Below the pieces are notes generated by a model, which worked only from the letters and a program-made list of their open reading frames with translations, had not been told where the DNA came from and made no database searches. A stretch of 64,000 nt of DNA from Zingiber officinale. Its lineage: Eukaryota; Streptophyta; Magnoliopsida; Zingiberales; Zingiberaceae. The position numbers and the translations under genes were made by a program. The stretch lies in assembly GCF_018446385.1 (NCBI RefSeq), contig NC_056002.1, positions 34,148,063 to 34,212,062 of the forward strand, given 5' to 3'. This document shows positions 1-64,000 of this stretch, piece by piece; within the stretch, counting starts at the first letter, position 1; every line of letters starts with the position of its first letter.

Positions 1-150
1 CGGCGTCTTCCATCTCCTCGTTTCGGATGCAGGTTATGTTCCCACAGACAACGTCAAAACGATCCTGTCCGAAAGCAGATGAGTGGAAAGTTGGGGGTGA
101 CGACTTCGTTGACGGATGAGCTTTTCTGAGCCATAGTGTTGACCACTTGA
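1..150 (-). mobile_element. Tat-like Ty3/Gypsy remnant: LTR end, primer-binding region and start of gag
   Basis: Read on the minus strand, this edge carries an LTR end (GGACAGGATC), the leader GACGTTGTCTGTGGGAAC and then ATGGAAGACGCCG. The same order occurs at 33230-33300 (LTR end, GGCGTCATCTGTGGGAAC, ATGGAAGACGCTGG) in the larger Gypsy element of this window. The gag start codon is the complement of 11-13. The rest of the element lies beyond the left edge. The outer LTR boundary is not clear. Assignment to the Tat lineage follows from the match to the better-preserved copy. Confidence 0.7.
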
Positions 151-1233
151 CCTTGACCTCCACTGTGACAGTTTACCCGTGCCAAATGGCCTCCTCTTCG
201 CCGCATCATTATCTATGTTAAAATTGATAAAAAAAAAAAAAAAAAAAAAGACCCGTGACTATAACAAATTTGTTATCTTTAGGTCATATAATAATAATTT
301 TATCATTATTTGATTTTCGAAGTTAAAATTGATTGATAATTTTAAAAATATATATATAATTAAAATGTATATTAATGTTACAAAATCCATTAGTATTTTT
401 AATATTTTATTAGAGAAACTTAACTTTATATATTTAATTTAAAATATTTATTAAATAAATATATTATTTTATAAATTAGGCCGGAAAGTTTAACAAAAAA
501 AAAAGAATTTTTATTTTTAAAAATTTTACTAACAAATAAGTGAGGTTTGAGATAAGTATGATCTAAAGTTTCCTCCCAATTGCATAAATAAATTTTTAAG
601 ATATATGAAACTATCTTTTAAATTTTACTTAATATTTATTTTAAAAAAGATATTAAGACTTTAATGTTTTTTTTAGTCTGGACGTAAGAATGGTTGACAC
701 GTCTGTCCCTACTTCATGCCTGGGCGGCCATCATAAGAACACCCATAAAGCTAATGTATTATAATATTCATCATTTCATTAAAATATATAAGGTCCACTG
801 TCACATACTGATTATTATATTATAATATTCATCATCTCATTAAAACATATAAGGTTCACTGTCACATACTTATTATAATAATGTATCTCTTTTATCATAT
901 TTTTTTTAATATTCATATTTATTATTTATGGGTTACACAATGTACTTAATTATTTTAAAATTAATATATATTAAATAAATATAATTTAAATATATTTTAA
1001 AGTATTTAAATTATTATTATTATTTTTAATAATAATATTATTTTTTCAAAAAATAATGTTACCATTTTTAAAAAGTAATATTACTTTTTTTAATATATTT
1101 TTTACCATTTATTAAAAATCAAAAAACACGAAGAGAGAGATGAATCCTTCTCAACATGCTCCTCTCTCTCTTGTGAATGAGCACTCACACAGAAAGGAAT
1201 GGATATTATAATACTTAAGGGATACGGGACGTA
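151..1233. other. AT-rich spacer without recognisable gene
   Basis: Strongly AT-rich DNA with a run of about 20 A at 230-249, many short A/T runs and no plausible coding region. The short open frames at 1102-1450 fall in the flank and LTR of the Copia element and show no family resemblance. A 61-bp direct repeat inside it is listed separately. Confidence 0.6.
758..879. repeat. 61-bp direct tandem duplication
   Basis: Two adjacent copies (758-818 and 819-879) begin ATTATAATATTCATCAT and contain AAGGTCCACTGTCACATACT in the first copy and AAGGTTCACTGTCACATACT in the second. They differ at only a few positions. No function is evident. Confidence 0.75.
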
Positions 1234-1642
1234 CTGTTGGGTGTTACAGGAGACGAAGAGGTTTATTTCTTTCGTTACTGTAAACGTCTCATTGCTGCAA
1301 ACTGCTGCAAATGCCAAGAAGACGAAGAGGAGTCCTTCCCCTTCGTCTTCCTTAAGTCTTCTTATAAAGGTGTGTCTAAGCCTTTGAGAGGAGATCACAA
1401 CAGAAGGTTTGCGGAGGTGATCAGAGAGTGCAGCAAAGTTGTGAGGTGATCAGAGAGTGCAGCAGAACGTCCAGAGGCTGGGATTTGGTTCATGGAAAAG
1501 TTCGAGAAGGTTCTGAGTTGTGATTTTCTCGGCGACAGCAGCAAACTTCTTCGACGATATCTTCAGCAAGTTCATCGGGAGATCCAAGTAAGTCATTTAC
1601 AGTTTACTTTTCGGTTGTATTTCATGCTATCCGAATCTATAA
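1234..1642 (+). repeat. Probable 5' LTR of the Copia element
   Basis: Begins TGTTGGGTGTTACAGG and ends just before the primer-binding site at 1643. A TATA-like box TTATAAAG lies at 1372-1379, where an LTR promoter would be expected. Without the 3' LTR for comparison both ends are estimates; the 3' end does not show a clear terminal CA. Confidence 0.5.
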
Positions 1643-1654
1643 TGGTATCAGAGC
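1643..1654 (+). other. Copia primer-binding site
   Basis: TGGTATCAGAGC, complementary to the 3' end of plant initiator tRNA-Met, the usual primer of plant Copia elements. It fixes the element's orientation as plus and places the LTR end immediately upstream. Confidence 0.85.
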
Positions 1655-1744
1655 ATAAATTTGAAAGTATGAAAATCAATGCGGAAAAGCTTGCGTTTTT
1701 TTTCTTCTTCTATCGCGAAGAAGAAGATGAACAGTGAGCATTGT

Positions 1745-2020
1745 TCATCAACTGAATCGATTAACCAATCGATTCGATTGAATTGAATCAGTGGAAATTT
1801 CATTTCAATCGATTCAAAATCGCATGGAGTTCTTCGATCGATTCATGGATCAATTGAAGAGAAATTCAAAAACACGAACAGTGCAGTTTTTTTTTGACAG
1901 CACAATGCATGTGTTTAATCGATTCATCAATCGATTGAATGAGATGCACAGTGAATGAATCGATTCATGAATCGATTGAAGATAAAAAAATTAACTTAAT
2001 CGATTAATGAATCAATTGAA
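1745..2020 (+). repeat. Palindromic AATCGATT repeats in the Copia leader
   Basis: The self-complementary octamer AATCGATT (and variants) recurs in pairs separated by four bases, such as CATC or CATG, so each pair can form a short hairpin. The segment is non-coding leader between the primer-binding site and the first ORF. From 2021 to 2844 I see only AT-rich leader sequence without a gene. Confidence 0.6.
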
Positions 2021-2844
2021 GAAGGAATGAATAGTGCTTCGTTTTTGATGAAGCACAGTAAAAAAATTGAAACGTTTTGATGAAATAAAAAATTCGAAAC
2101 ATTGTTTTTTTTTAATTAGATATATTTATTGATTAATTAAATCCACATGTATTTAATTAATAATAAATAAATATTTAATTAATTTATGGTTCAATTTACT
2201 GAAAATGAAATCAGACTAACTTGTTCGATCAAACGCAGGTCTGATTTAAATTATTAGTTGATTTAAGTAAACCAGTTTGATTCAATAATACCTAAAGCTG
2301 GTCAAATTATTTGTTGGTTTAACCAGCTCGATTTATTATTGAATTAATTAGGGTGATCTTCATTACAGAAGTTGGGTTGATCAAATATGACCGGATTAGT
2401 TCTGTTGTGTCAGATTTGATCATAAAAATTAGATTTGTTCTAATGGGTATGACTTAATCCAATGGGTAATTGGACGAATCAAACGAACCTGAATTTGATC
2501 AATAAGTCTGAGATTGACTCAAATGGGCTTAAACAATAACAGAACATAGGTCAGAAATCTCTGCCCAATTAGATTAGTTCTAATGAGGATAATAGATTAA
2601 GCTTAAGATCCGGATTCTTGATCGACCGATCTAATGTGTCAATCACATGAGACTCTCCAAAATAAGGAAATTTGTTTTTCTTAATTGCTTGTGCATTCTG
2701 TATATTTTGTTATATATGTGAAAATTGAATTTGACCAGTTTTTGTTACTGGTCTGTCGGTTTTGTACTTACATCATGATTTTCAATTCCAGATACAAAGA
2801 ACGATATACATGATGAATGGTCGCTATGAACAACAACATGAACT

Positions 2845-3492
2845 ATGGAGGAGATCGAGAAGCTGGAATATGAACCAGATCACGGAGTCGGTAGGCTTAT
2901 TGGTCGGCTTGATTGGTTGTTCTGGAATCTCGAGCAAGTATGGTATCCAGTCCAAGAAAAAGAAAGAAGATGGTCTCTAGTTTATTCATTATCGGAATAT
3001 CTAAGGCAGATAACATTCCAACTTTGGGAAGATTCTGATGGGCACATCTCATATTCAGAGATGCGTAGGGAGTCACTTCATTTGGAATGGGGTCCTGAAG
3101 AATCTGAAGAGGATCCAGATCCCGAAGAAATGGACCTTGAAGAATCTGAGGAGGATCCAGAAATGGATTCTGAAGATTTAGAGGAGGATCCAAATCCTGT
3201 AGAATCTGAGGATGATCCGAAGATGAATCTCAAAGAATTTGAAGAGGATCCAGAAATAGATCTTGAAGATTTTGAGGAGGATCCAGAGATGGATCCCGAG
3301 GAGGATGTAGAGATGGATCCCGAAGAATCAGAGGAGGATCCTCAAGAGTGTGTAGAAGATCCAGAAATGGGTCTGATGGATACATCTGAGGCTGAACCAC
3401 CCATCATAGAATCCGGGATAAACGGGATGCAATTGCCCACTGCTCTAGCATTTATCCTAGTGGGAGTAGTGCTAGCTTATCTATGTTACTAG
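2845..3492 (+). CDS. Acidic repeat protein with C-terminal membrane anchor, upstream of Copia gag
   Basis: An uninterrupted 215-codon frame starts MEEIEKLEYEPDHG and ends in LCY-stop. Residues about 85-180 are an acidic low-complexity block built on (E/D)xEEDPxM units of roughly 10-12 residues; it contains almost no hydrophobic stretches. The last ~20 residues (LPTALAFILVGVVLAYLCY) form one hydrophobic segment at the very C-terminus, the layout of a tail-anchored protein. It sits between the primer-binding site and gag, where plant Copia elements normally have only leader. Gag and pol of the same copy contain several stops, yet this frame is open. I do not recognise a family. An alternative is a captured host fragment. 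Whether it is translated is unknown. Confidence 0.6.
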   Translation: MEEIEKLEYEPDHGVGRLIGRLDWLFWNLEQVWYPVQEKERRWSLVYSLSEYLRQITFQLWEDSDGHISYSEMRRESLHLEWGPEESEEDPDPEEMDLEESEEDPEMDSEDLEEDPNPVESEDDPKMNLKEFEEDPEIDLEDFEEDPEMDPEEDVEMDPEESEEDPQECVEDPEMGLMDTSEAEPPIIESGINGMQLPTALAFILVGVVLAYLCY

Positions 3493-3880
3493 TGTTCTGT
3501 TTACTGTCGTTATGTACGAACAGTGTTAGCTCATCTAGTTTTTGAGTCATGTAATAATTTATGTCGTTATGTACGAACATAATTATATAATGAAAAGTTA
3601 TATTATATGTTAACAAACTTGGAAATGATTAGTTCATTTCATGATATGATTAGTTCATATGAAAAATAATTAGTTCATTTTAATAATGATTCGTTCATTA
3701 GATGAGATATATGTAATATGATTAATCAATATTGATTAGATTAGAACATACAAATGATGAGTCGAAACAATGTTATCACTTGATTTTGTAAACTCACTCT
3801 AATTTATACTGAGTCAATAAATAATTGCACATATATGAATTGCATTGAAATAATAAATAATGTATTTATTTATGTAGATT
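3493..3880 (+). repeat. Non-coding gap with ATTAGTTCATTT-like repeats
   Basis: AT-rich sequence between the extra ORF and gag. Between about 3630 and 3710 a short motif related to ATTAGTTCATTT appears about four times. Two similar GTCGTTATGTACGAACA(T/G) segments near 3506 and 3563 form another short direct repeat. No gene seen. Confidence 0.5.
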
Positions 3881-4720
3881 ATGACAACTAAAAACATCAT
3901 AGCTGAACTCAATAAGGGTGAGAAATTATATGGGGATAACTACAAAATCTGGCACCTCAAGATACAATACGTTCTTGAGGAACAAGAAGTTCTAGAGGCT
4001 GTAAATCAAATCATGGAAGAACCGGTTGATGGTTCTACGACACAGCACAGACGTGACCTTGATGCCTATAAGGTATGGAAAAGGAAGGACTCCATTGCTA
4101 AGGGTATATTGATTAGTTCAATGGTGGACAACCTGGTATTTGAGCATTACCATCTGTTTATGCTGTCTGGGCAACCCTTAGAGAGAAGTACAGTGGAGTA
4201 AGTCTGAGTAAGCTTCGTCAGCTAACTATCAAGTTTGATAGTTGTAAAAAGCGCTCGAATGTTACCATGGCCCAACATCTCAAGGAGATGGGTAATATGA
4301 TTTGAGAGCTTAAGATTGCTGGTTATGTGTTGACCGATGAACAACAGGTTCAAGCAGTTATCCGTTCCCTTCCTGATTCTTGGGAAATGATGAAACATAA
4401 TCTGACCCACAGTGAGAGTATCAAGACTTTCACCGATGTCTCACGCCATGTTGAACTTGAGGCGGAGAGGATTGAATCCGCAAGGATTTCTAGTCAGGCT
4501 TTTGTAGCTAAAGGTTCTGGTTCCAAGAATAAGAAAAGATTGTTTAAGAAAGGAAAGGGAAAAGGAAAGGAGGCTAGTGTTGTTGCTGTTAAAAACCAAA
4601 TCAAGAAGCAAGGAAAGAGATATGGACAAAGACCTATGAGCAAGTTGACCTGCTTCAACTGTCGCAAGAAGGGTCATTTTGCTCGGGATTGTACTGAGCC
4701 TAAAAAGGTAGGTCCATTGT
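3881..4720 (+). pseudogene. gag: Copia gag, broken
   Basis: The frame opens MTTKNIIAELNKGEKLYGDN and continues IWHLKIQYVL, a start typical of plant Copia gag (UBN2/retrotran_gag type). It is broken between 4201 and 4327 by a stop and a frame change, then continues from 4327 with DEQQVQAVIRSLPDSWEMMK and a Lys-rich stretch. The CCHC zinc knuckle CFNCRKKGHFARDC is at about 4651-4692. Gag would form the virus-like particle and package element RNA. The breaks make this copy unable to supply a full protein. Confidence 0.85.
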
Positions 4721-4739
4721 TATCTTCTTTCCACGAGCA

Positions 4740-7193
4740 ATATGTTGCAAGTACAGTATTGTTAGCTGATTCATATCCTTTGTGCATTGTAGATTCAGGA
4801 GCAATGAACCACGTAGCACGTGATCGAGCTACATATGTGGAGTACCGTCGGTTATCAGCTGGCAACAAATGGATATATGTAGGAAACAATGCAAGAATTG
4901 AAGTCAAAGGAATTGGCACTTGCAAGCTCAATCTATGTGGTGGGCATACCTTATTTCTATATGATGTCCTGTAGGCTCTTGAGATCCGACTGAATATGGT
5001 TTCTGTCATTTGTCTTCTTGATTTAGGTTACAATGTAAATTTTTATAGTCGTTGTGTGGAACTTCGAATTAACTCTGTGTTAATTGGGTATGGTTATGTA
5101 ACAAATGGTTTTATGGTTCTTGATGTAGAACCAAATAATAATGATGTTTGTTTTCCAAACATTGCTCTTACTAGTAATGCTGATGTTAATGATGAAATTT
5201 GGAATGCTAGGCTAGGACATATAGGACAAAAATGAATGAATAGATTAGCTAAGGAGGACCTTTTAGGCACTCATGCTAAAATTAACTTGTCTATATGTGA
5301 GCATTATCTTACTGGAAAGACGACTAGGAAATTATTTGGTAAGGCTATTAGGACTAAATCACCATTGTAATTAATTCATTCGAATATTTGTGGTCCAATG
5401 AATATGAAGGCTAGAAATGGAAGTTCTCATTTCATTACATTTATTGATGTCTTTACGCGTTTTGGTCATGTGTATTTGATTTCTCACAAATCTGAAGCAT
5501 TGGATTGTTTTATTCGTTACTTGAACGAAGTTGAGAATCAATTGGAACGTAAGGTTAAAACCTTGTGCACTGACCGTGGAGGTGAATATTTGTCTAATCA
5601 GTTCAAGACAATGTGCAATGAGAAAGAGATTATTAGACAGCTAACTATCCCTGAAACTCCACAGTAAAATGAGGTTGCTGAAAGAAGAAATAGGACTCTT
5701 CTTGAAATGGTTAGATCTATAATGGCGCAGGCTAATTTGCCAATCTCCTATTGGGGAGATGCATTATTAGTTGTGGCCTATATACTTAACAAAGTGCACT
5801 CAAAATTAGTTCCATCTACCCACATGAACGTTGGACATACAGAAAGCCTGATTTAAGTAATCTGAGACCTTGGGGGTCAACTGCTTACATTCATGATAAG
5901 ACTCACAGACATGGAAAATTATGACCCAAAGGTAAGAAGTGTATCTTTATAAGGTACTCTGAGACTTCTAACAGTTATGTTTTTATTGGTGAGTGACAAG
6001 ATGGAACCATCTCTGAAATAGAGTCAAGAGATGCTACTTTCTTGAAACTAAGTTCCCAACACGAGGTGAAGTTGATAAGATAATTCCTCTATATAAGATA
6101 GAGGAGGATAGTATTCCTTTATCCACAGATCAGGAGATGCCTGAATCTAGTCAACCTAGTGGGAGTAATTTGCCACTGAATGAGTCAGGTTCTCAACAGT
6201 CTAACCTTCGAAGAAGTAATCGTCAAATTATTCCTCGGAGAAGGTTTGATATTGAGAATGAGGCATTGATGATTCTCCCAGTTGATGATGAGGAACCTCT
6301 AACAGTTGAGGAAGCTTTGAGAAGCTCAATTAGAAAAGAATGGAAAATTGCAATGGATGAAGAAATGGAGCTAATGAGAAAGAATCAAGTTTAGGATTTA
6401 ATCGATCTTCCTCTGGGCCGAAGGGCTATTGGGAATAAGTGGATTCTCAAAGTAAAGAGGAAAGCAGATGAATCGATTAATCGATACAAAGCTCGATTAG
6501 TTATAAAAGGATACACCCAAATGGAGGATATTACCCCTAAAACCAAAAGGATATACCCCAGTTGTAAAGTTTGTGTCAATACGTGTCATCCTAGCTATAG
6601 TAACACAATATGACATGGAATTACATCAGATGGATGTAAAAATGACTTTCCTTAATGGTAATCTTGACGAAGAAATCTATATAGTACAATCAGAAGGTTA
6701 TGTTGCTGAACGCCAAGAAAAAAGAGTATGTAGACTTAGGAAGTCTATATATGGGCTAAAGCAAGCGTCAAGACAATGGAACATAAGATTCAATGAAGTC
6801 ATTTTGTCTTATGGTTTCGAAATGATCAATGAGGATCATTGTGTTTACTTAAGAAAGGAAAAAGGAAAGTTTGTCATTTTATCATTATATGTTGATGATA
6901 TGCTAATAGCTGGAAGCGACAAAAAGTGTGTGATAGAAGTCAAAAGTTGGCTTTCATCACAATTTGACATAATAGATATGGGAGAAGTAGAGTACATCTT
7001 AGGAGTGAAGATCGTTAGAGATCAATCAAAAAGGCTTTTGGGTTTGTCTCAAGAAGCTTATATCACTAAAATGCTACAACACTTCAATATGTCAGATTGT
7101 AACATTAAACAGACACCTATAGCGAAAGGTACTTTTTTTAACAAAAGTATGTATCTCAAGACTCTTGAGGAAATAGCTGAAATGAAGAAGACA
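4740..7193 (+). pseudogene. pol: Copia pol (protease, integrase, reverse transcriptase), broken and truncated
   Basis: Protease: CIVDSGAMNH near 4785-4815 holds the catalytic Asp. The GAG-pre-integrase segment (RLGHIGQK, stop, MNRLAKEDLL) is at about 5208-5265. The integrase core follows with FIDVFTRFGHVYLI, then CTDRGGEYLS; a TAA at about 5665 replaces the Gly codon of the NGVAERR motif. Reverse transcriptase shows QMDVKMTFLNGNLDEEIY, GLKQASRQW and LYVDDML (near 6885-6905). Multiple stops and frame changes between 4974 and 6573 disable it. It ends at 7193 where the CACTA element begins, so the last RT segment and RNase H are absent. Confidence 0.85.
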
Positions 7194-7540
7194 CACTACT
7201 AGAAAACTAGGCTTTTGAGACACAACAAAATATGTCTTAAATTATATATTTACTGTCTCAAAATATTTTTGAGGCGGTGATGAGACAGTAATGTAGTCGT
7301 CCCTAATACAAGCGTCTCAAAAAAATATTGAGACAGTTGTACTGTCTCAAATGCTATTTAAGACAGTGATGAGACAATTATTTAATTGTCTCAAAAGTAT
7401 TTAAGACAGTTATTGTTTTGTCTCAAATGTTGTGTCTTATCCTATGAAAAAAACTAAAGACACTAAATTGAGATGGTAATGTGCTGTCTCAAATAGAAGT
7501 GAAGACAGTAAATTACTGTCCCTAATATTTTAACTTGTTA
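7194..7540. repeat. CACTA terminal and subterminal repeats
   Basis: After the terminus, the motif TGAGACAGT / ACTGTCTCA recurs many times in both orientations through about 7540. In CACTA elements such subterminal repeats are the binding sites of the small transposition protein. From 7541 to 7795 the sequence is AT-rich and non-coding, probably the 3' flank of the minus-strand gene. Confidence 0.75.
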
Positions 7541-7795
7541 AATGCAACAATTATGATAAAAATTAATAATCTTTAAAGAACATTTATTATACAAATTAAT
7601 TAATCTAGATTAAATCTAATAAATTGTCATTTCAAAACAAAAGGAAAAATTCTCTTTTTATAAATTAAAAATGATATCCACAATATAAAATTCTATAATC
7701 AGTACATCCAACATTCATCCAAAAAAAAACTGTTCCCATGAAAGTTACATAAAAGAAAGTCTAAAGAACAACTCCTCGTGATCTAGAGATAACTT

Positions 7796-10517
7796 CTATA
7801 ATCCTTCTTCATCAGAATCCTGAACATAAAAAAAACTCTTATTAGAGGTAAAGATGATTTATAATATATACTGTTAAAAAAAAATCAATAAACAGAACAT
7901 TTCAATAAGAAATCTCATCATCTAACACATAATCCTCTTTCTTGCAACTATATATATATACAACATAAACAACCCTAAGTTAAACAAACCTCTTCATCTC
8001 GTAATAAGAAATGATGGTTTATGTGTTTGTCAATATCTTTGTGTCTTTCAAGTTGTTGCACCTGTAAAATAAATTTATCTACAGCTTAAAAATATATACA
8101 CTACTACATCACCAAAATTGTTAATAAAACTAAAAAAATTCTTATGAAAACAACTACCAATGTACCTGTTGGTTATACAATCCTTGTTCATGTGAAATAA
8201 TATTATCTGCAACCTAAATAAAAAATAATGTACGTATCACAAAACTATCAAAATTCATTATAAAAGTCAGTTATTTAAATAAAGTAAAGATACCTTTTGA
8301 TTTCTAAATTCACTGGATTCCATACCAAGATGAGTCAATGGGGATTCATGATTCTCTAACTTTGATTGAAGTGCATCTATTTGAGATTTCATTTGGTTTA
8401 GAATAGGAGTCACTACTTTCATACACTCTGCTACAGCTTTCTCCGTAGCCATTTTTATTAACTCATTTGAATGTTCATTGGATAACAAAGGGTGAGTACG
8501 CATATCAGAAGGACTATGACCTAAACCCATAGTGCGAACATAACCATGACTTTGATTTCCCATGAAACTATTGAAAATCTTCTATCTCAACTCAGGTGTT
8601 TGATCCTCAATAGGTACCGCTGATAACTTTTCTTGCATTTGACCCTAGATGTTTATTAACATCAATAAATATAGATCCTTCACAAGTAAACAAAATGATA
8701 ATGTCTAAATAATATAAGAATTATAAATGAATGTGTTTACTATTAAATTTGCAGCCTCAGCATCAGCTGGAACTCCATTTTTAGAACGAGCCTCAATGTA
8801 TGTTGTTAAGGGATCAGTTGACTTTCCATCAGCTGCCAACTATATAAAAATGACAAATCTTTATAAATTTGTTACCAGAAAAATATAGTATATTATAATT
8901 ATACATACTTTTATTTTGAAGTTAGGCATCGAAATCCTTCCGGTCCTATGTATTGGCCCCACAAGTTCTCTATTGAGTGCATTTTTCTTTGAAATTTCCT
9001 TTAAAAAAAATAGAGATTTTTTTGAACAGGTTATAATGACAATAATTAAAAAAACATAAACAATGTTATTTGAGACAAGATTACTTGAAATTTGTCTGTA
9101 CTCCAGTACTCGATGAGAATCCTCCATTGCTCAGGTTCAACACGATTAGGAACATTGGTTAACAATTGGTCATACGTCTTTCCATTAAAATAATCAGTTT
9201 TAATTCGATTCTTCCACTTTCTCCATTTGTCGCCAACAGATTTAAGACATACAGACTTATGTGCCAGAGGGGCATTACTGCTCTCCTATATAATTTATAG
9301 GAGATATATGAACAGTTAAAAAATATTTAGAAACAATTATTATAACTAGGTTAGAAACATTGCTTGTCATATTGGTCATATGATATGATTAATAATAGAG
9401 CAAAAATGGAGAACTTACTTGAACTTCATTCCAGATATAATCTGTAACATGTGTGGGCATGTCAGACCATTCCACATATGTTAAGGGAACTTGGACACCA
9501 TTACGAGCAATTCGACCAAGCAATGATGAATACTTCCCTGCATTCGATCCAATAGCTTGGAATGATTCGTTGAAATCAACTATTAACTTTTCACCTGCAT
9601 GTAAATCCCCTTGAGCAGGGCCTCTTCCTCTCTTTTTAGTAACTTCATTGTTAGTTTCTCCTATAAATTCAACAAACGTAAAAGACTTGTAAATTACAAT
9701 AAGTAAAAAAGTACCAACAAAGAGAGGTGATAAAGAATACGAGAAATTTAAAAAATAATTGAACACTTTAGAAATCTATATAAACTAACCTGAATTTGGC
9801 AAGGTTAAACTAGGTTGTAAATTAGGTGGATCAATTGATTGTGAATTTTGTTGTTCATCAATGAGCTCCAAAGTTTGAGCTTGCAATGTTGATACTTGTT
9901 GAACTTGTGATTGATGCTTGGATCTTGTTTGTGGACGATGAACTATTGGACGTAACATATTATTTGGTCTTTGTTGTTGTGGTTTCTCTAGTACACGTGT
10001 GGGAGGATGCACTTGAGATAAATTACCCTGAGCAGGGCCTCTTCCTCGTTTTTTAGTCACTCCATTATTAGTTTCTCCTAGAAATTCAACAAATGTAAAA
10101 GACTTATAAATTACAATAAGTAAAAAAAGAACCAACAAAGAGAGGTGACAAATAATACAAGAAATTTAAAAAATAATTGAGCACTTCGGAAATCAATATA
10201 AACTAACCTGAATTTGGTAAGGTTAATCCAGGTTGTGAATTAGGTGGATCAATTGATTGCGAGTTTTGTAGTTCATCAATGAGCTCCAAAGTTTGAGCTT
10301 GCAATGTTGATGCTTGTTGAACTTGTGATTGATGCTTGGATCTTGTTTGTGGATGATGAATTATTGGACGTAATATGTTATTTGGCCTTTGTTGTTGTGG
10401 TTTCTCTATTACACGTGTAGAAGGATGCACTTGAGATATATTACCTTTTACCACATTTGTTTTATCACCATTCAATTTTTCCAACATGGTTGTCCCTTTC
10501 TTTTTTTGTCTAGCCAT
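7796..10517 (-). pseudogene. CACTA-associated transposase-24 (Ptta/En/Spm) family protein, spliced
   Basis: The start MARQKKKGTT is at 10517. Exons inferred from open frame and GT/AG borders: 10208-10517, 9790-10077, 9419-9660, 9085-9285, 8909-8998, 8741-8839, 8294-8644, 8167-8213, 7990-8062, and a last exon DSDEEGL-stop ending at 7796. Exon 3 holds RGRGPAQGDLHAGEKLIVDF; exon 4 holds KSVGDKWRKWKNRIKTDYF; exons 5-6 hold RTGRISMPNF and DPLTTYIEARSKNGVPAD. These are typical of the plant transposase_24 family, and exon 7 ends in a coiled-coil-like stretch. The family is thought to bind the subterminal repeats. Oddities: exon 2 duplicates much of exon 1, and a TAG at 8582-8584 interrupts exon 7, so the copy is probably dead. 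Confidence 0.75.
9614..10445 (-). repeat. ~415-bp tandem duplication inside the CACTA gene
   Basis: The stretch from about 9614 to 10035 (GCAGGGCCTCTTCCTC, an intron with AATTACAATAAGTAAAAAA, then AATTTGGCAAGGTTAAAC through CACTTGAGATAAATTACC) recurs from about 10036 to 10445 with few differences. The copied block contains a whole intron and most of one exon, so it added an exon with the same Gln/Ser-rich peptide (RPQTRSKHQSQVQQ). Confidence 0.8.
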
Positions 10518-10766
10518 GATGACCTATAATGAAAAAAAATCAACGTATCAATCCAGAGGCCAAAAAAGATCAATTACACATTTGAAGCTGAACTTGGAAA
10601 AGAAAACATTGATGACCAATTATTAAATTATAAATAAATCAGATTAATACTCAAAAATTGATTATGCATCAAGCATAAATGAAGAATAAAAATGCAATAG
10701 AAATATATAATTAAAAAACAAGTCTCTACTCAATAATAAATAAAAATGTATATTAAAGATTAACAA

Positions 10767-13430
10767 TGTAAAATACGATAATGAAATAATAATTAAAAAA
10801 TAGGGTTATTTGACAAATAATCTTATTGAAATTTTTAGGAATTTTTAGAAATTTTCTGGGATTTAATCGGAGCTCGTGTGACGTATTTAGAGGGGATGCA
10901 CTTATGGGCGAGAAAAAGCCTGTTTGGAATACCCGGATGCAGGAGTTGATTAAGGAACTTATCTAGGGTTTAATTGAAAAATCCCTAAGTCCTAAGTTAT
11001 AAAAACCCCTCTTCCCCGAGCCCTCTCCCGCTCATGAATTTCCCACACCCCCGCCGGCTCTCCTCCTCACGCGATTTCTCCCCGAGCCCTTACCCCGCGA
11101 CACCGCCGACTTTCCCCTTTCTCTCTCGGGTCGGGCAGCCCTATCGCCGGACCTCTTCCTCCCCGAGCCACACGTCGCCTGATCTCCTCACGCGGGCACC
11201 ACAACGTCGCTATTCCAACCCTAGTGCCAACAGCCGACCCTTTCCTCTGCCCTTGATCGCTGCCCAACGTTGGCTGCCAAATCTCTGCCCTAGCGCCGGT
11301 TGGCTTCACCCTGTCCTAGCGCCGACAGCTGGATCTCTTCCACCTCCGGCCGCCGAATCTCTTCCACCTCCGACCCCAACAAAAGCTATCCAGTAAGTTT
11401 CTTCCTCGGTAGATACAGATAGAGTTCTAGGTATATTGGGTTCAGATTTTTGTTTGGGAAGAGGTGTGGTATGGATTTTGTTGTGCATATGCTCCTTGTG
11501 ATAGCTATAGAAATTTTGGAACAGAATATGATGGCTGAGACTCGATTGAAATGTTGCTTGACTTCCCCTCTTGTTGTCGTACCTTGTATCAGCTTTGGGA
11601 AGTTTCGATTCAATTTCGAGGTTGTTTCCTTTGTGTTGGTTGGATTTTCTGGTATAGATTTGAGAGGTTGTAAGTTGATTTCTATGAGGTTTGCTCCTTC
11701 ATGATGACTCTGGACCTTTAGTGCAGATTGGTGGGATGAGATTTGATTTTCGAGGTCAAGCTTGTTTCCTTTTATTAATGGGAGTTCTGGACAGGTTTGA
11801 GGGGTTTGGATGGGCTATTCCTTGAGCTTTGTTAACTTATGTTGTCTTTATATTTCTGTGACAGATTTTGGTGGATTTTGAATCAAATCCGAGGTGGTCG
11901 TTGTTTCTTTTCATGTTAGCTAAATCTCCTAGACATATTTGTATATTTTGAATCAACCTCAATATTGTTTTGGTTTTGGAAGATAGCCTTGATCTCTGGA
12001 TAGATTTGGGTGAATTGAGGTTCATAGTTGGATTAGGGCTTTTCCCTAATTAAGTCGGGTTTCGGTTTAGCTAGTGTCGTTTATGAAATTAGCTAAATTG
12101 TACATCACGTGATTTGCAGGACGTTGATTGAAGACGGTTGACACGATCTACATATAAAGGTGGGTACTTCTTGCTTTGTTTTCTTTTAGTACTTTGACCT
12201 TAGTGCATGATTTATTTTGGATAAGGACTGTTTACCTTGACTCCACTCTTACTTTCCTGTGCTTGATACTTCCACTCAAAATCTTTGAGTTACTCGTTTT
12301 TATATCCATACAGTCTCTTGTTGTTGTCCATGATCAGTAGCAGATACTAGAAACTATGTTTGTATGTTTTGACTGTTGCTTATTTACGTACGATATTGAG
12401 CATGCTGACTTCATGTAGCATACCTGTTTCTGCTTATATATATATATATGATGACTGTTGCATTGTTCGCATCATGTCATGGCATGCATGCTGCATCCTC
12501 GGCCACTCATGAGAGTGGTAGCTGGAGTTGATGTCGCTTGTCCTGTCGTGTCGCACTCGGCCACTCGTGTGAGTGGTAGCTGGAGTACGAGCAGCAGGGA
12601 CCCCGTCGCAGATGTAGCTAGTTAGCTACTATGCAACTGTCCCCTCGGCCATTTGTGTGAGTGGTAGCTGGAGTGGTGTACAGTCTGTCACTGACCCGGC
12701 CTCTCGACCATACAGGGGTCATGGTGCGGAGAGGTGGGCGGGAGTGACCATCCGTGCATACGCTGTTATTATATTTGCTATGATTGCTGCTGTTTATATA
12801 TGCTCTTATTGCTTACTTACTGCTGTTGTTCGCATATGCTGATATGCTTGTGTTGAGATATATTCTCGTTTTCGATGTTTAGTCATTGGAAATTTGTATA
12901 TACCTTGCTTATTACCTCTATAGTTATGAGCAGTACTGTAGCAGATTAGTACCAGTTCTGACCTACTATACCTAGCCTAGGATATGGTTCCAGGTATGAG
13001 CATTTATTTTGAGTTCTATTGTAGTATCTGCTATTCCTTTATGAGACTGTATACTCTTGGCTCACTTTCTAGTTAGATGTTATGTTCATGCACTATCTCT
13101 TTCCTTACCCGCTGAGTTCCAATGCTCACCACCTCGCAAATTGGTTTTCTTTCGCCAGGTAACAGGTAGATGAGTCATGGATGCTTGGAGAGTCTCAGCT
13201 GCCAGTCCCACGACACACTCGAGGATAGTTTCTTTTTCTTGTTTTGGTTGCTAGCACTATTTATGTTTTGGTTTTGTGAACTTGGTATTGTATGCTTCGA
13301 TATGGATTTTGGAGTCTAGTCTGGTGGTTGCAGGTAATTTAGTTAGTGACTTTGTCGGTCATACATTTGTTTCTCTTGTGATTTCCGCTGCGTTTACATC
13401 CAGCCGTGTATGTGGTACTTATCCATCTTT
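10767..13430 (+). mobile_element. Chromovirus-like (Tekay/Del-type) LTR, 3' end cut off
   Basis: Begins TGTAAAATAC, as does the better-bounded LTR at 59183-61962, and shares its order: a 5' stretch with TTTTTAGAAATTTTCTG, a TATA box (TATAAAAA at 10998-11005), a C-rich block, an intron-like GT-rich stretch, and a CTCGGCCACTC hairpin block at about 12500-12680. No Gypsy coding region follows, so it is a solo or truncated LTR. It interrupts the CACTA element on the left. On the right it runs into the minus-strand gag-only element near 13430, and its terminal CA was not found. Lineage naming is by LTR style only. The open frames inside it (11034-11396 and others) are not supported as genes. Confidence 0.6.
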
Positions 13431-14608
13431 CAATTATGTGGTACCACAAGATCCAGACCTCCCTAGACCGATCAGCATCCCCTCTGATCGGTTCACAAAG
13501 CTCTGATAAGAATTTCTGATTTTTCTCCCGAAATTCAGAAACCCCTAAAAAATCACAGAAAATTTCAAAAATTGTAAAATTTTGAGGATACATTCGTCAT
13601 AACATATATTATCATGGAAAAATAGTTTTCTATGAAAATAACTTCCATTTTTAAATCTTGATACAAAGTTCGAAAGACTTTGAAATAGTTCAAGGTTAAT
13701 CCATCTTTGTATCAACTTGCTCAATGATGAATACTATCACTAGAAAAGCTTCATCAAGGTTTTTCAAATCAATTTTGAAATGATTTTAAACCATTTAATT
13801 TAGGACCACAATCTTAGGGCTAAGTGTACATGACTTGTACGCAAGCTTTCCCTATGATCCTTAATTTCGAATTAGGCTCATCTAGGTACAAGAATTATGC
13901 ACCTTGATCCTAACTCATAATCCTAATATCTCACACACATCTAAGGTGTATCAAACACATCCAAGTCAATTTTGATGTGAGATATGGGTTTAGGTCATCT
14001 TAAGCTAAGTTCTCATGCATTTTCTAAACAACAATTTGATCTCCATATCAAATTGTGTTTTTATCCTTAAATCAATTTAATTGATCATACATGCAAGAGA
14101 TGATGACATGACATAAAATAATATCATAAGTGGGAACATGTGCCAATGTCATGATGTCATGACATAAAGTATGAAACTTAAATAAGGCATGACATATAAC
14201 TAACCTAAGCATTATCATGACATTTCAAATGATAGTAAATTAGATATGATGTCATGACATGGCATATGGCAAACAATATATAGCAAATAACATATAAAGG
14301 TATAGAAAATACCTAATTCTAGCTTTAGTTGTCATTTTTGATAATTTTGATCATTTTGCCATAAATTCTATATTCCTAAGTGTAATAGATCTAAAATCAT
14401 ATACTAAATATTTTTAGATCACTATGTGTCAATTAGATTGACCATAGAAAATTCCTCAAATGTGGTTGACACATCCTAATCACCTTAGGAATAATTTTTT
14501 AATTTCATTTTCAAGGCTTGGTTATACCTTGAAACTTCCTAAAATGCCACCTTGTGCCATGATTAGGTTAACTACCTATCCAAATAAGGTGGGCACCCAC
14601 TAAACCAT

Positions 14609-16076
14609 CTAGCGTGATGAAATCACGCTCCTAGGAACCCAACACCTATTTGAGCTCATTGGGTTCACTAAATATTCACTAGGGATGACTTCCCTAGCAA
14701 CCCTCCTAATGACCCTCCTAGGCTTTAAAGCCTTGGTCATTTGGGACTCATCAAGATCAACTCTAGGGGTGACTCCCCTTGTGACCTTGGTGATGGTCTT
14801 CCTAATCCTAGGTCTTGTTCCATAATCGAATGGAACATTATGGTAAGTGGGCTTGACCACTTGAGACTTAGGTTTGTGACTCAAACCTCTCATGTCCTTG
14901 GGCTTTTCCTTTTGACCCTTAGACCCTAGAGTTGACTTCTCCAAATTCTTAAGAGTCTTTTCTAAGGTGTCAAGTCTTGACCTCAAGACTTGATTTTCCT
15001 TCTCTAATACCTCAAGTTTTAATTTGTCATTTTTCTTTGAGGTATTCCTAGGCATATGTCTAGTTGTTTTGGGATTCCTATCTATGTTTTCCTTAACCTT
15101 AGATGAGTTAATTATAGGGTTGGCATTTCTAGTATTATCCTTACCTAGACTAACATGTTTGGCACCTAAGCACATGTATCGGTTTCTATGGTTATCATGC
15201 TTATCATCATTGGCAATTGCAATAAAGCTACTAGCATGTTTCTTATTAGAATTGCAATAATGTGCCTTAAAGGGTACCTTAGGCCTTAGCTCCCCCTATA
15301 GATGTGCTTGGTCTCTTGTCCTTGTGAGGTTGCCTCCCCCTCGGGCATTGGCTCCTATAATGTCCCCTTTGCTTGCATTGGAAGCACACCACGTGCTCCT
15401 TGCCCTTGCGTATCGGGACTCCGGCTTCCTTGACCTTTGGCGCCGGTGGAGTCTTCCTAATCCTCTTTGGACATTTACTCTTGTAATGCCCATATTCCCT
15501 ACACTCAAAGCACATTATATGTAATTTATTTGAAATTAAGTTGCTTGAGTTACCTAAGGTTGAGGATGGATATACGCTTTCTTCTTCATCCCTTCCGGAG
15601 GTAGAGGCTTCTTCTTGCACCAATCTTGATGAAGAACTCTCCTCCTCTTCTTCCTTAGATGTTGAGTAGCCCTCAACTTCTAATTCCATACCTCCATGAT
15701 GTGAGCTACTTGGCTCACTTGACTCCTCTTCATGACTTGAATTGGAGCTCTCCTCATGGAACTTAGCCAAGTTGTTCCACAACTCCTTGGCATCGTTGTA
15801 TCCACCTATCTTACACAAGATATCATTAGGTAATGAAAATTCAAGGATTTTCGTTACCTCGTCATTGATTGTGGATTGGTGGATTTGTTCCTTCGTCCAC
15901 TTCTTCTTCTCGAGAGGTTCTCCCTTTTTATCCACCGGAGGAGTAAAACCTACTCGTACACAATTCCAATTCACTAGGTTAGTCATAAGAAAATACTTCA
16001 TTCTTACCTTCCAATACACGAAGTCATCGCGATCGTAGAAGGGTGGAATCGTGATGTCTTCTCCAAGTAGATCCAT
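14609..16076 (-). pseudogene. gag: Gag of the minus-strand gag-only element
   Basis: The first frame (16076-15279) opens MDLLGEDITIPPFYDRDDF and contains VYWKVRMKYFL and NDILCKIGGYNDAKELWNNL, a UBN2-type gag core. A Ser/Glu-rich linker follows, then two zinc knuckles, CFECREYGHYKSKC and CFQCKQRGHYRSQC. After a stop at 15279 a second frame (15175-14609) carries a likely coiled coil, ENQVLRSRLDTLEKTL, and a basic tail ending RCWVPRSVISSR. The same order occurs in the plus-strand copy, so the two frames are parts of one gag-like protein separated by mutation. Two knuckles and the long basic tail are unusual. No protease motif follows where a Copia protease would be expected. Confidence 0.75.
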
Positions 16077-16124
16077 TCTCTAGCTTGTGCTCCCCCGGGT
16101 GTTAATCCGACGAAGAGCAACCTT

Positions 16125-16136
16125 GCTCTGATACCA
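16125..16136 (-). other. Primer-binding site of the minus-strand element
   Basis: GCTCTGATACCA here is the complement of TGGTATCAGAGC, the Copia initiator-tRNA-Met site. It lies next to the LTR end (TAACA on the minus strand, complement of 16139-16143). Confidence 0.85.
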
Positions 16137-16775
16137 CTTGTTAGGACCTTCGGATGAGGCTAGAGAGGGGGGGTGTGAATAGCCGACCTCAAATTATCGT
16201 TTCTTCCTACAATTTAGGTTAGCGCAGCGGAAATACAATGTAGAAACGAAAGTGGAGAAGATCAAACCTCAAACACGATGATGTAACGAGGTTCGGAGAT
16301 GATACTCCTACTCCTCTGCGTGTCCGTAAGGTGGACGAAGCCTATCAATCCGTCGGTGGATGAGACCCCGGATAACCGGCTAATATGAACTCCTTTTGGG
16401 TGGAGAAACCTCGCCACAATCTCTTTTGCAACAGCAATAAAGGAGAACAAGAAATAAATCAAGAAACAATGGATAATATGAATGTAAATACACTCTACCA
16501 AGTTTGCTTGCCTTCTTCTCGTTGACTGGAGTCCGTTGATGAAGCAACAACTTCACGGATGATGCCAACAGCAGCTGATCAACCAGTCGAGGGAAGCTCA
16601 CACGAAGCTTCAGCAAAGAGGAGCTCAGCAAAGCTCAAATCGCAGTAAGGAGGAAGAGCAAGAACTGTCCTATAGAGGCCCTCGACCTCGATATATATCC
16701 TGTACCTGTTGCACCTGTGAAGAAGACAAAGATCAACACAGAAATCTAGCCGTTGTGTCGCAACGGCTAGGCCTG

Positions 16776-17065
16776 GACCGATCAGGCTCCACCCTGATCG
16801 GTCTGGGAGCCATCTGATCGGTCTGTGGACCGATCAGGCCCTAGGCTGATCGGTCCCCAGACCGGTCAGCCATCTCTGTGAAGGTTGGCTTTAAAGGCCT
16901 GATCGGTCTGTGGACCGATCATGCAACGATCAGTAGCTTCCTGATCGTTTTCTGATCGGTCTGTGGACCGATCAGATAACCTACAGCGAACCACTGTTTG
17001 GTTACTGATCGGTCACCAGACCGATCAGATAAACCTGAGTATCACTGAATCGGTCACCAGACCGA
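16776..17065. repeat. Perfect GATCGGTC stem / four-base-loop palindromes
   Basis: Examples: stem CTGATCGGTC, loop TGTG, stem GACCGATCAG; the same stem with loop ACCA. At least five related hairpins occur in about 290 bp, with conserved stems and varying loops. Confidence 0.8.
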
Positions 17066-17099
17066 TCCAATGCCTTAGAGCTTCCCAGCCCTAAATCCT

Positions 17100-17730
17100 A
17101 AAGCCTTCCCGGTCTAGAGAACGAGCTACCGAGCCCTCTCTGACCTAGTCTAGAGAAACGAGCTACCGAGCCCTCTCCGACTTCCATGTCCGATCCAGAG
17201 AACAAGCTACCGAGCCCTCTCTGACCTAGTCCGGAGAACGAGCTACCGAGCCCTCTCTGATTTCCACGTCCGGTCCAGAGAACGAGCTACCGAGCCCTCT
17301 CTGACCTAGTCTGGAGAACGAGCTACCGAGCCCTCTCTGACTTCATCTGCTCCAGAGAACGAGCTACCGAGCCCTCTCTGACCTAGTCCGGAGAACGAGC
17401 TACCGAGCCCTCTCCGACTTCATCCGGTCCAGAGAACGAGCTACCGAGCCCTCTCTGACCTAGTCCGGAGAACGAGTTACCGAGCCCTCTCCGACTTCAT
17501 CCGGTCAAGAGAACGAGCTACCGAGCCCTCTCTGACCTAGTCCGGAGAACGAGCTACCGAGCCCTCTCCAACTCTGTCTGGTCCAGAGAACGAGCTCCCG
17601 AGCCCTCTCTGACCTAGTCTGGAGAACGAGCTGCCGAGCCCTCTCCGACTTCGTCTAGTCCAGAGAACGAGCTCCCGAGCCCTCTCTGACCTAGTCCGGA
17701 GAACGAGCTACCGAGCTCTCTCCGACTCCT
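17100..17730. repeat. Tandem array of ~38-bp units in the minus-element LTR
   Basis: About 16 copies of a unit close to AGAACGAGCTACCGAGCCC followed by TCTCTGACC and a variable spacer. Two alternating spacer types give a ~75-bp higher-order period. This is an LTR minisatellite; the open frame across it (17614-17796) is not considered coding. Confidence 0.85.
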
Positions 17731-18073
17731 CATGCCAAGCTTCCATACTTGGACTTCTCCCGTGCCAAGCTCCCTGCTTGGACTTTTCCGTGCCAAGTCT
17801 CCATACTTGGACTTTTCCCCGTGCCAAGCTCCCTTCTTGGACTTTTCCGTACCAAGTCTCCATACTTGGACTTTTCCCGTATCAAGTCAACTCAAGTCGG
17901 GTCAACCAGGTCAACCTTGACCGAAGGTTGCAACCACAATCTCCCAAGTTTGTATTCTTGTCAAACATCAAGATACAACTTTTCTATTCTCGTCAAACAT
18001 CAAAATACAACTCGAGTCAGGTCAACTCGAGTCGGGTCAACCAGGTCAACCTTGACCTAAGGTTGCACCAACA

Positions 18074-18533
18074 CTGGTGAGTGAAGCCAGGCAGAAGAAA
18101 GTCCTGGTGAGTGAAGCCAGGTGAAAATCCTAGTGAGTGAAGCTAGGTGAAAGACCTGGTGAGTGAAGCCAGGCAGAAGAGAAGTCCTAGTGAGTGAAGC
18201 TAGGCAGATTGGAAGTCCTGGTGAGTGAAGCCAGGCAGGAGAAAGTCCTGGTGAGTGAAGCCAGGCAGAAGAGAAGTCCTAGTAGTGAAGCTAGGCAGAT
18301 TGGAAGTCCTGGTGAGTGAAGCCAGGCAGAAAAAAAGTCCTGGTGAGTGAAGCCAGGCAGAAGAGAAGTCCTAGTGAGTGAAGCTAGGCAGATTGGAAGT
18401 CCTGGTGAGTGAAGCCAGGCAGAAGAAAGTCCTGGTGAGTGAAGCCAGGCAGAAGAAAATCCTGGTGAGTGAAGCCAGGTGAAAATCCTAATGAGTGAAG
18501 CTAGGTGAAAGACCTGGTGAGTGAAGCCAGGCA
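18074..18533. repeat. Hairpin minisatellite, 5' LTR copy
   Basis: About 15 units of ~30 bp. Each holds CCTGGTGAGTGAAGCCAGG or CCTAGTGAGTGAAGCTAGG, that is a 5-bp stem around the constant loop TGAGTGAAG. The stem changes as a pair (G-C to A-T) between the two unit types. Apparent ORFs across it on the minus strand (18187-18654) are repeats read through, not a gene. Confidence 0.85.
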
Positions 18534-18542
18534 CGGGAAAAT

Positions 18543-18742
18543 CCAAATGGGTCAAGATTGACCAGACATCTGGTGGAAGTCCAAGTAGGTCAAGGGAGTG
18601 ACCGGATACTTGGCACGAAGAGAAAAGTCCAAGTAGGTCAAAGGGATTGACCAAACACTTGGTGAGAGAGTCCTAGCAGGTCAAGGGAGTGACCAGATGC
18701 TAGGCATGATGTACCAACAGGTCAGGGTTGACCGAATGTTGG
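18543..18742. repeat. Five consecutive two-tier hairpins
   Basis: Outer stems in order: CCAAATG/CATCTGG (18543, one mismatch here, perfect as CCAGATG in the 3' LTR), CCAAGTA/TACTTGG (18581), CCAAGTA/CACTTGG (18629; CCAAGTG in the 3' LTR), CCTAGCA/TGCTAGG (18672), CCAACA/TGTTGG (18713). Each encloses a related inner stem close to GGTCAA/TTGACC. The outer stems differ in sequence but keep pairing. Confidence 0.8.
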
Positions 18743-19596
18743 TTTGAGAGGCTTGGGACTTGGTTTTGGGAAAAAACCAAGAGCTGGATCGATCAGTGGA
18801 TCGATCCAGGAGCTGGATCGATCAGTGGATCGATCCAGGCTTTTTACTAGCGAACAGAAAGCCTCTGGATCGATCAGTGGATAGATCCAGGCCTTTCCCA
18901 GCGAACAGAAAGCCTCTGGATCGATCCGTGGATCGATCCAGAGGTCCCAATCGATCAGCCGATCGATTGGGACGCTACTGGTTCGCGCGATAAGCACTGG
19001 ATTGATCCGTGGATCGATCCAGGCATTTTCCCAGAGCACAGAGGCGCTCTGGATCGATCCGTGGATCGATTCCAAAGCCTCCCCGATCTATTGGGAGCTT
19101 TCGAATCGATCGGGATCCGACCGTTGCGTCGTATTTGAGCTGCAGGCGTGCGATGGCTGCAGAAGAACTTCACCAGCGACTCCACAGAGCTCTCCACGCC
19201 AGTTCTTGAGGTTCTTGGAGGTTCTTCCAAGTCAAGAGGCGGATCTATTGCAAGAGGAAGAAAGCTAGGGTTAGGGTTTTCTTGTACTCATTGTAAGCTT
19301 TGTGCTTGTATTTTGTATCCTTTCCCCTTCCTCTTGTAGTGTGAACTTGTAGGGCTTCTCCGCCTTCGGTAGTTACCGAAAAGGAGGATTTTCTTAGTGG
19401 AGGGTGCGTGAGTAGGTGTGGATTCTTGGACTAGTCACCTCTTGTGAGGTGGATACCAAGTAAACCAACCTTGTTAGCGTTGTGTGGTTTGTTTCTTGTA
19501 TTTCCGCTGCGCATCTTTGAAGAAACAAGCAATGACGAGCACCTAGCACGCGATGAGCTATTCACCCCCCTCTAGCTACTTTTCGGTCCCAACAAG

Positions 19597-19608
19597 TGGT
19601 ATCAGAGC
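19597..19608 (+). other. Primer-binding site of the plus-strand gag-only element
   Basis: TGGTATCAGAGC two bases after the LTR terminus CCCAACA, as in the minus-strand relative. It supports Copia ancestry although pol is absent. Confidence 0.9.
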
Positions 19609-19669
19609 AAGGTCGCTCTTCACCGGAATCATCGCCGGAAGGGGCAAACAAAACAAGCAAAGCTAGAGG

Positions 19670-21480
19670 GTGAAGAAGTTGGAGCAAAATTCTACAAGTC
19701 GAAGACTTCATCAAGAAGCTCAACTTCAAATGGAATTCCGAGATGGACTCGGATTCGACACGAGGGTGCCTCCACCATACACATCTACAAGCTTCGATCT
19801 TTGGAAATCAAGGATCGAAAACTTCTTAATGGTGGAGATAGAGCAATGGTTTGCTCTCATGGAAGGTTTTGAAGCTCCCACAAATTCCAAGGGCAAAGTA
19901 CTCAAGAGGAGCAAGTGGAGCCAAGACCAAATCCAAAGGTGCAAGGCCAATGACAGAGTGACCTAGCTTTTGGTCAATTTATTGCCAAGCACCATCCTTT
20001 GCAAAATTGGAGAATTTGAAGATGCAAAGGAATTATGGAGTAAATTGGCCAAGCTTCATGAAGAGATCCCCTCCACTGTACAAGAGCAAGAAGAATCTAG
20101 AGAGGGTGACTCTTTGGAGCAAGACCAAGAGGAGGACTCCGAGGTTGAGAGAGGCTCAACCTCCAAAGAAGAAGTCCAAGAAGAAGCTTCATCTTCAAGG
20201 GAGTGCAATGAAGAGAACAAGGAGGGAGCATACTCCTTGTTCCATGTACAAGATGATGAAGCCACCACCTCTAGGATTGAGGGGGAGTGTAGATCAATGA
20301 ACCCGGAGCAAGAAGAGGCCTCTACATCCGGGTAAGTGAAGAAGAAGAAGATGGTGCCACCTCCAAAATTTAAGAAATATCAAATGGAGGAGCAAGTGTC
20401 ATCCCTACACAAGAAGGTATAAATGTTTCAATTAAAAATAAAAATTATATAATATGTTTTGAGTGTAGGGAAAGTGGGCATTATAAGAGCAAGTGTCCCA
20501 ACTTGGCCAAGAAGAAGGGTCAAGTGACACAAAAAGGCAAAGAGAAGCCCAAGGAGACCACCCCCGGGACAAAGAAGAGCAAGGAGCACATTGTGTGCTT
20601 CTTGTGTCAACAAAAAGGGCATTACCAAAGTCAATGCCCCAAGAGGAAGAAGATGGTCAAGGCTCATGAAGGAAGCTCAACTCAAGGGGGAGCCTCCAAG
20701 GTAAAAAGGAAGGTATCTTTTATTGAGCCTATTCCCTTGCAAAATGGTAAAAAGCATGCTAGGTCAAATTTATATCATTTTAATGCTATTTACCATGAAA
20801 ATAGGAAGCATGATAACATTAAGGAAAATCATGTAGCTTATCATGCTAAGACTACCACACCTAGGATTAGGAAGATGGATAAAAATCTAGGCAATCACAC
20901 TAAGGACCATAGTTATAAGCCTAGAAACAAAAATGCTCATGGGTGTAATGAAAAATCAAAATCTAAAGATTTAATGATAGAAAATCAAGTCTTGAGGTCA
21001 AGACTTGACAAACTAGAAAAGACCCTAAAAAGGATGGAAAATATCCTTAAAGGGAAAAATGAGCAAAATCTAGGTTTAAGATAACAAGGGTCATCCAAGG
21101 GCCATAGAGGTTTGGGATACAAACCTAAAATCAAAAAGGATGTACCTACTTACCATAGGGTTCCATATAGCTATGGAACCAACCCTAAGTCTAGAAGTCA
21201 AGTCAAGGATACAAGGGAAGTCATCCCTAGAAGTATCTTTGCAACAACAAATGTGACTAAGACTTCTAATAAGTCTAAGAAAGTCACTAACAAGGTCATA
21301 AGGGAGGCTATCCCTAGAGTTGACCTAGAAAATGTTACCAAGGCTTCTAAGAAGCCCAACAAGGTCACTAGGAAGGTAGCTAGGGAAGTTATTCCTAGTG
21401 AGTAGCTAGAGCATCCAAGGAGCAACAATAGGTGTTGGGTTCCTAGGAGTATCTTCTCTACCCCATAGATGGGTTAGAGA
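19670..21480 (+). pseudogene. gag: Gag of the plus-strand gag-only element, broken
   Basis: Pieces in order: FDLWKSRIENFLMVEIEQWF (about 19793-19850), a stop at 19966, then STILCKIGEFEDAKELWSKL, a Glu/Ser-rich linker to a stop at 20335, a first knuckle CFECRESGHYKSKC spanning about 20457-20500 in another frame, a second knuckle CFLCQQKGHYQSQC (about 20598-20640), the coiled-coil segment ENQVLRSRLDKLEKTLKRME (about 20980-21040), and a basic tail to RCWVPRSIFSTP. Residue order matches the minus-strand copy throughout. At least four stops or frame changes separate the pieces. No protease, integrase or RT follows. Confidence 0.8.
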
Positions 21481-23813
21481 GTGTCAACTCCGATTAGAAG
21501 GGTAGTTAACCCAACTTTGAGGAAATTGACACTCAAGGAGCATTTTCAAGGTTTTTGTTAACCTTTGAAAATGAAATGGAATTATTACTTACTCCTTGAA
21601 AGAGTAAAATGGGCCTAATGGTGGAAAAATTGATTTTATCTTAAAATGGCATAAATTAGAAAACCTAGAGAAATACCAAGTTGGGAGTTTGGTATTCTCT
21701 TAGACATTTAAGGCAATCCGGGCCTTGATTTATGTGATTACTCTTGAGGAAAAATGGAATATGCCAACATTTGAGGATATGCTTAATTTTTAAATGGCAT
21801 AAACAAATCAAGAGAAATAGAAATGTCAATTTAGGTTTTGGCATTTCTTTGAAGCATTTAGGGCAATCTAGGTTTAACGTTTTAAGCTAAAACTAGTGGT
21901 ATATTTTGAGTTAGCTAAGTGGTTAAGGATACTTAGATAGGTAATCTAGGTATATTTTATTTATGCTAAACCTTGCCATGATTGTGTGCCCATCATATGC
22001 CATGACATCATGTCTATTTTTGCATTCATGACTTATTATGAAAAATATAAAAATATCATGTCATGTCATACATACATCATGTAATTATAGGAATCTTTCT
22101 TTTGAAAGCTATTTCATTTTGATGTATGTCATAACATTATCATGCATTAAGTTTAATTCCTTAAAAGTAAGGACAAATGACATTTATCAACAAGTGTTTT
22201 CAACAAGTGGTATTAACAAGTAACATCCTAAGTGGATGTTCAATATCCACAAAATGCCTAGATAGATATGCATGATCCCTAGATTAGGGCAAAACCAAAC
22301 TTTATATCTCATAAAGACCAATAAGATGACTTGTATGTGTTTTAGTGCACATTAGATACAAGTGAGATATTAGGATGATGAACAAAACTCAAGATGTTGA
22401 CTTAGTGCATTCTTTTGAGTTTTAAGTTCATCAAAACATATAGTTATGTGTTTTCCCATCATTGGGAAAGCTAATGTACAAGTAATGTGCATTAAGCCCA
22501 AGGAATATGGTGGGATATTGATTTTGAAAATGTTTTAAAAATAATTTTGGAAAATTTTGGTGAAGGCTATCTTTTGATAGTAATTACCATTGAATAGTTA
22601 GACACAAACTTAAAGAAAACACTAAAGTTTTTGCAAGTTCTCAAGTTTGTGTCAATCTTTGAAAATATGATACATTTTCATAGAAAACTATTTTTCCATG
22701 ATAAATTATAGCCTAAATAATGTCTACACAAATTTTTACGATTTTTGGAATTTTGTAGAATTTTCTAGGGGTTTATGAAATTAGCTGAAATTGAATTTCA
22801 GCAATTTCAGGCCTTCAATCGATCGGTGGATCGATTGGAGTGCCTCAATCGATCAGCCGATCGATTGAGAAGGCATTTCTCGCGAGCAGAAGCTCGTTGG
22901 ATCGATCAGCCGATCGATCCAAGAAGATTGAATTGATCAGTGGATCGATTCAGCAGGGTTCAATCGATTGGAACCTAACTCCAATCTATCGAAGATGCTG
23001 ATTTTGGCTGGTAAGGTCTGATTTCAGCATCTTTGAACCTATTTTAGTCTAGGTAACCATTCCAAACCCCTGAAAATACATTTGTATACATAAAAAGGGT
23101 GTTTTCGTGTGGAAAACAAGGATGAATTGGTTAAGGAAGGCTAAGTTGAAGTTTAGGTTGAGGTTTGTTTCAAATTTTGAATATTTGAACCTCAAAACTT
23201 CTAAAATTGGGTTTCCTAAAGTTTTAGGGATTCCAAGTCATTGTTGGTGCAATGACAGAAGTTACCACCATGTCTTTAGGGGGAGGGACTCTTTAAAGAC
23301 ATGAAAATTATTTTTCATGAACCTTGGAAGGTGGTTAACCTTCCGTTAAGAACATTCTCAAGGTTGAGCGTTTGAACTTTAATGGGGAGTGGATATCCTC
23401 ATTTGTTCAAGTGGTTTCAAGTGGATAATGCTCAAGGATGGGCATTTGCCTACATTGGGGGAGAATGTAGGGTTAAGGATAATGAAGGGTATGGGACCTT
23501 CATTATCGTGTTAATCACAACGAGTGAAGTTGTGAACAACGATGAGTAACTCTTCAGGGGGAGAGTTTTCAACAAGTGAATTTGTTGATGTGTGCCCAAA
23601 AATGGGGCATGGTTTGATGTGTGCCAATAGGGGGAGAGTGAAAGGGAGTAAGTTAGGCTTTCATTACCTAGAGGGAGTTTGCCCTCTTAGGGGGAAAATG
23701 AAGGGCTTAACTTATGTACTCATTACCTAGTGGCATGAAGAAGGTTCAGGCTATGGGATTAGCCTAACTTACATGTGGTATTGTAAGTGATAGTGTTGGT
23801 ATTGTCAAACATC
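21481..23813 (+). other. Non-coding internal region in place of pol
   Basis: No open frame with family resemblance in about 2.3 kb. It holds ATGACATCATG-type words (about 22000-22140) also seen in the minus copy (about 14090-14280), and four GATCGATC palindromes at about 22817-22960, for example stem CTCAATCGATC, loop AGCC, stem GATCGATTGAG. The last 500 bp are G-rich with repeated GGGGGAG words. Both gag-only copies share this region, so it is part of the element. Confidence 0.65.
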
Positions 23814-23827
23814 AAAAAGGGGGAGAT

Positions 23828-25952
23828 TGTTGGTGCAACATCCCTCAGGTCAAGGTTGACCTGGTTGACCAAGCTTGAGTCTTGGTTTGAGTTTCGATGT
23901 TTGACAATGCAAGGTTGATTAAAGAAGAGTCAAGTAGGTCAAGGATGACCGGATACTTAACTGGGAAGTCCTAACTGGGATGTTAGGCAGAAGAAAGACC
24001 TGGTGAGTAAAGCCAGGCAGAAGAGAAGTCCTAGTGAGTGAAGCTAGGCAGATTGGAAGTCCTGGTGAGTGAAGCCAGGCAGAAGAAAGTCCTCGTGAGT
24101 GAAGCCAGGTGAAAATCCTAGTGAGTGAAGCTAGGTGAAAGACCTGGTGAGTGAAGCCAGGCAGAAGAGAAGTCCTAGTGAGTGAAGCTAGGCAGATTGG
24201 AAGTCCTGGTGAGTGAAGCCAGGCAGAAGAAAGTCCTGGTGAGTGAAGCCAGGCAGAAGAGAAGTCCTAGTGAGTGAAGCTAGGCAGATTGGAAGTCCTG
24301 GTGAGTGAAGCCAGGCAGAAGAAAGTCCTGGTGAGTGAAGTCAGGCAGAAGAAAATCCTGGTGAGTGAAGCCAGGTGAAAATCCTAGTGAGTGAAGCTAG
24401 GTGAAAGACCTGGTGAGTGAAGCCAGGCAGAAGAGAAGTCCTAGTGAGTGAAGCTAGGCAGATTGGAAGTCCTAGTGAGTGAAGCTAGGTGAAAGTCCTG
24501 GTGAGTGAAGCCAGGCAGAAGAAAGTCCTGGTGAGTGAAGCCAGGAGAAAATCCTAGTGAGTGAAGCTAGGTGAAAGACCTGGTGAGTGAAGCCAAGCAG
24601 AAGAGAAGTCCTAGTGAGTGAAGCTAGGCAGATTGGAAGTCCTTGTGAGTGAAGCCAGGCAGAAGAAAGTCCTGGTGAGTGAAGCCAGGCAGAAGAGAAG
24701 TCCTAGTGAGTGAAGCTAGGCAGATTGGAAGTCCTGGTGAGTGAAGCCAGGCAGAAGAAAGTCCTGGTGAGTGAAGCCAGGCAGAAGAAAATCCTGGTGA
24801 GTGAAGCCAGGTGAAAATCCTAGTGAGTGAAGCTAGGTGAAAGACCTGGTGAGTGAAGCCAGGCACGGGAAAATCCAGATGGGTCAAGATTGACCAGACA
24901 TCTGGTGGAAGTCCAAGTAGGTCAAGGGAGTGACCGGTTACTTGGCACGAAGAGAAAAGTCCAAGTGGATCAAAGGGATTAACCAGACACTTGGTGAGAG
25001 AGTCCTAGCAGGTCAAGGGAGTGACCAGATGCTAGGCATGATGTACCAACAGGTCAGGGTTGACCGAATGTTGGTTTGAGAGGCTTGGGACTTGGTTTTG
25101 GGCAAAAATCAAGAGCTGGATCGATCAGTGGATCGATCCAGGAGCTGGATCGATCAGTGGATCGATCCAGGCCTTTCCCAGCGAACAGAAAGCCTCTGGA
25201 TCGATCAGTGGATCGATCCAGGCCTTTCCCAGCGAACAGAAAGCCTCTAGATCGATCAGTGGATCGATCCAGAGGTCCCAATCGATCAGCCGATCGATTG
25301 GGACGCTACTGGTTCGCGCGATAAGTGCTGGATCGATCCGTGGATCGATTCAGGTGTTTTCCCAGAGCACAGAGGCGCTCTGGATCGATCCGTGGATCAA
25401 TCCAAAGCCTCCCCGATCGGTTGGGAGCTTTCGAATCGATCGGGATCCGACTGTTGCGTCGTATTTGAGCTGCAGGCGTGCGATGGCTGCAGAAGAACTT
25501 CACGATTTCATCTCAGATCTTCACCAGCTACTCCACAGAGCTCTCCACGTCATTTCTTAAGGTTCTTGTAGGTTCTTCCAAGTCAAGAGGCGGATCTATT
25601 GCAAGAGGAAGAAAGCTAGGGTTAGGGTTTTCTTGTACTCATTGTAAGCTTTGTGTTTGTATTTTGTATCCTTTCCCCTTCCTCTTGTAGTGTGAACTTA
25701 TAGGGCTTCTCCGCCTTCGGTAGTTACCGAAAAAGAGGGTTTTCTTAGTGGAGGGTGCGTGAGTAGGTATGGATCCTTGGACTAGTCACCTCTTGTGAGG
25801 TGGATACCAAGTAAACCAACCTTGTTAGCGTTGTGTGGTTTGTTTCTTGTATTTCCGCTGCGCATCTTTGAAGAAACAAGCAACGACGAGCACCTAGCAC
25901 GCGACGAGCTATTCACCCCCCCCCCCCCTCTATCTACTTTTCGGTCCCAACA
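23828..25952 (+). repeat. 3' LTR of the plus-strand gag-only element
   Basis: Starts TGTTGGTGCAACATCCC directly after the polypurine tract and ends TCGGTCCCAACA at 25952; 2125 bp. Same blocks as the 5' LTR, with a longer minisatellite (about 23994-24865), the five two-tier hairpins (24875-25075), GATCGATC palindromes (about 25115-25410) and a longer C run at 25916-25929 than in the 5' LTR. The adjoining 3' flank (AAAGGTGACTGG) cannot be matched to a 5' target copy because the other end is lost. Confidence 0.9.
23994..24865. repeat. Hairpin minisatellite, 3' LTR copy
   Basis: Roughly 28 units of the CCTGG/CCTAG hairpin repeat. Most units keep stem pairing; exceptions such as CCTGG with TCAGG (near 24331) are rare. 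Higher-order blocks of several units recur, which indicates expansion by unequal exchange. Confidence 0.85.
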
Positions 25953-26326
25953 AAGGTGACTGGATACTTGCGGAGAAGCTCAGAGCAGGGCTTGAAGCAG
26001 GTTAAAGTGACCTGCTTCGGGCCCCACCCTCAGCTTTGTTTAAGACCATCTCACATGATATCTGATCTGGATCATGACTTTGATATCATTTGTTATGCCC
26101 AAATGATGTTCACATATTTCCATAATGACTTTAATACCAATTGTTAGAACTAAAAGAATTAATCATTACCTTATAAGATTATTATCGTTTCCAAATCTTT
26201 TCAATTGTTGTATTCAATCAAGTCCCATATTAAAAAAATTTATAAAAGATAATAGACTTATAAGGTAAATTATAAGGTAAAGATATCTTAATTCTTGGAC
26301 CTAATAAAATAAATTACTCTCAGACG
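25953..26326. other. Flank with possible minus-strand Copia LTR end
   Basis: No gene. ATACCAATTGTTAGAAC near 26131-26147 resembles the complement of a Copia primer-binding site and LTR end, so an old minus-strand LTR may start here and be split by the hAT insertion. The last eight bases (26319-26326, CTCAGACG) are the hAT target duplication. Confidence 0.4.
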
Positions 26327-27572
26327 CAGGGGCGGATGTAAGGGGTGGCAGGCCTGGGTTGTAGCCCAGGCCTGGATTTGGCCCATTCTCTGTTAAATAG
26401 CAATATAGCATAATAAGATAAAAACTTATGCTTCGTTACTTAACCTACCTGCCACCCCTTTCATCCGCCGCAGCCCGCAGGTGACACCAAGCTTCACGCA
26501 GGCAACGCCGAGCTTCACGCAGACAACACCGAGCTTCACGAAGGCGAAGTCGAGGTCTCGAGGAGGTATACCGGCTATACATAAGATCTCCTCTTTTCCC
26601 CATTCAATCATCTTCTTTGAGTTTTTTCCCCCTTCAATCTCCTCTTTTCCCTCGCAACCTGCCGCCCAGTTTTAACTTCCAATGTATCAACTGAATTAGG
26701 GAACTATCGGTGTTAGATGGGTGTAGACTTGTAGTTTCCAAATGGACCAAACCGTACTAGAGAATTGTTTCCACTTTCCAGCAAGCAACCAAAAGGGAAT
26801 TGCAATGCATTTTAATTTTGAATTTGTTAATGTTATATCAGTGGGCATTAACGAGTTCTATGACATTCTTTATAGGTTTTTTAGTTTCCTTATTTCAATG
26901 CTCCTTATTTATAGTTTCAATGCAGCACCTATGATAGAATTTTAGGTTTTCCATATCCTATTTCTTGTTTTTTTTTATGATTTTGTTTAGTATTAAGAAT
27001 GGTAATATGATATGTATTTCAGTATTTGAGTAGTATTATACAGAAAAAATATGGAAACATTAAAGGGTTGTTAGGCGAACCTTCAGGAATTCTACCTAGA
27101 CCTATAAATATCAAATTACCTACATTATATCATGAATAATGATCAAGGATAATTCCTTATAGCTGTTGTATCTCATGCAGGTACTGGATACTCTAAACTA
27201 AGCTTGTTTCAGACAGAAATTCAAATGAAATTGTAAAATTGACACTGTGAGTTTCAAAAAATTTTCATTATTCTTATCTGATTTAGGAATTAGGACATTA
27301 ACTTTAAATTAATAATCATTGTTAGAGATTATTTCTGTATATGTGGGTAATACAAATCTGTAGATTATATTTAATTATTTATTTCTAATTAGATGAATAT
27401 TTGTAGAATTAATGATGTATGACTATTTAGTATTTATAGAATTATCAAAATTTTTAGTTGAAGCTTCAATCTTCTTAAAGTTGTATTAGTTATTTCTAGT
27501 TTTGTTTGAGATTATGTAACTATTAATAATATAATTGGTTTGCTTAATAGGGGTTAATTTTGCAGATTGAAA

Positions 27573-30005
27573 ATGAAAAATCATCAACCTGTTATGAAAA
27601 GGGGAAAAACTTTATTATCTTTTTTTTCAAAAACAAGACCAATCTGAAGGTTCCTCAATTCCTAATGATGTCCCCCCTTCAGTAGCCACATCTTCTGAAT
27701 TCATAGAGTCTTCACCTTCTAATCCTGTCATAGAACTATCTATTTCTATTGAACGTGATCCGGGGAAGAGGAAACAAATATGTGAATATCCAATAAATGA
27801 ACGAGACCAAGTTCGACGAGCTTACCTAAATGTTGGACCATATCAACCGAAACTTTTGACATATCAACGAACACAATTTGGTAAGCAAACACGTAGATTC
27901 CAAGAACATTGGTATAATAAGTTTCGATGGTTGGAATACTCTTCTTCAACAGATAAGGCATATTGCTTTTATTGCTTTCTTTTTCTTACCGATCCTACTC
28001 AACCAAACCTTTCATCATTGGCCATCGATGGATTTAACAGTTGGAAGAGGGTATGTAATGGAGATAAGTGTGCATTTCTCACTCATGTTGGTACCTCATC
28101 TTCATCACATCATAATACATCTTTGAGAAAGGCCGAAGGTTTAATGAAACTATCTCAGCATATTGACAAAGTAATGCTTGCTGTATCAAGTGAGGAAGTT
28201 CAGAAAAATTGTCTGCGTCTTAAAACCACAATTACAAGTGTGCGGTGGCTTGCACTTCAAGGTTGTTCTTTCAGGGGGCATAACGAATCATCTAAGTCAT
28301 TGAATCGAGGAAATTTTCTTGAATTGTTGGATGCTTTTGGACGACTTAATAAAGAAGTTGGAGATGTATTGAGTAGTGCTGCAAGAAATAATACATACAC
28401 TTCTCCAGAAGTACAAAAAGAGGTTTTGAATATTATGGCCAATAGAGTTCGACAAAGAATTCAAAGTGAAATTGGGGATGCAAGCTTTTGTATTCTTGTT
28501 GATGAAGCACAAGATGAATCTAAACGTGAGCAAATGGCTCTTATCTTGAGGTTCGTGAATAGCAACGGTATTCTAATAGAACGATTTTTTGAAATCAAAA
28601 GGTTAGTGATACTACCTCATTGACACTCAAAAACACAGTTAGTGATATTCTTGTTCATTACAACCTTCCAGCTCAGAACATGAGAGGCCAAGGGTATGAT
28701 GGGGCTAGTAATATGCGGGGTGCTTGGAATGGACTACAGGCTTTATTTCTCAAAGATTTTCCATATGCATATTATGTACATTTTTTTGCGCATAGATTAC
28801 AATTAACATTGGTTTCAGCAGTTAAGGATGTTCGAGATATTTGGGATTTCTTCTCTCATTTGGATAATGTTGTTAATATGATGACGTCTTCTCCTAAGCG
28901 TCTTTGTGAGTTGCAAATTACTCAAAGAAGAGAAATAGAGCATTTGCTAGAAATTGGAGAACGTAATCCAGGACGTGGGGCTAATCAGATTGGTAACTTG
29001 CAACGAGCAGGGGCAACTCGTTGGAGTTCTCATTATGACTCTGTAAAGAGTTTGATAGATATGTATGGTGCTACTTGTAAGGTGCTTGAGCATTTAAGTG
29101 AGCATAGTTCAAATACAAGTTCTCAGGCTGAAGTTGGTGGTATATATAAAAACATAACAAGCTTCGAATTTGTATTTGTCTTGCATTTCATGCGTAGGAT
29201 TTTGGCCATCACTGATATTTTGTGGCAGACCCTCCAGAAGAAAACTCAAGATATTTTAACTGCAATGAGATTTGTCTACAGTACAAAAATTGTCATTCAA
29301 GCATTGAGGGAAGATGGCTGGGAAGAATTTCTACAGGAAGTGACTTCATTTTGCTCAAAACATGATGTTTACATACCTGACTTCGACAGTTCATATAGGG
29401 TTGGTCGTTCCCGTGGGCGAGAGTATCCTACAGTTGAGCATCATTATCATTTTGATGTTTTCAATAAAGCAATAGATTTTCTTCTGATGGAGTTAAATAC
29501 AAGATTTAATGAGACATCAGTAGAACTCCTTTCTCTTAGCACAGCATTGGACCCTAAAAATTCATTTGAATCATTCAACATAGATGACATTTGCAAGCTT
29601 GCAGAGAAGTTTTACCGTCAGGATTTTACAAAACAAGATATTTATTCCTTGAGAATTGAGTTGCAACATTATCAGAGTGATGTGATTTCTGAATCTCGAT
29701 TTCAAGTATCCACTCTTTCTAATTTATGTCAGGAGTTGGTTGCGAGTAGAAGGTCAGAGAATTATGTTATGCTGACACGACTGATTTATCTTGTGTTGAC
29801 ACTACCCGTATCTACTGCTACAATTGAAAGAGCTTTTTCAGCCATGAAACATGTCAAAACTACAATTCGTAACAAGATGGAGGATGGTTTTCTTGCTGAT
29901 TGTATGACCATTTATATTGAGCGAGAATTTGCAATGAATATAGATGTAGATTCTATTATTGATGAATATTACGTTATAAAACATCGTCGGGCACCACTTA
30001 AATAG
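27573..30005 (+). pseudogene. hAT transposase (TTF-type zinc finger, DUF4371, dimerisation domain), two frameshifts
   Basis: An exon appears to start after TTTTGCAG at 27564; the ATG at 27573 opens MKNHQPVMKRGKTLLSFF. A one-base shift in the T/A runs near 27620-27640 moves the frame to the main reading frame. That frame shows the TTF zinc-finger region (FGKQTRRFQEHWYNKFRWLE, then YCFYCFLF) and DUF4371 (ILVDEAQDESKREQMALILR). A second one-base shift near 28600 separates it from the C-terminal frame (28620-30005), which includes NMRGQGYDGASNMRG, FAHRLQLTLV and the hAT dimerisation region LPVSTATIERAFSAMKHVKT. The rest is well kept, so inactivation looks fairly recent. It would excise and insert hAT DNA. 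Confidence 0.9.
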
Positions 30006-30309
30006 GTGAGATTGAATTATTACTTTTGATATATTCTATTAATTTTATTCTTATATTTGACTTTTTAAAGATATAGGAATAAAGCCAAATAAGTTTTAGT
30101 CATTTTTTGTTGTCATAAGTTCTATACTTTAGTTTTTATGTACAGCTTTGTTCATTAAGATTTTTTGTAGTTGGCACTTGGTTATCATAGCAAGGGGAGA
30201 TACATGTGATATCACAAACCTTGTTTTTCACTTGAAGCAATTTGATTGTATACTCGTACAAGGTTGTTTTATTTTTATCTTCACCTTTTAAACATTCATT
30301 CTGTTCCAG

Positions 30310-31231
30310 GCTTACAATCAGCATTTGAATATGATTCTTGGAGATGTGGAAGAGATCATAACTATTGTGGAAATTGACAATGAGACTTATGAAGAAATAG
30401 TTCAGGTAAGCTAATCTTGCTACTATGGTATCATTATCCTAAGATGCAATAGTGCCAACAAAACAAATTTTGCCCAAGTTTATCTAATTTACATATTCTA
30501 ATTTATTTATTATAATGAAATGACACATGTCTAGCATTGCACAAATGATTTTTGGAAAAATAAGAGGCTACTGATGTCTATGTTTTTCATAATTTGTTGT
30601 TAAAACTAAGATTATAATATCCAAAAAGTATATAGTCTAAGGTTTGTTGAAGATTCAGAGCATCAAGGAAAGCAAAATAGAAATGAATTTTCTGTAAATT
30701 TTTTTTGCATGCTACCATAACAGTGACTACTGGGTTGGTAAAAGATAAATTTAGGAACAAATCACAACAAAAAAAAGGTTCCACTTTTAATTTGTGTCAC
30801 TGGTTTGCCTCTAAATTGTATGACGACAACAATAAATAGATAGTATTCCTCCCAAACTCATCGAGTGCAATGTCAACCATAAAAGAGTTTTTATTCTTCT
30901 GGCATACACTTGTTGAGTCAGTCTTCTGCATTCAAATAGTCTATGTTTTTCTTCTGTTTGACATCCACGCAAGTAACCATACGTCCATACCAGACCTGTA
31001 CCATACAATGTTGTCAAACTCAAACTATGCATTTTGAACTTTGCAAAACTAAATTACTTATTCTCTTGTTTCATTATTTAAAACTTAAGCTATTATTCAA
31101 TAAAGTTGATAACCTCAGAATTTTATGTGCATCCTATCTCTGTTTTACAGACCACCAAGTGAATTGTGCCGTTTCTTTTTGTTCAAGGTGATAGAGTTAT
31201 TTTAGTTTCTCCACCTTTGAGGATAGCATGA
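30310..31231 (+). pseudogene. LSM3: Captured LSM3 (Sm-like) gene fragment: two exons with intron
   Basis: Exon A (30310-30405) lies between a 3' splice site (TTCCAG) and a 5' splice site (GTAAGC). It encodes [20 protein letters not shown] and then [12 protein letters not shown], the Sm1-loop region of LSm3. Exon B (31151-31231), after TTTTACAG, reads TTK-stop-IVPFLFVQGDRVILV followed by SPPLRIA-stop, the LSm3 Sm2 motif and C-terminus. LSm3 is a subunit of the LSm1-7 mRNA-decay and LSm2-8 U6 rings. The first part of the gene is absent, and a TGA stands where the family has a basic residue. Retained introns show capture at DNA level. It lies in the same orientation as the transposase, inside the hAT ends. 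Confidence 0.9.
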
Positions 31232-31958
31232 CGACCCGAAGAAGGATGTTTTGATGATGCACCAAATCTGTCACCAACTGCATCAGTTACTTCATTTAAG
31301 ATTGTCTCGTGTTGATTCAATATATCGATACACAAGGGAGTTTGAAGTTGTGATCCCTATTTGAACCCCTCTCCAGTGTTATTAGAAAACATCTAAATTT
31401 GCTAGTGTAAAAATATCGACTCTCTTGTTTTAAGTATATCTTTGTTGCCAGATTGTAGACAAGGAATCTCAGTGCAATTGTCATCAAGTCCTTCTCTGGA
31501 AATGTCAACCAAATCTTGATGGGTTGCACCGAGAAGCCAACTTAGGTCGGGATTTGTTCACATATCCAATGGCCCTAGAAAATTCTAAGCGGTATTAATT
31601 AGTCGATATAAGAGTGGGTAGATTGGACCAAATCGTTTCAAAATTACTTGATGGTTCCTTACTGCCCAACCAGCAAGAACAATACTCGAATACTCATCGA
31701 AGTAGTTTGAGGCATAAAGCTAACATAGCTCGATAATGATGGATATTTTTAAATTAAAAAAAATAGTTAATAACAATAAAATAAGATAAAATTTATTTAA
31801 GTTTGGATGTTGATGTAGCATGGGATAGAGTCTAATAACATAGAAGGATCCATAAAATCGACCCACCTATTGGGGTAAGACTTTTTTGTTGTTATAGTAA
31901 TAGTTAAAAATTTTAGCCACTCCTTTAGTCAATTCCTGGCTCCGCCCCTGCTCAGACG

Positions 31959-32500
31959 TAACACATGGAGTCCCTCAAAGTCGATGAACTGGCCGTTGCT
32001 TCAGTTCTTCCTGCTTGTGATTCTTTTCTTCTTTGAGACAAGGACATGCTGTGCATGGTTATGCCATTGGGAATGGTTTTGAGTTGAATCTGATATTTGT
32101 TCTTCTCTGGTTTTGAGCTGAATCTGAAGGTTTTGCATCGAATGGAAAGTGTGATAGTGCTCTGCATCTGTTCGTACGTAGAAATTCAAGAACATGAAAT
32201 GAAGCCAAACTGTGTAACTTTAGTTGTGATATGATCTTCTCATGTTGGCGTTCTTTATGAAGGTAGTTGGACAATCGGAAAATGTTGCGAGAATGAGAAG
32301 ACTGATGATCGACAAAGGATCGCTATTGAGGGGTTTTGATTGGTAGCTGGATTGAGATCAAAGAGTATATAATGTCAAAGTAGGCGAGGTCGTCGCCACA
32401 GTGGGCATACTAGGGGTCGTACGTGAAGGCAGACCTAGACGCGACTGGTGAGCCTAGAGGAGGAGAGGTCAAGGGAGAAGAACTCCAAGGACTCACGGAG
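31959..32500. other. Single-copy-looking flank, no gene supported
   Basis: Resumes the sequence split by the hAT element. A short frame MESLKVDELAVASVLPACDS starts at about 31965 but stops quickly and is not convincing. On the minus strand from about 32582 a coding-like stretch follows an AG acceptor (ATTTTCAG), but I do not recognise a family. Confidence 0.4.
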
Positions 32501-32797
32501 TATTCCCTTGCTGCTGAGGAGCTCCCTGAAAAAGCCTCCTCTATCGATGAGAATGCCATCAGAGGCGTCGACGCTAGCTGAAAATGATGGTGATAAAATA
32601 AAATAAAATTATAAATCAGATAATACCGAATCTAGGACGATCGGTCCGATCTTATAGGAATTTTTCACCGGCCGTAAAAAAAAAAGATGGTAACTGGTTG
32701 AATAGAGGGAGGGTCATCAAAAAGAAGATGGGAAATGACATTAATTTTTTTTTGATAATTGAAAATAGAATAATTCTGAAGGTAATATCGATTCAGA
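32501..32797. repeat. Duplicated segment, copy 1 (pairs with 62323-62617)
   Basis: Shares CCCTTGCTG(C/T)TGAGGAGCTCC at one end, the GATGGTGATAAAATAAAATAA stretch, ACAATCGGTCCGA-like sequence, AAGAAGATGGGAAATGACATT and AATAGAATAATTCTG with 62323-62617, in the same order and orientation. Copy 2 has extra AAAAT repeats in its A/T run. The match breaks off where the Gypsy element begins near 32800. It marks an older duplication that also includes PR-1. Confidence 0.85.
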
Positions 32798-32810
32798 CCT
32801 ATAAGATAAC

Positions 32811-33240
32811 TGGCAATCTTTCCTTTAGAAAGATTGCCAGATATCTGCAAAAGCATGTTTCCACTGTCACTTCAGAGATATGCTCGACTCGTTAAGATAT
32901 TGTGTCAGGGATACTTTACTGATACATCTTTTTAGAGGAAGTCTCGAGAAGTGTGCATGCCTTGGGAAGTGTGCATGCACGCTACAGGAGCCCTAATAAA
33001 GGAGGTCAAAGCTTCAACGGAGGTATGCGATAATCTACTGTTGCTGCTACTATTCACTACTTTGCTCTGCTTCCACACATCGTCGGTGATTGACTTGAGC
33101 GCCCGAGGGCCATCGCTAGGGACCCCTTCCCTGGCCCGGCACTGACGCAGCTATGGTTACAGGGTCTCGAGGAGTCGACACACGGTCAACCGGAGCGCCA
33201 CGCCCCCAGTTTCCATCACCTCGACTATCGGACAGGATCA
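32811..33240 (+). repeat. 5' LTR of the Tat-like element, internally deleted
   Basis: Matches the 3' LTR from CCACTGTCACTTCAGAGATA (32860 and 49134) to the terminus GGACAGGATCA (33240) against GGACAAAATCA (49508). Upstream, AGATATCTGCAAAAGCA corresponds to AGGTATCTGCAAGAGCA near 48830, so about 300 bp present in the 3' LTR are missing here. Confidence 0.75.
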
Positions 33241-33287
33241 AATTTGGCGTCATCTGTGGGAACACAACCTACATCCGAGCCGAGAGG

Positions 33288-34611
33288 ATGGAAGACGCTG
33301 GACAACTTCACACAGTGATGCTCACCCAAGAAGAACTCGATCTACTCGTACAAGCTCGAGCGCAAAAAATAGTCAAGCAGCAACAACAGAAGATGCTAGC
33401 CGATCGGCAAGCGCAGAAAGCAACGTCCGCAGCAGGAGGCCGAGCAGCACAGGAGGACCACCCGGAGCAACTCTCTATCTGGGGGCAGAACAGGTTGCCG
33501 ACTGACACGCATGGCGAGGTGCCACTCGCACCCATACCTTTTCATCAGGCATTATTCCAAACACCCTCGGAGATAGCTCAAGCCAACCAAGAATAGGGAT
33601 CTTCTTCGGACGAAGCGCCCTTCCAGGACGCACGAAAGGGCAAGTCGCTTCGCAACAACACTTCTCTCGAGCAGATCAACCATCAGTTCTCCGAGGACAT
33701 ATTGCGAGATCCTCTCCCTAAGCACTACACCTCGCTGGCGATCGAGTCTTACATCGGTTTGACCGATCCAAATGATCATCTGGATCGGTTCGATAACGAA
33801 ACCACACTCCACCAGTACACAAATGGAGTAAAATGTCGAGTCTTCCTCACCACGCTTTCCGACTCGGTGCAACGCTGGTTCAGAAGGCTGCCGGATAGAT
33901 CTATACGAAGCTTCAAAGATTTTTGAATGGCCTTCTTACACCATTTCGCGAGCAGCAGACGTTATCAAAAGACGAGCGTCAACTTATTTTCCTTAAAGCA
34001 AGGATCGAGAGAAGCTCTACGAGCCTATATTCAGCGCTTCAATCAGGTGGCCATGGATATCCCTTTGTTCTCATCCGAGACCATGATGAATGCATTCACT
34101 CAAGGGCTCATTGAGGGAGACTTCTTCCGGTCTCTCATAAGGAAGCCGCCCAGAGATTATGATCACATGCTCAAAACGGCCAATGAGTACATCAATGTGG
34201 AGGAAGCCCAGACAGCTAGAAGGAAGGAGACGCTAGCCGAACACTCAACGCCAACCAAATGTCTACAGATGAGCAACCACCAGCCGCCTAAGGGGCCAAG
34301 AGCCGAAGGAGGGCGACCACATAAGACAAAGACGCATGTCGTGTAGCATGTCGCTTCTGGCCGGCTGAAAGCATCAAAGGGCAAGGTATGGACACCTATA
34401 TTTTTCTCTTTCTACCAGTCCGCTTTTCACAACACACGCGATTGTCGAGGAGTGACGCCCATCATTAGCTGACTGGCTTAGCGAAACTACCGTCATCGAT
34501 CCCTCTCTCCCGATCGACGGCATAGACATCAATCCGCTGGGCAACGAGACATGGGAAGATCACTCGAGTGACAGCACCAGCGAAGAGAGCAGGCTGAGCC
34601 CGCTCAGGGTT
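33288..34611 (+). pseudogene. gag: Tat-like gag, first part
   Basis: Start chosen at 33288 (MEDAGQLHTVMLTQEELDLL), just after the primer leader, as in the copy at the left window edge. Further pieces in shifting frames: DPLPKHYTSLAIESYIGLTD (33711), VQRWFRRLPDRSIRSFKDF with a TGA replacing a Trp codon (33924), and the retrotransposon gag core REALRAYIQRFNQVAMDIPL (about 34010-34070). The reading is cut at 34622 by a solo LTR. The gag end (GEINIIAGEPINGNSIRARK) resumes at 38705 and is cut again at 38819. Confidence 0.8.
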
Positions 34612-34621
34612 GGGACGACCG

Positions 34622-37600
34622 TGTTAGGGTCAAAATGTGCTAGGGGTGAATAACTCATCGTGCTTGATTGCTTGCTTTGTTGTTGTTGATAGGCAGCGGA
34701 ATAAGACTACCAAGCACTCTACAATGCTAACACAAGGGATTTACTTGGTATTCACCTCAAGAAGAGTTGACTAAGCTAAGGATCCACACACGCGAGCACT
34801 TTCCACTAAGAAAATACTCCTTCTCGGTAACTACTGGAGGTTGAGAAACCTTGTACAACACTCACACATACAACACTCAACACAAGAAGAAAAATACAAA
34901 GAGTAGAAGTGTAAAACCCTCTCTTCTTGCTTAGTTGTTGCTTGTTGTTGCCTCTTGAGCCTTGGAAGTGCACCAGCACGTGCCTCCAAGAATCTTCAAG
35001 AACTGGCAATGAGAGCTCGGAAATAATAGCTGAGAGTGGAGTTGAAGATCTGCGGAGGAAAACGCTCGACAACAGCTATAACCTGCGCAACAGTCGAATC
35101 TCAATCGATTGAATTACTCTCAATCGATTGGGGAGACTTTGAATCGATCGGTCGATCGATTCAGAGCGCCTCTGTGCTCTCTGAGAATAGTTTGAATCGA
35201 TCGACCAATCGATTCAGGCTTTCCCACAATCTCGCAAGAAATCCAGCCTATCCCCAATCGATCGACCGATCGATTGGAGGTTCCCAATCGATTGGTTGAT
35301 CGATTGGGAAAGCCTCTATGTGTGCGACATAAGCTCCCAATCGATCGACCGATCGATTGGGTCATCTTTGTTCACGACACACATCCAATCGATCAACTGA
35401 TCGATTGGACTTCGGTTCAATTGATCGGTTGATCGATTGAACCACCTTTAACTTGCCTAAAACCAAGTCCAAGGTCTCCAATTCCAACATTCGGTCAATT
35501 GTGACCTGTTGGAATATTATGCCTAGCATCCGGTCAACCTTGACCTTCTAGGACTTCTTCACCAAGTGTCCGGTCAATCCCTTTGACCCACTTGGACTTT
35601 TCTTCACGTGCCAAATATCCAGTCAACCTTGACCCACTTGGACTTCCTTCCACCAGATGTCCGGTCATTCTTGACCCATCTGGATTTCCTTGTGCCAAGT
35701 ATCCAGTCAACCGTTTGACCTACTTGGACTTCCCACACCAGGTGTCCAGTCAATCTTGACCCACCTGGATTTCCACGTGTTTGGCTTCACTCATCAGGTC
35801 TTTCCACGGCCCGGCTTCACTCACCGGGACTTCTACTTGCCTGACTTCACTCACCAGGACTTTCACCTGACTTCACTCACTAGGTCTTTCTATCTTCCTA
35901 GCTTTACTCACTAGGTCTTTCACCTGGCTTCACTCACCAAGATTTCTAACTGCCTAGCTTCACTCACTAGGTCTTTCCATCTGCCTAGCTTCACTTACTA
36001 GGTCTTTCACATAGCTTCACTCACAAGGATTTCCAACTACCTAACCTCCAGTTAGGACTTTCCTGTTAGAGTGTATACTAAAAGCCTAACTTTTTGTAAA
36101 CATTTATTTTGAAATAAAGAATCACATTGGTTAAATGTCTACATTTATGCTAAGTGTAGTTATTCAATTAATTTATATTGTAGATAACATGGTGTGTGGT
36201 GTCACACACAGAAGATAATGTTATCAGTTCTTTATAAATTATAAACAGTTGCTCACGACTAAGATGGATAGGAACAAACCATTGGAATAGTCGTAGTGTA
36301 ATTTGATATTAGTTTATCTTGACTATAAAATTACACTAGTACACTCAGAGTATATTGAGCTGGACCATTTAAGGTAAGTTCTTTTTATACTGATTAAATA
36401 AAAGAACAAGACCTTTGTTATTATGGAAGTGTGTGCTCTTAATCATGATATAATAACAAGCACATATACTTAATATTCATTTCTTTAATTTATCAAAGGG
36501 TGTGATTTAGTTCGATAAATCAATAGGCCCGATAAGTTGGGAAATGATATTATTTATATGGTGTGTTGTTAATTATAGAATGAAACTGTGTTCTAGTAAT
36601 CTAGGTTGATAATGTCCCCAAAAGGAGCTCATAAGGATTGTCATATAAATCCTGCAGGTAAACTTAGTCCAACATGAGGATAAGGTAAAGTGGTACTACT
36701 CTTTGACTAAGATATTAATTAAAGTGAGTTGTCAGTAACTCATTTAATTAGTGGACATTCGACATCTTAAACATAGGGAGATTAACACACTCATGATAAG
36801 AAGGAGCCCAAAATGTAATTTGAGATTGGTGCAGTAGTTCAATAATAATTCTTTAGTGGTATGAATTATTATTGATGAAATTAAGTTGGGTGTTCGGGGC
36901 GAACACGGGAAGCTTAATTTCATCGGGAGACTAAAACCAATTCCTCCTCTCGGTCCCTATCATAGCCTCTTATTTATAGAGAATTATATCCATCACCTAC
37001 CCACCCTTACGTGGTCAACCAAGCAAGCTTGGAGCCAAAGCTTGGGTCAGCCAAGCCAAAGGCTTGAGCCAAGTAGGGTGGCCAGCCATAGCTTGGAGCC
37101 CAAGCTTGGTGTGGCCGACCATATAAAATAAAAGGGATTTTGCTTTTAAAATCTTTTCTTATGTGGAAGCCATGTTTTAAAAGAGAGTTTAAAATTTAAA
37201 TCTTTCCTTTTATAGTTTTCTACAAAAGATTAAGAGAAAGATTAGATATCTTTCCTTATTTGTAGTTGAAAGGGAGATTTTAATTTTGGTGAAAACTTTC
37301 CTTTTTTGTAAATATCCACAGTTTTAAAAGAGAGGTTTTAATTTATAAAAATTTCTTTTTATAACCAACCATGAAGGAAAAATTAATAGAGAAATTTGTA
37401 TTTTAAAAATTTCCGGAAACAAATAAGGAAGTTTTAATTTTGTGTTTAAAACTTACCTTATTTAGAGTACTTGTAGGGGTCAACCATGAGAAGGGTTAAA
37501 AGGAATTTTTAATTAAATTTTCCTTATTAACCAATAGAAAAATAAGGGAATTTTAATAATAATAAAATTTTCTTATTTTCCAAGACCAAGGAATATAAAA

Positions 37601-38704
37601 GAGAGGGTAGAGGTGTCTCACCTCACAACATATCTTCTATTGTTTCTCTCTTCTCTTCCTTGGTGTGGTCGGCCCTATACTCCTCCTTTTCTCTTCTTCT
37701 TTAGTGGTCGGTGCATCCCTCTCTTGGAGTTCTTGTGGTGGCCGGTTCTTGCTAGGAGAAGAAGGAGAGAAAGAAGGCTTTGTTCTAGCATCCCTTGGAG
37801 CTTGAAGGTTGGTGGCCGAACTTGCAATAAGGAAGGTGTCTTGGTGGTTCTCATCTTGGTAGATCGTTGCCCACACAACGTCCGAGATAAGAAGAGGAAT
37901 ACGATAGAAGATCAAGAGGTTGTTGCTTACAAAGAAAATTATAACTAGTAATTCTATTCCGCATCATACTAGTTTTCTTTGTATAGATTTTGAAATATCA
38001 AACACAAGAGGCTAGTGATTCTAGATTTTCAGATTTGTGATTCGAAGTTGTGTTTCTTTTATTTTTTTGTTCTTATGATTCGATTGTTCTTTTTGGTTAA
38101 ACTTAGGGTTACTATAAGGAAATTAAATACTGAATTTCATTGAGAGGTTTTGTCGAGGCAGTGGTGGATGTTTCCATACCCAAGAAGGCCAAGTGTCTCG
38201 CCATGTTTGACCTGGGAGCCGATATCTGAAATAAATATTTAATTGAATTTGTAACGTGGGTGGATTTGGATCTATAATGTTAAGTATCATTTGCGATCCA
38301 AGTCTAAACCTCTAAGAACAGATAAGTTAAATTTAGAATCAATAATGTTAAGTTCTGTTTGCAATTCCAAATTTAATTTCTAAAGAACACAATAGGTTGT
38401 TAGGAATGATTCAGGACTTGTACAAAATTTTTGTACAGGGGAACCGGTACGATATTCCCAGTAGCAACCAACATTTCCCAGTCAAGTATCCAGTTAACTC
38501 TTTGACCTACTTGACTCTTCTTCACATCTAACTGGTCAACCTTGACCAGAGGGGAATTGTATCAACAATCTCCCCAAACGGACGATTGCATCTGCAATCT
38601 CTATGTATTGTCAAACATTGAAACTCAAACATCAAGACTCAAGCTTGACCCCACTCAAGTTTAGTCAACCTGGTCAACCTGACACAGGGGCTATTGCACC
38701 AACA
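34622..38704 (-). mobile_element. Solo LTR related to the gag-only elements, itself interrupted
   Basis: On the minus strand it begins TGTTGGTGCAATAGCCC (complement of 38688-38704) and ends ...TTTTGACCCTAACA (34622). Candidate 5-bp target copies are GACCG (34617-34621) and AACTG (38705-38709), differing by two transitions. It carries the family's hairpins (35484-35767), CCTGG-type repeats (about 35770-36030) and ATCGATCGACCGAT palindromes (about 35100-35440), plus the TACCGAGAAGGAGTATTTTC region on the minus strand. A second LTR is inserted at 36064-38474. Without that insert it is about 1.67 kb. No internal region is attached, so it is a product of LTR-LTR recombination. Confidence 0.75.
36064..38474 (+). 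mobile_element. Nested solo LTR with perfect 5-bp target duplication
   Basis: 2411 bp from TGTTAGAGTG to CAACCAACA, TG...CA termini, flanked by identical TTTCC at 36059-36063 and 38475-38479. A TATA box (TATAAAAGAGAGGG, about 37590) is followed by a C/T-rich leader, indicating plus-strand LTR orientation. No gag or pol and no primer site inside. The open frames at 36886-37948 lie in LTR sequence and have no family match. It is the youngest layer here, inserted in the 34622-38704 LTR. Confidence 0.85.
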
Positions 38705-38818
38705 AACTGAAGCAGGCCCTCCGCTCGGGAGGAAAAGAATCGAAACAAGCAGCCCGGGGAGAAATAAACATCATCGCCGGCGAACCAATCAACGGCAATT
38801 CCATTCGAGCCCGGAAGT

Positions 38819-40788
38819 TGATGTGCGTAGATTATATATACTTTTATACTTGTATTTCATTAGCATAATATATGTTTATTGCACCCTATTTCATTGTAAT
38901 GTCATACTTCCATTATATTCTGTTCGGAGATCTGCTCTTTGCTTGTTTAGATTGATAGGACGTGATTTGGAGCAAAAATGGAGCTTAAATGAAGTTTAGA
39001 GCTTCCAGAGTGTCACGGACATACAAAAACTAGGTCCTTGCAGGTTTTGGCCATGTGGAGACCACATGGCCGTGTGGAGGCCATGTGGGGGGCGTGTTGA
39101 GGCCGTGTGAATTTCACACGGCCGTGTTAAGGCAGTGTGAAATTTTCAGCACTACAGACCAAAAGTAAAATAGTCATAACTTTGTGCTCGGTTGGAGTTT
39201 TGGGCTGTTCTTTATACCTATTTGTAGATAACTCCAAGATCTACAACTTTGATGAAGACTTAAACTAGATAAAGACCCCATATTGATGGTGTAAAAGACG
39301 CTACAATGAAACATAACCATTTAGAGCTATTACAAGGGCCATGACAAGGGGTGTGCAAGGGCCATGCAAGGGGTGTGTGAGAACCACATGACCATGACAT
39401 GGTCGTGTCACATTTACAAAGCCAAAGTAGTACATGGTCGTGTCCCAGACACGGTTGTACAAGCCTACCAGAGCCAAAGCAGTACATGGCCGTGTAGATG
39501 TACACGACCGTGCAATATTTCTAGAAGCCAAGAAAGCCCTGGCTGTGCCCCAGACATGGTTGTGCAGGAGTTTCAGAGCCAGAGGCAGAGCAGGCCGTGT
39601 AGATCTACATGGCCGTGTAAGGGGGCAGTGGCAGAGCATTCCACGGCCGTGTGAGCATCACACGGCCGTGTCACCTGGGCAGTGAAGGGAATGGACCAGG
39701 CTGTGTGAGCTTCACATGGCCGTGTCTCAGGGCTGTGTGGTGCCCAAACCCCAGTTCTATATAAGGGTTTCTTCCTCATTTGAAGGGGGGAGTTCTTCCT
39801 TTTGGGAGAAATCAAGATTTGGGCATTCTTCCACCTTCTTGGAGGGATTTTCCGGCGATCTAAGAGCAGATCTTCAACGAATCGACTCTGAGATCGAGGA
39901 TTGGATCCGAAGATCGTTCTTCAACGTAGATAAGCTTTTCTTCCCTTCTCTTCTTGGGTTTTGGGATCAAGATGCTTGGGATTTTCTTGTCTTTGGGTTT
40001 CTTTCTTCGTTCTATGGATTAGATCTCCTTGTTCTAGGATGGAGGGAGTATTTGTAATGTGATTTGATGTAAACTCTTGTGGATTTGTCAATTTCCTATT
40101 TCTATGATATTGTCCTATTTTGTATCTATTTGATCTTGTGTGGATTGATGTGATTGGGCTTGATTACCATACATGATTGAATGTTTGAGTGTCTTGTGGA
40201 TCTTGTAGAGGTAATCCCTCATTCGATTATTCGAAAGACGTACATGACAGACATGCCCGTGTAAGGACGTTTGAGGGAAAATCTTGAAGGTGACATAAGA
40301 TCATTCAAGGGGGTAGGATAGATTGTATGCATTAATCTTTATATCTTGATGAGGTTGAGAAGTGATGAATTTCTATGTTGATTATCCGAGAGGCGCACGT
40401 GACAGGCAAGCCGTGTAAGGACATCATAGGAATCATTCCTAATTGATCACATTTAGATATAGATTTTAGTCCTAAGTCGGTTGTCTATTGCAAGAGAGAA
40501 TCGACAACCTTCTACAAATGATGGACAGTTGAGGAATAAAATTTAGTAGATCATTTACATTGAATAATATTACAAAAAAACCAAAACTCCTAGAACACCC
40601 TTTTATCGTAACCCTTATTCCTGTTTTTATGCTTTACTTTTCATAGTTGCACTTAGTTCTATAAATCAATTGATCAGTTGTTTAGCTAATTCATGTTGAC
40701 ATATCTTTAGTGATTATACCAGTCCCTGTGGATACGATATCTTTCTTTATTACTGACGATGTATCCGTACACTTGCAGAACGTTAACA
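38819..40788 (+). mobile_element. Solo LTR (Athila/Tat-style) with perfect 5-bp target duplication
   Basis: 1970 bp from TGATGTGCGTAG to GAACGTTAACA, flanked by identical GAAGT at 38814-38818 and 40789-40793. Removing it rejoins a gag frame across the site (RARK then SYAH). It holds TGGAGCAAAAATGGAGC, a block rich in GGCCGTGT/ACACGGCC (39050-39730), a TATA box (CTATATAAGG, about 39757) and near its end CCAGTCCCTGTGGATACGA. These features are common in Athila/Tat-group LTRs. No coding region. Confidence 0.85.
39050..39730. repeat. GGCCGTGT / ACACGGCC inverted repeats
   Basis: The word GGCCGTGT or its complement ACACGGCC occurs many times, often as CACGGCCGTG palindromes, for example around 39641-39672 where two such palindromes flank a short spacer. 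This explains the overlapping open frames seen on both strands. Confidence 0.75.
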
Positions 40789-40793
40789 GAAGT

Positions 40794-43700
40794 CGTACGC
40801 ACATTGACTGGAGATACATACGGTGGGATGCAGCCAGGAGAAGGCGAGTGGACCCGAGATCAGCTTGGGACCCCGAGACTTGGAGGGAGTCGAGATCCCT
40901 CACCACGACGCCTTGATCATCTGCGCGGTGATCGCTAATTATACCATTCACCGTATCTTTGTTGACATAGGGAGCTCGGTGAACATCATTTTCAAGAAGG
41001 CATTTGATCAGCTGTAGATCGATTGGGCCGAGCTGTTTCCTATGACAACCCCACTGTATGGGTTCACCGACGATCGACCAAACAAGATTGACCATTTCAC
41101 TGAGAGAAGAATCGCTCAGGAGGACCCGAACCATGAACTTCATCGTGGTGGACGCCTCCTCATCTTATAATGTCATCCTGGGCCGACCGACCCTCAATGA
41201 GTTCCGGGCAGTAGTCTCTACCTACTGCCAAAAGATCAAGTTCTCGGTAGATGACCGGGTAGGAGAGGTCAAGGGTGATCAACTAGCTGCTCGGCGCTGC
41301 TACGTCGAGATAGTCAAAACCGAAGCCAGGTCCGCCCGGAAGACTTCACGGCTAGAGGTAAATACTGTTATTGAAAAACTCTTGCTCTAGTCTATAAAGA
41401 GAAAGAGGAAGTCCAAATCCATCATTGCTGAGCGGAGGAAACTACTTTCATAGTTGCAGATCTAGGAGCCGAGCAGAAGGCGAAGTTGATCGCCTGTCTC
41501 CAACAAAATCATGATGTATTTGCATGGTCAACACAAGAGCTGCCCGACATCTCTCCAAGCATAGCTCAGCATGAGCTACATGTCCAAGTGGACGCTCGTC
41601 TGGTGAAGCAGCGAAAAAGGGACTTCAGTGCCGAACAGAACCCGATCATCCAGGCGGAGGTAGAAAAGCTGTTGCAAGCCAGACACGTGAGGGAAGTTCA
41701 ATTTCCTAGTTGGCTCGTCAATGTTGTCCTCGTCTCCAAATCGGGCAACAAATGACGAGTCTGCATTGACTTCCGTGACCTGAACAAAGCATGTCTGAAG
41801 GATTTCTACCCGTTGCCTCGGATCGACCAGATGGTGGACTCCACCGCGGGATGCAAGCTGATCTGCATGCTGAATGCCTACCAAGATTATCATCAAATGT
41901 CGCTCGCCCGCGAAGACCAAGAAAAGGTCAGCTTCATTATGGTTGATGGTACATACTACTACAATGTCATGCTGTTCGGATTCAAGAATACCGAGACCAC
42001 TTATCAAAGGTTGATGAATAAAGTGTTCCGACAGCAGATCGGCTGTAACATGGAGGTATACGTAGATGATATCCTAATAAAATCTCTCCGATCGAGCGGC
42101 TGACCTATGTGTAGATATTGAGGAGACCTGTCGAACACTCAGGACTTATGGGATAAAGTTGAACCCGAGTAAGTGTCTATTCTTTGCAAAGAGTGGGTGC
42201 TTCCTCAGCTATATAGTAACCGAGCGGGGCATGGAGGCGAACCCAATCAAAGTAAAAAGCATTGCAAGATATGCCCCTGCCCCGCAACCTGAAGGAGGCA
42301 CAGCGATTGACTGTTCGTATCACAGCGTTATCCAGATTCATCTCCAAGACAACAGATCGGAGCTTGTCATTCTACAAAATACTACGTCGAGCGATAAAAT
42401 TTCAATGGGATGAGGAGTGTGACAAGACTTTCAAAGAGATCAAAGAATACCTCAACTCTCTTCCTGTCCTAGTCAAACCATGTGTTGGCGAGCCACTTCG
42501 GATCTACCTGTCGTCCACAGAGAATGCGGTCGGCTCGGCATTAGTTAGGCAGAGCAGCGAGGAACAACCGGTGTACTTTTTAAGCCACATACTAAAAGAT
42601 GTTGAGTCTCGCTACACTGGTCTTGAGAAGTTGGCTTATGCTTTAGTACTCACCGCTCAAAGGCTTCCCATGAACTTCCTCACTCACTCTATAATCGTGA
42701 TGACTAATAGTCCCTTGGGGAGAATACTTCTCAATCTCGAGACGTCCGAACGACTGAACAAATGGACAATGGAACTCAGCGAGTTCGACATCCAATATCA
42801 ACCCCGAACTGCCATTAAAGCACACTCCTTGGCGGATTTCGTCACCGAGGTACAGAGCCCGGAGCCGAAAGCCATGTGGAGGATAATGTGGATGGTTCGT
42901 CCACTTGACAAGGGAGCGGCATCGACATACTACTCATCTCCCCGCAAGAAGATAGAATGCAATTGGCCGTTCAGCTAGACTACAGAGCCACCAACAACGA
43001 GGCCAAGTACGAGGCGCTAATAGCCGGCTTACAAGCCACTCGGCATGTCGGGGCAGTCAAAGTCTTGATCCATTAGGATTCTCAGTTGGTCGCTCAGCAA
43101 CTGTCCGGAGCGTTCGAGATAAACAACACCCGACTCAGGCTCTACGTAGAGGCCTTTGAAAAACTGAAGTCCAACTTTCAAGAGGTTGTCATACAAAAGA
43201 TCCCCCGATTGGAAATTCAGGCTGTAGATGAATTGGCCAAGTTAGCTAGCTCGCTAACGATGATCGTCATAGGTCAACCGATCGAGCAAGTCTCTTTGGT
43301 GGCACACATCGATCGAATGGAATGACTCACTTTCCTGAACGATTGGAGGACAACACTAATATAATTCTTGGGGTCGGGAAAGACATCGTCCGATCGGGAG
43401 GAAGCTCGGTTATTGAGAAAAAGGTCCGGACGATTCACACTAATCGGAGACCAGTTGTACAAGAAAGCCTTCGCCCGACCCCTACTCAAATGCGTCGGGC
43501 CAGAAGACATCGATTACATCCTAAAGGAGATACACCAAGGTGCTTGCGGGGGTCACCCGAGCAGCCGCACATTGGCCCAGAAAATACTGCTGGCCAAATA
43601 CTTCTAGCCGACCCTCCAGGAGGACGCCGCTCGGCCGGTGGCCACCTGTTTATCTTACCAGAAATACCACAACATGACACACCGACCGACTGAGGAGATG

Positions 43701-44570
43701 AAAGCGTCCATGATAGCGTGCCCGTTCGATCAATGGGGCATGGATATCGTGGGACCTTTTCCTATGGCAACTGTTCAACGAAAGTTTCTGCTCATTGCGG
43801 TAGACTACTTCTTCAAATGGGTCGAAGCCGAGCCCTTAGCCAAGATAACTGAACAAATGGTCATGAAGTTCGTATGGCAGAGTATCATCTGCCGGTTCGG
43901 CATCCCTTGACAGCTCGTCTAAGATAATGGAAGACAATTCATCGGTCATATGCTCAGGGAGTGGTGCGAAGGATATGGTATCCAGCAAGCCTTCACTTTT
44001 GTGGCCTATCAGCAGAGCAACGGGCAAACAGAAGTCACCAATCAGGAAATCCTTCGAGTCTTGCGCGCTCGGCTTGACTATATGAGAGGCAGCTGGATCG
44101 ATGAGCTCCCGAGTGTGTTGTGGGCCCTCTGCACGATGCCGAAGGAAGCGACCGGTCTGACCCCATTCCACCTGGTGTACGGAGGAGAAGCGGTCGTCTC
44201 CGTGAAGGTCAGGGTAGAGTCCAATCGAGTGTGGCGTTATGATGAAGGCAACGTCGAGCGGAGGCTTTTAGAGCTAGACTTGGTAGATGAAGCATGCGCC
44301 AAAGCAGTCGTTCGTCTTATGGCGTACCGACAGTGGATGAAGCAAACCTACAATCGAAGGGTGATCCCGAGGTCCTTCTAGGTCGGCGACCTTGTTTGGA
44401 AGAAAGTCAAGCAAGTCGGGGACGCCACCAAGCTAGAAGCTCCGTGGGCAGGTCCTTTCAAGGTCATGGAAAAGCTCCGCTCGGGTGCTTATTATCTCGA
44501 GGACGAGACGAGGAGACGGCTTGAACGACCATGGAGTGCAAACCATCTCCAACCCTATCGGGTTGGATGA
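40794..44570 (+). pseudogene. pol: Tat-like pol: protease, RT, RNase H, second RNase H, integrase
   Basis: Protease: IFVDIGSSVNIIF near 40965-41000 (the usual Thr after Asp is Ile). RT: VCIDFRDLNKACLKDFYPLP, then MLFGFKNTETTYQRLMN and VYVDDILIKS (about 42054-42083). RNase H: VGSALVRQSSEEQPVYFLSH and neighbouring motifs to about 42850. A second RNase H-like region reads NNEAKYEALIAGLQA (about 42990-43040) and continues to LAKLASSL. Integrase: zinc region GACGGHPSSRTLAQKI, core WGMDIVGPFP, DNGRQFIGH after a stop, and QSNGQTEVTNQEIL. At least eight in-frame stops or shifts occur (41018, 41391, 41756, 42104, 43078, 43607, 43910, 44381). Confidence 0.85.
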
Positions 44571-44676
44571 GAGGTGCGCAAGTGAAGTGTATTTATATAT
44601 TTTTTTGTACGTCCTCTCTGAATGCAGGGTCAAAATAAAAGATTTCTAAGTTACATGTCGAACGACACACCAAATT

Positions 44677-45330
44677 GTCGAGCGGCGACGTTAAACACGT
44701 GTCTACATCAAACCGTTGAGCGGCGACGTTAAATTCGTGTCTATATCAAATCGTCGAGTGACGACGTTAAACGCGTGTCTACATCAAATAGTCGAGCGAC
44801 GACATTAAACGTGTGTCTCCACCAACAGTCGAGCGGCGACCTTAAACCTTAGTCTCCACCAACGGTTGAGCGGTGACCTTAAACCCAAGTCCTCATCAGA
44901 TCGTCGAGCGGCGACGTTAAACGCGTGTCTCCACCAACGGTCGAGCGGCGACCTTAAACCCAAGTCCTCACCAAATCGTCGAGCAGTGACGTTAAACCCG
45001 GGTCTTGACCAAACCGTCGAGCGACGACGTTAAATGGGTGTCTACTTCCAACCATCAAGCGGCGACGTTAAACACGTATCTACATCAAATCGTCGAGTGG
45101 TGATGTTAAACCCGAGCCTCCACCAAATCGTCGAGCGGCGACGTTAAACGCGTGCCTTCACCAACGGTCGAGCAGCGACCTTAAACCCAAGTCTTCCCCC
45201 AATTGTCGTACCAAATTGTCGAGCGGCGACGTTAAACCTCGGTCTTCACCAAATCGTCGAGCGGCGATGTTAAAACGTATTTCCTAACTAACGGTCGAGC
45301 GACGACCTTAAATTCGAGCCTGCCCCTATG
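44677..45330. repeat. Tandem array of ~38-bp units after pol
   Basis: About 17 copies of a unit like GTCGAGCGGCGACGTTAAAC plus a variable ~18-bp spacer (GTGTCTCCACCAA and similar). Two unit types alternate: GACGTTAAA and GACCTTAAA. Tandem repeats between integrase and the 3' LTR are known from Tat-lineage elements. Confidence 0.85.
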
Positions 45331-45544
45331 GTCAAATGGTTAGTCGTAGATACAAGGTCAGGGGCATTTACAAGCAAAGAGAAGAAAAGTTGTGAGAGGA
45401 AATGCTTCGCCGAACGGGTGCGCATATATTAAAACTAAAATTCTCAAGATTACATTTCGAGATCGCAATTGCAGGATAAAAACAAAAGCTTGGCCGAACG
45501 GGTGAGCTTACATTAGGACTTCAAAAATATACAACGATCAACCT

Positions 45545-47968
45545 CACTAAAGATAATCAAGAGCGTCGTCGGACAGTGACTCAGTCATTTTATCCCGACT
45601 GATGACGCTATCCTTCAAGGTCTCAGGAAGGTGGTCAGCCGCCTTGAGCTAGTTGATCGTCTCATCTATTACTAGGTTGTAGAGCCAAAGATATCGAGCG
45701 ATGACTTTATCATTAAACGCGTCCGAGCAGATGTAGTTCTGTCGCATTGTTGCAAATCAGCTCCGCTCGGCGTCCTGATAGATCTTCATCGCCACTCGGG
45801 AGCCCTCCAACTCAGTCTTCACCTTCTCTAGCTCATCCTGGGCTAGCTTCGATGCTGCGTCCTTAGTGGAGAGATGGCCCTGGAGCTCGGTTTCCCTCGT
45901 CGTCCGGCTCGCTCCCTCAGTCACCATAAAATCTTTAGCATCTTTGAGCTTACAGGTGAGATCGGGCCTCTTTATTCTTCAATTCCAGGTCCTCGATGGC
46001 CCGGATCTTCCTAGCGGTGGTCGACTCGATCTTCTTGTCAAACGTGCTGACTTGCTTCTTGAGTCGGCCCAACATCTCCTTGTGGTCGGAAGATTTAGCT
46101 CGTTCGACCTCGAGAAGCTTGGTCGTCTTCTCCAGGTCGTCCTTCTGGGATGGCTGCTGGAGACATGAAGTTTCCTGAACTTATCCTCCAGATGAGCTAG
46201 CCTGTGGCACATGGCCAGACTCTCTAACCAATACTACAAGAAGGTAAAAGGATTAAAGCTGATCGGAAGAAAGATAATTACAAGGAGCTTACCCTAGTTG
46301 TCATCTGGGTATGACTGTTGGTAAGTGCGCCTAGGGGCATCACTGCTGCTCGGGCTCGGACTTCTTCCCAGACTTGGGCGATCAGACCCCGTATGATGAC
46401 TTTATGCTCAGGAGTGCTAGACCGGGCGCTCGACTCGCTGTTCTCCTCCGTGGGCAGGTGAAGGATCACCATGGCGGATCGTCGGCCGCTCGGAGCCGAG
46501 TGGGCCAAGGTTGCTAGGTCGACCGACCGGGACGCGGATGCCGGGAGGAGGGCCGATCGCCGAACCCTCGATGGTCGTGATGGCGGTATAGAAGCCAGGG
46601 GCTTTGCGGCAATAGGCTCTTGCGACAACTCGGCCACCGATGGAGTCCGGTCGGAGGATGCGTCAGGCGTAGTCGCAGGAACCGCGGAGGGATTCGAGGT
46701 GCCAACCTCGACCCTTTCGGCAGATCCCACCGCCGAGGCAACAGAGCGCGAAGACTCTGTGTGGCGCCTTTTATGCCTTAACAACGGCTCGCCAGAGGAA
46801 TCCGAACTCTCTGAGCGGACAATGGGCACTTGCTCGGATGGTTGCTTCGCGCCACCGACAACCTTGACACTGGGTGCTTAGTTAGCTGCCCCCCCCACTC
46901 GCCAGGACGGGAGTCACTACACTCTCGTCTTGAGAGTCGACCGGTTGTAGGCCGTAGTTTGCCAATTCCTCAACCGCGATTGCCTCGATCTCGACATTCT
47001 GAAACTTCGCAAGGCCGGACATCCAAGCGCGCAGCATGACTTCAGCTATAAAAGAAGCAGAAGAATCAGTTAGAATCAAAGGAGAAATGTATATGGAATC
47101 TCTTACCTAAGCCGGTCGGGAGCCCGGTGCGGATCAGACTCAGGCAAAAAATGTACAGCATGCCCTCAAGCAGTAGCTTGTGGATGTCATACTTCTGGTC
47201 GGCCAGCATGGAGGCGGTATGAAGGTAGTCCGAGCGGCTCTTGTACTTCTTCAAATCAGGTTTAGGTGGTAAGTCGACCTGCCAGCGAGTCCGGAAGCTC
47301 AGTCGTTCGGGGAGGCGTACAAAAACGAAATATTCCTTCCAATGTTTATTGGAAGTCGGTATTTTATCAAAGAAAACCAACCCGATCCGGGACTGAAATA
47401 TGAAGGTACCCAGTTCGGACTATTTGGGGTAATAGAAGTAGTGGAAGGCTCGAGGGGTCAAAGGGATGTCGTGTAACCGGAACAACATAATGGCACCACA
47501 CGGAAGGCGAAAGGAATTCGGTACAAGTTGTGGAAGGGGAACACGGAAATAATTACAGACTTCGATGATGAAGGGATGGATAGGGAAGCGGAGACTGGCC
47601 ACAAATTGGTCCCGGAACAGACAGATGGTGTCGGTCGGCGGTTCATTTGGCCGATCGGATGAGGAAGCTAAAATGATCTCGTGATCAGGGGGAATCTCAA
47701 AAGTGTTCTTAAGGTTCTCAACGTCACCCTCATCGAACCGGGTCTCTATGGTGGTGTACCAGAGTCCAGGAGAGGGGTCCGATGGCTGAGAAGAGCTCGT
47801 CATTGCAATAGAAAGCAAAAATAGCGGAGGAAATGCGAACGAAGAAGCAAAAAGATCACCAGAATGACATCGGGAACAAGAAGAGGTCGGCGATCGAAAG
47901 AGAATAAGAGAAGGAAGCTTACGGGACGAGGATCGTCGGAGCAGAAACAGAGAAGCGGCCGACAACAC
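45545..47968 (-). pseudogene. Antisense, spliced gene between pol and 3' LTR of the Tat-like element
   Basis: Runs against gag-pol. Exon 1 contains MTSSSQPSDPSPGLWYTTIE (47803; an upstream ATG at 47968 is possible), then RFPIHPFIIEVCNYFRVPLP and TPRAFHYFYYPK with one in-frame stop at 47420, continuing as HWKEYFVFVRLPERLSFRTR to a splice donor near 47105. Exon 2 (about 47044 to 46310) has EVMLRAWMSGLAKFQNVEIE and a Ser/Arg/Glu-rich linker, ending at a donor near 46303. Exon 3 (from about 46240) has MCHRLAHLEDKFRKL, coiled-coil-like residues and YLWLYNLVIDETINQLKAAD near 45650. The N-terminal half resembles the plant-transposon-like antisense ORFs reported for some Tat-lineage elements. Its role is unknown; stops and shifts suggest it is decayed. 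Confidence 0.65.
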
Positions 47969-48117
47969 GTAGAAGGCTGTCGGAGAATGCGCAGAAGGCC
48001 GCTAGAGAATGCGCATAGAACGGCCGGAGAGCGCGCACAGAACCGTCAGAGAACGCTCACAGGATCGCCAGAAAACGCAAGCGCAGGAGCACGAGGGTGA
48101 AGAAGGTGGTGCGGCGG

Positions 48118-48135
48118 CGAGCTCATATACCCAGG
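48118..48135 (-). promoter_or_regulatory. TATA-like box for the antisense gene
   Basis: The minus strand reads TATATGAGC (complement of about 48119-48127), some 150 bp upstream of the first ATG of the antisense gene. No other TATA-like word is nearby. Inference from position only. Confidence 0.4.
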
Positions 48136-48225
48136 GCTCGGCCGACCGAAGTCGTTCGATCTAGGTCACAAAAACCTATGCGAAGATCCGATCATTGAAT
48201 TTAAACCGCCAAACGTCGCCATCAA

Positions 48226-49508
48226 TGTCGGTTACGTCAGGCGTGCGGCGGCTGTGGGTTTGACGCATAGCATGCTATCACTGGGCGACAAGTAAGGGCC
48301 GCATGGGAACCTGCTCCGCCTTAATGAAAAAGAATTTACACGAATTCCAAGATATTCGGATAACGTCAGTCGAGCCCCCGCTCGCCTAAGACAGCCAGAG
48401 GAAAAATTCTACGAGTAAACCCTTGTTCTTCCGATCAGATCAAAGAAGCATGATGCTTGGTCGCGCGACTACTTTCAAAAGGCCGATCGGCGAGGATTAA
48501 GTATAGCCTGACCGGAGTCTATACAATGATAAAGGCCGATCAGGAAGAAATCGGCACATACTGGTCCAGTCAGTCGGACTGCAGCCTCCTTCGACTAGAC
48601 TTGAATGGGAGCCTTGTGATGCGATGATCAGGGGGGAGGGCCTCACCCCGTTGCCATGATGGAGGTCAGTGCCATGGTGGAAGCCAGTCAAGGCGATCAA
48701 ACGCCCCCAGACCACTGGTTGATCGGGTAGCACGCTCATCCGATTGGGATAAAGAAGACCTGATTCGAAATCATAACAGCTCAGCGAAGTTTCGAGCTTC
48801 CGACGCTCAGAAAGACTGCCAGGTATCTGCAAGAGCACGCCAGACGGTTTCCTCGCTCGACCTTATATGGAGCTACAAGAACAGAGTGGATTTACGACAG
48901 AGCTATGAAGAAATAGAAGGGAATCCGAGCAGCTTTCTCAGGACAGCGGAAGCGCCGGTCGAGTGGCCTCCCCGCTCGGCTAGAGAACACACTCATCCGA
49001 GCCGAGCGGCTATCTCGCTTGGCCTAGTAAAAGACACTGCTAGCTGGATATTATCTTTTTGGGAACATGTGCCGCTAACAGACGGCATGGTCGTCAACTG
49101 GTTTAGACAGAAGATCGTACGACGGAAGCTTCCACTGTCACTTCAGAGATATGCTCGGCTTGTTAAGGTATTGTGTCAGGGACACTTTACTGATACATCT
49201 TTTCAGGAAAAATCTCGAGAAGCATGCACATCTTGGGAAGCGTGCACGCGCGCTACAGGAGTCATATATAAAGAAGGTCCAAGCTTAAGCGGAGGTATGC
49301 GATCTACTGTTCCTGTTACTATTCGCTACTTTACTCTGCTTCCACACATTGGCGGTGACTGACTTGAGCGTCGGAGGGCCATCACTGGGGACCCCTTCCC
49401 CGGCTCGACACTGACACAGCTGTGATTGCAGGGTCTCAACGAGTCGACACACGGTCAACCGAAATGTCACGTCCCCAATTTCTGTCACTCAACTATTGGA
49501 CAAAATCA
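48226..49508 (+). repeat. 3' LTR of the Tat-like element
   Basis: The end is secure by match to the 5' LTR (terminus GGACAAAATCA). A TATA-like TCATATATAAAG (about 49262) matches CCCTAATAAAG in the 5' LTR. The start is estimated at TGTCGGTTACGTCAGG because the matching part of the 5' LTR is missing; it could lie several hundred bases further in. Confidence 0.55.
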
Positions 49509-49730
49509 GAGTCAAAGTGGATACATTCAACTAATCTCTTGGAGAGAATCTAATTTTGACATATGTATGCAATGTTTTAATTTTTTAAAAAAAAATGAAA
49601 AAAAATTAAGTAATTCTAGGGTATAAAATAAAATCATATCATTAACCGTGTTTTTCATTTCATCACTTCTAATCTTATTTCATTTCGTGGCCAGAAAACA
49701 CACAAACATATTATTTATTCTTAATTATTT

Positions 49731-50273
49731 CTAGGCCTTATTTATTCTTATTAAGTATTCATCATTATTATTGTAATTATACGGTCTTTCGCCGTCGACG
49801 TTGCCGGGGGGATCGTAGTTGCAGATGATGAAGATGGCGCCGCTGTTGCACAGGACGCGTCCGCAGCCGATCACCGTCGACGACCGCCACACCACTTGCG
49901 TGTAGTGGCCGCACACCTGACCGGTGGCGCAGGTGTTGCTGTAGTAGTCGTAGTACCGCCGCTCCGCCACCCAGGCCCTCACGGCGTCCGCCGCAGTGTA
50001 GTCGCGGCCGGATCCCCAGAAGATGTTCTCGCCGTAGGGCCCGCCTGAGTGCACCAGCTGGCAGTCCCTGGCCCGCTGGTTCGCGTAGTCCTGCGCGTAC
50101 CTCGCCACGCGCCTGTCCCACGACACCGGCGGCAGTCCCTCGCCGACGTTCGCGCGCGCCGTGTTGTGGGCGTTCACGTAGTCCTGAGGCGAGTTCTGCG
50201 GCACGACCGCCGGCGCAGCCGCCAGAGCCACCGCGGCGGCGCACACCAACGCCAGCAGGAATGATGACGTCAT
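49731..50273 (-). CDS. PR-1: Pathogenesis-related protein 1 (CAP/SCP superfamily), secreted
   Basis: Intact, intronless, 180 residues. The signal peptide is about residues 1-24 ([20 protein letters not shown]). The CAP domain follows: [14 protein letters not shown] with the conserved His, [25 protein letters not shown], and the Cys residues of [22 protein letters not shown] and [10 protein letters not shown] that make the three PR-1 disulphides. PR-1 acts in the apoplast in defence against microbes and binds sterols. The C-terminal motif [11 protein letters not shown] fits the CAPE consensus PxGNxxxxxPY, but 15 more residues ([15 protein letters not shown]) follow, where typical PR-1 ends at or just after the Tyr. 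The ATG at 50271-50273 is chosen because it opens the signal peptide. A truncated second copy lies at 63338-63778. Confidence 0.95.
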
Positions 50274-50430
50274 CTCTAAATTAATTAGTATTAGTAGTCG
50301 ATGAGAGAGCTCTGCTTCTGCTTCTGCTTCTGCTTCTGCTTTGCGGTGTTATTTATAAATCTCTAATGCCCTAAACAAAAACTAAAGATAAAGAAACGTA
50401 TTTTATTATTTTTTTTTCACGTCAAATTAA
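50274..50430 (-). promoter_or_regulatory. PR-1 promoter with TATA box and as-1/W-box-like site
   Basis: The TATA box ATTTATAAAT (50351-50360) lies about 80 bp upstream of the ATG. TCACGTCAAA (50417-50426) reads TTTGACGTGA on the gene's strand and holds both TGACG (as-1-type, TGA factors) and TTGAC (W-box core, WRKY). The same ten bases occur at 63931-63940 upstream of the second copy. A (CTTCTG)n run at about 50311-50340 (five units, two in copy 2) lies in the leader. A further GGTCAA (W-box core, minus) is at 50542-50547. Salicylate control is inferred from these motifs only. Confidence 0.6.
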
Positions 50431-51239
50431 GCGAGTTAACCGTCTTTTCCTTCCTCAGCGGACTTGCCTTTGACGAGCCAATAGCCAATGGACCGGCGAA
50501 CTTGTGGTGGCTTGATTTCGAGTCGTCGCACTCCGTACGGAGGTCAATCAGACCATATTGTATGGTTAGATCTGTTTGAAAATTCAACTCCCCAGGGCCG
50601 GATACGATGGTATAAGTTGGAGGACAGATTTTTCAAATACTCACGCAATATGCAAATAAATATCTGTCATACTCATGGCGTTGGGTCGTTTCTTGTGACT
50701 CATCTTTTTAGATTTATCGGGTGGTCGATAAGATATGATCGGTCACCTTCAAATAAATGAAAGATAGAAATATTTAACACATGCTTTTCTTTTATGTTTG
50801 AAAATTCATACCATTCAATTTTCTATATATGCTTTCACTTTCTTACTTTCCAATTTCATCCTCAACAAAAAGTTGATATGATATTACTATTGTTCTAATT
50901 AAAGATTAAACTTAAAATTTTAAACCTCAAGTTCATCACAAATTCCTCCTCTCTTTTTTCCACTTTTTTCTTCCTCAATTTTCCTTAGTAAACAAAGCCG
51001 AATTTGAAAACTAAGTGGATAAGAATTATAGTCTATGAAAATTCCACAATTAGAAGGAAACTCACGGGACATAATTTTTAGATATTTGTTCTTAGTTATG
51101 TCGAATATAATGTTGTTAATGGTAAAGTTGGCCACGGAATTAATAGTGACATGTAGTTCATGAAACACGAGTTTGATTAGTTTAAGATGGACAAATGTTG
51201 GATAATTTGACACGTACGTGTAGCTTGAACCTGTCGTAG
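50431..51239. other. Upstream region of PR-1, no gene
   Basis: Holds no gene I can support. The frame at 50488-50760 shows no family resemblance. From about 50880 the sequence is AT-rich and leads to the MULE end. The last eight bases (51240-51247, GGCAGCTC) are a candidate target copy of the MULE. Confidence 0.5.
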
Positions 51240-51247
51240 GGCAGCTC

Positions 51248-51438
51248 AAATCTTCTGTCCCGAAACTCCCCCTGTCCCTCTGTCCCACGCAGAAAACGAC
51301 AAACCGACTCATGAGAAACACGTGACGAAGGTGGAAACCAAAAGAGCGAATCGCCTGTTGCCTGCTCACTGCGAGAAACGACTTCGCGACGCAGCCCTCT
51401 CTCGTTGCCCTAGCCCTCTCTTCTGTCCCGACAACCAG
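51248..51438 (+). repeat. Left terminal inverted repeat of the MULE
   Basis: Pairs with 58212-58405 in reverse complement over about 190 bp with only about ten differences by eye, from the terminal AAATCTTCTGTCCC to CTTCTGTCCCGACAACCAGA. From about 51500 to 51720 GC-rich direct repeats (CTGTCCCTCCAACTGT, CGAAGGC) follow. Confidence 0.9.
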
Positions 51439-51969
51439 AAAGTCAAAATCACCGAACATTAGCTGCGAGAAACTCTTTCGACGCAGCTTCTGTCTTTGCC
51501 CTGACCCTTCTCCAGCTTCTGTCCCTCCAGCTATCGACGACAATAGGAGAGGAAGAAGGTTCCGACGAAGGCGAGCCGGTGTGAAATCCCTCAGTCCCTC
51601 CAACTGTGGATGGCAACAGGCGAGGCTTCTGTCCCGACGAAGGCCCGCCGGTGCGAAAGACCTCTGTCCCTCCAACTGTCGAAGGCAACAGGCGTCTCCG
51701 TCGTTGCTCGACGAACATCCTGCTTCGTCTCTGCCTTTCAGGTATAGGGTTCTAGAAAAAATGACTTCTTTTTTCAAAAAATGGCTTCTTTTTTTAGTGC
51801 ATTTTATTTTGTGTTTTTTTCTGCTTCTGGTGGAATCTGTGCCGTTGAATTTGTGCTGTGTGATTCCACCAGGTATGTGCCGTGGTCTTGAAAAATTTTG
51901 CTTCAGTTTGTTTTGTATCACTAAACGTCAAGTCTTTGTTCTTCTCTAGTGTTCCACCAGTCCAATTGA

Positions 51970-52160
51970 CGGGAAGAAAGCAACATAAAATCCTAAATTA
52001 AAATGCACTAGAAAGCAACATATTGGACTGAAGTGTGATTTATTCCATTGTAGAGTACCAGTTTTCAATCTCTTACCAATTTACACTTGTGCCAATTTCT
52101 GCCAATATGAAGTGTGATTTATTCCATTGTAGATCTGTGCAACCAATTATCTATAAGTGT
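51970..52160. repeat. Subterminal inverted repeat, left arm
   Basis: AAAATCCTAAATTAAAATGCAC (in part) and the GTGATTTATTCCATTGTAG and GTGCCAATTTCTGCCAATAT words recur in reverse complement at about 57280-57440 (GTGCATTTTAATTTAGGATT; ATATTGGCAGAAATTGGCAC; CAATGGAATAAATCAC with one change). The inverted arms thus continue inside the terminal repeats. GTGATTTATTCCATTGTAG is itself present twice here (near 52036 and 52115). Confidence 0.75.
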
Positions 52161-52255
52161 TTTGTCATCACATTGTAGAATTCGCATTGTGATATGTGTA
52201 GAAAATATATACATTTCTTAATTATTTTTTTTTTGTTCAGGCTCAAGGTATTATC

Positions 52256-54704
52256 ATGGAATTGTCGTTGGTTGAATCTACGAGTTGTCGTAGGTTGAAT
52301 TTTGATGCAAGTGATGACTATCGGGATAATGAGTTTGATGTTATTGATGAGGGTACAGACTCATCTATCATAGAAGAATTGATGCCAAAAATCGGTATGG
52401 AATTTAAGACAGAAGAAGACGCCTATGAATTTTATTTGAAATATGCTAAACAAGTTGGATTTGGCATAAGAAGGAGTAAAAGTCATAATGATAAATTGGG
52501 TAAATTAGTTGACAGGATTTTTTATTGCTGTGCACAAGGAAAAAGGGGAAAAGACAAACGAGATGTTTATGTGAAATCTCATCGTCCTGAAACAAGGTTT
52601 GGTTGTGAGGCTAAAATGAAGATTAGTTGTCGAAAAGATGGCAACTTGAGTGTGGAGCAATTTGTTAAAGAGCATAACCATTATCTTTCAAGTCCAAACA
52701 AAACTCACCTCTACAGAAGTCATAGGAATATATCATCTTCTGCGACAATACAGATTGAGATGGCAAGTGATGTGGGAATCCCCCCAAAAGCATCTCATGA
52801 TCTTATGGTGAAACAAGTAGGTGGGAGGGATAATTTAGGTTTTATTCCTCAAGATTACAACAACTACTTGCGATCCAAAAGAACAAGAAATATCAAAGTT
52901 GGTGATACAGGAGGTGTATTGGAATATTTGCAGAAAATGCAATTTGATGATCCTAATTTTTTTTTATGCTATTCAAGTTGATGAAGATGATTTGATAACT
53001 AATATTTTTTGGTGTGATGCTAAGATGAGAGCTGATTATGACAATTTTGGAGATGTTGTTTGCTTTGACACAACCTACAAGAAGAACAATGAAGGTCGTC
53101 CAATTGCGTTATTTGTGGGTGTTAATCATCATAAGCAATCCATAATTTTTGGTGCAGCTTTATTATATGATGAAACATCTTTGACATTCGAGTGGTTGTT
53201 TGATACATTTACTAAAGCTATGTGTGAAAAAAAACCAATAACTATTCTTACATATCAAGATGCAGCAATGGTAAAGGATTTGACTTCTAGATGGCCTGAA
53301 ACACATCATCGTTTGTGTATTTGACACATTTATCAAAATGCGGCAATACATTTGAGTGGAGTTTTTTCTGAGTTCAAAGAGTTCACTAAAGATTTTGCCT
53401 CGTGTATATATGATTTTGATGAAGAAGAAGATTTTATTTCAGCTTGGAACATGATGTTGACTAAGTATGCACTTGAAGACAATGATTGGTTGAGACGTAT
53501 GTTTTGCATAAAAGAAAAATGGGCTTTAGTATATGGACGACATATGTTTTGTGCAGATATGACTACAACCCAAAGAAGTGAGAGCATGAATAGTAATTTG
53601 AAAAGATACGTCACTTATCAACACAAGTTTTTAGACTTTTTCAATCACTTCCAAAGACTGCTTGATGATCGTCGATATAAGGAGTTAAAAGCTGATTTTA
53701 GATCAAATACAAGTGTTCCATGTCTATTGTATCCAATTGAAATTTTAAAGAATGCATGTTCTATTTATACTCCTGAGGCATACAAGTGTTTTGAACAAGA
53801 GTGGTACAAATCTCATGATTCTATTATACAAATTTATGAGGATGTTGGATCACATACAAAATATAAAGTTACCTCTCACAAAAAGAGTTACCATCATATA
53901 GTTACACTTTATTCATGTAGTCAAAAGATTGAGTGTAGCTGTAGAAAATATGATTTTGCTGGGATTTTGTGTTCTCATATTTTGAAAGTATTTACGATGA
54001 AAAATATCATGAAAATCCCAAGTGAGTATATATTGAAAAGGTGGACATGAAAAGCAAAAGATGGATACTTTGGAGTTATTGAACTTGTTGCAAACAAAGG
54101 TAGTTTGGATCCAAAAACTTGCAACAGTATGCGATATAAAGAACTGAGTGGATTGTATGTTCAACTGGTTACCAAGGCAACAGAGAGGGAAGACACTTAC
54201 AAGGTTGTTAAAGATGGTTTGTTGAGTATGTTTCAGATGGTAAATGAGAGGTTACAAGTTAATGAACCAACTGTCCAACACTCTATTGAAAGAGAGTTTG
54301 AAATTGGCGAAGGAACTTCTCTTGGAGTCAAAGGAATTAAAACAAAGAAGAAAGCAGTTTCAGGTAAGAGATTGAAAAGTGGCTTAGATAAGATTTCAAA
54401 AAAAAGAAAAGTGACGAGGAAAAATAACCAAACTTCAACAAATGTTAAGGTTTCACCCCCTTTCTTATTAAAGTGTTATTTATTTGTTGTAATTTCATTT
54501 GAGGAAATATATAGAATTAAATCATTCTATTTTTTTTTTGTATACCAGGCTATAGAAGAGCATTATGAAAGTATATCCAGCATGCCTAGTGTTGAAGGTT
54601 TGAGTATGGCTGGAACTCAATTTCAACCACTTTTGTCAACACAACTATCTCAGGTTCACTCTGATATTGGTTATTTTCAGAAAAATGATCGGGAACGATG
54701 GTAA
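52256..54704 (+). pseudogene. FAR1/FHY3-type MULE transposase, broken
   Basis: The start at 52256 (MELSLVESTSCRRLNFDAS) follows TTTTGTTCAG, a likely splice acceptor of a leader intron. The FAR1 DNA-binding domain is at residues about 55-145: EEDAYEFYLKYAKQVGFGIR, then RFGCEAKMKISCRKDG and KEHNHYLSS. A shift in a T run near 52960 changes frame. The MULE DDE core follows: [31 protein letters not shown], then RSESMNSNLKRYV. The SWIM zinc finger is CSCRKYDFAGILCSHILKVF (about 53935-53995). In-frame TGAs at about 53322 and 54048 break the frame. The gene is the transposase source of this element family; FAR1-type domesticated relatives are light-signalling transcription factors, but location between MULE repeats argues for a transposon gene. 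Confidence 0.9.
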
Positions 54705-54771
54705 GGAGTAGACTGGAATTAGAAATGTATTTTTCTTCTTGGATTCAATGATATTTTTGTTAAACAATTGC

Positions 54772-54996
54772 CCTGTCCTCCAAGAGCTGCATCAAGCTCA
54801 ATTGTTTTGATTGCAGCAGTCCCAACTTCATCCTATTTATAAAAATAATAGATGAATTTTTTGAACAATCGTTGCCAATCTGTTCCTCAAACAAATAACT
54901 GAATAACATGGCTACAGTGACTTCCAACTAACCTGGCTAGTGTCTTTACCAAGCCAATAGTGAATATCATGTTGAAGAGAACCATTTTTAAGTGCA
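54772..54996 (-). pseudogene. VLN: Captured villin gene fragment: two exons with intron
   Basis: Minus strand. The upstream exon, about 54996 to 54933, encodes ALKNGSLQHDIHYWLGKDTS then Q, followed by a donor GTTAGT. A ~100-bp intron ends in AAATAG, and the next exon (54832 to about 54772) encodes DEVGTAAIKTIELDAALGG. This matches a gelsolin repeat near the N-terminus of plant villins, actin-bundling proteins. Only about 40 residues are present; the frame continues into unrelated codons. Opposite orientation to the transposase. The retained intron indicates DNA-level capture. Confidence 0.85.
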
Positions 54997-55157
54997 ACTT
55001 GAGATTAATGACCTGTGTAGATTAATGACTTTGTGTTGCTAGATTTGAACAACATGAATTGTATGTTAAAATTGAATTTATCAAATGTGCAACTTGAGAT
55101 TTATCATGTGATATGTGATCTTGGATTTGCATGTGAGAAATGATTACCATCCCTCAG

Positions 55158-55788
55158 GCAACACTCATAGGAGACTTCAACAATTGGAACCCCCATGCGA
55201 ATGTCATGACCAAGGTGAAGTCCTCTTTCCTGGATTTTTTTTTTGTTTTTTTTAAATATTTTATATAGTTCTTTCTTTGAATGTCCCAAAACTTATGTTT
55301 TGGCACCATGCATCTTTTCTTATGATTTTTTCATCACAAGTGATAATGCACAGATTGAACTGTTGCATGATTTTTAAATCATTGACAGCATAATGTATTC
55401 TAGTATGTGAACTTTTGCATATATGTTATCAAAATACTGAAACTAACTAAACCTCAGTAAAACCAGCAATAGGTAGTTGGGATAGTCTTGTTAGTGCCCC
55501 ATTCTGTAGGAAGTTCCAAGTATAAAACTCTTTCCCATGCATTTGATTATTTAACTAATTACCTCTCACAAGTGTATGTATAGTCTATATAATCTGGTTT
55601 TGTTGGACATTTATGCAGAGTAGTAGTACACAATTATCAATTTTCTTCATATATGTGAACCTCATCATTGTTTCTTCTGCTGAATTTTACTGAACAATTA
55701 TGCTCAGGATGAATATGGCGTTTGGGAGGTCTTTGTACCGAATAATGCAGATGGCTCTCTGCCTATTCCACATGGCTCACGGATAAAG
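55158..55788 (+). pseudogene. SBE: Captured starch branching enzyme fragment: two exons with intron
   Basis: Exon A (55158-55214), between CCCTCAG and GTGAAG, encodes ATLIGDFNNWNPHANVMTK. Exon B starts at 55708 after TATGCTCAG and encodes [20 protein letters not shown] followed by PHGSRIK, after which (from about 55789) the match ends. These form the carbohydrate-binding module 48 region at the N-terminus of 1,4-alpha-glucan branching enzymes. The ~490-bp intron is retained. Same strand as the transposase and about 450 bp beyond its end. It cannot encode an enzyme. Confidence 0.88.
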
Positions 55789-55859
55789 GAATGCACGTCA
55801 ACAAAAAGTGCATCGCAGGTCGGAGGAGGGTTATTCTTACGTCAATCTTTTGTGGTGTT

Positions 55860-56194
55860 ATTATCAGCTAGAATTTGTAGCCACTTTAAATGCTACTCGA
55901 GGGGGCATTTCTTTGTATCTGTAATTGTATGGTAACTATAGCAATATCTGTAATTGTAAATGCTACTCGAGGGGGCATTGTGGGGTTTCAGTTGTTTAAG
56001 AGAAATGCACTGTGATTTGCTTCTGTATCAAATTGCAATCAAGACTTTGGATTGGTGCTGTTTATGTGACTTACCAATTTGCTTCTGTATCGATTCAGCA
56101 ATAGTTCAAAACCATTAGTCTATGGTGTAGATAACCCTTCTATTAGTGTATGATATCACGAATAACTCATAATTTGTTTGAAACCTATATGAAC
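55860..56194. other. Spacer with short direct repeat
   Basis: No gene. AATGCTACTCGAGGGGGCAT occurs at about 55889 and again at about 55958. TTTGCTTCTGTATC also occurs twice (about 56018 and 56079). Confidence 0.5.
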
Positions 56195-56586
56195 TTAGTC
56201 ACTTTGTATAATTTGTAGCAATTGAATACCTGGTTTCACATGCTGCAAGAAGAAGATTTTAAATCGCACAAAAGAAGCGAAGTTGGCTATGTTGTTGATC
56301 AAATTTGCAATAGTATGTACATCCATATCCATGGTAACTATCATCTTACAATTTTGCTTCTTGTTCTTGTAATATAAAAAAAATAACCATGGTAACAATT
56401 TTGCTTCAAAATGGGAAGTAATCTCGGCAATGCGTGCTAAAGATGGCTTAGACATGGATAAGCAAAGATAATATTATAACATCATTTGTTGACATACGAA
56501 GTTAACTGAAGAATACATAACTAAACCAGACCAACTAACAACACTTGTCAACATCATCCATAATTAATTTCTTTATCACATTACTA

Positions 56587-56955
56587 CTAAACTAGACCAA
56601 CTAACAAACAAAACAAATATACAGTCAAAAGAAATAAGTCCACTATCACTAATATCCAGACGATAAACGGTACATTCCAATTTCTCATATTGTGTCCACG
56701 ATAAGCAATGTATTCTCTTCCTACCCTCGGCTCTACTCTTGCCAACATCCTTGAATGTGTATCACTGGTGTCTTCATTTAGTCTAGTATCAGACCTCACC
56801 CATTTTAACCATCCATGTTGCTTACATCCATAATATAGTCTTCCTGGGTTGTTGATTGATCTAGATACTAGCACCAATGCTCTTAGTCCGCAGTACCTGC
56901 ATGGTAAATTTTCAAATTTGGCATGGTCGATACTGCTGTTACTTGATGATACCAT
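56587..56955 (-). CDS. GRF-type zinc-finger protein with C-terminal membrane segment
   Basis: 122 residues. LPCRYCGLRALVLVSRSINN followed by PGRLYYGCKQHGWLKWV fits the GRF zinc-finger layout (CxxC, NPGR-aromatic, C, W at the end), though the last zinc ligand expected as Cys appears as His. Residues about 100-120 are hydrophobic (VPFIVWILVIVDLFLLTVYL), a likely membrane segment. Small GRF-plus-membrane proteins are common next to plant transposons and in host genomes; the function is unclear. Minus strand, opposite to the transposase. A possible leader exon with a donor near 57940 could connect it to a promoter in the right inverted repeat, but this is speculative. Confidence 0.6.
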   Translation of the reverse strand: MVSSSNSSIDHAKFENLPCRYCGLRALVLVSRSINNPGRLYYGCKQHGWLKWVRSDTRLNEDTSDTHSRMLARVEPRVGREYIAYRGHNMRNWNVPFIVWILVIVDLFLLTVYLFCLLVGLV

Positions 56956-56959
56956 TCAA

Positions 56960-57780
56960 CAGCAACCTAAAAAATAAAATTCAACAAAATTAGAGATAAT
57001 TAAGGTAACCCCTACAGAGTCCGAAATGAGACAAATTAAATCTTCAAAGTAAAGGAAAAAGTATCATATCATTTATGTGCAACTTATAATGATGTACCTC
57101 ATTATGGTAAACCTGCTAGACAAATTATATCTCTTTCGACTCCTAGTGTTTTCTTAGTAAAATGTTTACAAAATGAATCTAAAAGGAAGATTCTTTCTTT
57201 ATGTTGTAGTTTTTTTAAATTTATCTTTATGCATCAACATGTTCTACATTTGAAGCTAAAATATAATTATATAATTGGTTGTAATGGAATAAATCACAAT
57301 TCATATTGGCAGAAATTGGCACAAGTACAAATTGGCACAAGAAAACTGGAACTGGATGTGAAACTAATCCTAAAACACATATAACTAATATCTCTAGTCA
57401 CAGGTGCATTTTAATTTAGGATTTTATGTTGCTCTAGGTATAATGTTAAAGTTAGAATTCTTTTTCTTATTTAACTACAACATTTCCTCATAGCAATAGC
57501 ATTCCTACAACCAATAGCAACCCCAGGAAAAAATATATATGCCAAATAAAAGGAGCATGCAACCCTAACAAATTCACAAAGATCATCATAAGATAAACAA
57601 AAAAAAAAAACAGAACACTATGATAGCTCCATGTAAGGTTAATCTGTCAAAAGACAATTTTTTTCCTTTTTTTTTTGAACGAATGCAAATTGATATTAGG
57701 AATTTTATTAACGAAAAGAAGGTTATAAAAAAAATGCACATTTCTCCACCTAAAATTTGCTAAAAAATCTCAATTGAATC
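56960..57780. other. MULE interior without gene; right subterminal repeat
   Basis: AT-rich. About 57280-57440 is the right arm of the subterminal inverted repeat described at 51970-52160. No coding region seen. Confidence 0.6.
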
Positions 57781-58083
57781 CTTAACCGCAATTGAATCCT
57801 TTCCTCCTACCATCGTTCCCAGTCAAAATTCGCCCTGATTTGTAAGAATAAGTAGAATATTGCAAGGGCGAAGCGGGTGAAGACATCGAGAGAGTGGAAC
57901 CAGCGGCAGAAAAGACACCGAAGAAAACAAATACGTACCGCCTTAAGCACGAGCTGACAGGCGGCGGGAGGAGAAAACGTGGAGTCTTCAACGCCAGAGC
58001 TAACGCAACGCAGGGTACCGTCTCGCTGCCCCTTTCTGCCTTGGTGTTTAGGGCACGGAGGAAGCAGTGAATAAAAAAGTGGC

Positions 58084-58086
<3 letters not shown>

Positions 58087-58124
<38 letters not shown>
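58087..58124. repeat. (GA)n microsatellite
   Basis: About 19 uninterrupted GA units, located between the MULE interior and the right terminal repeat, probably in the leader of a minus-strand transcript. Confidence 0.95.
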
Positions 58125-58126
<2 letters not shown>

Positions 58127-58211
58127 AACAAACTGACTCGTTTCGTGCATGCCAAGTGGTCGACAAAGGGCTCCGGTGGGCCTTTGACGGCAACAGAAAC
58201 CTCCACTTGTT

Positions 58212-58405
58212 CGTCTGGTTGTCGGGACAGAAGAGAGGGCTAGGGCAACGAGAGAGGGTTGCGTTGCGAAGTCGTTTCTCGCAGTGAGCAGGCAACAGGC
58301 GATTCACTCTTTTGGTTTCCGTCTTCGTCACGTGTTTCTCACGAGTCGGTTTGTCGTTTTCTGCGTGGGACAGAGGGAGAGGGGGAGTTTCGGGACAGAA
58401 GATTT
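58212..58405 (-). repeat. Right terminal inverted repeat of the MULE
   Basis: Reverse complement of 51248-51438. Ends GGGACAGAAGATTT at 58405. Open frames crossing it on either strand are by-products of the repeat. Confidence 0.9.
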
Positions 58406-58521
58406 GATAGCTCAATATAATCCAATGGATTTGGCCGGTGATGACAAAAAAAAAAAATTGATTACTTTATTGTTACGTTAAAGATTTTGGTGTCAGGCAA
58501 ATTTTAAGTTAGCATCCATTG

Positions 58522-58850
58522 TTAAGTGACACGATAACATTTTGATTAAGTGGCATAATATCATATTAGGATTAATGAAAAATAAGTAAAATCGTCATCG
58601 TAACACGACATTTACTTTTTGTATACTTATTTTTTTTATTGGTGTGAATATTTTTATAGTATATATATTTATTTATTTATAGTTTCAGTGTAATTTGGTC
58701 TTTTTTTCTTTTTTATATTTAAAGTTTAAGGTTTCTTAACTAAACTAAATAAAGACCTTATACTCTATATTTTCAATCATCAATTTTGAATTCAATAATA
58801 TGGCTAGTCTTTTTTTCTTTGTCTTAATTTATACATGGTATCAGAGCAAG
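58522..58850 (+). mobile_element. Copia LTR end and primer-binding site, remnant
   Basis: TGGTATCAGAGC at 58836-58847 directly follows a likely LTR terminus TTATACA. A plausible LTR start is TGTTAAGTGACACG at 58522, giving a ~314-bp LTR. No gag or pol follows; the internal region is replaced by a tandem repeat and a chromovirus-like LTR. Confidence 0.6.
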
Positions 58851-58904
58851 GTTCTCTTTCTCTGACATAATTTTTTTTGTCACCCCCTGTTATTGCTTAT
58901 TGTC

Positions 58905-59182
58905 GCCGCTGCCGTCTTCTATTGCTGTTGCCGATTTCGACGCCGACATCCTGTCCTACCGATTTTGACGCTGACGACCTGTCTTGCCGAGTTCGACACT
59001 GACGCACTTTTCTACCGATTTCGATGTCGACGTTCTTTTCTGTCGATTTCGGCGCTGACATCCTATATGATTTCGGCGCCGATGCTCTTTGCTATTGATT
59101 TCAGTGTCGACGCTCTATGCTACCAATTTTAGTATTGACGTTCTTTTCTACTGATTTCGACATCGACGCCTTGTGCTTCCGA
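58905..59182 (+). repeat. Tandem repeat of ~30 bp based on GATTTCGACGCCGACG
   Basis: Eight to nine degenerate units such as CCGATTTCGACGCCGACATC and CTACCGATTTCGATGTCGAC. Another unit (ACCGATTTCTACGTTTGATA) continues at 61963 after the inserted LTR, showing the array was split by that insertion. Confidence 0.75.
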
Positions 59183-61962
59183 TGTAAAATACAGCAACAC
59201 AAATTAATTAAATAATAAGGTTAAATAGAGGAAAAACCTTAACGGAATTTTTCAGAATTTTTAGAAATTTTCTGAGAATTTTTCGTAAACTGTATGATGT
59301 TCCCCAACCCTCGCCACGCCGATTCCCTTCTTCTTCCTCTGTTCTGCGCGGCCCCGAACCCTTCATCTTCCCCCAACCGACGTCGCCCTCCCGATCCTCT
59401 CCTCCCTCTCTCTCTTGCAGTGCTCTGCCTCTTCATCTTGCAAGACACCGATGCCGACACAACTCGCTGGCCTTGGGGGATCTGTCACCGGCCAATTTTC
59501 CTTCCTCGCGTCTTTATCGGCGTCGGCGTCTGAGTATCACCCGAGCGTTCGCTCCTTCCTCATGATCTTGCCAAAAGCCGAGCACCTCCCCTCTGCCTAG
59601 CGTCGGTGCCCTAGCTCCCGATCCGCTGCCGATCTCTACAGCCACCAGCACCGAATGTGACTGCGACGAGGGAGGAGGCCAGCCCTCGGTTGATCTTATT
59701 CTTCCCTGCTACAGGTCCAACCTGAACTCGACCCTTGCTATCGAGCCCTTGCTTGTGTCCTACTTCTCTTCTTCCCTGATCTGATCTGAGCACCGCTTGC
59801 CTTTTCTGATCAGCGTCACTCAGATTCGTCCGATCGTCATCTGATCCGCCACAGTCCTCTCTGATTTAGGGTTGCTGTCGCCTCCAGCCGAGCACCAACG
59901 CCCGCAGTAAGTTGCCACCAGAGAAGAAGTGGTTGATTAGGGTAAACCCTAACTAAATTTGATTGTTGTGATTGATCTAAGATTGGTGCTGATTTAGGGA
60001 TATTTGATTTGGAAGTAGATCTATGGTTAATGCTGATTTTGGGGCACTGGATTGGTTTCCAACAGCTACATTTCTCCGGCAGCAGCATCTTTGACTGTGA
60101 GTTTGAGGTAAGATATTTAAATTAGGTTGAATTAGGTTTTGGTAGTTGAGTGAAACATGGATTGCCACTAGAATTGGTTTAAGTATAGATTTAAATATAA
60201 ACGGATAATTGGGGTTAAAGAAACTAACCCTAGTTAACCGTTGAGTTATATTTAATTTGGGTTAAATGATGGATCTAATCTAAGTTTCGGGTTAAATCCG
60301 ATTTATTTAATTAACCAAGATCAATGAATAAAATTAGGGTTTCCTAATTAATAGGAATTTTGATTAAGCTATTGGATATCTGCGAGCATGACTTAATTAT
60401 ATGTATGTTGTTACAGGGTTTTGATTCGAGACGAGCATCTCGACGTGGGGTCTATTTCAGATACGATCTCCGTTTTGAGATGGATACCTTGACTTATCTC
60501 TTTTGATAATGTCATGTTGATATGCGTAGTAGGTTATAGCCTCTAGTAATAATTATGTTTATCTTTACTTTGATATGTCACTACATGATACATGTTGCAT
60601 GCTATTATCTGTTCTGCATTTATGTTTTATATACTCTTGTTTATTGTCATGATTATTTATGCTCATAGAGGTAGTGACATACCATGTCTTATGATACACC
60701 GGACTAGACATTTACCATATCTGACCTATGTACCTAGATCTGTTTATTTGATCTATTTATTTTTGGTACATGTTTTATGGAGATAGATAGGGTCAGGATC
60801 TTCATTGTAGTGTCATGCACCATCTCGCATGATTGCATGGTGAGCGATTGGAAGCTCCATTATTGTTGAGCACATCGCCAATTACATGGATCTGCACACA
60901 CAACCATTCATGGGTTAATGGTATATCAGGCAGTGTGTGTGGCAGTTTTGCTCTGTTAGGCTCCGCTGGTCCGCTCATGGGTAGTGGTGACGCAGCATGG
61001 TAGCCAGCAGAGATCCCTCCTCTAGACTGTCTCAGGGAGATGAGAACATTGAACTCCCCCACTTATGATTTAGGATAGGAGGATAGGTGTACTCTGACAA
61101 CATCCTGCCCACTCGGTCACTCATCAGGAGCAGTGATGGCAGAGTGCACAGTTGTCATAGCCCTACCCACTCGGTCTCACCATCATGTGTGAGATGACTG
61201 ACTGACGTCAGGGGTGACCATGTCATATGCATCATATGCATGATTGCATTTATTGCTTGTGTTTGTTGCATTTTATTTGCTACATATTAGATGGATGCAT
61301 ATGTTTGACATGCATACAAGGACATGTTACCTTTGGTCTGACGACCTTATTATTCTAATAGGAGGTCCTGGTGAGTACATCTTCTCCTTTTCTTAAAGTT
61401 TTGCATTTTCCATTACTCCAGGAGGTTATACACATATTTATTACTATTAGTTATTTCTTATTATACATGTCAGCCTGATACCCGCTAAGTTGTTGGACTC
61501 ACCCCGTTGATTATATTTATTTCAGGTTGAAACTGTTACGAGATTCCAGTCGTTAGTCTCCACTTCGTGTCGCGACGACTTTCTGCTTACGGACTTGGTT
61601 CCTTGTTTTTGTGTTGATCTACTTGTTGATCTATATACTTGTGATTGTACTCGAGGATTTTTATCGAGTTTTGAGTCTACTGCATTTATTTTTCCGTTGC
61701 GTTGGTTTTTCTGTTGTGGTTTTAAGTTTTCCGTCATTGTAGTGGAGTAGGTTTTAGTTAATATAAATTGTGTGGTTGTGTCAGCCAGAGGCTGAAATAT
61801 ATAAATTGTGTGGATTGTTAGTTATGTTTATTATTATTATTCTGGTCATGTTGGCCAAGGTTTGTGTGGCCCGAAGGGCTTGTAGTAAAGTTTTATATTG
61901 TCACCCGTACATAGAAGATGTTGCCGAAATTTCTTTTAGTAGGGACTACTTGGGACGTGACA
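59183..61962 (+). mobile_element. Chromovirus-like (Tekay/Del-type) solo LTR
   Basis: 2780 bp from TGTAAAATACAGC to GGGACGTGACA. Flanks are TCCGA (59178-59182) and ACCGA (61963-61967), a target duplication with one change; removing the insert rejoins the GATTTCGACG array. Shares start and layout with 10767-13430, including a C-rich early part, an intron-like AG/GT-rich middle and CCCACTCGGTC(A/T)C hairpin words (61090-61190). No internal region. The frames at 59239-60168 and 61770-62009 are LTR sequence. Confidence 0.75.
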
Positions 61963-62322
61963 ACCGATTTCTACGTTTGATATCCTTTTCTGCCTCGAAT
62001 TCTCTGTGAGACCACGGGTCATCCTGACACTAGTTTTTAGGATCGTACATATTGTCAATTGCTTCTTTATTATTGATTGATCATTGTCATAGGCTAACTC
62101 ACCTATTTATACATATTGTCAAGATAATATATGGAAAATATAATGATAAATATGGAAAATATAATGATAATTATAGAAATATATTATTATAAATATGATA
62201 ATAATAAATATAGAAATAACGAAAAATATGGTTTGGATTATAATCCAAATATGAAAAATCATCAATAATTAAAATCAATCTCTGAATCTCCTGAATAACC
62301 ATCTTTGTCGTTATTAATACTC
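61963..62322. other. AT-rich spacer
   Basis: Begins with the tail of the split tandem array, then AT-rich sequence with repeated ATGGAAAATATAATGATAA (62130-62175, two copies). No gene. Confidence 0.6.
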
Positions 62323-62617
62323 CCTTGCTGTTGAGGAGCTCCTTGAAAGAGCATCCTCTATTGATGAGGATGCCACCGGAGGTGTCAACGCTGGTTGAAA
62401 AAGATGGTGATAAAATAAAATAAAATAAAATAAAATGATAAATCAGATAATACTAAATTTAGGACAATCGGTCCGACCTTATAGGAATTTTTCATTGGCC
62501 GTAAAAAAAAAGATGTTAACAGGCTGAATAAAGGGAGGATCATTAAAAAGAAGATGGGAAATGACATTAATCTTTTTTTAATAATTGAAAATAGAATAAT
62601 TCTGTAAGTAATATTGA
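62323..62617. repeat. Duplicated segment, copy 2 (pairs with 32501-32797)
   Basis: See the matching segment at 32501. In this copy the distance to the PR-1 relic is about 0.74 kb, against 0.22 kb plus the Gypsy insert in copy 1. The match ends near AATATTGATTTAGT. Confidence 0.85.
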
Positions 62618-63366
62618 TTTAGTAATATAAAAATTTTTATAGGTCACTGGGATAAATTCGAGAAGCGCAAATGTGATTGATAAAACTTATGTCTTATATT
62701 TGTGTTTATTTAGCAATTGATCAAAATTGGTTTAATTTGAGGGGAAGTATGGTTGGAAGGTGAGAAGGTGAGGAGTGAGAAATGTGTGAAGTACTTCTTG
62801 AATCCTCCAAACATTTCTCTTTCCTTCTCTTTCGTTTTTGAGCTTTGAGATGCTTTGCCAAAGTAAAAGGCCAAATTAGTATAATACGATGACCTTAATT
62901 TGAGTTAGGCTATCTACAACTAAAAATTTCATAAGTGGATCGAATTCAAGTAAAGCTGGACTTGTGCACCACCATGTACAATACTCTTACCTGATATCAC
63001 TAAATGATAATGCATGAGCTCCCGGGGCCTAGTGGATCCGGTAATCATATGGCAGATTTGCAACATAAGACAATATATGAGCAATTAGATATTCCTTCAA
63101 TCACTTTGTAAATAAAGAATTATTCATGTGGATTAATCCATCCAAGTCGATTCTAATGTACAATGTCCTTTTAAATATTTTTCTTTTCTCCGTGAAGGCA
63201 TTATTAAGATGAAGTTGCGGTCTTAATGAACTATCTTCATGCTAATTTTCCAAAGATTAAAAGGGATAATTCCTTTACATGATTCCATAGAAAATTGGGA
63301 ATGAGATGTTGAAAATAAATCCAAGGATAATAATTTTCTAAAATGGTAGAAAAATTGCTAATTGAT
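62618..63366. other. Unrelated sequence replacing the 3' end of the second PR-1 copy
   Basis: No gene seen. Homology to the first PR-1 gene begins abruptly at about 63367 (CGCAGCCGATC), so this stretch was brought in by a rearrangement or insertion. The sequence has no recognised element termini. Confidence 0.6.
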
Positions 63367-63778
63367 CGCAGCCGATCGCCGTCGACGATCGCCACACCAC
63401 CTGCGTGTAGTGGCCGCACACCTGGCCGGAGGCGCAGGTGTTGCTGGAGTAGTCGTAGTTCTGCCGCTCCGCCACCCAGGCCCCCACGGCGTCCGCCGCC
63501 GTGTAGTCGCGGCCGGATCCCCAGAAGATGTCCTCGCCGTAGGGCCCGCCCGAGTGCACCAGCTGGCAGTCCCTGGCCCGCTGGTTCGCGTAGTTCTGCG
63601 CGTACGCAGCCACCTGGCTGTCCCACGACACCGGCGGCAGACCCGCGCCGACGTTCGCGCGCGCCGCGTTGTGGGCGTTCACGTAGTCCTGAGGCGAGTT
63701 CTGCGGCACGACCGCCGGCGCAGCCGCCAGAGCCAACGCGGCGGCGCACACCAACGCCAGTAGGAATGATGACGTCAC
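63338..63778 (-). pseudogene. PR-1: Second PR-1 copy, 3'-truncated
   Basis: From the ATG at 63776-63778 it matches the first copy through signal peptide, [32 protein letters not shown] (Asp for Asn), and [18 protein letters not shown], then breaks at about 63367 and ends [13 protein letters not shown] from unrelated DNA. It lacks the last beta strand, two conserved Cys and the CAPE motif, so a folded PR-1 is unlikely. The upstream region keeps a TATA box (TCTATAAATA, complement of 63831-63840) and TCACGTCAAA at 63931-63940, so it may still be transcribed. Confidence 0.9.
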
Positions 63779-64000
63779 CTCTAAATTAATTAGTAGTCGA
63801 TGAGAGAGCTCTGCTTCTGCTTCGCGGTGTTATTTATAGATCTCTAATGCCCTGAACAAAAACTAAAGATAAAGAAAAGTAAGAATTGAATAGTTTATTT
63901 ATTTATTTAATATCAATTTGATTCTTTTTTTCACGTCAAATCAAGGCAGCTATCTTAATTAGCAATTCTAATTAAAGATTAAAATTTACTCGATTTTCTT

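What the first reader, a model, noticed from the sequence alone, without database searches (positions are those of the whole stretch)
18074..18742. LTRs built from serial hairpins with compensatory stem changes
Seen directly: the ~30-bp minisatellite unit has a constant 9-base loop (TGAGTGAAG) and a stem that is CCTGG/CCAGG or CCTAG/CTAGG. A third type, CCCGG/CCGGG, occurs in the related solo LTR (35810-35829, other strand). Next to it, five two-tier hairpins have different outer stems (CCAGATG, CCAAGTA, CCAAGTG, CCTAGCA, CCAACA), each paired with its own complement around a GGTCAA/TTGACC inner stem. The solo LTR adds CCAGGTG/CACCTGG, and the minus LTR adds CCAAGC/GCTTGG against CCAAGT/ACTTGG. 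Stems that vary together while loops stay fixed are what selection on DNA or RNA folding would leave. Inference: a structured element RNA (packaging, dimerisation, export) or a cruciform-type DNA signal.
Basis: partly seen in the sequence, partly recalled or inferred. Interest (0 to 1): 0.85.

Follow-up and report, generated by a model that had tools for sequence, protein, structure and literature searches.

The report
Hairpin arrays in Sirevirus-type LTRs
The control region of a common kind of plant jumping gene is built from rows of small hairpins whose two arms change together; palindrome-rich LTRs of this kind are already known, and what is new is the evidence that arm pairing was kept while the elements were still jumping and is now decaying.

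Summary
It lies in a plant Ty1/copia LTR whose element meets most sequence tests for a Sirevirus. Palindromic repeat clusters in Sirevirus LTRs are published (PMC2829016), so the kind is known. The 30-bp array alone is weak evidence: 43 perfect stems fall into three types (25, 17, 1) and were spread by copying. The two-tier hairpins and ATCGATC palindromes are stronger: 6 of 7 outer pairs changed on both sides, covariation 0.413 against 0.198 shuffled, 0 of 500 as high. Between two diverged LTR families stems differ at 6 of 120 sites, unpaired sites at 26 of 100. Between the two LTRs of one copy, stems outside the array differ at about the background rate, with 0 of 9 changes compensated. So pairing seems to have been kept in the transposing lineage, not in the chromosome. 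DNA or RNA pairing is unresolved. Many inner arms are inverted W-boxes, so I favour a regulatory role. Packaging at the 5' end is unlikely. No further copies could be obtained for a proper covariation test.

The parts
18074..19594 (+). 5' LTR of the + strand Sirevirus-type element (P5), its first part missing at the junction with the minus-strand LTR
   Evidence: self-BLAST to 24410-25953 at 93.4%; PBS TGGTATCAGAGC at 19597
18074..18533 (+). array of about 30-bp single-tier hairpins, loop TGAGTGAAG, stems CCTGG/CCAGG and CCTAG/CTAGG
   Evidence: fold z -7.1 sense, -4.0 antisense
18543..18743 (+). five two-tier hairpins: variable paired outer arms, constant inner arms GGTCA/TGACC
18780..19110 (+). 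cluster of seven ATCGATC...GATCGAT palindromes with variable paired flanks (Sirevirus repeated-motif type)
   Evidence: fold z -12.6/-13.5
19597..19608 (+). primer binding site
20374..21081 (+). open piece of gag with zinc knuckles
   Evidence: Pfam zf-CCHC 5e-09
22818..22949 (+). four more ATCGATC palindromes in the internal region before the 3' LTR
23278..23825 (+). four AGGGGGAG tracts (23278, 23556, 23629, 23818), the last just before the 3' LTR
23801..23908 (+). inverted repeat ATTGTCAAACATC / GATGTTTGACAAT around the PPT/3' LTR junction
23828..25952 (+). 3' LTR (P3) with longer array (23976-24866), two-tier hairpins (24874-25075), palindromes (25110-25440)
16139..18073 (-). 5' LTR of a second Sirevirus-type element (MM): five CCAAG hairpins at 17735-17869 and ATCGGTC/GACCGAT palindromes at 16797-17066
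34622..36063 (-). related LTR (M2): array, seven two-tier hairpins (35768-35483), seven palindromes (35143-35437); its first part continues at about 38474-38704 beyond a nested insertion

Best explanation
The feature is the palindrome-rich U3 cis-region of a Sirevirus-type LTR. It holds three classes of hairpin in series: single-tier units with a constant loop, two-tier units whose constant inner arms mostly form inverted W-boxes, and ATCGATC palindromes. While the family was transposing, arm pairing was kept by selection: a change in one arm survived mostly if the other arm followed. I think it most likely acts as a promoter-upstream DNA module that presents paired recognition sites (W-boxes in one class, ATCGATC or ATCGGTC in another), with unit number changing by copying. 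Shown: anatomy, covariation, conservation of stems between families, no sign of constraint or repair after insertion. Inferred: that selection rather than a mutational process kept the pairing, and that the block is in U3 (from the Sirevirus layout; the promoter was not located). Least certain: that the molecule is DNA and that the binding proteins are WRKY factors.
For: Two-tier hairpins, 18 rows (16 distinct): 96.9% of cells pair (shuffled 86.3%), covariation 0.413 (shuffled 0.198, best slid register 0.154), 0 of 500 shuffles as high; 6 of 7 outer pairs have changes on both sides, 0 of 5 inner pairs. Swapping 3' arms among one hairpin per type (6 hairpins, chosen from P3 and M2; P5 rows left out): 42 of 42 pairs, mean 26.3, 1 of 720 orders as high; M2 alone 46 of 49, 4 of 5040; P3 alone 41 of 42, 1 of 720. 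ATCGATC cores (37 found, 33 distinct flank pairs): the five flanking pairs are Watson-Crick in 29, 29, 28, 21, 15 of 33, permuted means 16.5, 11.2, 16.5, 13.9, 7.9. P against M2 by position: stems 6/120 differences, unpaired 26/100, Fisher p 1.2e-5; R-U5 172/465. P5 against P3: two-tier stems 4/118, palindrome stems 5/154, R-U5 17/511; 0 of the 9 compensated. W-box TTGAC(C/T) 24 to 40 per kb in two-tier blocks, 1.58 per kb outside the LTRs; WRKY binding of that core is stated in PMC6671987 (passage). Sirevirus palindromes upstream of the promoter: PMC2829016.
Against: W-box binding does not by itself need complementary outer arms. Hairpins within an LTR are related by copying and P5/P3 are not independent, so all probabilities are optimistic. 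In one search two of five measures are not strong (pairs with two-sided change 23 of 500 shuffles as high; further pair types 203 of 500). In one search the outer stems alone are only weakly slow (4 of 35 pairs altered, P 0.041 against a 25% rate, 0.00074 against 37%), and only one compensated change (h5, A-T to T-A) is seen between P and M2. W-box density is inflated by repetition of one unit, and the boxes are incomplete: 7 of 10 possible in P5, 5 of 10 in P3, 12 of 14 in M2; none in the P3 array or palindromes. Nine changes since insertion are few. No expression, binding or small-RNA data.
Confidence: 0.45

Rival explanations
1. RNA-level structure: the U3 hairpins fold at the 3' end of the genomic RNA, where U3 is transcribed once, and act in RNA stability, export, Gag binding or reverse transcription.
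For: Pairing itself is what varies least. Of 5 pairs altered between P and M2, 3 became G.U on the sense strand, 1 was compensated, 1 broke, 0 became A.C, while changes between P5 and P3 outside the array gave 5 A.C, 2 G.T and 1 other among 8 scored. The array folds better in the sense strand (P5 z -7.1 against -4.0).
Against: Over all palindromes mismatches are balanced: flanks 10 A.C and 9 G.T, cores 5 and 4 (5 of the 37 cores lie outside the three LTRs and their strand was assumed). Two-tier blocks fold better in the antisense strand in all three LTRs (-7.1/-7.2/-6.2 against -3.8/-4.7/-5.1). The three G.U pairs sit in one hairpin of one copy. No Rfam family matches.
Confidence: 0.25
2. A mutational process makes and repairs the palindromes: template switching within a hairpin, most likely during reverse transcription, copies one arm onto the other without selection.
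For: Template switching can create stems and compensatory changes (PMC8794818, abstract and passages). No clear strand bias. No compensation after insertion (0 of 9), as expected if it happens only in the element's replication.
Against: Repair without selection would keep complementarity but let stem sequence drift at about the neutral rate (my inference); between P and M2 only 5 of 60 pairs are altered (P 0.00096 at a 25% rate, 4e-7 at 37%) and only 1 is compensated.
Confidence: 0.2
3. Whole hairpin units were copied and the apparent covariation is founder variety only.
For: Single-tier stems are almost all of two types (42 of 43 perfect ones) arranged in higher-order repeats of 92, 184 and 266 bp.
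Against: Outer arms of two-tier hairpins show six distinct paired stems, and palindrome flanks many, around constant cores; linkers and cores are alike, so the units share a frame.
Confidence: 0.1

Closest known systems
Palindromic repeated motifs (RM) of Sirevirus LTRs (Bousios et al. 2010, PMC2829016; sections 6 and 9 and passages seen)
   Same: High-copy palindromes with dyad symmetry in the LTR upstream of the promoter, in some elements also in the linker; the Tnd-1 motif ACAATCGATTGT shares the ATCGAT core, and the Osr8/Osr10 motif CGGTC-N-GACCG is the core of the minus LTR here
   Different: Published motifs are listed as one consensus per element, mostly with CGG-CCG, and 92% lie in the upper half of the LTR; here three hairpin classes lie in series, one with a constant 9-base loop and variable stems, one with W-box inner arms, the arms covary, and the ATCGATC cluster starts about 1.3 kb into the 2.1-kb P3 LTR
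[quoted passage not shown] 2016, Genome Res 26:226; not held, known through passages of PMC10760457)
   Same: Clusters of palindromes with strong predicted folding in the element
   Different: No small-RNA data here; the motif cited there, CACCGGACNNNGTCCGGTG, is not the one here
Template-switch origin of RNA hairpins (PMC8794818; abstract and passages seen)
   Same: A mutational route to paired arms and compensatory change
   Different: Studied there in RNA genes; here stems seem to drift too slowly for it to act alone

Membership tests
Sirevirus (Ty1/copia) | AGGGGGAG PPT starting 10 bp before the 3' LTR and further copies in the linker | tested here: met
   23278, 23556, 23629 and terminal 23818, LTR at 23828; two more copies at 20280 and 20685 in the gag region, where the paper finds them rare
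Sirevirus (Ty1/copia) | inverted repeat around the PPT/3' LTR junction | tested here: met
   ATTGTCAAACATC at 23801, its complement ending at 23908
Sirevirus (Ty1/copia) | conserved LTR/PBS junction | tested here: inconclusive
   TGGTATCAGAGC at 19597 (+) and 16136 (-) two bases after the LTR ends; the letters of the published 16-mer were not seen
Sirevirus (Ty1/copia) | C-rich integrase signal near the LTR 3' end | tested here: met
   CACCCCC at 19563 and 25914; a similar C run at 16175 (-)
Sirevirus (Ty1/copia) | palindromic RM, at least eight copies in 3' LTR and linker together | tested here: met
   7 in P3, 4 in the linker; 7 more in P5
Sirevirus (Ty1/copia) | CGG-CCG core of the RM | tested here: not met
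   ATCGATC core in P and M2, as in the published exception Tnd-1; CGGTC/GACCG in the minus LTR
Sirevirus (Ty1/copia) | CpG island and TATA box after the RM cluster | not tested
   a TATATATAT stretch near 16690 in the minus LTR was seen by eye only
Sirevirus (Ty1/copia) | large gag with CCHC knuckle and coiled coil | tested here: inconclusive
   zinc knuckles found; coiled coil not tested; the frame is interrupted
Sirevirus (Ty1/copia) | RT-RH clade | not testable with these tools
   no pol domain in the 10 distinct + strand open pieces of 19667-23727 scanned; piece 22795-23001 was not scanned
WRKY-bound W-box element | TTGAC(C/T) core enriched | tested here: met
   two-tier blocks 24 to 40 per kb, outside the LTRs 1.58 per kb; copying of units inflates this
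WRKY-bound W-box element | binding or response to WRKY factors | not testable with these tools
   needs experiment
Known structured RNA family | match to an Rfam model at gathering score | tested here: not met
   0 matches in the window

The most novel reading that the evidence does not exclude
Sirevirus U3 regions are serial hairpin modules in which selection acts on pairing itself during transposition, so each LTR keeps a code of distinct paired stems around fixed protein-binding cores; loss of constraint on insertion makes the stems a record of which lineages were active.
Probability: 0.35. Interest if true: 0.6.

Novelty: new variant of a known kind. Interest (0 to 1): 0.42.

Why it matters
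Palindrome-rich LTRs have been explained as regulatory sites and as sources of small RNA, with the open question why elements keep a structure that invites silencing (PMC10760457, passages). Evidence that pairing is kept only in the transposing lineage would show that the structure is worth its cost, and the hairpin classes give defined pieces to test.

Tried and rejected
More copies were sought and not found. The protein search with a gag piece gave 3 unnamed proteins among 82 candidates, so the host plant is not identified.

A first ortholog comparison paired P h2 with M2 h2 partly because their stems agree, which is circular; it gave stems 4/120. It was replaced by alignment by position, 6/120, which leaves out M2 h0 and h2. 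In both a site counts as changed only if M2 differs from both P5 and P3, and gap columns are left out. Only the R-U5 count is kept. In one search three compensated pairs in the array come from aligning different unit types, not from events, and are not counted; one P3 outer stem was mis-registered by the script's pattern, so its tally line for P3 is not used, and one of the nine stem changes (18637) was left unscored for that reason.

A packaging or dimerisation signal was judged unlikely because U3 is not in the 5' leader (established knowledge). GCN4-type TGA(C/G)TCA sites as the reason for the constant loop were rejected: 0 in the four LTRs.

Full report
What it is. The region 18074-18743 lies in the upstream part of the 5' LTR of a plant Ty1/copia element on the + strand. 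The LTR pair is 18074-19594 (first part missing) and 23828-25952, 93.4% alike over the aligned part. PBS, four AGGGGGAG tracts in the linker with the last one ending two bases before the 3' LTR, the inverted repeat around that junction and the C-rich LTR end are present and fit the description of Sireviruses in PMC2829016 (passages and sections 6 and 9 seen). The palindrome core is ATCGATC, not the usual CGG-CCG. Gag pieces carry zinc knuckles; no pol domain was found in 10 open + strand pieces scanned. Two further LTRs of the same general type are in the window: MM, 18073-16139 minus, with its own PBS, and M2, minus, about 38704-38474 plus 36063-34622, interrupted by an insertion at 36064-38473 flanked by TTTCC on both sides. 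The promoter and the U3/R border were not located; 'U3' here rests on the Sirevirus layout.

The observation. The hairpins are there and are far from chance. In P, three classes lie in series in the sense direction: single-tier units with loop TGAGTGAAG; two-tier units with outer arms of 6-7 bp, inner arms GGTCA/TGACC and a three-base bulge; and palindromes with core ATCGATC/GATCGAT. Over 320 windows of 200 bases with 30 shuffles each (data, read), 37 touching these LTRs have mean z -3.64 (+) and -3.26 (-), with 17 and 14 below -3; the 283 others have -0.93 and -0.93, with 39 and 37 below -3. Some windows outside are as low, for example 7201 (-9.2) and parts of the linker (22801, 23401). Not every hairpin block stands out: the M2 array (-1.6/-2.5) and the MM CCAAG hairpins (-2.0/-2.9) are weak.

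Covariation. In 18 two-tier hairpins (16 distinct rows) 6 of 7 outer pairs have changes on both sides, while 0 of 5 inner pairs do. The measure 'further pair types' is not unusual (203 of 500 shuffles as high) and 'pairs with change on both sides' is only mildly so (23 of 500); the score, the paired cells and the cells with two-sided change are beyond all 500 shuffles. These shuffles ignore relatedness. With one hairpin per type (6, P5 rows left out) 42 of 42 outer pairs form, and 1 of 720 arm orders does as well. The palindromes, found by their core only, show paired flanks to five positions; position six is not significant (p 0.077). Five of those 37 cores lie outside the three LTRs and the linker. 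In the single-tier array the evidence is thin, since 42 of 43 perfect stems are of two types.

Rates. Between P and M2, paired by position, outer stems differ at 5 of 70 sites, inner at 1 of 50, loops 6 of 23, bulges 3 of 15, linkers 17 of 62; R-U5 differs at 172 of 465. Five of 60 pairs are altered: one compensated (A-T to T-A in h5), three to G.U in the sense strand, all in one hairpin, one to A.G. Between P5 and P3, which are taken to have been identical at insertion, two-tier stems differ at 4 of 118 sites and the unpaired sites beside them at 2 of 84, palindrome stems at 5 of 154 and unpaired sites beside them at 10 of 182, R-U5 at 17 of 511; 0 of the nine stem changes is compensated. So stems appear to have been held in the transposing lineage and to be free now. 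This is the main new point, and it rests on few changes.

Mechanism. Where the base next to the inner arm is A or T as needed, the inner arms are W-boxes facing each other: 7 of 10 possible boxes in P5, 5 of 10 in P3, 12 of 14 in M2; TTGAC(T/C) is the WRKY core (PMC6671987, passage). Density is 24 to 40 per kb in the two-tier blocks and 34 and 37 per kb at the LTR starts of P3 and MM, against 1.58 per kb outside the LTRs. Together with the likely position in U3 this favours a regulatory DNA module. It does not explain why outer arms must pair. RNA folding at the 3' end of the transcript, or template switching in reverse transcription, would; the first has only a hint of G.U preference, the second predicts more stem drift than is seen. 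I hold 0.45, 0.25 and 0.2 for the three.

What is known. Palindromic repeats in Sirevirus LTRs and their folding are in print (PMC2829016; Bousios 2016 as cited in PMC10760457, passages). Searches of the held library for covariation or compensatory change in LTR hairpins showed me no paper on it (listings only, judged by title and start of abstract), which is a limited search.

Noticed in passing
36064-38473: LTR-like insertion of about 2.4 kb (starts TGTTAGAGTG, ends CCAACA) flanked by TTTCC on both sides, nested inside the M2 LTR; M2 has no exact PBS or AGGGGGAG match beside it and so looks like a solo LTR, with flanks CAGTT and CGGTC that agree at 3 of 5 bases.
   Followed up: partly
19595-23827: The + strand element has gag pieces but no recognisable pol in the open pieces scanned between gag and the linker, so it looks non-autonomous or internally deleted.
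   Followed up: partly
17109-17727: Minisatellite of 36/77-bp units in the minus LTR; unlike the P arrays it does not fold better than shuffles (z 0.08 sense).
   Followed up: partly
1756-1976: Four ATCGAT-type palindromes shortly after a PBS-like TGGTATCAGAGC at 1643; if this is a retrotransposon leader, the palindromes would be in the 5' end of its RNA.
   Followed up: no
9602-10445: Tandem duplication of a 418-bp unit, two copies about 91% alike.
   Followed up: no
44677-45186: 38-bp minisatellite, 13.5 copies.
   Followed up: no
49862-50400 and 63367-63881: Direct repeat of about 530 bp, 90% alike, 13.5 kb apart.
   Followed up: no
7201-7400: Window outside the LTRs with very low fold energy (z -9.2 and -8.1).
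   Followed up: no
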